From a virus, in IMG/VR virus record IMGVR_UViG_3300017717_000024, positions 1 through 36,522 of that record: a stretch of 36,522 bases of DNA; one strand, written 5' to 3'. The notes under the pieces are model-generated. The model saw only the letters and a program-made list of their open reading frames with translations, ran no database searches and was not told the DNA's origin. The stretch's first letter is position 1; each line of letters starts with the position of its first letter. A program made the position numbers and the translations under genes. Shown here piece by piece: positions 1 to 36,522 of the stretch.

Positions 1-1308
1 ACCGCTATTTCAGCGACTAAGTTAATTGTAAAAAGCGAAATTGCAGCCGCAGCGGCAGCCGGGCTGCTCATACCAGGAGGTGGTGTAACAACATATGCAA
101 ACATAGCAGCTCTACCTAGCTCAGGAAATACTGGTGGAGACCTAGCATTTGTAACGGATGTGAAAGCTTTTTATGGCTGGGACGGTACGGAGTGGGATAG
201 AGTTTTTTCAGGGAAAAATATGCTTCCTGAGTTTACTACTAGTCCAGCAGCTTCCTACAACCTAGCATCTGACGGCACAGCAACTACTGTTACTGTAGCT
301 GCTACAGACCCCGAAGGATTTGCTGTTAGCTATAGTCACGATACCTCTCCAACTAATCAAGCTCAAGCTACAATTACTCAGAGCGGGGGTACATTTACAG
401 TAACTCCTAGTACTACTGAGTCTAATGCCGGAACATTTACAGCTAGATTTAAGGCTTTTGATGGTGTAAGAACGAACAGCGTTTCTTCGACATTTGGGCT
501 TAATTTTCAACAATTCTTTGCTCCACAAAGCTTATCATCAGCAACACTTATTAATTCAGGAGGTAACGCGCACGGCGCGGGCTTGCCCAGAGGTTTTGGA
601 GTCGATGCCAGCAATAGAATTTACTATGTTAATTTTAGCACAAGTACCCTCTATCAATGGGACATTAGCAATATTATTAGTGAAGAAACAGCTAGTCCAA
701 GTGGGGGGGTAAATTCGATTAGCTCCGTAAGCATACCGGGAACTCTAACAAATACTTACTATATGGGCATTTGCATTTCAAGAAATGGTAACTACGTTTT
801 TATTGCGGATTCATCTGCTACCTATGTGACACTCAAAAGATATGAGCTTACAACTGCTTTTGATATATCAACTATACAATCACCTTCCACAGACACTTTC
901 GCGGGGTCCATGTCCGGATACGTATTTAGTCTAAGTATTTCAGAAGATGGAACTATTTTATATATGGGAGAAAGCGGCGGGCGAATACGCAAACTCGTTA
1001 TGACAACTGCATTTGACCTTAGCACAGCAAGTATTACACAGTCAACATCAGCGGATGGTAATACTGTTCAATATCTGGATCCAACCGGAACCAGAGTTCT
1101 TGACGCTATATATACAGCTTCAGGCAATTCATCATTTGGGGATAGGCTATTAAGCACACCTCACGATTTATCTACTATGGGTTCACGAAGTAATGTAACT
1201 ACTGCTACAACTTCTCAAGTGGCAATGGGTGCTTGGACAGCAGATGGTAACTATGCAATAATTGGAAGTCAGAGCACGGATAATATTTTCATATATAAAC
1301 TAACTTAA
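1..1308 (+). CDS. Tail-fibre/structural protein, C-terminal part (5' end outside window)
   Basis: The reading frame is open from base 1, so the gene starts left of the window; the ATG at 160 is internal. The first 50 residues contain an Ala-rich stretch and then a TYANIAALPSSGNTGGD...FYGWDGTEWDR-type segment, a pattern I associate with phage virion/tail proteins that end a structural domain with 'WDGTEW'. A Thr/Ser-rich cadherin- or Ig-like beta segment follows (TVTVAATDPEGFAVSYS), and then repeated units such as 'ISEDGTILYMGESGG' and 'WTADGNYAIIGSQ' that look like a beta-propeller. There are no Cys-rich or membrane segments. It is the only structural gene here and the last plus-strand gene before a convergent terminator, so the virion module probably lies to the left. 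A host-binding role is inferred. Confidence 0.7.
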   Translation, partial: TAISATKLIVKSEIAAAAAAGLLIPGGGVTTYANIAALPSSGNTGGDLAFVTDVKAFYGWDGTEWDRVFSGKNMLPEFTTSPAASYNLASDGTATTVTVAATDPEGFAVSYSHDTSPTNQAQATITQSGGTFTVTPSTTESNAGTFTARFKAFDGVRTNSVSSTFGLNFQQFFAPQSLSSATLINSGGNAHGAGLPRGFGVDASNRIYYVNFSTSTLYQWDISNIISEETASPSGGVNSISSVSIPGTLTNTYYMGICISRNGNYVFIADSSATYVTLKRYELTTAFDISTIQSPSTDTFAGSMSGYVFSLSISEDGTILYMGESGGRIRKLVMTTAFDLSTASITQSTSADGNTVQYLDPTGTRVLDAIYTASGNSSFGDRLLSTPHDLSTMGSRSNVTTATTSQVAMGAWTADGNYAIIGSQSTDNIFIYKLT

Positions 1309-1324
1309 CCGTGTGAAGTAGTAA

Positions 1325-1351
1325 TAAAAAAGGGGCCTAAGCCCCTTTTAT
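1325..1351. terminator. Bidirectional Rho-independent terminator
   Basis: A nine-base-pair stem, AAAAGGGGC / GCCCCTTTT, with loop CTAA. The A-run and T-run flank it symmetrically, so it can end transcription in both directions. It sits exactly between the converging tail gene (+) and the nrdBA-side operon (-). Confidence 0.85.
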
Positions 1352-1352
1352 G

Positions 1353-1574
1353 TTACTCCTCTCCAGATGATAATGAAACATCTAGATCTGTTACAAATCC
1401 GTCTTTTGCTCTAGTGAGCTGATGGCTTTTTGCTCTTAGAGGAGCTAATTGAGATTCAATATCTTGAATTTGATTTACAAGGTATTTCTGCTCGTCTGTA
1501 AGATCTGCAATAGGATACTCTTTCCCATTGAAGGTTAATACAGGATTTTCTTCAGTTTGATCAACTTCAGCCAT
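1353..1574 (-). CDS. Small conserved phage protein (DUF6447-like), 73 aa
   Basis: Acidic 73-residue protein beginning MAEVDQTEENPVLT with the core 'FNGKEYPIADLTDEQK', followed by a helical, probably coiled segment with alternating hydrophobics (LVNQIQDIESQLAPLRAKSHQL). The core resembles the short 'NGKEY...LSDEQK' proteins (DUF6447-like) seen in marine T4-like phages; no function is known. I chose the ATG at 1574 over the longer frame from 1607 because AAGGAA precedes it at good spacing and the longer version would overlap nrdB. It is the last gene of the nrdAB transcription unit, just before the terminator. Confidence 0.65.
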   Translation of the reverse strand: MAEVDQTEENPVLTFNGKEYPIADLTDEQKYLVNQIQDIESQLAPLRAKSHQLTRAKDGFVTDLDVSLSSGEE

Positions 1575-1585
1575 AATAAGGTTCC

Positions 1586-2545
1586 TTATTTGAATATATC
1601 TTGCCAATTACCTGTAGTACTAGCGCGCGAGTACTCAGTGGCACGGTTCTCGAAAAAATTAGCGTGTTCTACGCCATTCAACATATAGTCTAGCCAAGGA
1701 AGAGGATTTTCTTCACTTGAAAAGATTTTCTTCATTCCTAAGCCTAGAAGCCTACGATCCGCAATATAACGAATATACGCTTTTACTTCCTCTGCTGTGA
1801 GTTCTGGTACATCAGCACCCTCAAAACATAGAGCAATAAAGGCATCTTCCAACTCTACTGTTCGCTCTGCGGCACAATAGATCTCGTACTTTAGATCATC
1901 ATTCCATAACTCAGGATTCTCTTGTATAAAAGTTCTGAACAATTGTGACATTCCTTCAACATGAAGAGTCTCGTCGCGAATTGACCATGTAACAATTTGT
2001 CCCATACCTTTCATTAAGTTATGACGAGGAAAGTTCAGTAGAATAGCAAAACTACTAAACAACTGTACTCCCTCAGTAAATCCGGAATAGATAGCCATGG
2101 TTTTTGCAATATCCATAGGTGTATCCATTCCAAAATTACTTAAATGCTCATGCTTATCAAGCATAGCTTTGTGCTCAAAGAATTTTTGATATTCATCATC
2201 TCCGAACCCAAGTGTTTCCAAAAGCAACGAATATGCTTCCTGGTGCACTGCCTCCATAGCAGCAAACGCAGATAGCATCATTCGTACTTCGGGCTGCTTA
2301 AACGTAGGTAGATAGTGCTTTGCATATCCACAACATACATCTACATCAGCTTGAGTAAAGAAACGAAAGATGCTCGAAAGCAGTCTTCGGTTTCCATCAC
2401 TCATTTTCTCCCTATAGTCCTTTAGGTCATCTGCTAGATTGACTTCATCAGGAAGCCAATGCATGTGCTGTTGAGTTTTATAGTGCTCAAAAGCCCACGG
2501 ATAGTTAAAAGGTTTGTAGTATTCTCTTTCTGTCAATAAGTCCAT
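1586..2545 (-). CDS. nrdB: Ribonucleotide reductase class I, beta subunit
   Basis: 319-residue class I RNR small subunit, which carries the di-iron/tyrosyl-radical cofactor used by NrdA to reduce ribonucleotides. The ferritin-like core shows 'MEAVHQEAYS' (Glu, His three residues later, radical Tyr seven residues after the Glu), a further Glu in 'FTEGVQLFSS', and 'WSIRDETLHVEGM' with the Glu and His of the second metal half-site. The extreme C-terminus (GNWQDIFK) is the tail that docks in NrdA. The ATG at 2545 is used: it lies 1 nt beyond the nrdA stop codon, indicating coupling; the longer frame from 2590 would add 15 residues inside nrdA. All catalytic residues I can check are present, so it should be active. 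It forms a transcription unit with nrdA and the exonucleases upstream. Confidence 0.95.
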   Translation of the reverse strand: MDLLTEREYYKPFNYPWAFEHYKTQQHMHWLPDEVNLADDLKDYREKMSDGNRRLLSSIFRFFTQADVDVCCGYAKHYLPTFKQPEVRMMLSAFAAMEAVHQEAYSLLLETLGFGDDEYQKFFEHKAMLDKHEHLSNFGMDTPMDIAKTMAIYSGFTEGVQLFSSFAILLNFPRHNLMKGMGQIVTWSIRDETLHVEGMSQLFRTFIQENPELWNDDLKYEIYCAAERTVELEDAFIALCFEGADVPELTAEEVKAYIRYIADRRLLGLGMKKIFSSEENPLPWLDYMLNGVEHANFFENRATEYSRASTTGNWQDIFK

Positions 2546-2546
2546 T

Positions 2547-4316
2547 TTATCCCTCACACGCCAGACAACCATCGTCGTCAATACTTTCAAAGATTTGTCT
2601 TCGCAGAGCTTCGTCTGAAACGGTTTCCGCTCTCTTATACGCTTCGCTGCGTAGATAGTAAAGAGTTTTCACTCCTCTTTTCCAAGCCATCATATGAGTG
2701 GCGTGAAGTTCCTGTTTAGATACATTTGCAGGAAAGAATACATTTAGCGATTGACTCTGGCAAATATACTCTTGTCTGTCTGCTGCCATTTCGATGACCC
2801 ATCGCTGGTCTAGCTCAACAGCCGTTTTAAATACATCTTTGTTCCAATCATCCAAAAAGTCTAGATGTTGTACTGAACCGCCATTGGTTACAATACTCTT
2901 CCATACTTCCTCTGTATCTTGGTCTAAGTCTTGCAAAACATTTTCAAGATACTCGTTTTTAAGTAGGCTAGAACCGCTTTTAGTTTTTTGAGTAAAAGCG
3001 TTAGCCCTATAAGGCTCAATTGAAGGAGAAGTATTCCCACAGATAATACTGCTACTGGCATTAGGAGCAATAGCCAAAAGATGAGCGTTACGCACGCCAT
3101 AGCCTTCTCCATCAGGGCACTCACCTCTCTCTTCTGCCAATTGTCGTGTTGCACGTACTGCCTCCGATTTAATATGCTGAAACATCTGTAAGTTTCTGCC
3201 CTTTGCCATAGCACTCTCAAATGGAATACTATGACGTTGAAGATGAGCATGAAATCCCATTGCACCCAATCCCAGGCTTCGCTCTCTCATCGCACTAAAC
3301 TTAGCACGAGATAACTGGTCTGGAGCATGTTGCACAAAGTATTCGATAACATTGTCCAACATACGAACTAGGTCAGGAATAAAATTAGGTTCATTTTTCC
3401 ACTCATCGTACTCTTCTAGATTTACACTAGACAGGCAGCATACCGCTGTGCGGTCCTTGTCTGTAGGAAGTGTAATCTCTGAACATAGATTAGAGTGATG
3501 AACACTTAGTCCTAAATCCTGTTGAAATTCTGGCAAACCCTCTTCTACAGTATCACTGAACATAATGTAAGGTTCTCCTGTTTCCACTCGATTTTGGATA
3601 AGTTTTACCCAAAGTGTTTTTGCAGATACAGTTTTCGTAACTTTACCAGAATGCGGGTCTACTAGATCCCAAGAATCGTCAAAACCTTCATAGCGTGTGG
3701 CATTCTCAATCAATTCCATAAATTTGTCAGATATAAGGACGCCATGATGAAGATTAACAGACTTTCTGTTAATATCACCGCCTGTAGGTTTACGAATATC
3801 CAGAAACTCTTCAATTTCTGGGTGAGAGATGTCAAGATATGCTGCATAGCTTCCTCTTCGTGTTACACCCTGTGAGAATGCTAGCATCTCAGCATCCACT
3901 ACTTTTAGAAACGGAATTACTCCCGTACTTTCGGAGCCATTGCTCGTTTTCGAGCCTACACTCCGGACCCCGTTCCAACATCCACCAACCCCGCCACCTA
4001 CTGAAGATAGGTATGCGTTTTCGGTATAGTGATTGGTAATGCCTTCTCTGCTATCATCAACATAGTTCAGAAAGCAACTGATAGGCATACCCCTTTTTGT
4101 GCCCCCATTCGACAGAATAGGTGTAGAAAACATAAACCACAGCTTACTAGCGTAGTCATACAATCTCTGTGCGTGTGCATCATTATCTGCGAATGCTTTA
4201 GCAGCGCGAGCAAATGCATCTTGAGGAGAAGACTCTCCATCTACTAAGTATCTATCTTCCAAAGTTTTTATACTGAATTCAGAAAGATACTTATCTCTAT
4301 TATAACTAAGCTGCAT
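2547..4316 (-). CDS. nrdA: Ribonucleotide reductase class I, alpha subunit (no ATP-cone)
   Basis: 589-residue catalytic subunit that makes dNDPs. Key residues are visible: the first active-site Cys in 'GMPISCFLNYVDD' (about residue 80), the thiyl-radical Cys in 'SNLCSEITLPT' (about 280), the partner Cys in 'AVCCLSSVNLEEY', the Tyr pair in 'KTLYYLRSEA' that passes the radical, and a C-terminal CxxC (GCLACEG) reduced by glutaredoxin/thioredoxin. It is much shorter than E. coli NrdA (about 760) because the N-terminal ATP-cone (allosteric activity site) is missing: the protein starts almost directly in the ten-stranded barrel region. Such truncated enzymes are expected to lack dATP shut-off, which suits phage replication (family knowledge). 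The start ATG overlaps the end of the upstream exonuclease gene. A phage glutaredoxin lies at 23336. Confidence 0.95.
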   Translation of the reverse strand: MQLSYNRDKYLSEFSIKTLEDRYLVDGESSPQDAFARAAKAFADNDAHAQRLYDYASKLWFMFSTPILSNGGTKRGMPISCFLNYVDDSREGITNHYTENAYLSSVGGGVGGCWNGVRSVGSKTSNGSESTGVIPFLKVVDAEMLAFSQGVTRRGSYAAYLDISHPEIEEFLDIRKPTGGDINRKSVNLHHGVLISDKFMELIENATRYEGFDDSWDLVDPHSGKVTKTVSAKTLWVKLIQNRVETGEPYIMFSDTVEEGLPEFQQDLGLSVHHSNLCSEITLPTDKDRTAVCCLSSVNLEEYDEWKNEPNFIPDLVRMLDNVIEYFVQHAPDQLSRAKFSAMRERSLGLGAMGFHAHLQRHSIPFESAMAKGRNLQMFQHIKSEAVRATRQLAEERGECPDGEGYGVRNAHLLAIAPNASSSIICGNTSPSIEPYRANAFTQKTKSGSSLLKNEYLENVLQDLDQDTEEVWKSIVTNGGSVQHLDFLDDWNKDVFKTAVELDQRWVIEMAADRQEYICQSQSLNVFFPANVSKQELHATHMMAWKRGVKTLYYLRSEAYKRAETVSDEALRRQIFESIDDDGCLACEG

Positions 4317-5145
4317 CGAGCAAACTCCTTATCTCTGATATATTATCAGCCCCAATTGCATCATCGCAATATGTAATTAAATCCATCAATTCGTAGTTCT
4401 GGGCTATTTGCTCGTAGTTTTCATTCAATGACTCAATATATTTATACCTCCCTGGGATAGGGCAAGCATCATAAATATTTAAGGCATCTCCGTACTCCTT
4501 AATTAACCCCAACGCTCTTTTTGGTCCAATACCTGGAATGCCGGGAACATTATCTCCCTTATCTCCAGTAAGACACTTGAGTGAGATATACTCTTCTGGA
4601 CTCACATCATAGTGTGTACTCCAGTTTTCTAACGTCACTTCTTTTCTAGTTACATAGGAAAATCTTCCTACATTCTCTTGTATTAGTAAATCCCAGTCTC
4701 GGTCACTGGAAATTAACCAAATATACTCTAAACCGTATCTTTCTCTTTCTTTAACTAGATGTGCTGCTATATCATCGGCCTCTACCCCCTTGAATCTTAG
4801 CAGGGGGTGATCCTCTTTTAATACAGCTAAAGAGGCTTCATACTCCTCAAAAAACTCTTCAAACGCTATCTTTTCTTCTTCGGATTGGTCTGCGAATTTA
4901 TCCTTTCTATTCTGTTTATAGTCAGGACTAATTTGTTTTCTGTAGGTAGAAGAGCCCCAGTCTGCCGTCATTATAATTTTTTCACAATCATAAGAGCGGG
5001 CTAAGGATTCTACAGTTCGCTGGTACTCATACCGGAAGTCTGTTCGTCCTTGGTGCTTCCATCTAAAAGCTAAATTAAGCGCATCTACTATTAGTGCACA
5101 ATTTGGATTTTTATTATTTACTTTCTCTGAAAAATTAAACGCCAT
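4306..5145 (-). CDS. FEN1/T5 D15-like 5'-3' exonuclease
   Basis: 279-residue structure-specific 5' nuclease of the PIN/FEN family, expected to remove RNA primers and 5' flaps. The acidic metal-binding motifs are visible in order: 'VDALNLAFRWKH' (about 20), the arch segment with 'DWGSSTYRKQISPDYKQNRK' (about 62), 'GVEADDIAAHL' (about 120), 'ISSDRDWDLL' (about 145), and the helix-three-turn-helix 'TGDKGDNVPGIPGIGPKRA' (about 190) that binds duplex DNA. Length fits T5 D15 and T4 RNase H. The family-A polymerase at 12948 shows no 5'-nuclease domain, so this separate gene likely supplies that activity, as in T5. It overlaps nrdA downstream by 11 nt and the nuclease gene upstream by 11 nt. Confidence 0.93.
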   Translation of the reverse strand: MAFNFSEKVNNKNPNCALIVDALNLAFRWKHQGRTDFRYEYQRTVESLARSYDCEKIIMTADWGSSTYRKQISPDYKQNRKDKFADQSEEEKIAFEEFFEEYEASLAVLKEDHPLLRFKGVEADDIAAHLVKERERYGLEYIWLISSDRDWDLLIQENVGRFSYVTRKEVTLENWSTHYDVSPEEYISLKCLTGDKGDNVPGIPGIGPKRALGLIKEYGDALNIYDACPIPGRYKYIESLNENYEQIAQNYELMDLITYCDDAIGADNISEIRSLLDAA

Positions 5146-5581
5146 ATAAAAAATCCATTTCCTCTACTTCTAGCCAGTCTTCGGCTAGTAGCACATAACA
5201 ATCTAAAAATTTAATCTGCATGTATTGTAGGGTTTTCACGGGCTCTTCTTCTGTGACTACAAATACGGGCGATCTATTATACTTGAAGAATAGCAGAGGC
5301 TCTTGATTACCGCCTATTGCTTGCTCTTTTAGTTTTTTCCACCATTTAATTAAGTTATTAGTTTTAGGTGCTGTAAATATTCTATCTGTTAAAGGAGACT
5401 CTGCATAGTTTTTTACTTCTATGCAGAATCTGTTTTTCTCGTGTGGTACATAGAGATCACCTTTTAAGTACTCAAGAGCGCCTGAATTAGGCACTCTCTC
5501 AAACTGAAGATCAGTGTACTCTCTAAGCATATCTCTTACAATATACTCACCTCTAGCACCTTTTGCTCTTGAATCAACCAT
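5135..5581 (-). CDS. PD-(D/E)XK-type nuclease (VRR/Holliday-resolvase-like)
   Basis: 148 residues. The start 'MVDSRAKGARGEYIVRDML' has the conserved Lys-Gly...Gly-Glu of Hjc/VRR-type nucleases, followed by the catalytic core 'KGDLYVPHE...FCIEVKNY', that is D-(x)n-ExK, in the right spacing for a PD-(D/E)XK fold. It may cut branched DNA such as Holliday junctions or recombination intermediates; this is inference from the fold and from its place between the FEN-like nuclease and the SbcC-like ATPase. The ATG at 5581 is preceded by the SbcC stop at a 1-nt gap, so the genes are tightly coupled. I cannot tell resolvase from another PD-(D/E)XK activity from sequence alone. Confidence 0.75.
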   Translation of the reverse strand: MVDSRAKGARGEYIVRDMLREYTDLQFERVPNSGALEYLKGDLYVPHEKNRFCIEVKNYAESPLTDRIFTAPKTNNLIKWWKKLKEQAIGGNQEPLLFFKYNRSPVFVVTEEEPVKTLQYMQIKFLDCYVLLAEDWLEVEEMDFLYGV

Positions 5582-5582
5582 A

Positions 5583-7385
5583 CTACTTGTCTAATGCACT
5601 TACATTGCCTTGTTTTACTACTTCAATTTTTTCAAGCAACGGATGGGTCCAGCCATGAGAAACTACATAAGTATTAAGCTCTTCTGTAAGCAAAACTTCT
5701 ACTAGCTTCTCTCGTCCTGTGTCATCCAGTACATTAATAACTTCATCTAAGAATAGTATATTAATTCTAGACTTAGAGATACTACTCATTAGCTTTCGAA
5801 TCGCTATGAGAGTAGCCGTATTTACTCTAGCTAATTCTCCAGAAGAGAGGGCTAGAATATCTACTACATTTTCATTGTCTGTTATCTGTACATTTAGTTT
5901 ATCATTTGAAACAATAAACTGTAGTGTAAAACGTCCATCGGATAGCTCTGCAAGGTACGTGTTAGCTAGCTCTTCTAATTCTTTTACAAGATTTTCTATT
6001 TTGTATGCTAGTAATCCATTCGTACTAAATGCTTTTTTAAGTACATCTAAGTTAGAGTCCAGGTCTCGTTGTTGCTCTAATACTTGCTGAGCCTTTTTTA
6101 AGTTATCCAAAAAACCATCTGTCTGAGCCTGAATAATCTCTATACGAGTATTCGCTCTTGTTCGGGCTTCGTTCTCTCTAGAGACTCTATCAATCTCTAG
6201 TTTAGCTTCTTTTAATTGTGACGTAACTGCGGTCAGTCTATCTTCTAGTTCGTTTTTATCTAATATTTGATTTGGCAAAGAGTTGTCTATACCTCTATAA
6301 AGGTCTTCCCACTCCTTCTGTGCTTTAGATAAATTAATTCTAGAAGTATTGTTTCTTTTTATCTGCCGTATCATGTCTTCATTAAAGTCTTTATCGCTAT
6401 CTAGCTTAGCTAGCCTAGTCTTTTCGGACTGCAACAACTCATTCTTAAACTCTGCATCAATATCTTGTTCACAGGTAGGACACTTATCCCCTAGCCTTAG
6501 TAGCTTGTCTAGCATGGTGTTCGCAGACTTTATTCCTGCGTTTAGCTGTCCTAAGTCGCTCTGATACTTATCATAGGACTCAGCAGGGGGCAACTGATGT
6601 AAAGCAGTCTGTACCTGGTTAATATCTATGCTGGACAGCATATTTTTATATTGATTGTTTTGTAAGATTTTTTTATTTTTTTCGGAGATATTTTCAAGTT
6701 CTACTGATAGAGAACGGAAAGTTTTCTCATCTTCTTCCGTATCAATTTCAAAATTTAATAAAGGCAGTACTATCGTACTATCTAATTTATTATTTTGTAA
6801 CCACTTTTCAATCGTTGCAATTTCTGAGTTTACCTCGACAATCTTAGAGTTAGACTCTTTTGCTGCCTCTTTAAATACCTCAAATAAATTGACGTAGTTA
6901 TCAAGGTGAAGTAAATCAATTAAAAACTTTTTCCTGTTAGTATCGGTGGCTGTAAGAAACTGCAAGCTCGCGTTTGTATTTTGATATACAAGCTGAGAAA
7001 ACGTTTTAAAATCAATACCAATAACTTCTTGAATACTCTTATAGGTATTTGTAGCTGTATGACTAGAAATATCCTCTCCGTCTTTTTCCAGCTTTACTTT
7101 GATATTGCTTTTTCTGTCTACGCCAATACGATACTCGCTACCGTCCTTCTCAAAGCTAAGTTCTATACTATATCCGTTATTGATATAGCGATTTGGGATG
7201 TCTGCTTTTTTGATTCCTTTAGAATTCTTATTATACAAAACTTCTTCAATGATTAACGGTATGGAGGACTTCCCCATACCGTTTGTACCAATGATTTGCG
7301 TTACTGTGTTATCTTCCAGATCTAGTTCATTATCTGGTCCATAGCTGAAGCAGTTACTCCATTTCAGTTTTTTGAGCGTAATCAT
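5583..7385 (-). CDS. SbcC/Rad50-like recombination ATPase (T4 gp46, T5 D13 type)
   Basis: 600-residue SMC-like ATPase, partner of the SbcD-like nuclease encoded just upstream. Visible in order: Walker A 'IGTNGMGKSSIPL' (about 33-45); a long coiled-coil rich in E/K/L; the zinc-hook 'GDKCPTCEQDID' (CxxC, about 290); a second coiled coil; the ABC signature 'LSSGELARV' (about 515); and Walker B 'INILFLDEVINVLDD' (about 540). This is the complete family architecture with short coils, like phage gp46. The pair resects DNA ends and supports recombination-dependent replication (family knowledge). The start overlaps the sbcD-like gene by 32 nt, suggesting coupled translation and a stable stoichiometry. 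Confidence 0.94.
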   Translation of the reverse strand: MITLKKLKWSNCFSYGPDNELDLEDNTVTQIIGTNGMGKSSIPLIIEEVLYNKNSKGIKKADIPNRYINNGYSIELSFEKDGSEYRIGVDRKSNIKVKLEKDGEDISSHTATNTYKSIQEVIGIDFKTFSQLVYQNTNASLQFLTATDTNRKKFLIDLLHLDNYVNLFEVFKEAAKESNSKIVEVNSEIATIEKWLQNNKLDSTIVLPLLNFEIDTEEDEKTFRSLSVELENISEKNKKILQNNQYKNMLSSIDINQVQTALHQLPPAESYDKYQSDLGQLNAGIKSANTMLDKLLRLGDKCPTCEQDIDAEFKNELLQSEKTRLAKLDSDKDFNEDMIRQIKRNNTSRINLSKAQKEWEDLYRGIDNSLPNQILDKNELEDRLTAVTSQLKEAKLEIDRVSRENEARTRANTRIEIIQAQTDGFLDNLKKAQQVLEQQRDLDSNLDVLKKAFSTNGLLAYKIENLVKELEELANTYLAELSDGRFTLQFIVSNDKLNVQITDNENVVDILALSSGELARVNTATLIAIRKLMSSISKSRINILFLDEVINVLDDTGREKLVEVLLTEELNTYVVSHGWTHPLLEKIEVVKQGNVSALDK

Positions 7386-8313
7386 TATAAGTTCCTACTA
7401 TGTCAGCTACTTTGTTATCTGGTATTTCTAGAATATAGGTTAGATACTCTACTAGTTCTTCTTCTATGGTCATATCTTTATCAATAACCAAAGATGCCTC
7501 TGAGTTACGCTTTATTACCTTTTTATCAAGTAATTCTGAGTTTTCTACAGAAGCCAATTCTTGTATATCACCTTCTATTTCATAAATAGTATGATGATAG
7601 TCAGTAGGTATCATATCTTCTGGATTTGTAACTGTTTTACGAATAAGCTGAGGGAGATCAAAAGGCTCCCATATCCAGCTCCAATCTTTTTCATTAATAA
7701 ACAGACACCCCGTTGAGACCTCTTTTCTATGAAAGGAAGTAGTCATTGGACTTCCAGGATACACTATGTTTCTTTGAGTATTGCTATGAGCATGAAGGTC
7801 ACCTGCAAACACTACCGGAAACTCTGAAAACCTATCTAAATCTACCTCTGGCTTTACATGTGGAGGAATTTCCCCTCTAACATGAGTGAACAAAGGCTGA
7901 GAAGTGTTGAAATGCTCAATACTCTCTTTTCTGTGCAAATCTGCATAAGGAAGCACACCAAAACCTACGTCTTCATCAATGTAAGAAACATCAACTATAT
8001 GAATCAGAGGGTTAATGTCCCTACTGACTTGCTTTAGCTGACTAAAGAATGTTTTATTCTTCTTTGTTGCTTCATGATTTCCGTCGTAGATTATGGTGGG
8101 AACTTTAACATTCCGAATAAACGAAAAGTAAAGTTCCAGCTCTTCCATACTAGGCAGACGATCAAACAAGTCTCCCCCAATAATATGGGAGTCACACTGC
8201 TTGCAATAGCTATGCACTTGATCAAAGAACATATTATAGCGATTTAATGCCCACTCTCGTGGCACATTCTTTTGCCCTAGCTTAATATGCCAGTCTGCCG
8301 TAAATAAAATCAT
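7354..8313 (-). CDS. SbcD/Mre11-like nuclease (T4 gp47, T5 D12 type)
   Basis: 319-residue calcineurin-like metallophosphoesterase. Metal-binding motifs are seen in order: 'LFTADWHIKLGQ' (D-x-H, about 5), 'IIGGDLFDRLPS' (G-D, about 45), 'IYDGNHEATKK' (G-N-H, about 95), 'LFTHVRGEI' (H, about 140) and 'FAGDLHAHSNTQ' (G-D-x-H-x-H, about 170). Together with the SbcC-like ATPase it should act as a 3' exonuclease/endonuclease complex on DNA ends. The ATG overlaps the stop of the SSB-like gene (8310) by 4 nt. The long C-terminal part after the capping domain is acidic and probably contacts the ATPase (inference). Confidence 0.93.
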   Translation of the reverse strand: MILFTADWHIKLGQKNVPREWALNRYNMFFDQVHSYCKQCDSHIIGGDLFDRLPSMEELELYFSFIRNVKVPTIIYDGNHEATKKNKTFFSQLKQVSRDINPLIHIVDVSYIDEDVGFGVLPYADLHRKESIEHFNTSQPLFTHVRGEIPPHVKPEVDLDRFSEFPVVFAGDLHAHSNTQRNIVYPGSPMTTSFHRKEVSTGCLFINEKDWSWIWEPFDLPQLIRKTVTNPEDMIPTDYHHTIYEIEGDIQELASVENSELLDKKVIKRNSEASLVIDKDMTIEEELVEYLTYILEIPDNKVADIVGTYNDYAQKTEME

Positions 8314-8942
8314 CCGATTTTGAACTCTTCTTCAATGCTTTCATCAATCTCATTAGCTGCGCCAGCGTTATCACGGACGCGATCCAGCAACTCTTTTTGA
8401 GCATCTGGAGTGGGACGAGGCATAACTTCATCCATAGACTTAAGTTCAGCAATTAAAGAAAGCTCATCATCTTCCAACGCACGGGGCTTGCACTTTAATG
8501 CTTGTAGCTGGTACTCTACATTGTAGGGCAGAGGTCCAGTCTTTACTCGCTTGAAGCAAACATCCCAGCCAGTCTCAGGATCAGTAGGATCACCTAAATC
8601 TTCTGCAGCAGTAATAATTTGCTCCCACAGTTTCTTCTTTAGGTTTACAACTTTGACCTGACCATTGTCGATGCACTGAGTAGCATAGCTCCAGCCACAC
8701 TTAAGGTCGGGATAGTACTCACGAACCCAATCTTTCTCCATATTGTTGAAAGTTTCTTTATTTCGGTCAAAAGACAGACATTCGAGAGGAATATTCTTAT
8801 CATTCTCACCTTTTACCCAGTACACATATCGTGCAAGGATATCCCCTACTAGGCGGAATTTATTGTCTCCATCAGTATACTGAAAGCTGCTGATAGAACT
8901 CTTTTGGGCAGAACCCTTTTGTTGGTTAAATGAAATAGCCAT
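8310..8942 (-). CDS. Single-stranded DNA-binding protein (T4 gp32-like)
   Basis: 210 residues. Recognisable gp32-type features: a basic, flexible N-terminus; an OB-fold-like core beginning 'FRLVGDILARYVYWVKG'; several Cys (C55, C83, C90 region) that could include metal ligands; the late core segment 'ETGWDVCFKRVKTGP' followed by 'YNVEYQLQALKCKPR'; and a strongly acidic C-terminal tail (EIDESIEEEFKIG), the usual protein-interaction tail of SSBs. It lies between the gp47-like nuclease and the UvsW-like helicase, where SSB genes occur in recombination modules. It is shorter than T4 gp32 (301). Fold assignment is by motif resemblance, so the exact metal ligands are uncertain. Confidence 0.72.
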   Translation of the reverse strand: MAISFNQQKGSAQKSSISSFQYTDGDNKFRLVGDILARYVYWVKGENDKNIPLECLSFDRNKETFNNMEKDWVREYYPDLKCGWSYATQCIDNGQVKVVNLKKKLWEQIITAAEDLGDPTDPETGWDVCFKRVKTGPLPYNVEYQLQALKCKPRALEDDELSLIAELKSMDEVMPRPTPDAQKELLDRVRDNAGAANEIDESIEEEFKIG

Positions 8943-9350
8943 TTAATGTATCTCCATATTGTTGACTTCTTCATAAAGAAAGTGAACTTGGTCATCTTCT
9001 AGATAAAGTAGCCTATTGTTTTCTATAATTGATAGTCCTTTATCCCCGGGCATAAACACGAAGTCAAGGGTTATTTTTTGGTTGCTAATATAATCAGCAT
9101 ACGAACGCAAGGCAGCCAACGCAATGTATTGGGCTACTTCACGATACGTGTACTTATAAGAATGGTATAGAAGGACGTCAGGGTGGAGCAGGAAGCTGCG
9201 CCCAGAAAAGTTTTTCTGCGAATATCCATAGATAGGGTCTTTGCGATTTCTAGGTATTTGTCTTTCGACAAGCATACGCAAAATACGCACAGTTTCCACG
9301 ATGTTGCCATCGCTCTCTATGTAGATTTTCGTCCAGTCAAATAAGAACAT
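8943..9350 (-). CDS. Conserved phage protein of unknown function
   Basis: 135 residues, starting 'MFLFDWTKIYIESDGN' and containing 'RQIPRNRKDPIYGYSQKNFS' and 'FLLHPDVLLYHSYKYT'. I recognise the 'IPRN...HPDVLLYN' pattern from hypothetical proteins next to replication genes in marine myophages, but no function is known. No membrane segment or catalytic motif is seen. The ATG is unusual: it begins only 2 nt downstream of the -10 box of the promoter at 9353, so a transcript from that promoter would start after the ATG. Either the protein is made only from read-through mRNA of the upstream helicase gene, or an internal GTG/ATG (about residues 18-26) is used. Confidence 0.7.
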   Translation of the reverse strand: MFLFDWTKIYIESDGNIVETVRILRMLVERQIPRNRKDPIYGYSQKNFSGRSFLLHPDVLLYHSYKYTYREVAQYIALAALRSYADYISNQKITLDFVFMPGDKGLSIIENNRLLYLEDDQVHFLYEEVNNMEIH

Positions 9351-9352
9351 AT

Positions 9353-9381
9353 ATTATACTAAAATGTGAGGTTGAAGTCAA
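9353..9381 (-). promoter_or_regulatory. Sigma70-type promoter (TTGACT-17-TATAAT)
   Basis: On the minus strand, -35 TTGACT (9381-9376), a 17-bp spacer and -10 TATAAT (9358-9353), preceded by A-rich AAAAAAATAGTTC. It is a member of the repeated promoter family in this window and drives the SSB/SbcD/SbcC unit. Confidence 0.85.
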
Positions 9382-9392
9382 GAACTATTTTT

Positions 9393-10676
9393 TTATAGTT
9401 GCTTTATTGAATAACCCTGTTTCATATAATGACCCATCCTATTAGAAGCCTGCTTTTTAGCAGTATTCCCTTTTAAATGTATGTCTATTACTACAGGATC
9501 TCTCTTGCCCTCTTCTTTTCGTATTACTCTGCCAATGAGCTGAGTAAGAAGAGGTTCATTGTTAATCGGAGTGCCTAGTATTAGACAACTCAGATTGTTT
9601 ACTGAAATACCTTCCGAAAATATTGCTTGAGTACCAAAAAGAATGTCTTTTTTACCGCTTCTAATTTCAGACAAGTACGTTTCTCTATCCTCATGCGAAA
9701 CCTCGCCCGTAACACAAATAGCGCGTTCACCTGCCAGTTCGGCGCATGCTTTCAGGAAGTGAACTCGATCGCTTACAACCAATACTTTATGCCCTTTTGC
9801 GGCGTAGGCCGCAGCAGTCATGGCAATAGTATGTCGATATTCATCATTGTTTGCTAATTGTGTTACTCGGTTTGCCCAAGGAGTTCTATTCCCATCCATG
9901 AATCTTACTTCTGATCTTAAAATGTGAATAGTGGGTGGCATAAAGTTTTCTTTGGGTGGCTTAAATAGCGTATTACCAAAGTAATCTCTAAACACTACAT
10001 GTTTACCGTCCTTTCGCTCAATCGTACCCGACAAGCCTATCTTGTATCTAGCATAGTTAGTGTCTATTATCTTCGAGAACGTCGGAGACGAGACATGATG
10101 CATTTCATCCAAGATAATTGTGCCAAATACTTTACGTATAGCGGGAAGATTACGGTAAAGAGTTTGAGTGTTCCCAATAACCACAGGACCAGAAAGATCA
10201 AAGCTACCGCTTCCAATAATACTGGGGGTGATTCCATATACTTTCTCTACTTCCTTTGCCCACTGATTTCTCAGAGGGACAGTATGTGTGACAACTAGGG
10301 TTTTTTGTCCCAGCTTTCCAGCTATAGCCAGACCTGTGAACGTTTTACCCCAGCTTACCCATGCGTTAATTATAGCGTTGTCCTCAATCTCATCAAAGAC
10401 AGCTTGCTGACTTTCTCGCAAAGGAAACTTAAACTCTGGAAAGTCTTCGGGCACTTCTATTCGCTTATCAACAATTTCATACTCCTTGGGTATTAAATCC
10501 GTACGTCCAACAGGTATAGTAACTAAATTAGTCTTTACACGAGACATATTTTTAATCACTAAAGGAGGATCTTTTGGATTATAGCTAGGAATTGTATAAG
10601 TTAACTCTTTGTTTAAAAAGTCTTTATACTCGTTCGTAACTTCCAAGTATATTCTATTACTGATTACTGCTTTCAT
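9393..10676 (-). CDS. UvsW/D10-like superfamily 2 DNA helicase
   Basis: 427-residue SF2 helicase, expected to remodel branched DNA (R-loops, stalled forks, D-loops). Motifs: a Q/R region 'FKFPLRESQQAVFDE', motif I 'NAWVSWGKTFTGLAIAG' (the GKT is kept but the usual first Gly of the P-loop is not), Ia 'LVVTHTVPLRNQW', motif II 'IILDEMHHVSS' (DExH), III 'KIGLSGTIER', IV/V 'ILFGTQAIFSEGISV', and VI 'QLIGRVIRKEEGK'. This order and length match phage UvsW and T5 D10 more than host RecG or Rad25. It overlaps the downstream end of glyA by 4 nt. A promoter starts right after its stop codon. Confidence 0.92.
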   Translation of the reverse strand: MKAVISNRIYLEVTNEYKDFLNKELTYTIPSYNPKDPPLVIKNMSRVKTNLVTIPVGRTDLIPKEYEIVDKRIEVPEDFPEFKFPLRESQQAVFDEIEDNAIINAWVSWGKTFTGLAIAGKLGQKTLVVTHTVPLRNQWAKEVEKVYGITPSIIGSGSFDLSGPVVIGNTQTLYRNLPAIRKVFGTIILDEMHHVSSPTFSKIIDTNYARYKIGLSGTIERKDGKHVVFRDYFGNTLFKPPKENFMPPTIHILRSEVRFMDGNRTPWANRVTQLANNDEYRHTIAMTAAAYAAKGHKVLVVSDRVHFLKACAELAGERAICVTGEVSHEDRETYLSEIRSGKKDILFGTQAIFSEGISVNNLSCLILGTPINNEPLLTQLIGRVIRKEEGKRDPVVIDIHLKGNTAKKQASNRMGHYMKQGYSIKQL

Positions 10677-11818
10677 TCGCCTTCCATGATATTTACCATA
10701 TGCTCAGCTATAGCTGCAAAATCCTCTGCGGTACGACCCCTGGTTGTTTCTGCTGCTGTACCTATACGAATACCGCTTGTCTCTACAAAGCTACGAGGAT
10801 CATTAGGTACTCCATTTTTATTGACAGTAATACCATTCTCTTCAAGCATATCAGCAGCCCGTCTGCCGCTTAAAGACTTATTACTAAGGTCTAGCAGTAG
10901 TATATGACTATCTGTGCCTCCGCTGATAATGTTATAACCTTTCTCTATAAAAACACTTGCCATAGCTTTAGCATTATCTAATACATCTTTGATATAGTCA
11001 TCAAAAGAAGGATTAAGAGCTTCTGTGTAGCACTGTGCTTTTGCAGCTATAATATTCATTAGCGGACCGCCCTGAGTGCCAGGAAATATTGCACTATTAA
11101 TTTTCTTTGTAAAATCAGAGTTATTCCACAGAATCATACCACCTCTGGGGCCTCTAAGTGTTTTATGTGTTGTACTTGTTACTACGTCAGCAAAAGGAAG
11201 AGGATTATCATATCCATTTCCCGCAACTAACCCACTGTAATGAGCCATATCACACATAAGAAAAGCATCTACTGTATCTGCTATTTCTCTAAACTTTGCC
11301 CAAGCTATCTGTCGGGAGTATGCACTAGCCCCTGCAATAATTAGTTTTGGCTTCACTACTTTTGCTTGCTCAAGAATAGCGTCATAGTCTAGCCAGCCCT
11401 CATCACTTACTCCATATGTGTGTGCTTCATACACTTTACCACTTAGAGTTGGAGGAGCGCCATGACTAAGATGTCCACCACTAGCCAAATCCATACCAAG
11501 AATTCTATCCCCGGGCTTTAGAAAAGCCTGAAATACCGCAGTATTTGCATTGACCCCGCTATGAGGCTGCACATTCGCATAACTACAATCATATAGTTTA
11601 CATACAGAATCTATAGCTAATTGCTCTATTTCATCCATATGGTCACAACCATTATAGTAGCGTTTTCCTGGGTATCCCTCCGCATATTTATTTGTAAAGA
11701 CACTGCCACAAAGCTCACGAACAGCAGCACTAGCAAAGTTTTCACTAGCAATTAATTCAAGAGCTTGCTCCTGTCTCTCCGTTTCTCTTTCAAGAATTGA
11801 CAATATTGTCTTATCCAT
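10673..11818 (-). CDS. glyA: Serine hydroxymethyltransferase
   Basis: 381-residue PLP enzyme that converts serine plus tetrahydrofolate to glycine plus 5,10-methylene-tetrahydrofolate. Family blocks are plain: 'LELIASENFASAAVRE' near the N-terminus, 'NKYAEGYPGKRYYNGCD', 'NVQPHSGVNANTAVF', 'CDMAHYSGLVAG', the PLP-lysine block 'VTSTTHKTLRGPRGG' (about 215), and 'SGIRIGTAAETTRG' near the C-terminus. It is about 35 residues shorter than E. coli GlyA but with no break in the core. Methylene-THF is the carbon donor for the phage ThyX (23557), so this gene likely boosts dTMP synthesis (inference). It lies between phoH and the helicase with no spacing, inside the replication operon. Confidence 0.95.
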   Translation of the reverse strand: MDKTILSILERETERQEQALELIASENFASAAVRELCGSVFTNKYAEGYPGKRYYNGCDHMDEIEQLAIDSVCKLYDCSYANVQPHSGVNANTAVFQAFLKPGDRILGMDLASGGHLSHGAPPTLSGKVYEAHTYGVSDEGWLDYDAILEQAKVVKPKLIIAGASAYSRQIAWAKFREIADTVDAFLMCDMAHYSGLVAGNGYDNPLPFADVVTSTTHKTLRGPRGGMILWNNSDFTKKINSAIFPGTQGGPLMNIIAAKAQCYTEALNPSFDDYIKDVLDNAKAMASVFIEKGYNIISGGTDSHILLLDLSNKSLSGRRAADMLEENGITVNKNGVPNDPRSFVETSGIRIGTAAETTRGRTAEDFAAIAEHMVNIMEGE

Positions 11819-12478
11819 TTATAATCCTAAATCCGTTTTTGCGGTTATATAACTCTTAACAAAATCACTTCTTACAATATCTTTTATCTCGAAATCAATC
11901 AAGTCAAAAGATTCCATAGCTTTCAAAATTCTTACAAAATCTTTCAAACCATTCTTATTTAGATCAGACTGCCTAAAGTCACCACAAAAGATAACCCTAC
12001 AGTTCTGCCCTACTCGAGTAATTATAGAGTCAAGCTCATGAAATGTCATGTTCTGACACTCATCTACGATGATTACTGCATCTCTAAGAGTAACCCCTCT
12101 GATAAAAGAAGTTGTCATAAAATGAACTATTCCTTTTGTCTTTAGGATTTCATAGGCGTCTCCTCTTTGAAATAGCTCTACAGCTATATCTTTATAAGGA
12201 GCTTCATAGATTGCGCTTTTTTCTTTTTCATTGCCAGGTAAAAAGCCAATATCTCTGGTAGGGACAGCACTTCTAATTAAGATTAATTTTTCATACTGAC
12301 CCTTTACCATATCGTCAAAAGCTAGATAGCAGGAAATAAAAGTTTTTCCAGTTCCTGCGACCCCGTGGAGCAGCATGTGCTTTTCACTATCAAATGCTAT
12401 TAACTGATTTTGAGTTAGTGGCTCAATTTCTTGTAATACAAGACTTGCACCAGCAAGAGTTCTGTTTCGTTTTGCCAT
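11819..12478 (-). CDS. phoH: PhoH-like P-loop ATPase
   Basis: 219 residues. It has Walker A 'LLHGVAGTGKTFISCY' (about 36-50), 'KLILIRSAVPTRDIGFLPG' typical of the PhoH/RNA helicase-nuclease family, Walker B 'VIIVDECQNMTFHELD' (about 133) and 'RVIFCGDFRQSD'. PhoH genes are very common in marine phages; the true activity is probably ATP-dependent RNA helicase/NTPase, and a link to phosphate starvation is not established for phages. The stop codon directly abuts glyA (glyA starts at 11818). Confidence 0.92.
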   Translation of the reverse strand: MAKRNRTLAGASLVLQEIEPLTQNQLIAFDSEKHMLLHGVAGTGKTFISCYLAFDDMVKGQYEKLILIRSAVPTRDIGFLPGNEKEKSAIYEAPYKDIAVELFQRGDAYEILKTKGIVHFMTTSFIRGVTLRDAVIIVDECQNMTFHELDSIITRVGQNCRVIFCGDFRQSDLNKNGLKDFVRILKAMESFDLIDFEIKDIVRSDFVKSYITAKTDLGL

Positions 12479-12481
12479 AGT

Positions 12482-12976
12482 TTATACTTTTCTTCGAGTG
12501 TCGGATTTTTTAGTTTCCGAAAACTCATATATCATCCAAGGTGCATTATTTAAGTAAAGAACTGCTGCCCATGCCATTTCTGGAGCCGGAGGTCTAGGAA
12601 CCCGCATAGGATGTCCTATTCCCTCGAGCCAAAGCACGGCAGCAGTATCTTTTCTTTCAATCTTTCTAATTTTTTTATAAATAAGTTTGCAGTTTCTAGT
12701 CTTTTCATAAAGAAAAGGATTTCCTGCATTATCTATAAATGTATTATTAGATTGTTTAAGTATTCCTACTAAACTATCCAAAGATTTGTTTAGTCTATAC
12801 AAATTATTGAAAGGAGTCTGAAGCCTTCTTAGGCCCAGCGTATTTCCTTTCATATTTTTATCGTCTAACAATAGTCCATCTAGATAAAGCAACCCATCCT
12901 GGACATGCCAGTTAGAGGATCCCAGCCTAAAGACAGGGAAAGTCACTTTAGCCAAGCGACTGTACGTAATCACCAT
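12482..12976 (-). CDS. Phage protein of unknown function
   Basis: 164 residues with a basic character. It has the segment 'SNWHVQDGLLYLDGLLLDD', a Lys/Arg-rich middle and a C-terminal 'NAPWMIYEFSE' before a basic tail. No domain is recognised. It overlaps the end of the polymerase gene by 29 nt and sits 3 nt before phoH, so it is part of the replication operon. The DNA polymerase neighbour makes a replication-associated role possible but unproven. Confidence 0.65.
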   Translation of the reverse strand: MVITYSRLAKVTFPVFRLGSSNWHVQDGLLYLDGLLLDDKNMKGNTLGLRRLQTPFNNLYRLNKSLDSLVGILKQSNNTFIDNAGNPFLYEKTRNCKLIYKKIRKIERKDTAAVLWLEGIGHPMRVPRPPAPEMAWAAVLYLNNAPWMIYEFSETKKSDTRRKV

Positions 12977-15233
12977 ATTGTTTCTCGAACTTACCTAGGG
13001 AATAATCCTCATGCACATCGAAATCACAGCCAACGGGAGCACCTGGAATAGAAACTCCACGATCTAGCTGAATATAATGTCTTAACGCATCTGAGTACGC
13101 GTCTACTTCATCTTCTGGCACCTCTGCAAGGATTGAGTCGTGTACAAGAGCAAAGATACGGGCTTTCATTTTGTTAGCTCGTATATGCTCGTGCATATCT
13201 ATCGCACCTAGTAGATTAATGTCAGAAGCAGTTGACTGTACCAAGAAGTTAAGACCAGAACGAACACTATGACTCCGAATACCAGCATCTTCAGACGCGA
13301 CATTTGGTAGTCGTCGCTTTCGTCCAAAATACGAATATACGAACCCATTTTGTTCAATAAACTTTTGATTGTCTTCAATCCACTTTTTAAGTTTGTGGAA
13401 TTCTTTAAAATAGTCGTCAATAACTTCTTTAGCTTCTGATACACTGAAATAGGTTCCTGAGTCCTTAGTGACTTGTTCACTAATTTTCTTGGGGCCAGCA
13501 CCATACATAATACCAAAAGTAACTGCTTTTGCCGCTTGTCTTTGAGTTGAATATAATTCTGCCACTTGCTCTACTTCGCAAGGTAGTTTGAATACTTTAT
13601 GGGCAATACTACTATGAAAGTTTCCGCCACTACGGAATACATCCATCAGTGCTTTATCATCTGCCAACTTAGCAGCAACATATACTTCTGCTGTAGTTAA
13701 GTCCATTGCAACAATCTTGTTGCCTGGTGCAGCTTTAATACATCCTTTGACAATAGGATTGTCACGAGGAAGCTGCTGCATATTTAGCTTACCTGATGAA
13801 GAAAGACGTCCAGAAGTAGTACCATGTAGATTAAAATTAGTACGAAGTCGAGAGTCCCTGTCGAGTTGTGGTATAATCTTGTCGAGGTATGTGTTTTTGA
13901 TCTTAGATTTCTGGCGTATATTAAGAATGTGTTTAGGTACTTCATGGGTTTCACTTAACTCTTGTAGCACTTCTGCATCTGTACTATGTGCTCCTGTGCC
14001 TGTCTTTTTGCCCGTGGGCTGTAGGCCTATATAATCGAACAACAAGGATCGCAGCTGTACTGTACTGTTTGGGTTAAAATCTTTGCCCTGAGCTTTCTCA
14101 AACTCACGAATAGCATCGACTTTATACAGTTCTTGTATAGCTTCATCAATATCATTTAGCATTAATTCTTGGGCTACCAAAAGACGCTCACGGTCAAAAG
14201 GCACACCATTATCTTGTGTATTGAGAAGAAAGCGCACTCCAGGTATCAAAATATTATCGTATACCCACTTGAGTTTTGGGTTTTGCTTAATCTTCACAAA
14301 CTTTTCGTAAAGAAGGAAAGTACATACAGCATCCATAGCTGCATATGTTTTCATTACATCAAAGGGAATCATATCCCAAGAAAAACTTTCCTGATTATAC
14401 CCATTCGCACGCTTGTATTGGTCAATCCAATCATACATAGGCTTTTCATAGTCACCATATGGAGTAAACTTGATTGACAACTGCTTTAGGCCGTGCCCTC
14501 CGGGATTCTCGTCTATGAGGTAGTGGAGCAACATGGTGTCTTCAAAGTCTGGAAACTCGAAACCAAAGTGATATTGAAAGAACGCTACGTCAAACTTAGC
14601 ATTATGAAAAATTACTTTGCGAGTCTTGAACAGCTCATGGAGCATTCCCTCTATCTCTTCATCAAAGCAGTCAGTATCAATATAGATACCATCCTTGCCC
14701 GTGTAAGACATAGAAATACCAATCATGTGACCGTTTCGAGGATATAGGCCATTTGTCTCTGAGTCAAGAGCAATATACTCTGGATTTGCATCAAGAGCTG
14801 CTTGAATCCAAGCCTTTGCTACGGCAGTATCCTGGGTACCCATAGCAATACTTTCATCAATAATTACATCTTCAATCTCGCCATTAATATGGGCTACAAT
14901 ACTTTCTTTGGAAGACTCCCACGTCTTACGAGCCTCTGGCTTAAAGGCAAGCATAGCAGGATTGATTACAGGCAAGAACTTACCTTCTACTTTCTTTCCA
15001 GAATATTCGGTAACTGAATTAATTTTAGTAAAGTACTTCAAAGCGTCACTACCGACCAAAACGACCCACTCATAGGCATCGGTATCAATGTCGATATCAC
15101 AGTCTTTTTTCAGTACTTTTTTAATGCTCGCATCAGAACATAGCTGATACTGGTCAAATTCAAATGCGCCATCAAACTCTCTTGCAAAGTTTGTACGGCT
15201 GGGTTTAGTTTCTACTAATGCAACTTTAGGCAT
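12948..15233 (-). CDS. Family-A DNA polymerase with 3'-5' proofreading domain
   Basis: 761-residue replicative polymerase. The exonuclease domain shows 'IALDSETNGLYPRNG' (Exo I, about 155), 'VIFHNAKFDVAFFQYHF' (Exo II) and 'TYAAMDAVCTFLLYEKF' (Exo III). The polymerase domain shows the T-x-x-G-R block 'GTTSGRLSSSGKLNMQQLPR', motif A 'KIVAMDLTTAEVYVAAKL' (Asp kept, but TTAE in place of the usual SQIE), motif B 'RQAAKAVTFGIMYGAG' and motif C 'ALVHDSILAEVPED' (HDS rather than HDE). The residue at the E. coli Phe762 position is Phe. No 5'-nuclease domain is present; the separate FEN-like gene can supply it. It overlaps the primase gene by 8 nt. Gene content resembles the T5 replication set. Confidence 0.95.
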   Translation of the reverse strand: MPKVALVETKPSRTNFAREFDGAFEFDQYQLCSDASIKKVLKKDCDIDIDTDAYEWVVLVGSDALKYFTKINSVTEYSGKKVEGKFLPVINPAMLAFKPEARKTWESSKESIVAHINGEIEDVIIDESIAMGTQDTAVAKAWIQAALDANPEYIALDSETNGLYPRNGHMIGISMSYTGKDGIYIDTDCFDEEIEGMLHELFKTRKVIFHNAKFDVAFFQYHFGFEFPDFEDTMLLHYLIDENPGGHGLKQLSIKFTPYGDYEKPMYDWIDQYKRANGYNQESFSWDMIPFDVMKTYAAMDAVCTFLLYEKFVKIKQNPKLKWVYDNILIPGVRFLLNTQDNGVPFDRERLLVAQELMLNDIDEAIQELYKVDAIREFEKAQGKDFNPNSTVQLRSLLFDYIGLQPTGKKTGTGAHSTDAEVLQELSETHEVPKHILNIRQKSKIKNTYLDKIIPQLDRDSRLRTNFNLHGTTSGRLSSSGKLNMQQLPRDNPIVKGCIKAAPGNKIVAMDLTTAEVYVAAKLADDKALMDVFRSGGNFHSSIAHKVFKLPCEVEQVAELYSTQRQAAKAVTFGIMYGAGPKKISEQVTKDSGTYFSVSEAKEVIDDYFKEFHKLKKWIEDNQKFIEQNGFVYSYFGRKRRLPNVASEDAGIRSHSVRSGLNFLVQSTASDINLLGAIDMHEHIRANKMKARIFALVHDSILAEVPEDEVDAYSDALRHYIQLDRGVSIPGAPVGCDFDVHEDYSLGKFEKQYGDYVQSLG

Positions 15234-16056
15234 ATAATTTTCTCTCTAATTTATTTACTTGAGATTCAGTAAGTGCACCAGGATCAGTCTCTGCGAGATT
15301 GATATTCCTAGTTACGAGACCAACTTTCTCGCACATTACTTTAATATTGTTTGCAGCTTTCTGTCCGGCTTCGTCACCATCAAAAAAGATTGCTAGTTTA
15401 GATACTCCTTGCATCTGCAACATAGCGAGCTTATCTTCATTGATATTGTTTGTACCGAAACAACATACTGCATTCGTCAATCCTTTGTCATGCAAGTTAA
15501 TTACATCATATATACCTTCTACTAAGAGTACTTCTCCTAGCTTCGGTTCTATACTTGCAGGAAACAAAGGAAGCTTAGCACCTGGAGGGCTAAACTTATA
15601 CTTAGGGACTCCGCCCGAGGTATGTCTGCCCTGAAATGCTACAATCTTTCCAGATATATCTCGTATCGGAAAGTTAATTCTACTAATATAGTCTGAGCCA
15701 CTGTGTTCGAATGCTTCAAACTTTCTGTAAGTCTTGGGAGAGATGCCTCTCCAGTTACCCACATAGGGCATATAATCTTTTGGAAAAGCCAGGCCAACAT
15801 TCTCAGCTCGCTTCTCCTGAATCTTTTTCTTAAGCAACTCTTTGCGTAGCTGTAACCCCGTTGCGGCTTCTCCAAAGTAAGTAAAGATATTACCTTTGAA
15901 CTCGCACGCAAAACAATTGAACCGACCATCTATCTGGTCGATTCTCATGCTTGGGTTGGAATCGTCGTGCTCAGGATTTAGACAGCGTACTACATAATCC
16001 TTTCCTTTCGGAATAAAAGGAACCTGCTTCTGAGTTAATAATTCTTCTACATTCAT
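15226..16056 (-). CDS. DNA primase (DnaG-like: zinc finger plus TOPRIM)
   Basis: 276 residues. The N-terminal CHC2-type zinc-binding site is read as 'VVRCLNPEHDDSNPSMRI' and 'FNCFACEFKGNIF' (C-x3-H...C-x2-C). The catalytic core contains 'INFPIRDISGKIVAFQGRH', 'YKFSPPGAKLPLF', the TOPRIM acidic motif 'VLLVEGIYDVINLHDKG' and 'LAIFFDGDEAGQKAANN' (D-x-D). The C-terminal helicase-binding domain of DnaG is absent, so it resembles the primase half of T7 gp4 or phage DnaG-like proteins. It should prime lagging-strand synthesis together with the DnaB-like helicase at 16682. The end overlaps the polymerase gene and the start overlaps the MazG-like gene by 4 nt. Confidence 0.93.
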   Translation of the reverse strand: MNVEELLTQKQVPFIPKGKDYVVRCLNPEHDDSNPSMRIDQIDGRFNCFACEFKGNIFTYFGEAATGLQLRKELLKKKIQEKRAENVGLAFPKDYMPYVGNWRGISPKTYRKFEAFEHSGSDYISRINFPIRDISGKIVAFQGRHTSGGVPKYKFSPPGAKLPLFPASIEPKLGEVLLVEGIYDVINLHDKGLTNAVCCFGTNNINEDKLAMLQMQGVSKLAIFFDGDEAGQKAANNIKVMCEKVGLVTRNINLAETDPGALTESQVNKLERKLYA

Positions 16057-16301
16057 CTGTAGTCTTTCTGCGCCATCTTAAGTGTTCGTTTAATTACTAG
16101 GTCTTCTATTTCTTTCTCATCTATAGCATATTCATAAGCTATGACTCGCAGCATTGTTTGTACATCAGCTAGTTCTTCTTTTAGATTCTTGATATACTTT
16201 TCATCTTTTAAGACTCCATGTCTTAATATCTTAGAACAAGCACGAGTAAGCTCGCCGCACTCTTCCATAGTGATTACGAGCATTTTTTCTTTGAAGTTCA
16301 T
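16053..16301 (-). CDS. MazG-like nucleotide pyrophosphohydrolase
   Basis: 82 residues beginning MNFKEKMLVI. 'MEECGELTRACSKIL' and 'KEELADVQTMLRVIAYEY' give the ExxE...E/D..D metal-binding pattern of all-alpha NTP pyrophosphatases (MazG, dUTPase-2 superfamily). It may cleanse the dNTP pool or hydrolyse non-canonical or alarmone nucleotides; the substrate cannot be inferred. The ATG at 16301 follows the stop of the upstream gene and fits better than the TTG at 16313. It overlaps the primase by 4 nt. Another MazG-like gene lies at 28345. Confidence 0.75.
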   Translation of the reverse strand: MNFKEKMLVITMEECGELTRACSKILRHGVLKDEKYIKNLKEELADVQTMLRVIAYEYAIDEKEIEDLVIKRTLKMAQKDYR

Positions 16302-16302
16302 A

Positions 16303-16617
16303 CTACTTGCCAATTTGGTCTATAGAGTCGGAGGGTATAACCTGATAAGCACCTTTGTTATAAGCGGGTGCTACAGTATACTTATTGCTGATTTTTTTCT
16401 TTTCGGCTTCCCACTCGAGGTCGATACCCAGACTGTTAATTTGCCCAGGTACATAAGGTCTTGCTTGATAGTCTTTTTGCCACTGTGCCTGTTTAAACTC
16501 AGATAGCTGATGAGGTTTAGCACGGAGGGGAACAAACTCTGTTTTCTTTTTCTTGGTCACAATTCTTTTCTTACGACGGCCTGAAGGGGTATAGTTTATA
16601 CTGCCTACAACAATCAT
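16303..16617 (-). CDS. Basic phage protein of unknown function
   Basis: 104 residues. It begins 'MIVVGSINYTPSGRRKKRI', a very basic N-terminal segment with a KKKK tract, then 'QARPYVPGQINSLGIDLEW'. The positive N-terminus suggests nucleic-acid contact (inference). The ATG at 16617 has AGGAG upstream and lies just downstream of the TSS predicted for the promoter at 16645; the longer frame from 16644 would start inside the -10 box. Unknown family; I recognise the 'GSINYTPSGR' motif only as a conserved phage sequence. Confidence 0.68.
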   Translation of the reverse strand: MIVVGSINYTPSGRRKKRIVTKKKKTEFVPLRAKPHQLSEFKQAQWQKDYQARPYVPGQINSLGIDLEWEAEKKKISNKYTVAPAYNKGAYQVIPSDSIDQIGK

Positions 16618-16644
16618 AGCTTCTCCTATTTCAAGTGAACACAT

Positions 16645-16673
16645 ATTATACTAGATTCAGTTGAAAAAGTCAA
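16645..16673 (-). promoter_or_regulatory. Sigma70-type promoter (TTGACT-17-TATAAT)
   Basis: -35 TTGACT (16673-16668), 17 bp, -10 TATAAT (16650-16645), preceded by AAAATAGTTC. It drives the primase, polymerase, PhoH, GlyA and UvsW-like unit. Confidence 0.85.
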
Positions 16674-16681
16674 GAACTATT

Positions 16682-18034
16682 TTAGATAACGTCGTCTATC
16701 TCTTCGCCTGTCTTGTATGTGGACCCTTCTTTCTCTTGGGGCGTCATTGCACTCTCTGGGCCTATCTTCATAGTCTCCCAGTTCATTTGAGATGTGAAGG
16801 AGCGCATAGCGGCTGATCGCATCTTTACACAATTAAAGGTCATACAAGCATCCTCTTGGTCATAAGTCTCAAGAGCATAAGCTGCGTCGGCAGCATCAAG
16901 TATACCTTTGGCAAAGCGCGCTTCGCCGCTCGCGTCCGTCTGATATGGCGATACAACAGTACATTCGTACTCCTGTGCCATAGACTTGAGGGCTTTACTC
17001 ACCTCTATCTGTTCTGTCCAATCATACTGTCCTGAGCGAGAAGGAATAGCCGAACGTTTTACTTGGTTAATATAGTCTACTAGAATTACGCCAACGTTGA
17101 GAGCTTTCACTTTTTTGTCCAATTCGGCCTTAATTTTTGCCAGAGTAAGACCTGGATCATAGATAACATCAAGCTGCCGATCTGGGAGAAGTTCGGTAGT
17201 TGTTGATAAGCTATGATGAAATTTCTCGAAGTCACGATGTTCTTTGTATTCTACAAACCTTTCTTGTCCAGCCTTATAGCGGTTGGCCCACCATCCGGCT
17301 ACTGCTTCCCATTCAAGCACACTAAGATTTTTTGTTCGCAAACGAGAAAAGGGTATTCCCGTAGCAATAGAACATACTCTTTGAAGAATCGAACGACTAT
17401 CCATCTCAATAGTGAAATACATAGCCGAACGACCGCTCTCAAAGACATTGTGAGCAATGTTTGCACACGTTAGAGATTTACCTGCCCCGCGACGACCCCC
17501 GAGAAGAACCAAATCTCTGGGAGAGAACTGGATCTCGTGGTCGTACTCGGTGTTTAGACCGAGGGGCAGATACTTGCCGATCTCTTCATCATTTTCAAAC
17601 AAGGGAATACGTTGCATACTCTCTTGCGGCATTTCGAGGTCTACTTTCTTTTCGACATCTAATACAATCTGATGTAGGTGCGATACTGACTCTTCTGCAT
17701 CCTCAAAGGCAACAGAATTATCAATATAATCCTCCAAGGAATCTAAGATTTCCTTTTGGGTGTACTCATTTTTGAGGTACTGCAGAAGCATAAATGCGTC
17801 TACATCTACATCCACACTCTGAATAGCGTATAGCTTTTCTAGGGTTGCGGTGTCTCTTACCTCAAATTTTAAGTCTTCAAATGTTGGAAGAGAGTGGTAT
17901 TTATCATAGTGCTTATCAATTGTGCTAAATACCGTATGATATTCAGCGGGCAAATAGTCTTTGCGTACAGAACTCCAGGTATCGAAATCCTGCAGCACAA
18001 GTACCTGCTTTATGAGCGCACTAGCAATATTCAC
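16682..18034 (-). CDS. DnaB-like replicative helicase
   Basis: 450-residue RecA-fold hexameric helicase of the DnaB/T7 gp4 type, which unwinds DNA at the fork. Walker A 'LLGGRRGAGKSLTCAN' (about 180-193), Walker B 'VGVILVDYINQVKRS' (about 320), then 'VVSPYQTDASGEARFAKG' with the H3/H4 Gln and Arg-type residues. The N-terminal 150 residues are alpha-helical like the DnaB N-terminal domain. I chose the GTG at 18034: GGGAG lies 5 nt upstream, and it overlaps the TGA of a 14-residue upstream ORF as GTGA. The longer frame begins with a TTG at 18067. Confidence 0.92.
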   Translation of the reverse strand: MNIASALIKQVLVLQDFDTWSSVRKDYLPAEYHTVFSTIDKHYDKYHSLPTFEDLKFEVRDTATLEKLYAIQSVDVDVDAFMLLQYLKNEYTQKEILDSLEDYIDNSVAFEDAEESVSHLHQIVLDVEKKVDLEMPQESMQRIPLFENDEEIGKYLPLGLNTEYDHEIQFSPRDLVLLGGRRGAGKSLTCANIAHNVFESGRSAMYFTIEMDSRSILQRVCSIATGIPFSRLRTKNLSVLEWEAVAGWWANRYKAGQERFVEYKEHRDFEKFHHSLSTTTELLPDRQLDVIYDPGLTLAKIKAELDKKVKALNVGVILVDYINQVKRSAIPSRSGQYDWTEQIEVSKALKSMAQEYECTVVSPYQTDASGEARFAKGILDAADAAYALETYDQEDACMTFNCVKMRSAAMRSFTSQMNWETMKIGPESAMTPQEKEGSTYKTGEEIDDVI

Positions 18035-18075
18035 TCTTTCTCCCAAGAGGCTATGAACTTCTGGCAAAAGCTCAT
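18031..18075 (-). CDS. Possible 14-residue leader ORF coupled to the helicase
   Basis: ATG at 18075 with a strong AGGAG 7 nt upstream; reads MSFCQKFIASWEKE and stops in a TGA that overlaps the helicase GTG (GTGA). The overlap suggests translational coupling or start-site regulation of the helicase. It is only a possibility, because such a short ORF can arise by chance. Confidence 0.35.
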   Translation of the reverse strand: MSFCQKFIASWEKE

Positions 18076-18095
18076 AACCTTTCTCCTTTTATAGT

Positions 18096-18821
18096 TTACT
18101 GCGCAGCTTTAGCAGCTTTTGCAGCACCGTCATAGTCTGCGGCAGACAAGCCCCGTCGAGTCAACATAGTCTTGACACCACGAGCAGTCTTACCAATGGC
18201 CTCTGCGATAGCCTCTACTGTCATACCTGAGATGTCACCCAAGTCTGCCAATGGATCTTCTTTCGCAGCGCCTTTCGTGTGTTCCTGACGAGGAATAGCA
18301 TCAATGTCACCAGAACGCAGCAGGCTCAGAGCCTTGCCTCGTACTGAGTTGACGCTACGGTCAAGAGCATCAGCGATTGCTTCTACATAGGCACCGTCGT
18401 TCACCATCTGAACAAAAGTTTCTTCTTCTGCTTCAGAGTAAGTACGAACAGTCTCTACCTTAGGAGCAGGCTTGACGTGATCAGTCAATTCCATAGACAA
18501 AATCTTGCCTTGGATTGACTTAGCTGAGAAGGCACCGCCTTCAAAGTTATCAGCGATTTGAGCATAAGTATACTCACCGCTGTTGTCTTGCACAAAAGTT
18601 GCAAGAGTGCTTTCTTGTGCTTCGCTAAAAGCACGAGAAGCTGAGGCAGAGGCTAGCTCTACATCATGACCCATCTTGCGCAGCTTGCTAGAAACTGAGC
18701 GAGTTGAGGTTTCAAGCTGTTCTGCTGCTTCTGCAACAGTTGCTTGAGAAACTGGGGATTCGTCACCAACAAAGCTAACGAGCTGGTCAGTACGTTCTTC
18801 GGTCCACTTAGGCAATGCCAT
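18096..18821 (-). CDS. Protein with four tandem helix-turn-helix-like repeats
   Basis: 241 residues, starting MALPKWTEERT. It has four repeats of about 45-50 residues: 5-56, 65-116, 128-175 and 189-226. Each carries an initial '(Y/F/W)(T/S)EA.EE' helix followed by an 'A...SV.GKL..' helix with the signature S-V/I-x-G-K, for example 'TSTRSVSSKLRKMG', 'FSAKSIQGKILSME', 'DRSVNSVRGKALSL' and 'GKTARGVKTMLTRRG'. The same module occurs once in the proteins at 31001 and 33093, and a related form at 21282. It is probably a DNA-binding regulator or architectural protein; function unproven. The ATG at 18821 has GGAG 8 nt upstream. It overlaps the ligase gene by 14 nt. Confidence 0.7.
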   Translation of the reverse strand: MALPKWTEERTDQLVSFVGDESPVSQATVAEAAEQLETSTRSVSSKLRKMGHDVELASASASRAFSEAQESTLATFVQDNSGEYTYAQIADNFEGGAFSAKSIQGKILSMELTDHVKPAPKVETVRTYSEAEEETFVQMVNDGAYVEAIADALDRSVNSVRGKALSLLRSGDIDAIPRQEHTKGAAKEDPLADLGDISGMTVEAIAEAIGKTARGVKTMLTRRGLSAADYDGAAKAAKAAQ

Positions 18822-19572
18822 GTTTTTCTCCAATAAAATCTAAAAGATTTTCAATAATAGTTATGCCAGCTTGTCTGGCTTGTTTTGTTTTAGCTGACTC
18901 AATTCCGCTTTCGTTAATTAAGATAGTCACCTCTTTAGTTAAAGAACTCTTTACAGAGTACCCTAACTCTGATAGTGCTTGTGTAGCGTCAGCTTTAGTC
19001 TTGAAACTCTTGAGCTTGCCACTAATACATACTGCACCTCGGGATTCTGTACTTTCTACGTTTGTTTTTTCAAACTCCAAAGAGTGAGGTAACAAATCCA
19101 GGTCGTCGTTTAGTTCGAGCCATCCTAACAAAGAGTCAGTCTGCTTCGGGCCAAGACCAGCACTTTTACAAACTTCCGCATCGACTTCATAGAGTCCGTT
19201 TGAACATTTTGAAAGTTTCTCAGTAGCTGTCTTGCCTATCAACGGAATACTCATTGCCGGCAACAGAAGGTTCAAAGGAGCCTTCCGAGAGTTTTGTATT
19301 TCTTTAAACAATTTCTCCGCGAGCTTTTCGGAGCTTAGCTTCTCAGCTAGAAACTCAACATCAGCGTCATATATATCGGCAACACCCTCAAAGCCTAGCT
19401 TCTCTACGGAGGCTGGGCCAAGACCTTTGATCTTGAGAGTTTTTGCGAAATGCACAATTTTCTTTTGAGACTGGCTATCGCAATTAGGATTCCGACAAAA
19501 TAGCTGATCATTAGACCATTCAAGAACAGAATTGCAGCTGGGGCAATTTGTTGGAACTTGAATCGTTGTCAC
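18808..19572 (-). CDS. NAD+-dependent DNA ligase, C-terminal half (zinc finger, HhH, BRCT)
   Basis: 254 residues carrying the second half of a LigA-type ligase: zinc finger 'NCPSCNSVLEW...FCRNPNCDSQ' (four Cys), 'LKIKGLGPASVEKLGF' and 'AMSIPLIGKTATEKL' helix-hairpin-helix motifs, and a BRCT domain near the C-terminus ('GAVCISGKLKSFKTKADAT'). The N-terminal adenylation half is the separate gene at 19653. Such a split is known from T5 (ligA/ligB). The GTG at 19572 is chosen: AGGAG lies 8 nt upstream and it follows the promoter at 19601; the longer frame would run into that promoter. Confidence 0.88.
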   Translation of the reverse strand: MTTIQVPTNCPSCNSVLEWSNDQLFCRNPNCDSQSQKKIVHFAKTLKIKGLGPASVEKLGFEGVADIYDADVEFLAEKLSSEKLAEKLFKEIQNSRKAPLNLLLPAMSIPLIGKTATEKLSKCSNGLYEVDAEVCKSAGLGPKQTDSLLGWLELNDDLDLLPHSLEFEKTNVESTESRGAVCISGKLKSFKTKADATQALSELGYSVKSSLTKEVTILINESGIESAKTKQARQAGITIIENLLDFIGEKHGIA

Positions 19573-19600
19573 TAAAAGACTCCTGTGAAATTGAACGTAT

Positions 19601-19629
19601 ATTATACGAGAAAATGAGATTCTTGTCAA
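19601..19629 (-). promoter_or_regulatory. Sigma70-type promoter (TTGACA-17-TATAAT)
   Basis: -35 TTGACA (19629-19624), 17 bp, -10 TATAAT (19606-19601), upstream A-rich AAAAAATAATTC. It drives the ligase C-half, the repeat protein and the helicase, and separates the two ligase genes. Confidence 0.87.
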
Positions 19630-19652
19630 GAATTATTTTTTCTGACCTGTAC

Positions 19653-20573
19653 CTAAATTTTTACACGTCGGACGATGCGAGGTATAATCTCGCCACTGCG
19701 AATGACTTCCACATCACAACCTAGTTCAAGGTTTAGTGAGCGAATGTACTCAATGTTGTGCAGTGTTGCACGAGATACCGTTGCATCTCCGATTTGTACA
19801 GGCTCTAGAATTGCTACTGGGCTTACAACCCCGCTCTTACCTACCTGCCACTCTACATTAAGTAGTTTTGTTACTACTCCACTTTTTACTTCTTTCAAAG
19901 CAAAAGCTCCGCGAGGGTGGTGAGCCGTATAGCCTAACTCAGCAAACTTCTCGTTATCGTTGATGCGATATACGATGCCATCTGTGGGATATAAGCTATA
20001 TCCTACATCTATAACTGTAGTAAATCCCATACGTCTAAGACCTACGAAGGAACTACGCAGATACACAAAAGGAGTAGGAGTCATATCATAAGCAACAAAG
20101 TCAATCTCTCGCGTTGCAAACTCCTCCATGTCCTTCAAGTTAAGAGCGCCCGAAGCGTAGTTTCTAGCGTTAGGAATATCCGCGGGGGCAACAACTTCTC
20201 CAGTAATCTGTACGATTCCATCTAAGCCGATAGTGTCTGGGACAAGATGAGCCAACTTATCTGTAATGTCTCTACCCATCTTGCCATCACCACGGGTTAG
20301 ACCCATAGCATATTGACCAGATACATATAGAATAGATACTGCGGCACCGTCCAGTTTTGGAGAGCTGATATACTCCGGCACCAAAGGGCCGGCATCTTCC
20401 AGAGAGAAATACTTCTGCAATGAGTACATAGGAAAATGGTGGGGTATACCATCAGTAATCCTATGTCCTATAGAGTCATAGCCATACTCGCTTGACAGTG
20501 CATCAAACTCCTCATCAGAAATGATGGGGGCTCCTGCATAGTAAGCGGCTGCGGCTTTCTCCAAAAATTGCAT
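19653..20573 (-). CDS. NAD+-dependent DNA ligase, N-terminal adenylation half
   Basis: 306 residues. It starts in the Ia domain ('YYAGAPIISDEEFDAL', the NAD+-binding YY...D pattern) and continues through the adenylation domain with the nucleophile Lys in 'SPKLDGAAVSILY' (KxDG, about 72), 'LTRGDGKMGRDIT', 'ITGEVVAP', 'DGIVYRIND' and 'FALKEVKSG', and ends in the OB-fold with 'HNIEYIRSLNLELG' and 'RSGEIIPRIV'. It stops where the zinc finger should begin, so it depends on the gene at 18808. The ATG at 20573 has GGAG 6 nt upstream and follows the promoter at 20599. A full ligase fold split into two polypeptides is inferred to reassemble. Confidence 0.9.
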   Translation of the reverse strand: MQFLEKAAAAYYAGAPIISDEEFDALSSEYGYDSIGHRITDGIPHHFPMYSLQKYFSLEDAGPLVPEYISSPKLDGAAVSILYVSGQYAMGLTRGDGKMGRDITDKLAHLVPDTIGLDGIVQITGEVVAPADIPNARNYASGALNLKDMEEFATREIDFVAYDMTPTPFVYLRSSFVGLRRMGFTTVIDVGYSLYPTDGIVYRINDNEKFAELGYTAHHPRGAFALKEVKSGVVTKLLNVEWQVGKSGVVSPVAILEPVQIGDATVSRATLHNIEYIRSLNLELGCDVEVIRSGEIIPRIVRRVKI

Positions 20574-20598
20574 GTATTTCTCCACTGAATGAACATAT

Positions 20599-20627
20599 AT
20601 TATACGGGATTCAGAAGAAAAAGTAAA
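20599..20627 (-). promoter_or_regulatory. Sigma70-type promoter, weaker -35 (TTTACT-17-TATAAT)
   Basis: -10 TATAAT (20604-20599), 17 bp, -35 TTTACT (20627-20622). The -10 box and the following ATATGTTCA match the other family members; the -35 has one mismatch, so it may be weaker. Confidence 0.75.
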
Positions 20628-20630
20628 GTA

Positions 20631-20930
20631 TTATTTATAGATCTCGTCTAAATAATCTTTGAAATATTCCTCTAAAATAGACTTTGATTCTGCAAGAGAG
20701 AGGATCTCGATAAGTCCAGAAAATAGTTCTCGGGAGTTATTGAAGTCGAGTTGCATAGCTACACCTTCCGGTGTTGGCTTCCATTCTTCGGTAAAATCTA
20801 AGTAGTACTTTCTAAGGTGTAGATATTCTATGCCCCGAAAAGTACTGACAACAAGACGTACTTGTATCTCTTTCGCTTCATCATAGTGTATGATTTTTTC
20901 ATATACCGCAGGGGCTTCATGTAGTTCCAT
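20631..20930 (-). CDS. Phage protein of unknown function
   Basis: 99 residues, acidic. Begins 'MELHEAPAVYEKIIHYDEAK' and contains 'EIQVRLVVSTFRGIEYLHLR' and an aromatic-rich beta stretch ending 'LDFTEEWKPTPEGVAM', a pattern sometimes seen in small DNA-binding proteins such as PC4-like folds, but I cannot assign it. It lies 2 nt before the WYL_2-like gene in one operon and ends just before the ligase promoter. Confidence 0.65.
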   Translation of the reverse strand: MELHEAPAVYEKIIHYDEAKEIQVRLVVSTFRGIEYLHLRKYYLDFTEEWKPTPEGVAMQLDFNNSRELFSGLIEILSLAESKSILEEYFKDYLDEIYK

Positions 20931-20932
20931 AA

Positions 20933-21199
20933 CTACTTCCCGTTGCGTAGAATTGACGAAAGAGGCACAACGCTTGTTACATTTTCTGGTTTAAGCAGTC
21001 TATACGAGTCAGTATCCCAACAAAAAAGCAAAAGAGTCCTGTCAGACCCCTTTGCCCGGTTTGTTTTTGTCTGAATGTATGGAGTGCTAAAATCTAAAGT
21101 ACATACGTTGTATTTTAGTTTTTTAGAGTTTTCACTTCGATATGTGATGATCGCATCACCGTACTCAGTTACTAGCTTTGCTAAGTCCTCTTTTTTCAC
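20933..21199 (-). CDS. WYL_2/Sm-like small protein
   Basis: 88 residues beginning 'MKKEDLAKLVTEYGDAIITYRS'. The C-terminal 'TLLLFCWDTDSYRLLKPENV' strand pattern (hydrophobic-C/W-W-D, then a short basic turn and a final hydrophobic strand) resembles the WYL_2 (DUF2693) SH3-like fold. A second protein of this kind is at 22000. Function unknown; the family may bind nucleic acid or act in transcription. Confidence 0.6.
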   Translation of the reverse strand: MKKEDLAKLVTEYGDAIITYRSENSKKLKYNVCTLDFSTPYIQTKTNRAKGSDRTLLLFCWDTDSYRLLKPENVTSVVPLSSILRNGK

Positions 21200-21261
21200 A
21201 AAATCTCCTTAAATAGTAGGTTAGCAAAAAGTATTTTACTGTGCCACTAGAAGGAGGAAGG

Positions 21262-21277
21262 AGGGGCCGAAGCCCCT
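21262..21277 (-). terminator. Stable UUCG-loop hairpin after the repeat gene
   Basis: On the minus strand AGGGGC-UUCG-GCCCCT, a six-bp stem with the very stable UUCG tetraloop. It follows the stop of the gene at 21282 within 5 nt. The downstream sequence is C/T-rich rather than a pure U-tract, so it may act as a terminator or as an mRNA-stabilising hairpin. Confidence 0.55.
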
Positions 21278-21281
21278 GAGA

Positions 21282-21731
21282 TTAGTTAGCTACTGAGGTA
21301 AGTACCGTAGTGAAGTATTGAGCAGCCTTACCAGTCAACTTAGATACTACATCTTCGTCGACTTCCTGACCGGCGTCAGTGATTGCTGCGATGAGGGCTT
21401 CTTGAGCGGCAGCTTTTGATACGCGAGTACCACCGCCACCACCGCCACCAGAAGAGCTACTACCCGAAGGGGCAGGAGTTTTCTTTACATATACACCGGC
21501 TTTACTGAGAACCATACGAACACCGTTTGGTGACTCGCCGTACTCATCTGCGATGTCTTTGACAATTTCCATTGAAGTTTCAGGGGTAGGCTCAGCAGCT
21601 TCGTAATCTTTGATGACCGCTGCTTTCTTGTCGTCGTCCCAAGCCATTTTTCGTTTCCTTTTCGGTTTACGGGTGGAGCCGGGGCAAGTGCCCAGACTGT
21701 CTATTTGCTGTTGATAAAATCGGTCGCCCAT
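21282..21731 (-). CDS. Helix-turn-helix repeat protein with Gly-rich linker
   Basis: 149 residues. The core 'EYGESPNGVRMVLSKAGVYV' has the S-(x)-(S/N)-V-R-x-x-L-x-x-x-G-V-Y helix of the repeat family found in genes 18096, 31001 and 33093. After a Ser/Gly-rich linker (about residues 95-110) comes a C-terminal all-helical domain 'RVSKAAAQEALIAAI', like the C-terminal parts of 31001 and 33093. The ATG at 21731 has AAGGAA upstream; a second ATG at 21647 (MAWDDDKK) has its own GGAA, so a shorter 121-residue form is also possible. It lies directly after the promoter at 21758. Confidence 0.72.
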   Translation of the reverse strand: MGDRFYQQQIDSLGTCPGSTRKPKRKRKMAWDDDKKAAVIKDYEAAEPTPETSMEIVKDIADEYGESPNGVRMVLSKAGVYVKKTPAPSGSSSSGGGGGGGTRVSKAAAQEALIAAITDAGQEVDEDVVSKLTGKAAQYFTTVLTSVAN

Positions 21732-21757
21732 TGGATTCCTTAACTTTATTGACAACT

Positions 21758-21786
21758 ATTATAATTGATATTGACATTTCTGTCAA
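21758..21786 (-). promoter_or_regulatory. Sigma70-type promoter (TTGACA-17-TATAAT)
   Basis: -35 TTGACA (21786-21781), 17 bp, -10 TATAAT (21763-21758); the -35 overlaps the end of the small ORF at 21783. It drives the HTH-repeat gene and the genes following it on the minus strand. Confidence 0.85.
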
Positions 21787-21917
21787 GAAATATTTTTGTC
21801 AAGTCGTCTATAAAACTCGATATATTCGGCCCATCTAAACTTATCTCGTCTGAGGTAACAGTAGAACCAACCGCTGTAATAAACGTCATCTTTTTTGTCG
21901 TCCATATCTTTTCCCAT
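21783..21917 (-). CDS. Small acidic/basic ORF, 44 aa
   Basis: 44 residues beginning MGKDMDDKKDDVYYSGWFY. Its ATG overlaps the stop of the upstream membrane peptide as TAATG, which supports translation. It ends inside the -35 box of the promoter at 21758. Aromatic-rich, unknown function; too short for reliable family assignment. Confidence 0.45.
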   Translation of the reverse strand: MGKDMDDKKDDVYYSGWFYCYLRRDKFRWAEYIEFYRRLDKNIS

Positions 21918-22024
21918 TATAACACTAGTAGAATTGAGAGTAGGTATATACCTGCAACTAAGTACAGCCCTATCTTTAATCCTAGCTTAGTCTCCTTGTC
22001 TACCAATCTATGACTCGAATCCAT
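21917..22024 (-). CDS. Small single-TM peptide, 35 aa
   Basis: 35 residues with a charged N-terminus and a hydrophobic run 'GLKIGLYLVAGIYLLSILLV', which would form one membrane helix. It overlaps the end of the WYL_2-like gene. No clear Shine-Dalgarno is seen, so expression would rely on coupling; the TAATG overlap with the following ORF supports it. Function unknown. Confidence 0.4.
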   Translation of the reverse strand: MDSSHRLVDKETKLGLKIGLYLVAGIYLLSILLVL

Positions 22025-22233
22025 GTCGTAATTGTTTCTTTACGAATGTCCTGCCATACGTTATTTTTCACGTCCCAACACACTAGAGTGTCGGAAGCGT
22101 CTTGTTGCTGTATTCTTTTATCACCTTTTAGAGTATATACTCCATCCAGCTCTCTACCGCTGTTGAGGCTAGTATATGTAATGTGTATATTATCCTCATA
22201 AAGAGCCTTTAATACATTATCTGCAAACCCCAT
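22000..22233 (-). CDS. WYL_2-like small protein
   Basis: 77 residues starting MGFADNVLKALYEDNIHITY. The end 'ASDTLVCWDVKNNVWQDIRK' followed by 'TITTWIRVIDW' matches the strand-WD-turn-strand pattern of WYL_2 (DUF2693) proteins, like the gene at 20933. The ATG at 22233 is used; it is 5 nt after the stop of the upstream 51-aa ORF. Confidence 0.62.
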   Translation of the reverse strand: MGFADNVLKALYEDNIHITYTSLNSGRELDGVYTLKGDKRIQQQDASDTLVCWDVKNNVWQDIRKETITTWIRVIDW

Positions 22234-22238
22234 ATTAA

Positions 22239-22394
22239 TCACCAATTATGCACTACATTTGCCATAATAAAGAAACAAGTGAGAAAGTTTACAAATACCA
22301 CTATTGTTCTTATGATAGCTACATGATTATCATACTCTCGGGTTGTCTCATCATTAAAAGACCCAATTGCATATTTCCAAATCTTCCAAATCAT
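22239..22394 (-). CDS. Small membrane protein, 51 aa
   Basis: 51 residues starting MIWKIWKYAIGSFNDE, with a C-terminal membrane helix 'IIRTIVVFVNFLTCFFIMAN'. The ATG overlaps the TGA of the upstream HTH gene (ATGA), so translation is coupled. It resembles small conserved membrane proteins of marine myophages in the order 'W-K...GSF.DE...YD...IIRT'. Function unknown. Confidence 0.55.
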   Translation of the reverse strand: MIWKIWKYAIGSFNDETTREYDNHVAIIRTIVVFVNFLTCFFIMANVVHNW

Positions 22395-23062
22395 ATACGT
22401 TCCAGATTTACTCCATGCTCTTGTAAGTGCGCTAGCTTACCTAAATCATAGGCAGGGGAGTAGGCATAAAAGCCCCCTAACTCAGTATTTGAGTAGAAAC
22501 TTTCGGAAGAGTCTACTTTCTCAAAGATATAAATAGAATAACACGGACATCCATACAACTCTATGTATTTTTTATCGTCTAATCTTTTCTCTATAACTGC
22601 TGGAGCATGATACCCTGCTGACCATACTTTCTCTCCTACCTCAAAGTCATCTGAGACACACTCTTCTGGTAGATAGGCATTCTGTACTCTTTCATCAAGA
22701 GAAGCAGGTCTTTGAGGCACTCCTATGCGCTCTAACAAATTCTTTATAAATAGCGCAGAACGATACATAGACTTAGAAATATCACTAATGTTATCACCCT
22801 GCAAATAAGAAAGCACTGCATCCTGAATCTCTGCTTTGGAAGCAGGACGACCTCTATTATGTTGCTTTCTCTTTTTTACATATGCCTGTTGTTCCTCAAA
22901 GTCCTCCAGAATTCGGGTCAGACGAGTCGTATTGTATGCTATGTTCAGCATTTCGCAGGCTTCTTTCTTGGTTATAGGTGAGTCCTGGCCGAGCGCTTCT
23001 ATAACTCTCTGAATGTTCCCTGCCGTAAGATTTTCGTAGCTCTTCTTTTTTACCCTTGCCAT
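22391..23062 (-). CDS. HTH DNA-binding protein, probable phage transcription regulator
   Basis: 223 residues. An N-terminal region 'KKEACEMLNIAYNTTRLTRI' is a clear helix-turn-helix segment, preceded by a basic N-terminus (MARVKKKSYEN). A second HTH-like part, 'DNISDISKSMYRSALFIKNL', follows a Lys/Arg-rich hinge with 'RGRPASKAEIQDAV'. The C-terminal half contains 'VGEKVWSAGYHAPAVIEKRL', probably beta-rich and regulatory. This arrangement recalls regulators in T4-like cyanophages. It overlaps the preceding gene by 167 nt and the small membrane ORF by 4 nt. Confidence 0.72.
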   Translation of the reverse strand: MARVKKKSYENLTAGNIQRVIEALGQDSPITKKEACEMLNIAYNTTRLTRILEDFEEQQAYVKKRKQHNRGRPASKAEIQDAVLSYLQGDNISDISKSMYRSALFIKNLLERIGVPQRPASLDERVQNAYLPEECVSDDFEVGEKVWSAGYHAPAVIEKRLDDKKYIELYGCPCYSIYIFEKVDSSESFYSNTELGGFYAYSPAYDLGKLAHLQEHGVNLERI

Positions 23063-23339
23063 TCTCTAACTCTATCTCCAATTTGAATAATAAACAACAA
23101 ATAGCGTGTGCTAAATGAGATAAATCACTTTCTTCGTCTAGTACACTGCCGTCGAGGTGAGCAAAAATATGCCGCATAGCAGCACTGCTGTACCTATTTT
23201 GTAGATCATCTAACTTTCTCCAGTTCTCTGGCCCGTACTTAGAGGCGCCAAAGGTCAATACTTTTGCTACCTCTGTGATTGCTTTTGGAGGAAGCAAATA
23301 CATTTGTGGCTTCTCTCCATCATATTTCTTTCCTGTCAT
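22896..23339 (-). CDS. dATP/dGTP diphosphohydrolase-like (MazG-type) protein
   Basis: 147 residues. It has the N-terminal segment 'KYDGEKPQMYLLPPKAITEV', followed by 'VLTFGASKYGPENWRKL', an 'RHIFAHLDG' His segment, and 'DEESDLSHLAHAICCLLFKL' with acidic residues. This fits the dATP/dGTP diphosphohydrolase N-terminal (PF18909-like) family, which would adjust dNTP pools (family inference). It overlaps glutaredoxin by 4 nt. The last 55 residues lie out of frame over the next gene (overlap 167 nt) and look less like a conserved domain, so the functional protein may end earlier in evolution. Confidence 0.72.
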   Translation of the reverse strand: MTGKKYDGEKPQMYLLPPKAITEVAKVLTFGASKYGPENWRKLDDLQNRYSSAAMRHIFAHLDGSVLDEESDLSHLAHAICCLLFKLEIELENGKGKKEELRKSYGREHSESYRSARPGLTYNQERSLRNAEHSIQYDSSDPNSGGL

Positions 23340-23560
23340 AGATTCTCTATATATTTATAAAGTTTATCATATCCACCAATGTGGTAGCCATCCATAAAAA
23401 TTTGTGGGTAGGTAGTAAACTTTACCTTTGCCCATAAATCATCCATTGTATAGTCGCGGTCAAGCTGCATATAATCAAAGCTAAGATTCTTACTTTTCAG
23501 CAATCGTCTTGCTTTATCGCAGAACACACAGTCTTGCTTTCCATAGATTGTAAACTTCAC
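23336..23560 (-). CDS. Glutaredoxin
   Basis: 74 residues with the thioredoxin-fold redox site 'KQDCVFCDKARRLL' (C-x-x-C, residues 10-13) and the cis-Pro loop 'TTYPQIFMDGYHIGG'. It probably reduces the phage ribonucleotide reductase C-terminal CxxC, so it belongs functionally with nrdAB although encoded 19 kb away. It overlaps thyX by 4 nt and the next gene by 4 nt (ATGA). Confidence 0.93.
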   Translation of the reverse strand: MKFTIYGKQDCVFCDKARRLLKSKNLSFDYMQLDRDYTMDDLWAKVKFTTYPQIFMDGYHIGGYDKLYKYIENL

Positions 23561-24207
23561 GGATTATACGCTCCGTCTACAAACTCAGTAATCATAGGAA
23601 AGATTTCTGTTAGTGCTTCTGCACACTCTACTGCAATTCGTGCATGTTCTAGCTGTGTGCCATTTCCGCTCCGTAGCTGAATAAAATGCACCCAACTACG
23701 AATAGTTCCTGCCATATATAGTCGTGAAGGAGTTATTCCTTCGGGCATGACAGCACGAGCTTGCTCTTTAGCAATACCCTGCTTGATTGCCCAATCGTAG
23801 GCAGTACGAGCAGCCTCCCAAGCATTTCGTTGCTTTACTAACCACTCAGCATGGATTGGTCCGTCCTCAAGTCGTACAGAATTCTGTCGATTCTTAGGAT
23901 CTTGGCCTCGTGCTTCACGGAAAACAGGAGTACCCAATGCTTCAGGCATAGCATATCGCTGACTAAACTCCTGAAAGGAGAAAGAGCGATGACGCAGCAT
24001 TTGTCGTGCAATGTCTCGTGTTGTTTCAATTTCAATGGTGGCAGATACCATTTCTAGAGGAGACCAGTGGCCTTCTCGAATCAGATATCGTACTAATTTT
24101 TCTGCGGTATCACTATTATTCTGGTTAGAAGGATTTGATACTCTCGCTGCAAAGGCAATGTCTTCTACAACGCATTGACTTGATGAACTAATAAGTTTTG
24201 CTGTCAT
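23557..24207 (-). CDS. thyX: Flavin-dependent thymidylate synthase
   Basis: 216 residues. The ThyX motif RHRxxSxxxxSxR is present as 'RHRSFSFQEFSQRY' (about 73-86). Additional family segments are 'EGHWSPLEM' (substrate-binding His), 'ARAVMPEGITPSRLYMAGTI' and 'SGNGTQLEHARIAVECAE'. It methylates dUMP using methylene-THF and FAD/NADPH, so it can use carbon from the phage SHMT (10673). The ATG at 24207 overlaps the stop of a small lipoprotein ORF as TAATG; the longer ORF from 24219 would precede that stop. Confidence 0.95.
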   Translation of the reverse strand: MTAKLISSSSQCVVEDIAFAARVSNPSNQNNSDTAEKLVRYLIREGHWSPLEMVSATIEIETTRDIARQMLRHRSFSFQEFSQRYAMPEALGTPVFREARGQDPKNRQNSVRLEDGPIHAEWLVKQRNAWEAARTAYDWAIKQGIAKEQARAVMPEGITPSRLYMAGTIRSWVHFIQLRSGNGTQLEHARIAVECAEALTEIFPMITEFVDGAYNP

Positions 24208-24371
24208 TAGGTAAAGCACTCCTGTGTCTCTTCTTCGGACACGTTTGAACAGTGAATGTCGGTATCATCCTCTAGATACCACGGTGGTGTTTCTCCCCTA
24301 CTATAAACATTAGAATTTTTACAACCGAAACATCCGGCTATAATCAATAGTATAAGTATTGCTGCTTTCAT
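24207..24371 (-). CDS. Small lipoprotein, 54 aa
   Basis: 54 residues: MKAAILILLIIAGCFGCKNS, with a signal sequence and lipobox 'IIAGC' (Cys 14), followed by an acidic, mostly polar tail. The ATG overlaps the stop of the upstream gene (ATGA). A lipoprotein of this size may alter the cell envelope, for example in superinfection exclusion or as a spanin-like part, but this is speculation. Confidence 0.6.
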   Translation of the reverse strand: MKAAILILLIIAGCFGCKNSNVYSRGETPPWYLEDDTDIHCSNVSEEETQECFT

Positions 24372-24937
24372 CGTGTTATTCTTTCCTCGTAATCTGCTTC
24401 TGTTTCACTCCACCACTCTGGCTTTTCACGATATTTCCAGCTAGCAAATGTGGCCTTATCCTTATGATAGAAGGCTCTGTAGCTGGCAATGGCGTCGTCA
24501 GACTTAAGTTCGTCTGGCATAGCTTGCGCAAAGGTGGTAAGACCGGTACTGGGTAGACTGATATCAGGTAGTTGGATAATGACTTCGCACACGGACTTAT
24601 GATCTTTACCATATCGGTATCTATACTCTTCGTTGAGAGCGAGTGCATAGCAGTAGAGCCACTCGTAGTTTTCGAGGGAGGCTCTAGCCCAGATTGTGCA
24701 TGGGTGGTTGTACATAGTGGGAAGATAAGGAAAGTCCCTAACAGGATTTTTCTTTGCTTCCTTGATAACCGCCCACTCTTCGCTGGTGAGCTTTCGTGGG
24801 ATGTATCCAAGATATTTATCTATCCAGTGGTTTGTGCAGAGCATCTGTGCTGCTTCTAGAGGCATCTTGACGATATGCTTGTCAACATGGTACTCTGCAC
24901 ACTTATCTAAATCTTCGTCAAGTACAAAAATATTCAT
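24368..24937 (-). CDS. Conserved phage protein, possible pyrimidine-dimer-glycosylase-like family
   Basis: 189 residues starting 'MNIFVLDEDLDKCAEYHVDK' and 'HIVKMPLEAAQMLCTNHWI', then 'NHPCTIWARASLENYEWLY' and a Pro/Trp-rich C-terminus. This pattern is conserved in marine phages. It faintly resembles the Pyr_excise (T4 DenV) family in its N-terminal 'L..HV.K...E' helix, but I cannot show the DenV catalytic residues, so repair activity is only a guess. The ATG at 24937 lies about 7-8 nt downstream of the -10 box at 24945, so the mRNA may be almost leaderless. Confidence 0.65.
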   Translation of the reverse strand: MNIFVLDEDLDKCAEYHVDKHIVKMPLEAAQMLCTNHWIDKYLGYIPRKLTSEEWAVIKEAKKNPVRDFPYLPTMYNHPCTIWARASLENYEWLYCYALALNEEYRYRYGKDHKSVCEVIIQLPDISLPSTGLTTFAQAMPDELKSDDAIASYRAFYHKDKATFASWKYREKPEWWSETEADYEERITR

Positions 24938-24944
24938 AGTGTGT

Positions 24945-24973
24945 ATTATGACACCTGTGGGTTAATATGTCAA
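24945..24973 (-). promoter_or_regulatory. Sigma70-type promoter (TTGACA-17-CATAAT)
   Basis: -35 TTGACA (24973-24968), 17 bp, -10 CATAAT (24950-24945). The first base of the -10 differs from the family consensus. It drives the thyX-glutaredoxin unit. Confidence 0.78.
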
Positions 24974-25725
24974 GAGTTATTTTCAGCCAGAGTATCTATC
25001 TTTTTTCTTGCAATCAAATAATCTCTTTCAAGTTCAGCTATGTGTTCCATAGCACTAGCAGTTAATTGGGCCTCAGAAGGATATTCGAGCCAGCTTGTTA
25101 CTACATATTTATCTTGATTGATAGCGGGTAGCCCTCTATGATAGTAGGGAATATCGCAGGGTAGTACCAATATTGTTCCCGCCATCGCCTTTACTTTTGT
25201 ATCAAAATACGGTACCTCTGTTTCTCCTCCGTTTTCAATTGTGTTTAAATATAAAAGAGGAGCAAGAAATCTAGTTGTGGTAAACGGAGAGGACTCTATA
25301 TGTAATCCTGGGTATCCCAAGGAACCTTCAGGATACTTTTGTACCTGACAAGAAGTTAGGTTTAGCGGAGGGCCGACACTAAGAGGATTGAGTACTTGTA
25401 GACTATTAGATAAATATTCGCAATATAAATTGCAACTAACGTGCATAGCATTTAAAATAAGGTTAACCAGCTTTAGTTGCTTTTCTGGTCTATAAGCAAA
25501 CTTAAAGTTTTTACTAAATAGACCAGAATCCAGCATAAGTTGAAGATCTATAGAATCTTTTACACTTGTGTTCGGCCCCCCATGTACAGAGCCTACATGC
25601 CCCAAACCCTCTTCGACAGCCTCCTCAAAAAAATCAATAATTGATTGACAATCTTCTTTAGAGATTATACTGGGAAACACTCCTATACCATTATTGATGG
25701 TATATTCCTCTTCATAGAAATACAT
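24970..25725 (-). CDS. 2-oxoglutarate/Fe(II)-dependent oxygenase (prolyl-4-hydroxylase-like)
   Basis: 251 residues. N-terminal 'FPSIISKEDCQSIIDFFEE' is the usual start of P4H-type oxygenases. Iron ligands are inferred as His in 'PGLHIESSPFTTTRFLA' (H-x-E in place of the common H-x-D) and the distal His in 'LPCDIPYYHRGLPAI', with a Lys/Arg further on ('INQDKYVVTSWLEY') to bind 2-oxoglutarate. 'YLNTIENGGETEVPYF' is a typical core strand pair. The substrate is unknown; phage homologues could modify proteins or nucleic acids. It is the last gene of the lysis operon and ends immediately before the promoter at 24945, its stop codon overlapping the -35 box. Confidence 0.82.
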   Translation of the reverse strand: MYFYEEEYTINNGIGVFPSIISKEDCQSIIDFFEEAVEEGLGHVGSVHGGPNTSVKDSIDLQLMLDSGLFSKNFKFAYRPEKQLKLVNLILNAMHVSCNLYCEYLSNSLQVLNPLSVGPPLNLTSCQVQKYPEGSLGYPGLHIESSPFTTTRFLAPLLYLNTIENGGETEVPYFDTKVKAMAGTILVLPCDIPYYHRGLPAINQDKYVVTSWLEYPSEAQLTASAMEHIAELERDYLIARKKIDTLAENNS

Positions 25726-25727
25726 AA

Positions 25728-26090
25728 CTACGCCTCAACGTCTAGTTTCCATTGGCAAATATTTCTTCGTGAGTCTTTATTCTTTTTAAGCATATAAATG
25801 CTATTTGCATCAATAAACCAGCTTTTGCCGGCTTTTCGTGCGTCATAGAATACAGAATAAGTAAAATATGTTGCAAAGACTGCAGCGATATGCCCGAATA
25901 TTAGAGGCAGCAACCCCGCCCAACCAGCAATCAGAGCACTAAATGTAGCTGACCATATAATAGAAAGAACCATCATATAGTAACATTGCAAACTAATGTC
26001 TCCAATAAATCTAAGTGGGTTATACTTTAGGTCCATAATTGACTCCCAGGAATAGAAGCCCTTCATAAAAAACTGTAATATCTTTTCCAC
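25728..26090 (-). CDS. Membrane protein downstream of lysozyme
   Basis: 120 residues starting at a GTG (VEKILQFFMKG) that overlaps the TAG stop of the lysozyme gene (TAGTG), so it is likely coupled. It has two or three hydrophobic segments, 'YYMMVLSIIWSATFSALIAG' and 'LLPLIFGHIAAVFATYFTY', then a polar tail. It could be a second holin/antiholin or an unrelated inner-membrane protein; no lysis motif confirms this. Confidence 0.6.
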   Translation of the reverse strand: MEKILQFFMKGFYSWESIMDLKYNPLRFIGDISLQCYYMMVLSIIWSATFSALIAGWAGLLPLIFGHIAAVFATYFTYSVFYDARKAGKSWFIDANSIYMLKKNKDSRRNICQWKLDVEA

Positions 26091-26536
26091 TATACCGCCT
26101 CTAATCTTTTCATGAGTCTTTCGGCCCGTGTCGGTACTTGTCGGTACCAAAGAGAATCCCTTCCCTCCTTTGCTGCCTCGCACCAATCCTCATTATTGAG
26201 AGCTGCGTGCATCTTTTTAAACTTTGACAAACGAGGGCGGCCTAAGTTAAACATCATATTTACTAGAATCTCTTGCACTTCGCTAGGCCACTCTTCAAAA
26301 TACGACTCTCGATATAAAATCAGACACTCTCGCACAGCAGTATGTAAATCATTCATAAATGCTGACTGTACTCGTTCGGCGCTAACCTGCGTTCCAATTT
26401 CTTGCCCGTATTCGTCGTCATCGCGAGTTACTAAATGCCCGACTCCAAAAGTAGGATACCCCAAATGGTCCCTGTAAATCTCATACTTGACTCCTTCGTC
26501 AATCTTAAGCTGTTCGTACACTCTGTCTGTGTTCAT
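26090..26536 (-). CDS. T4-type lysozyme (endolysin)
   Basis: 148 residues of the glycoside hydrolase 24 family. The catalytic triad of T4 lysozyme is visible: Glu in 'QLKIDEGVKYEIY' (about 14), Asp in 'YRDHLGYPTFGVGH' (about 23) and Thr in the same stretch (about 29). 'NMMFNLGRPRLSKFKKM' and 'RDSLWYRQVPTRAERLMKRL' are conserved later blocks. No signal peptide, so release depends on a holin. It cleaves host peptidoglycan at the end of infection. It overlaps the small ORF at 26505 by 32 nt. Confidence 0.95.
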   Translation of the reverse strand: MNTDRVYEQLKIDEGVKYEIYRDHLGYPTFGVGHLVTRDDDEYGQEIGTQVSAERVQSAFMNDLHTAVRECLILYRESYFEEWPSEVQEILVNMMFNLGRPRLSKFKKMHAALNNEDWCEAAKEGRDSLWYRQVPTRAERLMKRLEAV

Positions 26537-26642
26537 TTGCCTTCTGCTCCTTTCGTATCTTTTCTTGCTTATTCCAAACTTTATAAATCCTTCCGGATTT
26601 CATAACTTTATAAATTTTTCTATAGGTTGTTATTAATACCAT
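26505..26642 (-). CDS. Small basic ORF, 45 aa
   Basis: 45 very basic residues (MVLITTYRKIYKVMKSGR...), ATG at 26642 with GGAG 6 nt upstream. It overlaps the Cys-rich ORF before it and lysozyme after it. No family is recognised; the overlap pattern and good ribosome-binding site make it plausible but not certain. Confidence 0.45.
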   Translation of the reverse strand: MVLITTYRKIYKVMKSGRIYKVWNKQEKIRKEQKANEHRQSVRTA

Positions 26643-26829
26643 CCGCTTCTCCATACCAATTCCATCTAGCACAAGTACAGCCTTCACCCCCACAGTTGGG
26701 GCAGACATCCTTAAATAAAGGGGCTTCCGCCTCCATCATTTGAGCCATTTTCTTCTGTTGGTTACTGATTACATCTCTTTGATTTAACAAATCTTGTTGC
26801 TGTTTATATAGTTTTTCTTCTAGTTTCAT
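26620..26829 (-). CDS. Small zinc-ribbon coiled-coil protein
   Basis: 69 residues: a helical N-terminus 'MKLEEKLYKQQQDLLNQRDV' (coiled coil), then a four-Cys cluster 'CPNCGGEGCTC' that would bind zinc. The ATG at 26829 has GGAG 7 nt upstream. It lies between the holin and lysozyme genes; a role in lysis timing is possible but not shown. Confidence 0.55.
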   Translation of the reverse strand: MKLEEKLYKQQQDLLNQRDVISNQQKKMAQMMEAEAPLFKDVCPNCGGEGCTCARWNWYGEADGINNNL

Positions 26830-26843
26830 TAATGTTCTCCGCT

Positions 26844-27254
26844 TCATTTTTCTCTGGCAATTCCTTTTGCCTTTTCATATGAACGCATTCCACCCAGTCC
26901 TAGCATACCTAATAATACTGGCATCATTGTTTCCAGCTCTATTAGAGGTACCACTACAGGGCTTCCCGCAAGAGCCAATCCAAAGTTAGTCATGGGTACG
27001 ATAATAAAATTCGACAACATACCTAGGCCGCAGATCCAGCCAATCGCAGGGCGCCAGCCTGCCACAAACAATGACTTGTGTGCTGCTTCTGTTTTGTTTA
27101 CTTCCACCTGTGCCATAACTTCGGCATGGTGCTGTTTTTCTGCAAGGGTCGCAATCTCATGCGCAAGCCTGTTTGCTTCATCCTTGTCTACAATAAATTC
27201 TGATACTAGACCGCTTACTGGTCCAACCAGTTCTTTTAAAAATCCTAATGCCAT
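26844..27254 (-). CDS. Holin (3-TM family)
   Basis: 136 residues. An amphipathic N-terminus (ALGFLKELVGPVSGLVSEF) and a charged helix with 'EANRLAHEIATLAEKQHHAE' precede 'AGWRPAIGWICGLGMLSNFI', a block typical of the holin-of-three-TMs family (Phage_holin_3, also found in gene transfer agents). Further hydrophobic segments follow: 'VPMTNFGLALAGSPVVVPLI' and 'MMPVLLGMLGLGGM'. It should form pores that release the lysozyme encoded at 26090. A terminator-like hairpin lies directly upstream at 27270. Confidence 0.85.
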   Translation of the reverse strand: MALGFLKELVGPVSGLVSEFIVDKDEANRLAHEIATLAEKQHHAEVMAQVEVNKTEAAHKSLFVAGWRPAIGWICGLGMLSNFIIVPMTNFGLALAGSPVVVPLIELETMMPVLLGMLGLGGMRSYEKAKGIAREK

Positions 27255-27269
27255 TTTCTTTCTTCCACT

Positions 27270-27293
27270 AAAAACGGGGCCTGTTAGACCCCG
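27270..27293 (-). terminator. Rho-independent terminator-like hairpin upstream of holin
   Basis: Minus strand CGGGGTC-TAACA-GGCCCCG followed by TTTTT; seven pairs including one G.U. It lies between the small membrane ORFs and the holin gene, which would attenuate transcription into lysis genes if it works as a terminator. Confidence 0.7.
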
Positions 27294-27299
27294 CCCCGA

Positions 27300-27413
27300 T
27301 CATGCTACTGCAATTACCCCTAAGGTTCCAAATAGTACCATCATGGCACCAATGAAGTCACATAGAATGCCATCGCAGGCAATATCTTCCATCGTATACT
27401 TAATGTATTTCAC
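27300..27413 (-). CDS. Small membrane peptide, 37 aa
   Basis: 37 residues from a GTG (27413) with GGAG 6 nt upstream, ending in 'GAMMVLFGTLGVIAVA', one probable membrane helix. It stops just before the terminator-like hairpin. Function unknown; placement in the lysis region invites a holin/antiholin guess. Confidence 0.45.
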   Translation of the reverse strand: MKYIKYTMEDIACDGILCDFIGAMMVLFGTLGVIAVA

Positions 27414-27432
27414 TTCAGTCTCCACTTGGGCG

Positions 27433-27522
27433 TTATATAAGGTGCTCCGGCCTTAGAATCTGTAATGCAAAATAAGTAATCATTACCAAGCAGCCTAGAT
27501 GTGTTCCTGTTACTTTACTCAT
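27433..27522 (-). CDS. Very small hydrophobic ORF, 29 aa
   Basis: 29 residues (MSKVTGTHLGCLVMITYFAL...) whose ATG overlaps the end of the previous ORF out of frame. The ribosome-binding site is weak (AGGA at wide spacing). Included as a possible coupled peptide; low confidence. Confidence 0.3.
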   Translation of the reverse strand: MSKVTGTHLGCLVMITYFALQILRPEHLI

Positions 27523-27676
27523 AAAATATCTCATCCTTTTCCAGATCAATTCTACCAGTGGCGTGCAGAAAATCTAGTGCTGCCTCGATGCCTTTTTGGT
27601 GTCCTATCTTGAAGCTGGTGTACCCACATCCAGCAACGCAAATAAAGAACAACATTATAACTTCGGGGGTAAGCAT
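27515..27676 (-). CDS. Small membrane/lipoprotein-like protein, 53 aa
   Basis: 53 residues starting MLTPEVIMLFFICVAGCGYT, a membrane anchor with lipobox-like 'CVAGC', then 'SFKIGHQKGIEAALDFLHAT', a 'G..KG...A..FL...G.I' pattern seen in small phage membrane proteins. The ATG (27676) has a perfect AAGGAG at optimal spacing and follows the promoter at 27728, so it is the first gene of the lysis operon. Confidence 0.6.
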   Translation of the reverse strand: MLTPEVIMLFFICVAGCGYTSFKIGHQKGIEAALDFLHATGRIDLEKDEIFYE

Positions 27677-27727
27677 ATAGAAGCTCCTTAGCCAACTTGG
27701 TTTTACTTATATTCAGATTCAACGGAT

Positions 27728-27756
27728 ATTATAATCGAATTCAAATAAAATGTCAA
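27728..27756 (-). promoter_or_regulatory. Sigma70-type promoter (TTGACA-17-TATAAT)
   Basis: -35 TTGACA (27756-27751), 17 bp, -10 TATAAT (27733-27728). It drives the lysis cassette and diverges from the plus-strand promoter at 27801, only 45 bp away. Confidence 0.87.
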
Positions 27757-27800
27757 GGAATATTTTTTATGTGTTAGCTTGGAACATATAAAAATAATAC

Positions 27801-27829
27801 TTGACATTCGAAGTTGTATCTACTATAAT
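27801..27829 (+). promoter_or_regulatory. Sigma70-type promoter on the plus strand (TTGACA-17-TATAAT)
   Basis: TTGACA (27801-27806), 17 bp, TATAAT (27824-27829). The ATG at 27852 follows closely. It starts the plus-strand island that includes the bS21 gene. Confidence 0.87.
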
Positions 27830-27851
27830 TATACTTGTAATTGGAAGAACT

Positions 27852-28043
27852 ATGAAACAATACACTAAACGACCGTGGTCTCACGAAGAAAGAGTACTGC
27901 TGTCAGATACCTACCATAGCAGCGATAGAGATCGCTTAGAGACATTATTTCCTGACCGAAGCTATAACGCCTGTGTAAAGCAAGCAAAGTATTTAAGAGA
28001 CCGAGGTTGGGTATTTAAGAGGAACAATAATGCCCAGAAATAA
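27852..28043 (+). CDS. Small Myb/SANT-like DNA-binding protein
   Basis: 63 residues. 'RPWSHEERVLLSDTY' and 'DRLETLFPDRSYNACVKQAK' form a tri-helical Myb/SANT-like unit with the two spaced Trp/aromatic residues and basic third helix. A DNA-binding role is inferred. The ATG at 27852 has GGAAG upstream and follows the promoter; the longer frame from 27801 would start inside it. Confidence 0.6.
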   Translation: MKQYTKRPWSHEERVLLSDTYHSSDRDRLETLFPDRSYNACVKQAKYLRDRGWVFKRNNNAQK

Positions 28044-28173
28044 ACTAAATGCAGAAGAACTGTTTGAACAACTCGAACTAGAATTGGAAGTGCCGGAACT
28101 TGATTTCGACGATGATTACTACCATGAACCTAGCGAGATGGACGAATGGTCTGATTTTGATCCGGATTGTTAA
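28030..28173 (+). CDS. Acidic small protein, 47 aa
   Basis: 47 residues, strongly acidic (MPRNKLNAEELFEQLELELE... with a run of Asp in the middle). The ATG (28030) has GGAA upstream, overlaps the Myb-like gene by 14 nt, and its stop forms TAATG with the bS21 ORF. It could be a small inhibitor or mimic of nucleic acid; unknown. Confidence 0.55.
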   Translation: MPRNKLNAEELFEQLELELEVPELDFDDDYYHEPSEMDEWSDFDPDC

Positions 28174-28367
28174 TGAGAGTAGCAGTCCGCAATAACAATA
28201 TAACCAGTGCCCTTAGAATTCTGAAAAGAAGTACAAAAGAAGATCTAGCAGAGTTAAAAGAGAAACAGCACTATACTAAACCAAGTGCTAAACGCAATAA
28301 AGCAAAGCAAGCTGCACGAATACGAGAACAGAAAAGGCAAAGGAATGAGAACAAGAATAGAATCTAA
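28173..28367 (+). CDS. rpsU: Ribosomal protein bS21 homologue
   Basis: 64 residues, very basic. 'MRVAVRNNNITSALRILKRS', 'LKEKQHYTKPSAKRNKAKQA' and an Arg/Lys/Gln-rich tail match bacterial bS21 ('..ALRRFKR....E.....YEKP...R..AK..A'), including Y-x-K-P and R-x-(x)-A-K. bS21 binds the 30S platform near the anti-Shine-Dalgarno region and helps mRNA initiation; phages are known to carry bS21 genes (family knowledge). A phage copy would compete with the host bS21 and could favour phage mRNAs. The ATG overlaps the upstream stop (TAATG) and lies in the plus-strand operon; it overlaps the MazG-like gene. Confidence 0.85.
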   Translation: MRVAVRNNNITSALRILKRSTKEDLAELKEKQHYTKPSAKRNKAKQAARIREQKRQRNENKNRI

Positions 28368-28734
28368 CTTTGAATCAGTTGGAGATTTTATGGAGTCTTT
28401 TGGACAAGAGGTACATAACGAACCTACTCTTCGAGACTCAGGAACGCAGCAGTTACGATATGATCTGATTGACGAAGAGCTAGAAGAATTAAAGATGGCT
28501 TTCGACAATGATGATATTGTAGAGATAGCAGATGCACTCACCGACCTACTCTATGTAGTCTATGGAGCAGGTCACGCTTTTGGAATTGATCTAGATGAAT
28601 GCTTTCTCGAAGTACACGAAAGCAATATGTCAAAGCTGGGGGAAGGTGGTAGACCTATCTATCGTGAAGATGGAAAAGTATTAAAAGGGCCCGACTACTT
28701 TCCTCCTAATTTAAAGGAGATATTAGATGTTTAA
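28345..28734 (+). CDS. MazG-like nucleotide pyrophosphohydrolase
   Basis: 129 residues beginning MRTRIESNFESVGDFMESFG. 'DLIDEELEELKMAFDNDDIV' and 'EIADALTDLLYVVYGAGHAF' give the E-E-x-x-E...D-x-x-x-D pattern of MazG-family all-alpha NTP pyrophosphatases, with the C-terminal 'EVHESNMSKLGEGGRPI' block that is typical of phage members. It would hydrolyse (d)NTPs or ppGpp-related nucleotides; substrate unknown. The ATG at 28345 fits the domain boundary better than the upstream start at 28285, which overlaps bS21. Confidence 0.82.
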   Translation: MRTRIESNFESVGDFMESFGQEVHNEPTLRDSGTQQLRYDLIDEELEELKMAFDNDDIVEIADALTDLLYVVYGAGHAFGIDLDECFLEVHESNMSKLGEGGRPIYREDGKVLKGPDYFPPNLKEILDV

Positions 28735-28912
28735 GAATGTAACAACAGCAGTTGATTGGTATGTAAACGACCTAACCGAAAGAAGTTGGACTATCTGGGT
28801 ATTACCCAATTTACAGATAGAAAAGTACCGACTTTCTTTCAATAAAGGACTTACTATAAATTTTGCCTGGCTTATTTTCTCAGTCGAACTCGACGTAAAC
28901 TGGGGAGAGTAA
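28727..28912 (+). CDS. Phage protein of unknown function, 61 aa
   Basis: 61 residues, aromatic-rich with amphipathic strand pattern (MFKNVTTAVDWYVNDLTERS and 'INFAWLIFSVELDVNWGE'). AAAGGAG precedes the ATG at good spacing; overlaps the MazG-like gene by 8 nt and the next ORF by 1 nt. No family recognised. Confidence 0.6.
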   Translation: MFKNVTTAVDWYVNDLTERSWTIWVLPNLQIEKYRLSFNKGLTINFAWLIFSVELDVNWGE

Positions 28913-29067
28913 TGGGTCTAGGATGGGACGATGGTTTTCCTCCTGCTTCAGAGTTCTGGGAACACTGGTGTAGGAGTGAGGCCGATATAATTTCTACAGA
29001 GAAGGGATACCCCTGTAATTGGTGTGGAATAAAAGAGGAGGATTTAGAAAATGAATCCAATAGTTAA
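28912..29067 (+). CDS. Small Cys-containing protein, 51 aa
   Basis: 51 residues starting MGLGWDDGFPPASEFWEHWC, with 'GYPCNWCG' (CxxC) that could bind metal with the earlier Cys. The ATG overlaps the upstream stop as TAATG and the stop overlaps the lipoprotein gene. Unknown function. Confidence 0.55.
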   Translation: MGLGWDDGFPPASEFWEHWCRSEADIISTEKGYPCNWCGIKEEDLENESNS

Positions 29068-29323
29068 AATACTTCCTGTAGTAGCAATACTGCAGGGATG
29101 CACATGGTATGGAGAATTTGAACATATTTCCAGTATTCCAAATGGTACTCCATTTAATGATCGAAGCGAAACGTCTACAGATATTGTGTGGACAGGATTA
29201 AGAGTAGAAAAGAATACTTGGTATGTGGATGCTGGGGTAGGGTATGAAACATCTTCAGAGTTTGAAGGCCGTAACCCCTATGGCAGGTTTAAGGTCGGCA
29301 AGAATATTAAAACGTGGGAGTGA
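29051..29323 (+). CDS. Lipoprotein
   Basis: 90 residues. Signal peptide 'MNPIVKILPVVAILQGC' with lipobox L-Q-G-C (Cys 17), then a beta-rich polar part with several aromatic residues ('VEKNTWYVDAGVGYETSS'), which may form a small periplasmic or outer-membrane domain. It might act in envelope modification or superinfection exclusion (guess). GAGGAGG upstream of the ATG is a strong Shine-Dalgarno. Confidence 0.7.
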   Translation: MNPIVKILPVVAILQGCTWYGEFEHISSIPNGTPFNDRSETSTDIVWTGLRVEKNTWYVDAGVGYETSSEFEGRNPYGRFKVGKNIKTWE

Positions 29324-29327
29324 GAAT

Positions 29328-29528
29328 ATGGAAATCAGTGCTGTTGCCCCTGTAGTGGGCAATGCGGGGTATACCTCTAGAGTTCAACATGATGTGGTTA
29401 CCACCGTCTCGAAGGCAGGCGATGGTACACACAAAATTAATCAAGATCACTATGTTACTACTATATACGACCGTAACGGTCAACTATCTACAGTTCAAAA
29501 GAGTTACTCGGTAAATTACCTCGTTTAG
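29328..29528 (+). CDS. Small protein of unknown function, 66 aa
   Basis: 66 residues starting MEISAVAPVVGNAGYTSRVQ, with an 'HDVVTTVSKAGDGTHKINQD' beta pattern. GGGAG lies 7 nt before the ATG. It ends in a 41-nt tail overlap with the converging gene at 29488, so transcription from both sides meets here without an obvious terminator. Confidence 0.55.
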   Translation: MEISAVAPVVGNAGYTSRVQHDVVTTVSKAGDGTHKINQDHYVTTIYDRNGQLSTVQKSYSVNYLV

Positions 29529-29685
29529 AAGTCTCTGCCGGAGCCTCTCTTTCCTTCCTATCAATATACTCTTTAATAGCCTCTATTATAGCACTCTCAA
29601 GCAGCACTGCAGTCTCTTCTGGGGTCAGATCAACTACTAAGGTTGCTGACCCATCTTCATTCTCTGTATATTGTTCAACTTTCAT
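29488..29685 (-). CDS. Small conserved phage protein, 65 aa
   Basis: 65 residues: 'MKVEQYTENEDGSATLVVDL' followed by a helix 'ETAVLLESAIIEAIKEYI'. The 'TENEDGSA...DLT.EE' layout resembles small phage proteins of unknown role. It overlaps the upstream gene by 11 nt and runs into the opposing gene for 41 nt. Confidence 0.6.
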   Translation of the reverse strand: MKVEQYTENEDGSATLVVDLTPEETAVLLESAIIEAIKEYIDRKEREAPAETSKRGNLPSNSFEL

Positions 29686-29950
29686 ACACTTCTCCGTATA
29701 TTCTATGTAAGAGGTTCTCTAAGTTTTGCATGATCTGATAATACTCTTTTTCAGGTGCAAATAAAGCTCCGTCTTTGTAAATGAACTGATCCATGTCTAC
29801 TCGCAATTCGTGAATCGCTTGAGCAAGATCAAGTTTAGGCTCTATCTCTCGTCGTAGATCTTGTAGCTTTAGATTCAATACTGATATCTCTAAAGCTGTG
29901 AGATCCATTCTTTCCGCGTAGTCGAGTATGTCTTCTACTGCTTTGTTCAT
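29675..29950 (-). CDS. Helical phage protein of unknown function
   Basis: 91 residues from MNKAVEDILDYAERMDLT. Almost entirely alpha-helical, with Leu-heptads in the middle ('LEISVLNLKLQDLRREIEPK') suggesting oligomerisation. The ATG at 29950 is preferred because it fits after the upstream stop (29953) better than the TTG/ATG at 29962. Confidence 0.6.
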   Translation of the reverse strand: MNKAVEDILDYAERMDLTALEISVLNLKLQDLRREIEPKLDLAQAIHELRVDMDQFIYKDGALFAPEKEYYQIMQNLENLLHRIYGEVYES

Positions 29951-29952
29951 TG

Positions 29953-30342
29953 TTACCTCCAAAGGTGTGTAAAGTATTTTCCAAATAATTCGAAACCATT
30001 CTGCATTCTTTTGTTTTCCTCAGAGTTTGGATAGCCATCCTGGAAGTCGTTTCGAAAAAGGTCAAAGGCATAGATCATTTCACTCAATACCCACTCCCAC
30101 TGTTTTTCATAGATGTCAAACTCCTCTTCCTCCGTCAAATCTTCTTTCAATTGTAGAAAATCGGGAACATCGCTCTGCTCTAGAGTTGTAGGAAAGGACA
30201 ATGCATCTGCCTTGAATTTTACTAGCATTGGATATATGATACGAGATAACGTATGGTCCATACTCCAAGTATCGTAGTCGTGAATTTGAATTACCTCTGT
30301 CTCTCCATTCTTGGGTTCAAAGGTTGGAATGTATACTAACAT
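29953..30342 (-). CDS. Conserved phage protein of unknown function
   Basis: 129 residues: 'TEVIQIHDYDTWSMDHTLSR' and 'IIYPMLVKFKADALSFPTTL', then an acidic middle and 'QWEWVLSEMIYAFDLFRNDF'. The pattern 'W..D.TLS.II.PML..fK...' is conserved in marine T4-like phages, function unknown. GGAG upstream of the ATG is good. No family promoter lies just upstream; the nearest sequence is the structured non-coding stretch. Confidence 0.68.
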   Translation of the reverse strand: MLVYIPTFEPKNGETEVIQIHDYDTWSMDHTLSRIIYPMLVKFKADALSFPTTLEQSDVPDFLQLKEDLTEEEEFDIYEKQWEWVLSEMIYAFDLFRNDFQDGYPNSEENKRMQNGFELFGKYFTHLWR

Positions 30343-30439
30343 GATCTCTCCTAAAACTTTTTTTAGTTTGTGTTAACGAAGTCAACATTTATTTTCTTCT
30401 GACCTTCCAAAAATAGTACTTTTCTTATGCCAAAAACTG

Positions 30440-30448
30440 TGATATAAT
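30440..30448 (+). promoter_or_regulatory. Possible extended -10 promoter
   Basis: TGATATAAT matches the extended -10 (TGnTATAAT). No -35 near TTGACA is seen. Its transcript would run through the three hairpins. Confidence 0.4.
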
Positions 30449-30483
30449 TTATTAAAATTGATACTCAATAAGATTGCTTTACG

Positions 30484-30669
30484 ATTTCATACTACTCGTT
30501 GTTGCGAGATAGTTTGAAATTTTTATGCGATTGGAGTGGAATCGGAATTAAGGGAGATTCCATCTCCAAACCCATAAGATTATTGAAAGTGATATCAAGT
30601 AACAACTAATCCCCGCATTTATCATTACAAAGTATGTAATTTAATCAACTCTGTAATTCCCGGATAAAT
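30484..30669. ncRNA. Candidate structured RNA with three stem-loops
   Basis: Hairpin 1 (30484-30520): ATTTCA / TGAAAT, then ACT / AGT, then CTCG / CGAG with loop TTGTTG. Hairpin 2 (30531-30569): TTGGAGTGGAATC with GATTCCATCTCCAA, 13 pairs with one bulged base. Hairpin 3 (30617-30669): ATTTATC / GATAAAT enclosing ATTACA, which can pair with either of two TGTAAT copies. Strand is uncertain; the extended -10 at 30440 favours plus. It may be an sRNA, a regulatory leader or a protein-binding site. No known family was recognised. Confidence 0.5.
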
Positions 30670-30750
30670 CAAATAACCCCGCGCTAAACAATTCTTATTC
30701 TACCCTAACTAAAAATCCGTTCTAATTTCGCCCAATCGCGATCAAAATTT

Positions 30751-30945
30751 TTAAGCGAGTAACCGCTTTATTCGTTGTATTGCACCTGTTTGAGTTGGAT
30801 ACTTTTGTAAATCTTTCTCAATTGTGATTAATTTGTAGAACTTGATCTCTTCGTCGCCGTGGTTCTCATAGTGTTCATAGAGTTTAATCTGTTTATTTTC
30901 ACTAGAGTAAGTACCTACTAGATAAGGCTCTCTTAGATAGCGCAC
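30751..30945 (-). CDS. Small phage protein, 64 aa
   Basis: 64 residues beginning at a GTG (VRYLREPYLVGTYSSENKQI) with GGAG 8 nt upstream. It has a mixed beta-alpha profile and a basic C-terminus (GAIQRIKRLL). No family recognised; overlaps a tiny hydrophobic ORF. Confidence 0.55.
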   Translation of the reverse strand: MRYLREPYLVGTYSSENKQIKLYEHYENHGDEEIKFYKLITIEKDLQKYPTQTGAIQRIKRLLA

Positions 30946-31013
30946 TGTATTAACTCCACTTGAAGGTATCCAATTGCTAACCCCGCTACGGCCCCGAGAA
31001 TTATGTAATACAT
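30933..31013 (-). CDS. Possible hydrophobic peptide, 26 aa
   Basis: 26 residues, 'MYYIILGAVAGLAIGYLQVE'; a GxxxG-like single helix. The ATG lies in the end of the upstream gene and the stop in the start of the next gene. It is compatible with a membrane peptide but evidence is weak. Confidence 0.3.
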   Translation of the reverse strand: MYYIILGAVAGLAIGYLQVELIQCAI

Positions 31014-31312
31014 AAATTGTCCTTTAATAGTTTTAGTACGTTCTTTGGGGCTTTCTCCAACCCCGCTAAGGCTTCTAAATTGAAGCCTAACGCGTCTTCC
31101 AGCTCTCTCACCATTTCTTCTTTGGTTATAGGTTGATCGCCTGATTTTGTCTTGTAGACAGAGCGGCGATACACTCCTTCTCTACTGAGCTTTCCGATAA
31201 TAGATTTTTTACTCTTCTCGAGTTCTGAAGCCAACCGCTCAACTGTAATAGTAGTTGGCTTACTAGTATATTCATCAATCATATACTTAGTTTGGTCTTC
31301 TGTGTAGTTCAT
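31001..31312 (-). CDS. HTH-repeat protein (single unit) with helical C-domain
   Basis: 103 residues: 'NYTEDQTKYMIDEYTSKPTT' then 'VERLASELEKSKKSIIGKLS' and 'REGVYRRSVYKTKSG', the same S-I-I-x-K-L-S-x-x-G-(V/I)-Y unit as in 33093 and 18096. The C-terminal half 'ITKEEMVRELEDALGFNLEA' ends in a short helix 'NVLKLLKDNL'. Probably DNA-binding; no partner known. Confidence 0.72.
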   Translation of the reverse strand: MNYTEDQTKYMIDEYTSKPTTITVERLASELEKSKKSIIGKLSREGVYRRSVYKTKSGDQPITKEEMVRELEDALGFNLEALAGLEKAPKNVLKLLKDNLCIT

Positions 31313-31524
31313 ACCTGAAAATGCCTATCAATAGTGTCCAATTTTTCTTGGCTTTCCGCCAGCTTTGCTACTTCTGCTTCAATAGCTTCAATGAGTTGTG
31401 GGTGTTCGCCTATCCCCGTTGCCGATTGCATGTACACTCTAATGTTTGCTTTGTGTACTGCTACTTCGCCTTCCAGTCTTTGTGCGAGTGCATCCAACAA
31501 AAAGTAATTATCTTGCTTTGCCAT
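31309..31524 (-). CDS. Conserved small phage protein, 71 aa
   Basis: 71 residues, helical: 'LLDALAQRLEGEVAVHKANI', 'RVYMQSATGIGEHPQLIEAI' and a coiled 'EVAKLAESQEKLDTI'. The 'ALAQRLE...A.I..Y....GIGEHP.L.EA' pattern is conserved among marine phages; role unknown. It overlaps genes on both sides by 1-4 nt. Confidence 0.65.
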   Translation of the reverse strand: MAKQDNYFLLDALAQRLEGEVAVHKANIRVYMQSATGIGEHPQLIEAIEAEVAKLAESQEKLDTIDRHFQV

Positions 31525-31841
31525 TATAAGTCTTCTCCATCTTCTGGTGGTGTGAATGATATTTCTACTTCTCCGTCAGCGCCTTGAATCATAGAAACAA
31601 AAGTGCAGAACTCTAGCCATTTCACTTCTACATTCTCTGGGCCAACAATCTCGGCATAGAGCTGTATTAGTTCTTGGTAAGAGTCTTCTAACTCTAAAGT
31701 GTTTTGTTGAATTGCTTGGAATCCTTGATCTATTCTTCTGATAGCTTCATAAAGCTCAGTTAGTGACTCCTGCATTTCCTCCATTTGTTTTTCTAGTTGT
31801 ACTTTTTCTTTGCGTTCAGGGAATTGAATTATTTGTGCCAT
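31524..31841 (-). CDS. Coiled-coil phage protein of unknown function
   Basis: 105 residues: N-terminal 'AQIIQFPERKEKVQLEKQME' followed by a long coiled coil rich in E/L/Q, then a hydrophobic/acidic C-terminal end 'FTPPEDGEDL'. First gene after the promoter at 31866 with AAGGAG before the ATG. No function assigned. Confidence 0.65.
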   Translation of the reverse strand: MAQIIQFPERKEKVQLEKQMEEMQESLTELYEAIRRIDQGFQAIQQNTLELEDSYQELIQLYAEIVGPENVEVKWLEFCTFVSMIQGADGEVEISFTPPEDGEDL

Positions 31842-31865
31842 AGAATTTCTCCTTATGAACCATCT

Positions 31866-31894
31866 ATTATACTGGACATACGAAATTTTGTCAA
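31866..31894 (-). promoter_or_regulatory. Sigma70-type promoter (TTGACA-17-TATAAT)
   Basis: -35 TTGACA (31894-31889), 17 bp, -10 TATAAT (31871-31866); it lies 22 nt beyond the terminator of the ncRNA, so a new transcription unit begins here. Confidence 0.87.
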
Positions 31895-31915
31895 GAAATT
31901 TTTTTGAACACGCAT

Positions 31916-31950
31916 AAAAAAATCCCCAGACAATTTCTCATCTGAGGATT
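31916..31950 (-). terminator. Rho-independent terminator of the ncRNA
   Basis: Minus strand AATCCTCAGA-(10 nt)-TCTGGGGATT followed by a T-run: a strong stem with one mismatch and a U-tract. It ends the RNA that begins near 32263. Confidence 0.82.
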
Positions 31951-32263
31951 TTCACACTAACAAGGGTAAGTGGCTGCCTCCGTCTTTCCACTTAGCAGAG
32001 GTGACACTAGGTTGCAACCTCTCCCACTCGTCTGATTGGGGTAGTTCAGCGAGCTGTGACTCATAACCCGAGGTCCAGGAGCTATATTACGCAATTGACG
32101 ATATCTTAATAGCAAAGCAACGGCTCTTCGGTAGAGCAAACCTCCACGGCCATCCTCCGTGGATAGGAAGGGCTGCAGCCAGGAGCGGCCTTCACTGCAT
32201 CTTTACTGCCTTATCTCGTATGAGTGGTACCCCTCTCAGAGTCCCTGGCTTCCCTTGAATTGA
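31916..32263 (-). ncRNA. Novel phage structured RNA, about 340 nt
   Basis: A transcription unit with its own promoter (32270) and terminator (31916) but no credible ORF. On the minus strand it has many local pairings: AAGGG/CCCTT and GCCAGG/CCTGGC enclosing a 60-nt arm at the 5' end; CCACGG/CCGTGG with a 7-nt loop; GCTCT/AGAGC with loop ACCGA; AGAGGT/ACCTCT; and AAGTGG/CCACTT. The 5' end is near 32263. I checked it by eye against RNase P, 6S, SRP RNA and group I intron core motifs and found no match. Its neighbours are a tRNA gene immediately upstream and the tmRNA farther up, suggesting an RNA-gene cluster. Function unknown. Confidence 0.7.
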
Positions 32264-32269
32264 GCGTAT

Positions 32270-32298
32270 ATTATATCGAAATATAACATGTTCGTCAA
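32270..32298 (-). promoter_or_regulatory. Sigma70-type promoter of the ncRNA (TTGACG-17-TATAAT)
   Basis: -35 TTGACG (32298-32293), 17 bp, -10 TATAAT (32275-32270). It begins 11 bp after the 3' end of the tRNA. Confidence 0.85.
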
Positions 32299-32309
32299 GA
32301 ACTATTTTT

Positions 32310-32383
32310 TGGCAGGTGGGCACAGAATTAAACTGCAAATTTCGATTTTGGAAATCGACGTGTTATCATTACACCACCCACCT
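32310..32383 (-). tRNA. tRNA-Trp (anticodon CCA), with reduced D/T loops
   Basis: 74 nt including encoded CCA. Acceptor stem AGGTGGG/CCCACCT is seven perfect pairs; position 8 is T; D stem GTGT/ACAC with a 7-nt loop AATGATA; anticodon stem TCGAT/ATCGA with loop TTCCAAA, anticodon CCA; variable loop of four; T stem TGCAG/CTGTG (two wobbles) with loop TTTAATT; discriminator G. The discriminator G, anticodon CCA and AGG..CCT ends match E. coli tRNA-Trp. The D loop lacks the GG and the T loop lacks TTC, so its tertiary contacts would be abnormal. It starts 6 nt after the stop of the small basic gene at 32390. Confidence 0.8.
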
Positions 32384-32389
32384 AAAACT

Positions 32390-32536
32390 TTACCGTCCTT
32401 GGCCTCGGTACTTCTTGTACGAACGCTTCTTATGCTTGTTCATAGAAGAAAACTTCACCATGTTAGGTTTACCACTAGAGCTGGACTTTTTAGGTGGCCC
32501 AGGCTCGTGCTGTACTTGTGCTAATCGTTTAGCCAT
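32390..32536 (-). CDS. Small basic phage protein ending in 'YKKYRGQGR'
   Basis: 48 residues: MAKRLAQVQHEPGPPKKSSS, then a Lys/Arg-rich C-terminus 'KFSSMNKHKKRSYKKYRGQG'. Such a tail looks like an RNA-binding or ribosome-binding extension. It is not large enough for a domain. The ATG overlaps the stop of the upstream gene by 8 nt (ATGGCTAA), and the tRNA follows 6 nt downstream. I recognise the end motif as conserved in several phages but cannot assign function. Confidence 0.6.
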   Translation of the reverse strand: MAKRLAQVQHEPGPPKKSSSSGKPNMVKFSSMNKHKKRSYKKYRGQGR

Positions 32537-32720
32537 TCACTGCCTCCTTTGCTACTGACGCTGCGGCTGCGCTCATTGCTCGATGTTCGACCAACCAAGC
32601 AATATCTTTAGCCGTTGATAATTTTGTCTTCAAGATAAAAGCAAGTGCTTCTTCTGATTTTAGTCCTTCTTGCATCATGCCGCTGTGCATGATGAATAAA
32701 TCAAACTGTGAATTTGTCAT
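32529..32720 (-). CDS. Small helical protein, 63 aa
   Basis: 63 residues: 'MTNSQFDLFIMHSGMMQEGL' and 'ALAFILKTKLSTAKDIAWLV', then an Ala-rich helix. No membrane helix or catalytic site. First gene after the promoter at 32744; GGAG lies before the ATG. Unknown function. Confidence 0.6.
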   Translation of the reverse strand: MTNSQFDLFIMHSGMMQEGLKSEEALAFILKTKLSTAKDIAWLVEHRAMSAAAASVAKEAVNG

Positions 32721-32743
32721 TCATTTCTCCGTAATATGCGTAT

Positions 32744-32772
32744 ATTATACAAGGTTACGCATTCTGTGTCAA
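32744..32772 (-). promoter_or_regulatory. Sigma70-type promoter (TTGACA-17-TATAAT)
   Basis: -35 TTGACA (32772-32767), 17 bp, -10 TATAAT (32749-32744), just downstream of the tmRNA coding segment; it drives the small proteins and the tRNA. Confidence 0.85.
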
Positions 32773-32899
32773 ATCTTTTTCGTTATAATACTTAGAAAAC
32801 ATACTAAGGATACTGATTACATGGTACTAGCCAAAACCTCAGTATGCTTACTAAGTGCCTCTCCTTTGGGTAACAAGGCGAAAGGCTCTCCCCGCTAGC

Positions 32900-32932
32900 T
32901 TATGCAGCTAGTTGATAAACGTCATCGTTTGC
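32900..32932 (-). other. tmRNA tag-peptide reading frame: ANDDVYQLAA
   Basis: Resume codon GCA at 32932, then 10 codons (GCA AAC GAT GAC GTT TAT CAA CTA GCT GCA) and TAA. The end L-A-A fits the ClpXP degradation signal. CTAGC and GCTAG flank the last codons and the stop, forming the helix-5-type hairpin found in tmRNAs. Confidence 0.92.
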
Positions 32933-33033
32933 GTTTAGTTTATTTCCGGAGTGTTGTTAACGTCTTTGATCCGGTACTGTTGACGATTCTCCACTAACCT
33001 GAGATTGCTTGTCGAAACCTGACTCCCCCATCG

Positions 33034-33090
33034 TGGTGGAGGAGGGGGGAATCGAACCCCCGTCCACTCAATCCTACTTTAGCTTCATCG
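33034..33090 (-). ncRNA. tmRNA acceptor piece
   Basis: The part between the stop of the gene at 33093 and the encoded CCA. It includes AGGATTG, which can pair with CAATCT of the coding piece as helix 2, then GGAC and the T arm. Its 5' end is an estimate from the pairing. Confidence 0.8.
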
Positions 33091-33092
33091 AA

Positions 33093-33431
33093 TTACTGAA
33101 CTGCTACTACTGAGATTGCAGATAAAAGCGTTTGCAAATCAGCTTTGGTAGCTTTGGCAAGAGTAGGTACTTCCACACCAACTGATGCCTGAATCTGAGC
33201 TACTAGCTCTTCTTTGCGAACCACTGGAGTACCTTGCTTGGTTACTCGTGCTTCAGCTTTGTAGATACCCATGCTTGACAGCTTAGCAATAATGCTGCGT
33301 ACTGGCTTGTCAAACTCTGCAGCTAGGGCTTCTGCGGTTGCTCGTGAAGGAGCATTGGTATACATCTCTTCCATCATAGAGATCATGTCCTCGGTGTAGT
33401 TGCTTGATGGTTTTGCGGTAAAGTCGCTCAT
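33093..33431 (-). CDS. HTH-repeat protein (single unit), tmRNA neighbour
   Basis: 112 residues: 'SNYTEDMISMMEEMYTNAPS', 'EALAAEFDKPVRSIIAKLSS' and 'MGIYKAEARVTKQG', the same unit as in 31001 (S-I-I-x-K-L-S-x-x-G-(I/V)-Y). The C-domain 'VVRKEELVAQIQASVGVEVP' closes with a helix 'KADLQTLLSAI'. The gene ends at the TAA (33093) just before the acceptor piece of the tmRNA, and the two are likely cotranscribed. Probable DNA-binding protein. Confidence 0.74.
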   Translation of the reverse strand: MSDFTAKPSSNYTEDMISMMEEMYTNAPSRATAEALAAEFDKPVRSIIAKLSSMGIYKAEARVTKQGTPVVRKEELVAQIQASVGVEVPTLAKATKADLQTLLSAISVVAVQ

Positions 33432-33475
33432 TGAATTTTCCTTAAATTTTGTTTGTTTCTTTATTTTATGAATCT

Positions 33476-33504
33476 ATTATAGTGGTTCGGGGCTTGAAAG
33501 TCAA
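33476..33504 (-). promoter_or_regulatory. Sigma70-type promoter (TTGACT-17-TATAAT)
   Basis: -35 TTGACT (33504-33499), 17 bp, -10 TATAAT (33481-33476). The -35 overlaps the stop codon of the upstream zincin gene. It likely makes the HTH-tmRNA precursor. Confidence 0.86.
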
Positions 33505-33905
33505 GAAAAATTTTCTTGAAGTTGGTCAAAGAAATGTAAAAATGCTTGTTCATAACCCCTTGCTTCTACTTCCCAGGGAGAGAACCAATACTCACCCTTC
33601 CACTTCTTTCCTTTGAAATATGCTGCTTTTTCTGACAACATAAGTCCGTCACACTCATACTGTTTAATATGCACCATTTCATGCGCTGTTACAGTTATTA
33701 CTTCGTCTCGACTTGCGTTACTAATAAACTCTTTATCGAACTCAATCTCACCAAATCCCTCACAGTAGCATATGGTCTCAGCCCAGCTATCTCCTAGGTT
33801 TCCTACTATTAGATGCACTTCTACATCTAAATCGAAGTAGGCTGCGACCATGTGTACAACTTGTGATGCAATTTGTAGATTATGGTTTTCTACTACTTTT
33901 CCCAA
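33501..33905 (-). CDS. Zincin-like metalloprotein (HExxH)
   Basis: About 134 residues. 'VITVTAHEMVHIKQYECDGL' contains the HExxH zinc motif (about 90) and 'WFSPWEVEARGYEQAFL' supplies the third Glu, as in SprT/M78 or related small zincins. It may be a phage peptidase or a nucleoprotein-remodelling factor. The start is uncertain: I prefer the TTG at 33905 (GAGG 7 nt upstream); the GTG at 33941 would overlap the polyphosphate kinase gene by 34 nt. Confidence 0.68.
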   Translation of the reverse strand: MGKVVENHNLQIASQVVHMVAAYFDLDVEVHLIVGNLGDSWAETICYCEGFGEIEFDKEFISNASRDEVITVTAHEMVHIKQYECDGLMLSEKAAYFKGKKWKGEYWFSPWEVEARGYEQAFLHFFDQLQENFS

Positions 33906-33907
33906 AC

Positions 33908-34537
33908 TTATCCCTCGTACTTCTGTTCCAGCACATCGCACAGCTTAGTAATAAGAGCTAGCTTGCCTGATGCTTTCTTGTTATAATCAATCGTATGCCA
34001 GTCCCCTCGGGTTATTACACGCTCTTTAAGCAGAGTCATCTGATCGTAGTAGGATAGTGCTTTCTCATCATTGGGAGACAGTTTCCAGAACTTCAATGGA
34101 GAGTGCTTTCTCTCGTGAATCCTGGCAGCCTGCTCTTCTTCGCTGATAGACAGCCAAAATTTAATCATGTGAACAGGCTGGCAGATTTCCCATGCCTCTA
34201 CCGTTTCCATGAAGATTTTGTACTGCTCATCTGTGCACCAGCCATTGATCTTTTGAACCATAGCTCGGGAGTACCAAGAGCGATCATAGAATACCATCTG
34301 AGGGCCAGAAGGCATCTTTGTTTTCCAGTAGCCCAGCCAATTATCCATAGTTTCTTTACTAGGCTTGGCAGACAGCTGGACGCTAAACTTATTCATAGGC
34401 AGATAGTGAGTAGCCTCACGAATAGTAGATGACTTACCCGCAGTGTCTCGTCCTTCTAATATCACTGCTACAGGCCCAAAGTCTTCGGACATGACGAGTT
34501 GATTAAGTCGGGCTTGTTGCTGTTCTAATGGGGTCAT
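33908..34537 (-). CDS. Polyphosphate kinase 2 (PPK2) family protein
   Basis: 209 residues. 'VILEGRDTAGKSSTIREATH' is the Walker A region (about 28), 'MVFYDRSWYSRAMVQKINGW' the Walker B/lid start (about 80), and 'KFWLSISEEEQAARIHER' with 'SPLKFWKLSPNDEKALSYYD' the rest of the PPK2 signature. PPK2 transfers phosphate between polyphosphate and nucleotides (NMP/NDP to NDP/NTP), so it could raise NTP/dNTP supply during infection (inference). It is shorter than many bacterial PPK2 proteins (about 230-300). It lies 2 nt upstream of the zincin start chosen here. Confidence 0.88.
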   Translation of the reverse strand: MTPLEQQQARLNQLVMSEDFGPVAVILEGRDTAGKSSTIREATHYLPMNKFSVQLSAKPSKETMDNWLGYWKTKMPSGPQMVFYDRSWYSRAMVQKINGWCTDEQYKIFMETVEAWEICQPVHMIKFWLSISEEEQAARIHERKHSPLKFWKLSPNDEKALSYYDQMTLLKERVITRGDWHTIDYNKKASGKLALITKLCDVLEQKYEG

Positions 34538-34561
34538 CTACTTCTCCTAAATTATGTAACT

Positions 34562-34590
34562 ATTATACTGGGTACTGCAAAATAAGTCAA
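34562..34590 (-). promoter_or_regulatory. Sigma70-type promoter (TTGACT-17-TATAAT)
   Basis: -35 TTGACT (34590-34585), 17 bp, -10 TATAAT (34567-34562). It drives the PPK2 and zincin genes. Confidence 0.86.
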
Positions 34591-34595
34591 GAACT

Positions 34596-34796
34596 TTATA
34601 CTATCTCTTCCCAAAAGAATTCGTCGCCATACATGCCTTCCAGTAGCTCTTCTAATGTAGCGTCGGCCCAGTACTCTTCGCCAAAGCTACGAACTAGTTC
34701 TTCTTTTGCTTCCGCAATAAGGTTGTGCCAGTCCATAGCCGTGTAAAAACTAAATGATTGGTCCGCGATGTCAAAGCTAACGTACTTGTATTCCAT
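34596..34796 (-). CDS. Acidic small phage protein, 66 aa
   Basis: 66 residues starting MEYKYVSFDIADQSFSFYTA. Acidic, with a helical end 'DATLEELLEGMYGDEFFWEE'. A promoter (34824) lies upstream and AGGAG precedes the ATG. Small acidic phage proteins of this sort may inhibit host enzymes; nothing specific is recognised. Confidence 0.6.
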   Translation of the reverse strand: MEYKYVSFDIADQSFSFYTAMDWHNLIAEAKEELVRSFGEEYWADATLEELLEGMYGDEFFWEEIV

Positions 34797-34823
34797 GTGT
34801 ATCTTCTCCTATTTAATGTAACC

Positions 34824-34852
34824 ATTATACTGTGTCCTGCAATCTATGTCAA
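34824..34852 (-). promoter_or_regulatory. Sigma70-type promoter (TTGACA-17-TATAAT)
   Basis: -35 TTGACA (34852-34847), 17 bp, -10 TATAAT (34829-34824). It is the last of the repeated minus-strand promoters before the non-coding right-hand segment. Confidence 0.87.
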
Positions 34853-34924
34853 GAAGTTTTTTTGTTCAAGCCAACGCAACCTACCTCCGGGGCGCGCCGC
34901 GCGGGGTTTTTCTGTCAAGATTTA

Positions 34925-34990
34925 TTTTCTACAATTGTCTAAAATTTTCTACAATTATCGCACCCGTTGCGGGGTTTTCTACAATTATCT
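34925..34990. repeat. Three direct copies of TTTTCTACAATT(A/G)TC
   Basis: Copies at 34925-34940, 34945-34960 and 34975-34990, each TTTTCTACAATT followed by ATC or GTC. Spacing is 20 and 30 bp, close to integral DNA turns. They resemble iterons or operator sites for a regulator. The first copy differs in one base. Confidence 0.75.
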
Positions 34991-35033
34991 CACGTCTGCA
35001 CAAGACTTGTCAATATGCAATTAATTTGCGCAA

Positions 35034-35295
35034 ACCCCGCAAAAACACTTGACTTTGCACTGCGTTGCGCGTACAATGGCGCCCGCCCCACATGCTAACA
35101 GTTGTACTAAGGGGCGGCGGCGCCTGGGTACCTCTGCGGGGTCATCGTCGTACTACTACTGGCGCAGGAAGACCTTTGCAATCTCAAACAATTTTGCCCA
35201 CACCCGCAAAAAAGACTTGACATTGCTAGCTTTTGCACTTAGTCTGGCGCAGGGTACACTTTTGTACTTCGTCGTCGCACTACTACTGGCGCCCC
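35034..35295. repeat. Imperfect duplicated segment, two copies
   Basis: Copy 1 (about 35034-35166) and copy 2 (about 35202-35295) share ACCC(C)GCAAAAA(n)ACTTGAC(T/A)TTGC and TCGTCG(T/C)ACTACTACTGGCGC, with divergent middles of unequal length. Copy 1 includes a good promoter (TTGACT-17-TACAAT); in copy 2 the -10 is poor (TAGTCT). They probably arose by duplication and decay. Confidence 0.7.
35049..35077 (+). promoter_or_regulatory. Sigma70-type promoter on plus strand (TTGACT-17-TACAAT)
   Basis: TTGACT (35049-35054), 17 bp, TACAAT (35072-35077). No ORF with a good start follows, so an RNA product or transcript for priming is possible. Confidence 0.6.
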
Positions 35296-35346
35296 CGCGC
35301 CAAAAATTTGTTGTCAAGCACCATCGAGCGCGTTGCTGACGGTGCC

Positions 35347-35362
35347 TGTTCCACGTGGAACA
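35347..35362. promoter_or_regulatory. parS-like ParB-binding palindrome TGTTCCACGTGGAACA
   Basis: A perfect 16-bp inverted repeat that matches the alphaproteobacterial form of the parS consensus (TGTT(T/C)CACGTG(A/G)AACA). Chromosomal ParB loads at such sites as a CTP clamp. No parA/parB gene is seen in this window. It abuts the stop codon of the 33-aa ORF. Confidence 0.75.
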
Positions 35363-35464
35363 TCACCCACCAAGAAAATACCAGAAAGCGCCTCCCCAGA
35401 TAATGCCATCGGTGAGGATAGAATAGGCCAGATAGATTTTTGCAATTATGATTGATCCTTTCAT
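35363..35464 (-). CDS. Small membrane ORF, 33 aa
   Basis: 33 residues: MKGSIIIAKIYLAYSILTDG, then 'IIWGGAFWYFLGG', a likely membrane helix. The ATG (35464) has AAGGGG at good spacing. The TGA directly precedes the parS-like site. Function unknown. Confidence 0.45.
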   Translation of the reverse strand: MKGSIIIAKIYLAYSILTDGIIWGGAFWYFLGG

Positions 35465-35477
35465 GGTCGCCCCTTAA

Positions 35478-35504
35478 TAAAAATGGTGGGGCGTTTCCGC
35501 CCCT
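35478..35504 (-). terminator. Rho-independent terminator of the exonuclease gene
   Basis: Minus strand GGGGCG-GAAA-CGCCCC followed by ACCATTTTTATT; six GC pairs with a GNRA loop. It lies 8 nt beyond the stop of the DnaQ-like gene. Confidence 0.8.
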
Positions 35505-35511
35505 TAGTGGT

Positions 35512-36237
35512 TTAGTTACCGGCTACCTTTGAGCCGTGAATGTCGGGGTCGCTACCCGACGCTTTTTTATTGACAATCCGCCAAGGGGAACCATTCACAA
35601 TCCCATAGGGAATTTTTCGCTTGGTCGCAAAACAATCCGCCATGATTTTGGTTTCGATAAGTGCATCGGACAAAGCCGTATGGTCTTCGATAAATCCGAA
35701 GTCGCCAGAGCAAAAGCGGTAGGCAAATTCCGCGCCCGTCTTGATGTTACCAGCGGAAGATACCCAACCATTTTCCTCCGCAATTCGCTTGTATGCCTTT
35801 TGCGAGAGTTTGGTTTCGCAAGCAAATTGCCACAGATCGAGCTGCTTAGTGCCAGCGCCGAAGATAGGCGAGCCGTCACCTAATAGCCCATGAGTCTGAC
35901 GCATGACGCGACGATCAAAGCCGAGATTATAGGCCGCCAGAATGTTAACGCCATGCTCGGCAATGTCGCCGCGCATTATCGCCACAATATCATTCCAAGG
36001 CACCAATTCAACCTCGCCGCGTCCCAGCATTGGGGCATAATGGCTAAACAATTTGCGAGCATAGAAAGCGCCCATCATTTTGCTGGCGTCGGTGAATATT
36101 TCTTGCACCAACCAATTGCGGGTTAACACAATCTCGCCGCGCTTGTTAGCGATGGTATAGCCCACATCATAGACATGGCCCTGAAGGTCGCAAGTTTCAG
36201 TGTCGAGCACCAGAATGGTGTTAGTTTGAATAGTCAT
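35512..36237 (-). CDS. DnaQ-like 3'-5' exonuclease (DEDDh)
   Basis: 241 residues. ExoI 'TILVLDTETCDLQGH' (DTE), ExoII 'ILAAYNLGFDRRVMRQTHG' (N-x-x-F-D) and ExoIII 'EDHTALSDALIETKIMAD' (H-x-x-x-x-D) give the DEDDh pattern of the DnaQ/RNase T superfamily. It could proofread or process DNA/RNA ends. Codon use is clearly more GC-rich than in the genes to the left, and the gene ends before a good terminator. It is separated from the upstream ORF by 3 nt. Confidence 0.85.
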   Translation of the reverse strand: MTIQTNTILVLDTETCDLQGHVYDVGYTIANKRGEIVLTRNWLVQEIFTDASKMMGAFYARKLFSHYAPMLGRGEVELVPWNDIVAIMRGDIAEHGVNILAAYNLGFDRRVMRQTHGLLGDGSPIFGAGTKQLDLWQFACETKLSQKAYKRIAEENGWVSSAGNIKTGAEFAYRFCSGDFGFIEDHTALSDALIETKIMADCFATKRKIPYGIVNGSPWRIVNKKASGSDPDIHGSKVAGN

Positions 36238-36240
36238 AGT

Positions 36241-36516
36241 TTAGCCTACCTTTTGCATTGTGAAGTTGTATTGTACAGGATTGATAACACGCAATCCAGC
36301 GCCGCCAACGATTTTTTGAACCTCGGCGGAATCGTCAAACATTATTGAATTCCCAGCAAACACCGGCCAAGCCTGACCCATGCCAGCGGCTACGGCTTGA
36401 AGTTTGGCAAGTTTAAGCTCGCCACAGCCGCGCTCATCGCCTTGCAGCCGAGAGATAATGCCGCCGCGAGGATGCAACCCATGCATCCGAAGGAATGCAT
36501 AATCTGCCGCGCCCAT
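36241..36516 (-). CDS. Phage protein of unknown function, possibly partial
   Basis: 91 residues from the ATG at 36516 (MGAADYAFLRMHGLHPRGGI). The frame stays open to the window edge (6 more bases), so the true start may lie outside. 'GQAWPVFAGNSIMFDDSAEV' and 'IVGGAGLRVINPVQYNFT' give no known domain. GC-rich codon use as in the exonuclease gene. Confidence 0.6.
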   Translation of the reverse strand: MGAADYAFLRMHGLHPRGGIISRLQGDERGCGELKLAKLQAVAAGMGQAWPVFAGNSIMFDDSAEVQKIVGGAGLRVINPVQYNFTMQKVG

Positions 36517-36522
36517 AACGCG

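Follow-up and report, generated by a model that had tools for sequence, protein, structure and literature searches.

A modular family of structured non-coding RNAs in uncultured phages

The window, the whole 36,522-base stretch of viral DNA analysed here, carries beside a tRNA gene and a tmRNA gene a non-coding RNA that almost certainly represents a real and new RNA family. The best overall explanation, which we hold with a probability of roughly 0.55, is a stand-alone structured RNA composed of two modules, A and B, that serves as a scaffold in a manner dependent on its shape. The window encodes T5-like replication genes, and the element is probably a new phage RNA of T5-related uncultured phages rather than a stray piece of DNA. 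An earlier, sequence-only reading had raised the possibility of a new class of phage RNA; covariation, synteny, the conservation of promoter and terminator and the lack of a matching Rfam family now support it. Large structured phage RNAs are few, and the present one joins them as a compact and unrelated family with clear covariation, carried by T5-like and other uncultured phages. At ~345 nt, the member in the window is small enough for routine structure work.

A transcription unit of its own in an RNA gene island

The sequence-only reading had described a consensus-like promoter, a Rho-independent terminator and no plausible open reading frame between them, flanked by a tRNA and a tmRNA, and each of these observations holds (Table 1). 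The whole window contains 17 near-perfect promoters (11-12 of 12 consensus positions, mostly with a 17-nt spacer), compared with 0.85 expected under a first-order Markov model, and the promoter at 32298-32270 thus belongs to a genuine phage promoter set. The terminator hairpin has a folding energy of -17.3 kcal/mol (z = -5.0), which none of 200 shuffles equalled. Both signals are present in most relatives, and in most of those that begin with module A a similar promoter lies directly upstream of it. Because the tRNA-Trp gene lies upstream of the promoter, it is outside the RNA. The sole ORF in the unit (60 aa, 31957-32139, TTG start) is interrupted by in-frame stops in L083, L084, L086, L106 and L085, the last of which also has frame-shifting gaps, and a protein-coding reading was ruled out.

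Several other features of the record were seen in passing. Two paralogous small genes (31001-31312 and 33093-33431, minus strand), ~40% identical and weakly matching a PHROG family of DNA-binding proteins, stand on either side of the RNA island. A polyphosphate kinase 2 gene is found at 33908-34537 (minus strand; PF03976, E 6e-41), the copies in relatives being 53-100% identical, and the NAD-dependent DNA ligase is encoded by two adjacent genes (18808-19629 and 19653-20585, minus strand).

Table 1. The RNA, its modules and its neighbours in window coordinates
Feature	Positions	Strand	Remarks
Permuted tmRNA	32809..33130	(-)	neighbour; tag ANDDVYQLAA
tRNA-Trp(cca)	32310..32383	(-)	neighbour; upstream of the RNA's promoter
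Sigma70-type promoter	32270..32298	(-)	TTGACG-17-TATAAT, 11/12 consensus; predicted start near 32263
Non-coding RNA transcription unit	31916..32263	(-)	~348 nt (~345)
Module A, three-way junction	32164..32260	(-)	comparative structure
Module A P1	32256-32252 / 32172-32168	(-)	
Module A P2	32249-32247 / 32210-32208	(-)	GCC / GGC, plus CUC/GAG
Module A P3	32198-32195 / 32178-32175	(-)	GCAG / CUGC
Window-type hairpin CCACGG/CCGUGG	32143..32163	(-)	pairs changed on both sides
Window-type hairpin GCUCU/AGAGC	32123..32137	(-)	one pair G-C to A-U, both sides changed
Module B	31967..32053	(-)	hairpin with putative pseudoknot, and two hairpins
Module B Pa hairpin	32053-32027	(-)	CCCC loop 32041-32038 facing GGG 32025-32023
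Module B Pb	32022-32017 / 32002-31997	(-)	AGAGGU / ACCUCU
Module B Pc	31993-31988 / 31973-31968	(-)	AAGUGG / CCACUU; GGAGG loop
Intrinsic terminator	31916..31952	(-)	hairpin and T run
Downstream 105-aa gene	31524..31841	(-)	marker of the conserved slot; own promoter 31894-31866

The RNA was compared with 4,227 Rfam families at the gathering score and at E<=10. No family matched the unit at the gathering score, and at E<=10 nothing meaningful was found over region 31880-32320: the only matches, NsiR1, His_leader and MIR8001 (E 0.33-8.1), all rest on the terminator hairpin. The models for RNase P, SRP, 6S, group I introns, tRNA and tmRNA gave no match over the same region, in line with what the sequence-only reading had judged by eye for the first four. 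Three distant relatives were likewise without a match at E<=10, and 28 related loci searched whole at the gathering score yielded nothing besides tRNA and tmRNA. A known family as the identity of the RNA was thereby ruled out. The suggested kinship with GOLLD and ROOL found no support, as neither model matched the window and its relatives at the gathering score, or any of four RNAs searched at E<=10. On the plus strand, a stretch resembling tRNA-Met (GUAGUUCAGCGAGCUGUGACUCAUAACC) was seen by eye and considered chance, there being no tRNA match there. Among the titles and abstracts listed by full-text searches of an open-access library, none described such an RNA.

Relatives and covarying helices

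The folding energy of the whole RNA is ordinary (z = -1.12; 17 of 100 shuffles were as good), and therefore only comparison can decide whether the RNA is real. Close copies with 85-100% DNA identity occupy the same gene slot in L082, L083, L084, L085, L086 and L106, and more distant phages carry in this slot RNAs of ~450-650 nt with the same layout of promoter and terminator; where both signals were mapped, relatives measure ~330 to ~780 nt. A 17-mer from the 5' part added more than 20 contigs with a complete module A to these relatives, and in all ~37 phage contigs carry module A, mostly in the same slot. In most of them the flanking genes g112 and g105/g103 have homologues close to the RNA, with protein identities as low as 23-60%. 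At L331/L339/L326, L310 and L312/L314 none of the tested window genes lies nearby, so the RNA is not restricted to one gene neighbourhood.

Searches further afield returned little. The core 17-mer was found in 64 stretches of bacterial and archaeal genomes, none of them with the context of module A. Cultured phages gave no DNA match to the window RNA, apart from a single 30-nt match in one search, and five Demerecviridae genomes were without module A. The one weak match to module B (E 0.023), from Aeromonas phage Akh-2, falls within an annotated gene and was taken as chance. Most contigs related through the methyltransferase lacked both modules in the sequence examined. Two patterns were also tried: TTGCGARTGGN{4,14}AGGAGG gave mostly chance matches in viral contigs and one true new member, and CTATGTTTGTGTGTAA gave, beyond the known members, mostly chance matches.

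Module A follows the order P1, AA, a P2 arm in which GCC and GGC enclose an internal loop, the joining strand AGUAAAGAU, P3, AG and the return strand of P1. Among 21 distinct sequences, 98.1% of the pair cells in its helices are standard and 10 of 15 pairs have changed on both sides; the covariation score is 0.582 against 0.166 in shuffles (none of 500 as good), and register-shifted controls were at most 46% paired. Because the helix arms of both modules were chosen by eye or by a script that seeks pairing, these counts and those given below for module B lean toward the structure. The joining strands are near-invariant on sequence comparison, although the constancy of one strand is partly a matter of selection, since distant loci were picked by the exact 17-mer GATAAGGCAGTAAAGAT; P1, most of the outer helix of P2 and P3 lay outside this pattern. 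The minimum-energy fold of module A in L279 equals the comparative structure, whereas the energy-only fold of the window's own module A differs from it. In the covariance model of module A (R3), the structure line is one column off for two helices; R3 is therefore largely a sequence model, and its matches rest mainly on sequence.

In module B, 99.4% of the cells are paired among 10 distinct sequences, with none of 500 shuffles as good, and 16 of 18 pairs have changed on both sides, one pair in Pb passing through all four Watson-Crick types. Helix arms were compared directly, because Pb or Pa was wrongly aligned between the types of RNA in the MAFFT alignments (A1-A8). The CCCC loop of Pa and the GGG downstream form a putative H-type pseudoknot; this pairing is invariant and thus stands without covariation support. 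The Pc loop reads GGAGG in nearly all members and GGCGG in L279, and in L315, which lies outside the counts, Pc was recognised by eye as GAGCAAG/CUUGCUC. Several long members also share a hairpin with the motif AAUUGGUAUNAAUUCCUAUG between the two modules. A model built from the long RNAs only (R1) recovered all RNAs of the window type (E 0.002-0.035, in a search of 515 kb), matched nothing else there, and later scored L255 at 2e-21 and L279 at 4e-11. Another model, R2, did not detect module B in many records that bear module A.

Six helices had been proposed from the single sequence as pairs to examine for covariation in relatives. Four of them, CCACGG/CCGTGG, GCTCT/AGAGC, AGAGGT/ACCTCT and AAGTGG/CCACTT, show changes on both sides. 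AAGGG/CCCTT corresponds to P1 of module A and is supported there; conceivably, AAGGG could instead pair with an invariant CCCTTG close to the 3' end. The sixth, GCCAGG/CCTGGC, found no support: relatives have CCTATC as the 3' strand, and in the conserved fold the GCC takes a downstream GGC as its partner.

Modules that change position

The description of the element as one structured RNA proved right as to structure and wrong as to singleness, because the family is modular and its modules move between RNAs. As read from the compared sequences, the RNA consists of two separately folding modules with variable material between and after them. Module A can open the RNA, close it or sit on a different transcript, and the stem of the tmRNA can bear an A-like element. 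The promoter is immediately ahead of module A in most contigs. A distance of 200-380 nt separates the two in L306/L322, L324 and L331/L339/L326, which places module A in the 3' part of the unit, and module A is also preceded by other sequence, structured or coding, in L302, L319 and L327. Module A ends one unit in L315:1-1860 (the end of the contig) and module B belongs to another, the A unit being upstream and separated from the B unit by ORFs, a tRNA-Trp and a promoter. In L088 a tRNA (10343-10416; 52.6 bits with Rfam, anticodon unassigned by ARAGORN) lies inside a long B-type RNA, between module B and a 3' extension.

The six contigs L088-L093 carry module B in an RNA without module A, and there an A-like element caps the stem that ends the tmRNA gene (for example, L091:9300-9378). 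It was recognised by eye after a weak match of R3 (E 0.014 in that record) and shares its junction strands with module A: GGGAA, GAC/GUC (where module A has GCC/GGC), AGUAAAGAU or AGAAAAGAU, P3 and AG. The corresponding stem of the window's tmRNA (~32795-32849) ends in a plain loop, as do those of L085 and L086. The element is present at 6/6 loci with B but no A and at 0/17 with both A and B in view, the latter count being limited by the fact that only some A loci include a tmRNA in the sequence examined. Since the six B-only contigs are closely related, the A-like element may reflect a single evolutionary event. Module A on the RNA and the A-like element on the tmRNA are complementary in occurrence, which makes a link to translation rescue directly testable.

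Possible roles and known phage RNAs

A strong host-type promoter with a terminator of its own defines, by sequence, a discrete transcription unit. The transcript may be abundant and stable and may owe its activity to its fold, serving as a structural or scaffold RNA within a translation island of tRNA and tmRNA genes. In T5-like phages, strong host-type promoters suggest early and abundant expression. Tertiary contacts, or contacts with a partner, are suggested by the conserved unpaired strands, and a role around translation by the position next to tRNA and tmRNA. Among mechanisms, we infer that a scaffold is the most likely, followed by a split RNA acting with tmRNA or the ribosome and then by a regulatory RNA. 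By analogy with GOLLD and ROOL, we tentatively propose that the RNA works through its shape, as a scaffold or assembly RNA. Recent work has reportedly shown each of these two, so far without an assigned function, to assemble into RNA-only nanocages. The narrower form of this analogy, in which many copies would join through loop-loop contacts into a closed cage or ring, seems rather unlikely. It could account for the candidate pseudoknot and the conserved unpaired strands and loops, and it suits an RNA with its own promoter in the same setting, a phage beside tRNA and tmRNA genes; one member even contains a tRNA, as do some GOLLD linkers (PMC12286853). Against it stand the lack of a match to either family and the length of ~345 nt, compared with 659 nt for ROOL and more than 800 nt for many GOLLD RNAs (PMC12286853).

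The distribution of module A would also be expected if it were a portable domain, needed once per genome on either the non-coding RNA or the tmRNA precursor and acting with module B in trans. This reading draws on the complementary counts above, on the separate A and B units of L315 and on the nearness of a tmRNA in many members; yet the six B-only contigs are close relatives that possibly record one event, and several A loci have no tmRNA in the flank examined (these are fragments, and a tmRNA may lie beyond), so that we regard it as unlikely. An extended version, with A and B as the two parts of a single RNA machine that can be both circularly permuted and split, and whose parts would assemble in trans to act on ribosomes or trans-translation during infection, we consider improbable. 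A trans-acting regulatory RNA, whether a base-pairing sRNA, a protein sponge or a ribosome decoy, would agree with a discrete transcription unit under a strong host-type promoter and with the Shine-Dalgarno-like GGAGG that nearly all members have in the Pc loop. A conserved architecture of several helices sets the RNA apart from seed-pairing sRNAs, however, and the GGCGG of L279 weakens the decoy, leaving this role improbable. Poorest of all is the prospect that the unit is an untranslated leader or tail of neighbouring genes: it does lie between genes of one orientation, and a small ORF follows module A in L339 and L315, but in the window, as in most relatives, it is set apart from the 105-aa gene by a strong terminator and a new consensus promoter.

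A stand-alone scaffold RNA of a new family, our preferred reading, can be set beside several known systems. The Melnitz phage has a permuted two-piece tmRNA whose ssrA 3' domain bears a predicted glutamine riboswitch (PMC9004378), and the A-like element resembles it in being a structured addition to the 3' portion of the tmRNA gene of a marine phage; the difference is that in most phages module A sits on a separate RNA. The glutamine (glnA) riboswitch model found no match at E<=10 in the window RNA and three distant relatives, nor at the gathering score in L088, L091, L092 and L093, which carry A-like tmRNA elements. Module A, having no Rfam match, is therefore not the riboswitch of Melnitz. 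The ICP1 vibriophage produces orf-less transcripts of ~800 nt and ~300 nt, with the larger the most abundant of all its transcripts (PMC7567579); the likeness is one of description and serves as a lead, the phage collection searched having given no match to the window RNA.

The window RNA shows covarying helices, its own promoter and terminator and no ORF, and so fits the general kind of structured phage non-coding RNA. GOLLD RNAs are large, structured and phage-borne near tRNAs, which are sometimes found inside them (PMC12286853), and the window RNA shares this location. It differs in the absence of a covariance-model match, in being much shorter (relatives run over the range given above) and in modules that reorder or split between transcripts. 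ROOL (Rumen-Originating, Ornate, Large) RNAs occur in phages and prophages near tRNA islands and have an elaborate structure with pseudoknots (PMC12286853); in the window RNA, which no ROOL model matched and which is about half the size, the location near a tRNA island and the elaborate structure recur, with a pseudoknot that is putative. The resemblance to GOLLD and ROOL is thus one of context only: a phage genome, a neighbourhood of tRNA and tmRNA, a promoter of its own and a tRNA inside one long relative.
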